Shown one piece after another: positions 1 to 9,193 of a stretch of DNA of 9,193 nucleotides; position 1 is the first letter of the stretch; each line of letters begins with the position of its first letter. The notes under the pieces are model-generated. The model did no database searches, was not told the DNA's origin, and was given only the letters and a program-made list of their open reading frames with translations. Source of the stretch: Candidatus Latescibacterota bacterium (GTDB taxonomy: Bacteria; JAAXHH01; JABIQT01); assembly GCA_018667995.1 (NCBI GenBank), contig JABIQT010000139.1, forward strand, positions 1-9,193, written 5' to 3'. A program made the translations under genes and the position numbers.

Positions 1-183
1 AACGAGGCCCTGGGTGTCAGTCGCGAGGTGATGGACAGGTGTGACAAGATCATCGAAATCCCAACGTTTGGCTTCAAAAACTCCCTGAACGTAGCCTCAG
101 CCTGTGCGGTGTTGGGTTTCAAGGTCGTGGAATGTCACTCCGTGGTAAAGCGTTCATTGTCAAGTGGTGATGCCGATAGCTGA
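1..183 (+). CDS. SpoU/TrmH-family RNA 2'-O-methyltransferase, C-terminal fragment
   Basis: The reading frame enters from the left edge and ends at TGA 181-183, leaving 60 residues. It carries the C-terminal hallmarks of the SPOUT/SpoU fold: an opening Asn-Glu followed by GVS (the motif 2 region), then IPTFG and SLNVASA (motif 3, residues about 21-25 and 28-34), where the knotted S-adenosylmethionine pocket forms. Members transfer a methyl group to a ribose 2'-OH in tRNA or rRNA in the cytoplasm. The catalytic N-terminal half lies outside the window, so the RNA target (TrmH-like, RlmB-like or other) cannot be assigned. A short hydrophilic tail follows the motif. The gene reads towards the ABC operon but is separated from it by 431 nt with its own promoter, so the two are probably not cotranscribed as a unit. 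Confidence 0.8.
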   Translation, partial: NEALGVSREVMDRCDKIIEIPTFGFKNSLNVASACAVLGFKVVECHSVVKRSLSSGDADS

Positions 184-198
184 TGGTCTGGTTTCCTG

Positions 199-225
199 TA
201 TGTCACTAGGAATGTGAGTGACATA
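199..225. repeat. 27-bp perfect palindrome (9-nt arms, 9-nt spacer)
   Basis: TATGTCACT (199-207) and its exact complement AGTGACATA (217-225) flank a 9-nt spacer, starting 16 nt after the methyltransferase stop. No T-run follows, so it is not a classical intrinsic terminator. It could be an operator for a dimeric regulator or a stem that protects the 3' end of the upstream transcript. The 8-mer ATGTCACT also occurs at 132-139, inside the preceding gene. Function is unknown. Confidence 0.55.
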
Positions 226-386
226 TGCTGCCCATAGAACGTGCAGGCATGGAAACTATTGGTCGGCGGTTGGAGAACTTCTACCAGATCATCTCATAGC
301 ACCAATCCCCAATAGGTGGGCTTTAAGGTGATCCGACTACGTGGTATGTTGCATTTCTATCGGGGCCTTGTTATATTGAAACCGCC

Positions 387-403
387 TAGCCATAAGGTGG
401 CTA
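387..403. repeat. Short inverted repeat in the intergenic region
   Basis: TAGCCA (387-392) pairs with TGGCTA (398-403) across a 5-nt loop. The stem is only 6 bp and no T-run follows, so this is weak. Apart from this and the palindrome at 199-225, I see nothing recognisable between 184 and 496. Confidence 0.25.
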
Positions 404-496
404 AGTCGAATGAAAAGATCCCCATAATAGTTTGATGCTTCGGGGCTCATCGCTTTCTGACCTTTCCGCTGCAGGAATACTGTCGGTGTCGTCGTA

Positions 497-525
497 CTGC
501 CAGCAGATAATTCTAATGATATTAT
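497..525 (+). promoter_or_regulatory. Candidate sigma70-type promoter of the ABC importer operon
   Basis: A -35-like CTGCCA (497-502, 4 of 6 to TTGACA) and a -10-like TATTAT (520-525, 5 of 6 to TATAAT) are separated by exactly 17 nt. Transcription would start near 532 and give a leader of about 80 nt before the ATG at 615. The stretch around the -10 is clearly more AT-rich than its surroundings. This rests on pattern matching only; the -35 is mediocre. Confidence 0.45.
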
Positions 526-526
526 C
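506..526 (+). promoter_or_regulatory. Fur-like operator overlapping the promoter
   Basis: GATAAT (506-511) and ATTATC (521-526) form perfect 6-nt inverted arms around a 9-nt centre that itself contains TAAT-GAT-ATTA. Read from 506, the site matches 13 of 19 positions of the classical Fur box consensus, whose hexamers are GATAAT, GATAAT and ATTATC. The spacing between outer hexamers is 2 nt longer than in the consensus. It covers most of the spacer and the -10 of the candidate promoter, where an iron-loaded Fur dimer would block RNA polymerase. The downstream genes form a ferric-type ABC importer, which makes iron repression plausible. Confidence 0.45.
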
Positions 527-565
527 CCCTGATTCTCCCGCAAAATACCGCTACAGGCGCAACGC

Positions 566-601
566 CGCAGCCGAATTTCGGCGTGCGTCATCGTTGACGC
601 A
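566..601 (+). promoter_or_regulatory. Structured leader: two adjacent hairpins before the RBS
   Basis: Hairpin B is perfect: TGCGTCA (584-590) pairs with TGACGCA (595-601) around the 4-nt loop TCGT. Hairpin A pairs GCCGAA (570-575) with TTCGGC (577-582). Because its predicted loop is a single base, the innermost pairs would open. A can be extended by CGCA (566-569) with TGCG (584-587) past one bulged G. The extended form of A and hairpin B compete for 584-587. The Shine-Dalgarno-like AAGG (603-606) begins one base after hairpin B, so folding could influence ribosome access to the first gene of the operon. Function is inferred. Confidence 0.4.
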
Positions 602-614
602 TAAGGCAAATACC

Positions 615-2024
615 ATGCGTGCCTTCTTCTGGCTTTTTCTTCTCATCACTTTCCTACTCCCAGCTCCTGTTGACGCTGCGGACCGTCTCGTGATTATCAC
701 ACCGCACTGGGAAGGCATTCGTTACGAGTTTGCCGACGGCTTTGAAGTCTTTTACCAGAGGGAAACTGGGCGCGAAGTGGCCATTGAGTGGATGGATGTA
801 GGTGGAAGTTCCGAAGTGTTGCGATTCATCAAGTCCGAATTCAAGAACAAACCTGAGGGAATAGACGTAGATCTGCTCTTCGGAGGGGGCAGCGATCCGT
901 ACCTGGAACTTTCTCGTGTCGATCTTCTTGAATCGTACGTGTTACCGGATTCTATCATGTCACGGTTGCCCGAATCCGTTGGAGGGTACCCCCTGTACGA
1001 CGATGATTTCAAGTGGTATGGCGCTACTATTGCAGGATTCGGTATCGTCTACAACAAGCACGTGCTGAACATCCTGGATTTACCGGAGCCTTCCACATGG
1101 GACGACCTGACGCAACCGGGAAAGTTCACCTGGATCGGCTCGGCAGATCCTCGAAAGAGTGGCAGCGCCCACATGCCATTCGAGATCATCTTGCAGGCCT
1201 ACGGATGGGAACGGGGATGGCAGATTATCACGGCCCTTGGCGCCAATACGAGGAATTTTGCCAACGCCGGCAGCCAAGTTCCTAAAGATGTGACAACGGG
1301 TGAAGTTGCATACGGCATGTCGATCGATTTCTATGCGTGGGCACAGATCAATGAGGTAGGAGCCGACATGATCGGTTTTTCTCTACCGGACAATCTGACC
1401 ATCGTTAACCCCGATGCAATAGCCATGCTGAAGGGAAGCCCCAATCCAGAGGTAGCTCGCTCATTCCTCCGCTTTGTGTTTTCTCCCTACGGCCAACGGC
1501 TATGGATGATGAATGTAGGTACACCGGGGGGACCCACCAAGTTTCAACTGAACCGTTTCAGCGTCCTACCAGACCTCTATGACAGCGTGGATCCTAAGAA
1601 CACATCCGTGACTTTTAATCCCTTCGAGTGGAGTTCGAACTTCGTTTACGATGCCGAGAAGGGATCCGCGAGATGGGGAATTCTGAACGACCTCATAGGC
1701 ACGTTCATCATCGATGCCCACCAGCAACTACGTGCTGCATGGAAGAAAGCCATTGAGTCAGAAACGACCAATGAGATACTTCCTGCGCTGGCTGTAATGC
1801 CTGTCACCGAAGAAGAAGCAAGCGTACTCGGACGTGAAAAATGGCGAGATCAAACCTACCGGAACAGCACGTTGCTCGAATGGGGGAGACTGGCGAATAA
1901 GAAATACGGCGGTAATGCCGACCAGTTACCTATGACCGATAAAATCGTGCTTCTCGGCAGCCTGATATTTGGGTGCGTAATGACCGGATATCTATGGCGC
2001 TTGAATCGGAAAGGCGCCAAGTAG
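615..2024 (+). CDS. ABC importer solute-binding protein, Fe(III)/AfuA-FbpA type, with C-terminal membrane anchor
   Basis: This is a 469-residue extracytoplasmic binding protein that captures ligand for the permease and ATPase encoded next. The ATG at 615 is chosen because AAGG lies 8 nt upstream and the protein then opens with a clean signal peptide (MRAFFWLFLLITFLLPAPVDAA, cleavage near 21-22). The frame stays open upstream to an ATG at 432, but that stretch holds the promoter and leader. The bilobal type II fold is suggested by YGATIAGFGIVYNK (135-148), TWDDL (161-165), the hinge-side GEVAYGMSIDFY (229-240) and a PEVARSFLRFVFSPYGQRL segment (278-296). At the place of the FbpA iron-binding Tyr-Tyr pair the sequence is Phe239-Tyr240. 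No lipobox Cys is present. A hydrophobic helix at about 443-461 followed by RLNRKGAK predicts a tether with the tail in the cytoplasm. Iron is the likeliest ligand, but sugar phosphates, phosphonates or thiamine are possible. Confidence 0.85.
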   Translation: MRAFFWLFLLITFLLPAPVDAADRLVIITPHWEGIRYEFADGFEVFYQRETGREVAIEWMDVGGSSEVLRFIKSEFKNKPEGIDVDLLFGGGSDPYLELSRVDLLESYVLPDSIMSRLPESVGGYPLYDDDFKWYGATIAGFGIVYNKHVLNILDLPEPSTWDDLTQPGKFTWIGSADPRKSGSAHMPFEIILQAYGWERGWQIITALGANTRNFANAGSQVPKDVTTGEVAYGMSIDFYAWAQINEVGADMIGFSLPDNLTIVNPDAIAMLKGSPNPEVARSFLRFVFSPYGQRLWMMNVGTPGGPTKFQLNRFSVLPDLYDSVDPKNTSVTFNPFEWSSNFVYDAEKGSARWGILNDLIGTFIIDAHQQLRAAWKKAIESETTNEILPALAVMPVTEEEASVLGREKWRDQTYRNSTLLEWGRLANKKYGGNADQLPMTDKIVLLGSLIFGCVMTGYLWRLNRKGAK

Positions 2025-2104
2025 ATTAGTTTTCAGACTTGCACGTTCCAGCACCTGTGTAATCACATCATCCTGTAACGCATCAAACATAGCGGAAATT
2101 CTCA

Positions 2105-3187
2105 ATGGTCAGCGTCACGCTAGAACAGGTTACCAAGGAATTTGGTGAGGTTCAGGCAGTCCGAAACGTCTCTCTCGATATCCAAAAAGGGGAGCTGTTT
2201 TTCATGCTCGGTCCATCCGGTTGCGGGAAGACCACTCTTCTGCGCATGATAGCCGGATTCTATCTACCGACCATGGGCCGGATTCTATTTGCGGATAGAG
2301 ATATCAGCCGAACACCACCGCACAAGCGCAACTCCGGGATGGTGTTCCAGAATTATGCACTCTGGCCCCACATGACCGTAAGTGAAAATGTGGCATATGG
2401 ATTGTCCGTTCGGAAAGTATCTGGGTCGGAACGAAAGCGGCGAGTGGATGAAGCACTCGATATGGTGCGAATGAAGCGCTATAGCGAGCGTTCTCCCAAC
2501 CAACTCTCCGGTGGCCAACAACAACGCGTAGCGCTCGCTAGGGCGCTGGTCATAAACCCCGATGTCGTATTGCTTGACGAGCCGCTCTCGAATCTCGACG
2601 CGAGACTACGGCTTGAAATGCGTGATGAAATCCGCAGAATTCATGATGAAATCGGTGCTACCATGATTTATGTGACCCACGATCAGAAGGAAGCCCTTTC
2701 AATGGCAGACCGCATTGCGATCATGGGCATGGGTGAAGTAAGACAGATTGGTGACGCCCGGATGGTCTACAATCAACCGGCGGATCGCTTCGTAGCTAAT
2801 TTCATAGGGGAAACCAACTTCATTGATGGCACTTTGACGGAGCAAGTAAGCTCCGAGAAAAGTATTGAGACGGATGTGGGCGTTCTTCGGTCCACTGCAC
2901 CCGAATCTAAGCCGCGAACGACTGGTGATGAAGTCTCCTGTTCCATTCGACCGGAGGAAATCCAGATAGTCGATGATAGCATAGAGGATCCGAACTCCAA
3001 TTGTATCCAGGCCCATGTGACCCAGATCATGTATCTCGGCGAGCATGAACAGTATACTGTAATCTTGAGTGACGGTACGCTCATTAAGGTCGTCGAATAC
3101 AGCCCGGAGTCCCGCAGGGCCCAGGTCGGCGACGAAGTGAGTCTCCGTTTCCCCACTTCCCGTGTCGTGATTCTCGATAGGGAATGA
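2105..3187 (+). CDS. ABC transporter ATP-binding protein, FbpC/PotA-like with TOBE domain
   Basis: This 360-residue cytoplasmic ATPase powers the importer. All catalytic elements are intact: Walker A GPSGCGKT (36-43), Q-loop Gln82 in VFQNYALWPHM, signature LSGGQ (134-138), Walker B VVLLDEP (154-160), D-loop SNLD (162-165) and the switch His192 in VTHDQ. YALWPHM is typical of the group that includes FbpC, PotA and CysA. The C-terminal third (about 235-360) has the IRPEE (281-285) and VGDEVSLRFP (341-350) pattern of a TOBE_2 regulatory domain. The gene begins 80 nt after the binding protein stop, with only a weak ribosome site (AGCGGA, 2091-2096), and ends 19 nt before the permease. It most likely belongs to the same operon. 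Substrate is set by its partners, not by this subunit. Confidence 0.92.
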   Translation: MVSVTLEQVTKEFGEVQAVRNVSLDIQKGELFFMLGPSGCGKTTLLRMIAGFYLPTMGRILFADRDISRTPPHKRNSGMVFQNYALWPHMTVSENVAYGLSVRKVSGSERKRRVDEALDMVRMKRYSERSPNQLSGGQQQRVALARALVINPDVVLLDEPLSNLDARLRLEMRDEIRRIHDEIGATMIYVTHDQKEALSMADRIAIMGMGEVRQIGDARMVYNQPADRFVANFIGETNFIDGTLTEQVSSEKSIETDVGVLRSTAPESKPRTTGDEVSCSIRPEEIQIVDDSIEDPNSNCIQAHVTQIMYLGEHEQYTVILSDGTLIKVVEYSPESRRAQVGDEVSLRFPTSRVVILDRE

Positions 3188-3206
3188 ATTTCCAGGCGTA
3201 AACAGT

Positions 3207-4907
3207 ATGTTTTCTCGTTGGTTTGACACATCGGATCTATCGCCGGGGCTTGTGGCCTTTCTGGCCTTGCTAGCGATCTTTTTCGGTGCATTCCTGGTAT
3301 ATCCACTGTTGTATGTTTTTCTAAACGCATTCTACCAGGATGGTCAGTTCTCAACTACGTTTTTCGGCTTAATGCTGCAAAACCCGGTGCAGCAGCGCGC
3401 ACTGATCAACAGCTTCGAACTGGGCATAGCGGCCACGATCGCTACAACGATAATCAGTCTGCCTATAGCCTACGCTCTTGTTCGTTTTGATTTTCCCGGC
3501 AAAGGAATCCTTGGCGGCCTGATGCTCATCCCCATGGTCATGCCCCCGTTTGTTGGTGCCATTGGGATGCGTCAGATGTTCGCGCGTTTCGGTTCGGTCA
3601 ACCTCCTTTTGCTTGATACAGGAATTATCGAGACTCCCATTGATTGGTTTGGCGGGGGTGGTTTCCTGGGCGTCGTCGTGTTGGAGGCGTTGCATCTTTA
3701 CCCACTGATGTACCTGAATATTGCGGCTGGACTGGCCAATGTGGATCCCAGCCTGGAAGAATCAGCACGAAATGTGGGGGCCAGCGGATTCCGACTGTTC
3801 CGGACAGTAACGTTTCCCTTGATGCTACCCGGATATTTCGCGGGAGCCATCATCGTTTTCATCTGGGCGTTCACCGATCTTGGCACTCCCTTGATCTTTG
3901 AGTACCGCGAAGTCGTTTCCGTACAGATATTTAACATGGTAACCGACGTCCATGAGAATCCAATCGGCTTCGCATTGGTCGTCCTTGTATTGCTGTTGAC
4001 CTTGATACTGGTATATCTCTCGAAGAAATTCTTCGGTGGCCGCAGATATGAAATGATAGCCCGCGGACACGTAGTCTCAGCCGCACGGAAAGCGACCAGA
4101 GGTCAAACCGCGCTGATATATTTTGCGCTGCTGTCTGTAACAGCGATTGCGCTGATTCCGCATGCCAGTGTGGTGTTGACGTCCATTTCTGATCGGTGGT
4201 TCATGACCGTATTACCGTCGGAATATACCGGGGCCTATTACAGCCAGATATTTGATCATGACCTGACACTTCTCTCGATCAAGAATAGCCTGTTTCTCAG
4301 CGTACTCAGTACGATCATTGACGTGGTGCTTGGCGTGATGATCGCCTACGTTTTGACACGACGTCGGTTTCCGTTCAAGGATATGCTGGATGCATTGACC
4401 ATGTTGCCCCTGGCGCTACCCGGTCTGGTCCTTGCATTTGGATATGTAGCCGGATTTTCGGGTACCTGGTTTGATGTCAGAGAATCGCCAGTGCCATTGC
4501 TTATAATAGCGTATGCCGTTCGACGGCTACCCTATATGGTTCGCGCGGCGTATGCGGGTTTTCAGCAGACCAGCATCGCCTTGGAAGAAGCGTCCATGAA
4601 CCTGGGAGCGGGGCCCTTTCGCACACTCTGGAAGATCACGCTACCGCTGGTGGTCGCGAATCTTGTTGCAGGGGCTATTCTCTCGTTCTCGTTTGCCATG
4701 CTCGAAGTAAGTGACAGTCTGATATTGGCGGTGAAGGAACAGTACTATCCTATCACGAAGGCCATCTATGCCCTTATGGGCCGTATAGCCGATGGCCCCT
4801 ATATGGCGAGTGCCATGGGAATGCTCGGTATGGCTTTACTGGCAGGTAGCTTGATATTCACCGGTAAGGTTCTCGGCAAGAAAATGGGAGAACTCTTCAA
4901 AGTGTGA
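3207..4907 (+). CDS. ABC importer permease, fused two-domain type (FbpB/AfuB-like)
   Basis: This 566-residue inner-membrane protein contains two copies of the binding-protein-dependent permease domain, so one chain can form the whole channel. The two cytoplasmic coupling (EAA) loops are easy to see: EESARNVGASG ending at Pro204 (184-204) and EEASMNLGAGP ending at Pro480 (460-480), each followed by a transmembrane stretch. Roughly six hydrophobic segments lie in each half, with a hydrophilic linker at about 272-300 (KKFFGGRRYEMIARGH). Fused permeases of this size are typical of FbpB/AfuB ferric-iron importers and relatives for thiamine and aminoethylphosphonate. AGG at 3194-3196 is a plausible ribosome site 10 nt before the ATG. 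The gene is intact and closes the importer operon. Confidence 0.92.
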   Translation: MFSRWFDTSDLSPGLVAFLALLAIFFGAFLVYPLLYVFLNAFYQDGQFSTTFFGLMLQNPVQQRALINSFELGIAATIATTIISLPIAYALVRFDFPGKGILGGLMLIPMVMPPFVGAIGMRQMFARFGSVNLLLLDTGIIETPIDWFGGGGFLGVVVLEALHLYPLMYLNIAAGLANVDPSLEESARNVGASGFRLFRTVTFPLMLPGYFAGAIIVFIWAFTDLGTPLIFEYREVVSVQIFNMVTDVHENPIGFALVVLVLLLTLILVYLSKKFFGGRRYEMIARGHVVSAARKATRGQTALIYFALLSVTAIALIPHASVVLTSISDRWFMTVLPSEYTGAYYSQIFDHDLTLLSIKNSLFLSVLSTIIDVVLGVMIAYVLTRRRFPFKDMLDALTMLPLALPGLVLAFGYVAGFSGTWFDVRESPVPLLIIAYAVRRLPYMVRAAYAGFQQTSIALEEASMNLGAGPFRTLWKITLPLVVANLVAGAILSFSFAMLEVSDSLILAVKEQYYPITKAIYALMGRIADGPYMASAMGMLGMALLAGSLIFTGKVLGKKMGELFKV

Positions 4908-4991
4908 CATCGTATCTCTAATTACATGATTGACTAGCGAACGACACGTCGGGCGGGGCGGGGCGTTGCATGATTGAGGATGGTGAGCAAG

Positions 4992-5729
4992 ATGCAGGAA
5001 GAGGAGCGCCCCGACACATCGACACCTAAGAGAGAATCGCTGCACGCGCGTATTCGAAATAGGTTAAAAAGACTGATGGTGACCGGACTGCTGACATTGG
5101 TACCAGTCGCGGCCACATTTGTTGTCTTGCGCTGGGTGCTCGTGTGGATGGACTCAATCGCCGCACCGGTGATCCGGGGAACAATCGGCCTGCATATCCC
5201 AGGCTTGGGAATACTGCTGACATTGGCACTCATACTCATCGTAGGTTTCCTCGGTACGAGTGTCTTCAGCCGTAGTGTCATTGAGTGGGCTGAAACGTCC
5301 TTAATGCGCCTGCCCATCGTCAAGATTGTATACAACCCTGTAAAGAACCTGCTCGGAACGTTCGCGCAGCCTCCTGATGCACGCATCTGGAGAACCGTTA
5401 TCGTCGAATACCCCCGGCGGGGCGCTTGGATGATCGCCTTCGTAGCGAGCGAACTTCCGGGTTCAAATGGCGAGATATTGAGCGTCTTTGTACCTAACAC
5501 GCCGAACCCTGCTGCGGGTAGAGCGATAATTGTACCGCGAGGCGAGGTCCAATTCGTGGACATACCCATTGATGATGCACTGGAATTTGTGGTCTCCGGG
5601 GGAACAGCAGTTGCTCCGTCCTTCGATATTCTCAAACAGGTTAATCTGTCCATTGCCAAGGAAGAATCCACCCCTCAAACCGCGGGAACAACTCGGATTC
5701 TCCCCGGCGTGGACGATACCCCCGGATAG
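4992..5729 (+). CDS. DUF502 family integral membrane protein
   Basis: This 245-residue protein shows the DUF502 pattern: a basic N-terminus (KRESLHARIRNRLKRL), a first membrane helix (about 30-52, GLLTLVPVAATFVVLRWVL), IPGLGILLTLALILIVGFLG as the second (69-88), then a soluble part with VEYPRRG (138-144), VFVPNTPNP (165-173) and VSGG (201-204). The family is widespread, but its biochemical role is not established to my knowledge. The start is uncertain. ATG 4992 has GAGG (4976-4979) and GGTGAG (4982-4987) upstream. ATG 4980 and TTG 4974 in the same frame would add 4 or 6 residues but lack well-placed ribosome sites. The gap from the permease stop is 84 nt and shows no terminator, so read-through from the importer operon is possible. 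Confidence 0.87.
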   Translation: MQEEERPDTSTPKRESLHARIRNRLKRLMVTGLLTLVPVAATFVVLRWVLVWMDSIAAPVIRGTIGLHIPGLGILLTLALILIVGFLGTSVFSRSVIEWAETSLMRLPIVKIVYNPVKNLLGTFAQPPDARIWRTVIVEYPRRGAWMIAFVASELPGSNGEILSVFVPNTPNPAAGRAIIVPRGEVQFVDIPIDDALEFVVSGGTAVAPSFDILKQVNLSIAKEESTPQTAGTTRILPGVDDTPG

Positions 5730-5932
5730 CTTGGCAACGCTAGCCGGATCGAGACGACAGAACTGGCAAACCGTAAGGACCAGAATTCAGAACGCTTTGA
5801 TGCGTTGCGCAGCCCGTGCACCGGATTGTGTTTTACGACTCCCGATGGGTACGAACCGTCTCGAATGTCGGTTACTTCCACCTGCCAACAGTAAGGCGTG
5901 GTGAGGGTTAGTACGAGGAATTAAACTTTTTC
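5730..5932. other. Intergenic, no gene recognised
   Basis: The first part of the gap after the DUF502 gene (about 5730-5900) keeps the base composition of coding DNA, but I find no protein with recognisable features, signal peptide or ribosome site. Weak inverted repeats (AACCG 5854-5858 with CGGTT 5869-5873; TGCG 5801-5804 with CGCA 5808-5811) lack a following T-run, so no terminator is called. From about 5920 the composition switches to AT-rich, where the promoter candidate lies. Confidence 0.5.
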
Positions 5933-5961
5933 TTCACATATTCCCTGTAACTCGTTATCTT
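5933..5961 (+). promoter_or_regulatory. Candidate sigma70-type promoter for the diadenylate cyclase gene
   Basis: TTCACA (5933-5938, 5 of 6 to TTGACA) and TATCTT (5956-5961, 4 of 6 to TATAAT) are spaced by exactly 17 nt within the only strongly AT-rich stretch of the gap. Transcription would begin near 5968 and leave a leader of about 95 nt. This suggests the cyclase starts its own transcript, separate from the importer and DUF502 genes. Confidence 0.45.
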
Positions 5962-5984
5962 TAATGAAGATTCCAATCTTGGTT

Positions 5985-6007
5985 CTTGTATCAAATAGTA
6001 TCACAAG
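5985..6007. repeat. Operator-like repeat in the cyclase leader
   Basis: CTTGT (5985-5989) and ACAAG (6003-6007) form an inverted pair, and within them GTATCA is repeated directly at 5988-5993 and 5998-6003, ten bases apart, about one helical turn. It lies just downstream of the predicted transcription start, a usual place for a repressor site. The arms are short, so chance is not excluded. Confidence 0.25.
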
Positions 6008-6063
6008 AAAGCATCCTGCATAGTTAAAACCGTGTTCTTACCTTCCTCAGGGATGTTAGGTCA

Positions 6064-7641
6064 ATGATCAATCCGATCAATCTGCTCTTCCTACAGTGGC
6101 AGAACTATTTTGACATCCTCTTTGTGACTGTGCTGATATACAGCGTTTATATCTGGCTCAGAGGCACCAGGGCGTTTCACATTCTGATAGGCCTTGGTGG
6201 TTTGGGTATGCTGTATGTACTCACCAGCTGGAGTGGTCTATTCCTGACCAGCTGGCTTCTGCAGTACCTTCTGGGTGTTACCCTCCTCTTAATCATTGTG
6301 ATTTTCCAGCCTGAAATCAGACAGCTGCTGGAGAAGGTCAGCCCACTCGCGATTATAAAGCTCAAGGGCGGTACCGTGCCGCGAACCGTTCTAAGTAAGG
6401 TGGCCGGCGCCAGCTTCAGCCTGGCAGATGAGCGAGTAGGCGCACTCATTGTTTTTCCTCGGGCGACACCCATTTCCGATGTGCTTCGTGACGGCATATT
6501 GCTGGATAGTAGAGCCAGCGAAGAGTTGCTGATCTCCATTTTTCAAAAGACATCTCCCATGCACGACGGAGCGGTAGTCATTGAGAAAGATAGGATCGTC
6601 AAGGCGGGCTGCTATCTGCCCATGTCGACACGCGAAGACCTTCCCCCCAAATACGGTACACGACATCGCGCCGCCCTAGGTGTTTCTGAACAAGGGGATC
6701 CCCTTTGTGTGGTGGTCTCCGAAGAACGTGGCGTGGTTTCTGTGACGCAAGACGGGGAAATTGAAACCATTACTGGCGAAGACCAATTGCGGCTGCGCTT
6801 GGAGAAGTCCCTTTCACCAAATCCCGTTTCTTCTGTGCAATCGACCATTCGGGAGACTATTGAAAGCCGATTCAACTACCAGGAATTCATTCGGAAGAAC
6901 TTCCTGGCAAAGTGCCTTTCCACGGCTCTTGCATGTCTACTCTGGTTTCTCCTTGTTGGACAGCAATGGTCCGAGACTTTTACGACAGCAATGCTGGAAT
7001 ATCAGAATAAACCAAGTGGTATGGATTTTACGGCGGAAGTGGTTAGCGAGATTCAGGTACGGGTCCGCGGTCCGCGAGGCAGCATATCAAGTTTGGATCC
7101 GGACCAGGTGAGAGTATTGCTGGATCTGTCTGAGGTGCAAGTAGGCGAGAATTCCTTTACCATAACAGAAGAAAACCTGAGCCTGCCCTTTGGACTCGAA
7201 GCTACAGCCATAACACCAAGGACGCTGACCATACAGCTCGATCGTATCGTGAGCAGGCAATATACGGTGACTCCAGCCTTGGTCGGCTCTCTGTCACCAG
7301 GATTACGCTTGGCCTACATTAACGTCACACCGGAAAGAATTGAACTGAGCGGGCCCGAGAAAGAAATGGACCAGATCGAACGGGTTACCACACCGCCGAT
7401 CGACCAATCAACGCTTCGTCAGAGTGCCGTAATTCCATGCGAAGTAGAGGTGTACCCTACTTTTGACTACGCCTTCCGGTCGCCAATCCCCGAAGTGTCC
7501 GTAAGCCTCAGCCTGATTCAGGAGCCCGTGGACAGTGAAGAGGAACAGCCAGTTTCAAGCTCCGCAAACAGAATCCAAGCATTCATGGATCTTGCTGGTT
7601 CTAGTCCTACGCTCGCGCCCGGTCCTGCTGAAATTCCTTGA
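6064..7641 (+). CDS. Diadenylate cyclase fused to YbbR domains (CdaA-CdaR fusion)
   Basis: This 525-residue protein is predicted to make cyclic di-AMP from two ATP at the inner membrane. Residues 1-270 are a complete CdaA: three membrane helices (about 16-31, 39-54, 59-81), FQPEIRQLLE (81-90), then a cytoplasmic DAC domain with both catalytic motifs, Asp168-Gly169-Ala170 and Arg200-His201-Arg202. A fourth helix (about 283-300) is followed by two YbbR-like repeats (about 301-394 and 398-486) that would lie outside the cytoplasmic membrane, and an acidic Ser/Pro-rich tail (487-525). In Firmicutes the cyclase CdaA and its YbbR-domain regulator CdaR come from separate adjacent genes; here they are one chain. 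The start at ATG 6064 has AGGGA (6049-6053) 10 nt upstream and yields the expected CdaA N-terminus. No glmM lies within the window. Both motifs are intact, so activity is expected. Confidence 0.92.
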   Translation: MINPINLLFLQWQNYFDILFVTVLIYSVYIWLRGTRAFHILIGLGGLGMLYVLTSWSGLFLTSWLLQYLLGVTLLLIIVIFQPEIRQLLEKVSPLAIIKLKGGTVPRTVLSKVAGASFSLADERVGALIVFPRATPISDVLRDGILLDSRASEELLISIFQKTSPMHDGAVVIEKDRIVKAGCYLPMSTREDLPPKYGTRHRAALGVSEQGDPLCVVVSEERGVVSVTQDGEIETITGEDQLRLRLEKSLSPNPVSSVQSTIRETIESRFNYQEFIRKNFLAKCLSTALACLLWFLLVGQQWSETFTTAMLEYQNKPSGMDFTAEVVSEIQVRVRGPRGSISSLDPDQVRVLLDLSEVQVGENSFTITEENLSLPFGLEATAITPRTLTIQLDRIVSRQYTVTPALVGSLSPGLRLAYINVTPERIELSGPEKEMDQIERVTTPPIDQSTLRQSAVIPCEVEVYPTFDYAFRSPIPEVSVSLSLIQEPVDSEEEQPVSSSANRIQAFMDLAGSSPTLAPGPAEIP

Positions 7642-7716
7642 CGTGACCATCGAATTCAAGGTAATTTGCCTGACTTGAACACCACCATTACAGGAAGAAC
7701 AAAGGGTATTCATTGT

Positions 7717-8622
7717 ATGCGGAGGTATTTCTCATACGTGCAGTCACGTGGCGTGAAAACGGCGGTTCTTTACGCCGTAATCCTGGCAATCTTAGTCAAC
7801 TTTTTGCCACCGCATCAGGCAAACGCCCAGATGACACCCGTTGCAAGCGACGGCCTCGTTCGTGTCCGGGCACGGGCCGCACTCGTACTGAATCTGCACA
7901 GCGGCGAAGTGATTTATCAGAAGAATCCATTGGCGAAGCTACCCATCGCAAGTGTCACCAAGCTCATGACAGTTCTAACGTTCATGAGTCTGAACCCTGA
8001 TCTTGACAAGCGCATAACAATCAGTCGGCAGGATGTGTACAGGGCAAACTGGACCACCCTCAAGTACCGTGAGAAAGTCTACGTCAGAGATCTGCTTCAT
8101 GCTACGCTAATCTCGTCCGACAATGCAGCTGCCCGAGCCCTATCAGCCGCTACCGGGCTGACACGAAGAGAGTTTGTGGCGCGCATGAACCAGACGGCAG
8201 TGTCTCTGGGTCTTGTCAACTCAAGCTTTACGGAACCGACCGGATTGGATGCAGGCAACGTCTCGACAGTAGTAGATTGTGCTGCGCTTCTCTGGACGGC
8301 CCTGCAGAACAACGTGGTGTCCCAAATTCTCGCCATGCCGTTCTACACTTTTAGAACCAATCGCCGGCAGCACAACATTAAATCAACAAATCAGCTATTG
8401 AGAAATGATGATCCAGAACTTTGGAGCATTTTAGGTGGTAAGACAGGCTACATACGCAAAGCAGGATACTGTCTGGTGACACGTGCGCAAGACAGTTCTG
8501 GAAATGACGTAGTCGCAGTGGTCCTGGGCGGCGTTTCCAGCCGGACACGGTTCGCTGATATGCGAAGATTATTACACTGGGGATTTCAGAATATCGAACA
8601 ACAGGACAGAATTGGCGGATAG
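7717..8622 (+). CDS. D-alanyl-D-alanine carboxypeptidase/endopeptidase (class C penicillin-binding protein, S11 family)
   Basis: This 301-residue exported serine peptidase trims peptidoglycan stem peptides. The three active-site motifs of the S11 family are present in order: Ser79-Val-Thr-Lys82 (nucleophile and base), Ser134-Asp-Asn136, and Lys242-Thr-Gly244. A signal peptide (basic MRRYFSYVQSRGVK, hydrophobic core 15-30, cleavage after QANA at 37) directs it out of the cytoplasm. The ATG at 7717 is preferred, with AAAGGG (7701-7706) 10 nt upstream. An in-frame TTG at 7666 would add 17 hydrophilic residues in front of the signal peptide. There is no C-terminal PBP5 domain or amphipathic anchor, so it resembles PbpG (PBP7) in length and may act as a soluble periplasmic D,D-endopeptidase. 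The gene follows the cyclase by 75 nt and is probably cotranscribed with it. Confidence 0.92.
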   Translation: MRRYFSYVQSRGVKTAVLYAVILAILVNFLPPHQANAQMTPVASDGLVRVRARAALVLNLHSGEVIYQKNPLAKLPIASVTKLMTVLTFMSLNPDLDKRITISRQDVYRANWTTLKYREKVYVRDLLHATLISSDNAAARALSAATGLTRREFVARMNQTAVSLGLVNSSFTEPTGLDAGNVSTVVDCAALLWTALQNNVVSQILAMPFYTFRTNRRQHNIKSTNQLLRNDDPELWSILGGKTGYIRKAGYCLVTRAQDSSGNDVVAVVLGGVSSRTRFADMRRLLHWGFQNIEQQDRIGG

Positions 8623-8634
8623 GAGCAATGAGAA

Positions 8635-8823
8635 ATGTTTGAAACAATAGCTTTCAGTTTGGCTGGTACGCTTATTTTTGCGTTGATAGGGATCGGATTA
8701 GTCTACTTGCTGGGAGCCCTGGGTGGCGGCGAACGCGCTCGCGCCACAGGCGGGAGAGGCCAGAATGAGCGGTCCAATACGCGCAGGCCCGGAAGATCCG
8801 CCTCTCAGAGAGCAAAGAGATAA
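8635..8823 (+). CDS. Small single-pass membrane protein with Arg-rich tail, hypothetical
   Basis: This 62-residue protein is not one I recognise. Residues 5-29 form one strongly hydrophobic helix (IAFSLAGTLIFALIGIGLVYLLGAL). Residues 33-62 are polar, with nine Arg, one Lys and only two Glu, plus Gly and Ser, as in a disordered nucleic-acid- or phospholipid-binding tail. By the positive-inside rule the tail should be cytoplasmic. Translation is supported by AGGAG (8621-8625), overlapping the stop codon of the preceding peptidase gene and 9 nt from the ATG, with genes only 12 nt apart, so the two are probably coupled. The next gene starts 17 nt after its stop. Tight spacing on both sides argues for a real gene. 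Confidence 0.6.
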   Translation: MFETIAFSLAGTLIFALIGIGLVYLLGALGGGERARATGGRGQNERSNTRRPGRSASQRAKR

Positions 8824-8840
8824 TCTCCGAGGACGCTTCC

Positions 8841-9193
8841 ATGGTGTATTTTCCACTCACTCAATCGGGTAGGCGTCTATTTATCGCCGTACTGAGTGCC
8901 GTCCATATGCTGTCGTTCTTGCCGTCGGTTCAAGCTGCCAACGGCAAGCTGACTATCGCCCGATTGAAGTACAACGGCGGTGGAGATTGGTATAACGATC
9001 CAGAGTCAATACCCAACCTTGCCCGAGAGCTTAGTCGTCGTGCTGGTATAGAAACCAATGAAGAGCAGCAGATAGTCAATCTGACAGACGACGCATTATT
9101 CTCCCATCCAATCCTATTCATGACCGGCCACGGTGAGGTGAAATGGAGCAACTCCGAGGTGCTGAGAATGCGAACGTATCTCATGCACGGCGG
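8841..9193 (+). CDS. Exported DUF4159 domain protein, N-terminal part
   Basis: The gene starts at ATG 8841 with GAGGA (8829-8833) 7 nt upstream and runs off the right edge after 117 codons and two bases. A signal peptide (about 1-31: RR at 11-12, then LFIAVLSAVHMLSFLPSVQA) predicts export. The mature part begins with the DUF4159 signature: LTIARLKYNGGGDWYNDP (37-54), then SIPNLARELSRRAGI (56-70), and LFMTGHGEVKWS (92-103) with its TGHG turn. DUF4159 proteins are common in Bacteroidetes, Planctomycetes and neighbouring phyla and often occur with MoxR ATPase, DUF58 and von Willebrand type A genes. Their reaction is unknown. Such partners might follow beyond the window. The two immediately upstream genes are close enough to share a transcript. 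Confidence 0.85.
   Translation, partial: MVYFPLTQSGRRLFIAVLSAVHMLSFLPSVQAANGKLTIARLKYNGGGDWYNDPESIPNLARELSRRAGIETNEEQQIVNLTDDALFSHPILFMTGHGEVKWSNSEVLRMRTYLMHG

Follow-up and report, generated by a model that had tools for sequence, protein, structure and literature searches.

A predicted CdaA-class diadenylate cyclase with CdaR (YbbR) at its C-terminus in Candidatus Latescibacterota

Introduction

Diadenylate cyclases make cyclic di-AMP, which serves bacteria as a messenger. Among them, CdaA (DacA) of Firmicutes and their relatives has a three-helix CdaA_N domain and a DAC domain with DGA and RHR motifs. CdaR (YbbR), the product of the gene after cdaA, has a single membrane helix with an LA..LWF pattern followed by YbbR repeats. 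An interaction of YbbR with the CdaA membrane region is described in PMC6368335, which cites two-hybrid work, and in PMC10243994. The way in which CdaR acts on CdaA is not settled, and its effects differ or are absent between species. The window, which is the whole 9,193-nucleotide stretch of Candidatus Latescibacterota DNA analysed here, contains one open reading frame that appears to encode both proteins. Is this a genuine fusion, how widespread and how old is it, and what might it mean for cyclic di-AMP synthesis?

Results and discussion

One frame encodes CdaA and CdaR

The gene runs without an internal stop from ATG to TGA over 525 codons. Its parts are as follows.

6064-7641, + strand: CdaA-CdaR fusion gene, 525 aa (frame, Pfam, NCBIfam, same fusion in relatives)
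6097-6318, + strand: CdaA_N membrane domain, residues 12-85, three helices at about 4-34, 37-57 and 60-80 (Pfam PF19293; AlphaFold helices)
6412-6759, + strand: DAC diadenylate cyclase domain, residues 117-232 (Pfam PF02457; Foldseek against solved CdaA/DacA domains)
6565-6573, + strand: DGA motif, residues 168-170 (sequence; invariant in 12 aligned fusions)
6661-6669, + strand: RHR motif, residues 200-202 (sequence; alignment of fusions)
6799-6897, + strand: linker, residues 246-278 (alignment; dN < dS for segment 246-300)
6898-6960, + strand: fourth membrane helix, residues 279-299, CdaR-type LA..LWF signature (hydropathy; invariant L293/W294; comparison with 47 separate YbbR proteins)
7000-7236, + strand: YbbR repeat 1, residues 313-391 (PF07949, 30.4 bits)
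7267-7452, + strand: YbbR repeat 2, residues 402-463 by profile, modelled strands to about 486 (PF07949, 31.8 bits; AlphaFold)
7522-7638, + strand: C-terminal tail, residues 487-525, of low confidence and poor conservation (pLDDT <50 from 490; 15-30% identity to relatives)

In the Pfam search of the protein, CdaA_N scored 24.8 bits (cut-off 23.8), DAC 134.8 bits (cut-off 27) and YbbR, in two stretches, 55.2 bits in total (cut-off 22.3). Each YbbR repeat also exceeded 22.3 bits on its own in a six-frame search. The NCBIfam model TIGR00159, "diadenylate cyclase CdaA", matched residues 5-248 with 190.3 bits, barely above its equivalog cut-off of 188.8. The N-terminal part is thus of the CdaA type, with CdaA_N followed by DAC, the TIGR00159 match and both motifs, and cyclic di-AMP synthesis is predicted for it. 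RHR is found in all aligned members of the phylum, and R200 and H201 are invariant in all 12 aligned fusions. Whereas an ordinary CdaA ends soon after DAC, this protein goes on directly and in the same frame into a CdaR-type part, a membrane helix followed by YbbR repeats. This part differs from the CdaR of lactic acid bacteria in being attached to CdaA and in having two repeats instead of three or four (PMC10243994). The initial annotation had read the gene as an intact CdaA with three helices, DGA and RHR that continues without a stop into a fourth helix and two YbbR-like repeats. Pfam, NCBIfam, AlphaFold and hydropathy all agree with that reading, and the profile search found YbbR homology in residues 301-486, so the objection that this region might hold none falls away.

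AlphaFold placed helices at 4-34, 37-57, 60-80 and 272-298. Hydropathy peaked at 37-55, 58-89 and 279-299, with helix 1 below the threshold used (1.6). The DAC fold was modelled with pLDDT mostly 76-92, followed by two strand-rich domains at about 76-87 and a disordered tail. By sequence and by fold (Foldseek TMt about 0.8-0.9) the DAC domain matches solved CdaA/DacA domains, and the best 50 Foldseek matches to the full-length model are all DAC. The YbbR half matches solved YbbR domains (2kq1, E 0.0043; 2l3u, marginal, E 1.2); modelled alone from four sequences, it was poor (pLDDT 46.8). As the full-length model has a pTM of 0.36, the relative placement of its parts is unreliable and it does not establish the packing of helix 4 on CdaA.

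The identity of helix 4, LAKCLSTALACLLWFLLVG, is of particular relevance to the joint. In 47 separate YbbR proteins of other lineages the helix mostly follows the pattern LK..S..LA..LWF.V, with the tryptophan in 43 of them, and L293 and W294 of helix 4 are invariant in the 12 aligned fusions. Helix 4 therefore bears the same LA..LWF signature as the helices of separate CdaR proteins, which indicates that the end of CdaA is joined to the start of CdaR, end to end. The linker varies in sequence and length among the aligned fusions, always keeps the frame, and is basic right before helix 4, as expected on the cytoplasmic side. Judged from the parts, their order and the helix pattern, the DAC domain would lie in the cytoplasm and the YbbR repeats outside. 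The CdaA-CdaR fusion with this topology, as proposed at the outset, is supported by the profile matches, by conservation and selection, and by a fourth helix of CdaR type; the 1:1 ratio of CdaA to CdaR proposed with it follows from the fusion itself.

The fusion is conserved in the phylum

Could two neighbouring genes have been joined by an assembly or sequencing artefact? The source genome is a fragmented draft of 1165 contigs, and in other phyla cdaA and ybbR are often neighbours that in some cases share a frame and are parted by one stop codon. We examined 16 genomes of the phylum, from one order, three families and five genera. The fusion is an uninterrupted single frame in 15 of them, where it is about 48-62% identical to the window's protein and is, in each genome, both the only DAC match and the only protein with YbbR matches over the cut-off. 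The same continuous frame is thus present in 14 other assemblies, at 48-62% identity and on contigs of up to 2.9 Mb, which refutes the join by sequencing error near codons 265-285 that the initial annotation had raised.

In 12 of 12 close pairs, dN was lower than dS in the CdaA, junction, helix-4 and YbbR segments (for example, 0.036/0.156 for the junction with helix 4 and 0.013/0.254 for DAC), and only the tail was loosely constrained. The fusion is under purifying selection through the junction. An artefact was rejected on the independent assemblies and on dN < dS at the junction, and we regard it as extremely improbable.

The remaining genome (G002) contains neither the fusion nor the adjoining S11 peptidase gene, as would be expected if this stretch had not been assembled; a true loss is not favoured, as the adjacent S11 gene is absent too.

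CdaA-YbbR proteins in other lineages

A profile built from the fusions was searched against 384 genomes. For most CdaA genes outside the phylum, YbbR is encoded by a gene of its own, often the neighbouring one. Single-frame fusions were verified, among the matches listed, in at least 11 further genomes of at least eight families (f27, f102, f223, f232, f162, f91, f138 and f140). Like the window's protein, those of the eight other families have a CdaA part, a membrane helix and YbbR repeats in one frame, with two repeats in some and one in others. They are diverged: the two that were aligned with the window's protein share 27-30% identity with it. DAC was found by Pfam in 11 of 11, and YbbR by Pfam in 8 of 11 and by a custom YbbR profile in 11 of 11. 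Long open reading frames of up to 678 aa around other CdaAs, examined as possible hidden YbbR fusions, are not such fusions. When the single protein was used as the query, a genome-contig collection yielded one relative only, an unfused Anaerolineales CdaA, and viral contigs yielded none.

The architecture itself is not new, since a 2023 review already describes CdaA and CdaR as fused in some streptococcal strains (A5LQF8, E1M7C3, V8IIN0; PMC10243994). Going by the review's description alone, these are the same kind of fusion, for which it suggests that helix 4 touches helix 1 of CdaA; they occur in some strains only, whereas the fusion of the window's phylum is fixed in 15 of 16 genomes as the sole DAC protein. 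The view that CdaA and CdaR are separate in Firmicutes thus has the streptococcal strains as an exception. As far as the literature consulted shows, three points are new: the fusion is fixed as a phylum's sole DAC protein, it recurs in at least eight further families, and fused and unfused proteins are sharply split in the tree of CdaA.

In six loci of other lineages (L018, L020, L021, L022, L023 and L025), cdaA and ybbR are distinct genes that share a frame, parted by one stop codon and 0-9 bases up to the next start. Such gene pairs are one mutation short of a fusion.

Fused and unfused CdaA proteins in trees

In maximum-likelihood trees of the CdaA region, a single branch divided the 18 sampled fusions from all separate CdaAs, in a sample that was taken from the matches listed and began from the fusion profile, which may favour the grouping of fusions. 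Support for this branch was 98/93, with one long-branched weak row beside the fusions at modest support, and 100/99 after long rows were left out. Split from the separate CdaAs by a well-supported branch, the fusion looks old and seems worth a subfamily name.

When the tree was rooted with DisA and built from DAC columns alone, the separate CdaAs were a clade and the fusions formed a grade basal to it; a tree in which the fusions were constrained to one clade was not rejected (p-AU 0.387). Given the very long outgroup branch and the short alignment, this tree does not choose between a single gain of the fusion and later fission. The fusions might represent an old CdaA branch of their own over many lineages, the two-gene form possibly having arisen by fission of a fused ancestor. 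Fission comes into consideration because the fused proteins are basal in the DAC tree rooted with DisA, and we find this account quite doubtful.

A probable cyclase with its own CdaR

The best explanation of the locus, and in our view a likely one, is a membrane-bound CdaA-class diadenylate cyclase with CdaR at its C-terminus, in which every cyclase has its own CdaR that possibly biases DAC pairing. In the proposed working, the three N-terminal helices would hold the DAC domain in the cytoplasm. The linker would return the chain to the membrane, where helix 4, the CdaR helix, probably packs on the CdaA helices and leaves the YbbR repeats outside. Two DAC domains would pair head to head and convert two ATP to cyclic di-AMP, as in other DAC enzymes; such pairing is needed for activity (PMC8573169). 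Each cyclase would keep its fused CdaR bound at all times, and the YbbR region, through sensing the state of the envelope or setting helix packing, could bias the frequency of DAC pairing. Control would then run from outside to inside through the fused YbbR, the extracytoplasmic sensor that the initial annotation had proposed, and the data are compatible with either activation or restraint. As the sole DAC protein in these genomes, the fusion should be the main or only source of cyclic di-AMP, presumably opposed by a DHH-type phosphodiesterase encoded elsewhere.

Reports on YbbR differ. In Chlamydia it is necessary and limiting for DacA activity (PMC12422730), so that a fusion would be useful. 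In S. aureus YbbR had no conclusive regulatory effect (PMC6368335), and so the YbbR of the fusion may have no regulatory role. The fusion could in that event be a matter of gene organisation only, with a tethered YbbR that has its own role in the envelope, such as a scaffold or in cell-wall work. The gene for an S11 D-Ala-D-Ala peptidase that follows the fusion across the phylum fits such a role, as does the faster evolution of YbbR repeat 2 than of DAC (37-47% against 57-74% identity). Against a mere tether stand a helix 4 conserved with its CdaR signature, a frame kept in the whole phylum and the requirement for YbbR in Chlamydia, and we consider it unlikely.

Outside the phylum, RHS or RHA replaces RHR in 8 of the 11 fusions (L092, L093, L094, L095, L096, L101, L103 and L107), and the activity of these proteins may be altered. 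An unfused CdaA is also present in four genomes (G103, G114, G188 and G323), where the fusion is therefore a second enzyme; several of the genomes with RHS or RHA, among them G103, G114 and G188, have such an unfused CdaA. These features would suit a degenerate or altered enzyme that keeps the DAC fold with little cyclase activity. For the window's phylum, with DGA and RHR intact, the fusion as the only DAC protein and a very low dN/dS in the DAC domain, this is very unlikely.

A cyclase that carries its own CdaR would be of practical use as well. In a natural, stable fusion both proteins are in one chain and the question of stoichiometry is gone, and in a single membrane protein the roles of YbbR and helix 4 are testable by truncation and solvable structurally.

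Gene surroundings and cyclic di-AMP turnover

Across the phylum the fusion lies between an ABC transporter and DUF502 upstream and an S11 peptidase and DUF4159 downstream. In the window, a solute-binding protein, a TOBE-domain ATPase and a double-length permease (435-4907) make up a complete iron/polyamine-type ABC importer. A DUF502 membrane protein (4980-5729) lies directly upstream of the fusion, a position kept in several genera of the phylum. The S11 D-Ala-D-Ala peptidase (7717-8622) and the start of a DUF4159 protein (8841-9193) follow downstream, in the same order as in relatives. GlmM was not among these scanned neighbours, so the usual cdaA-cdaR-glmM operon is not seen there.

A cyclic di-AMP riboswitch was found in one phylum genome only (G015), as two copies (L140 and L141, from about 1501) ahead of genes of the amino-acid-permease family, and in none of the other 15. 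It was rejected as a feature of the phylum; contamination of those contigs is possible.

As to breakdown, no PgpH-type phosphodiesterase matched over the cut-off. Every phylum genome encodes a pair of DHH proteins: the larger has the size of RecJ, and the smaller is about 330-420 aa long, with 323 aa in the window's genome. Judging by its family, the smaller may be a phosphodiesterase that acts on cyclic di-AMP or on its linear product. In another genome (G299), a DHH-DHHA1 phosphodiesterase gene (L135, 4687-5649) directly adjoins a fused cdaA-cdaR, and the two are a candidate synthesis-and-breakdown pair.
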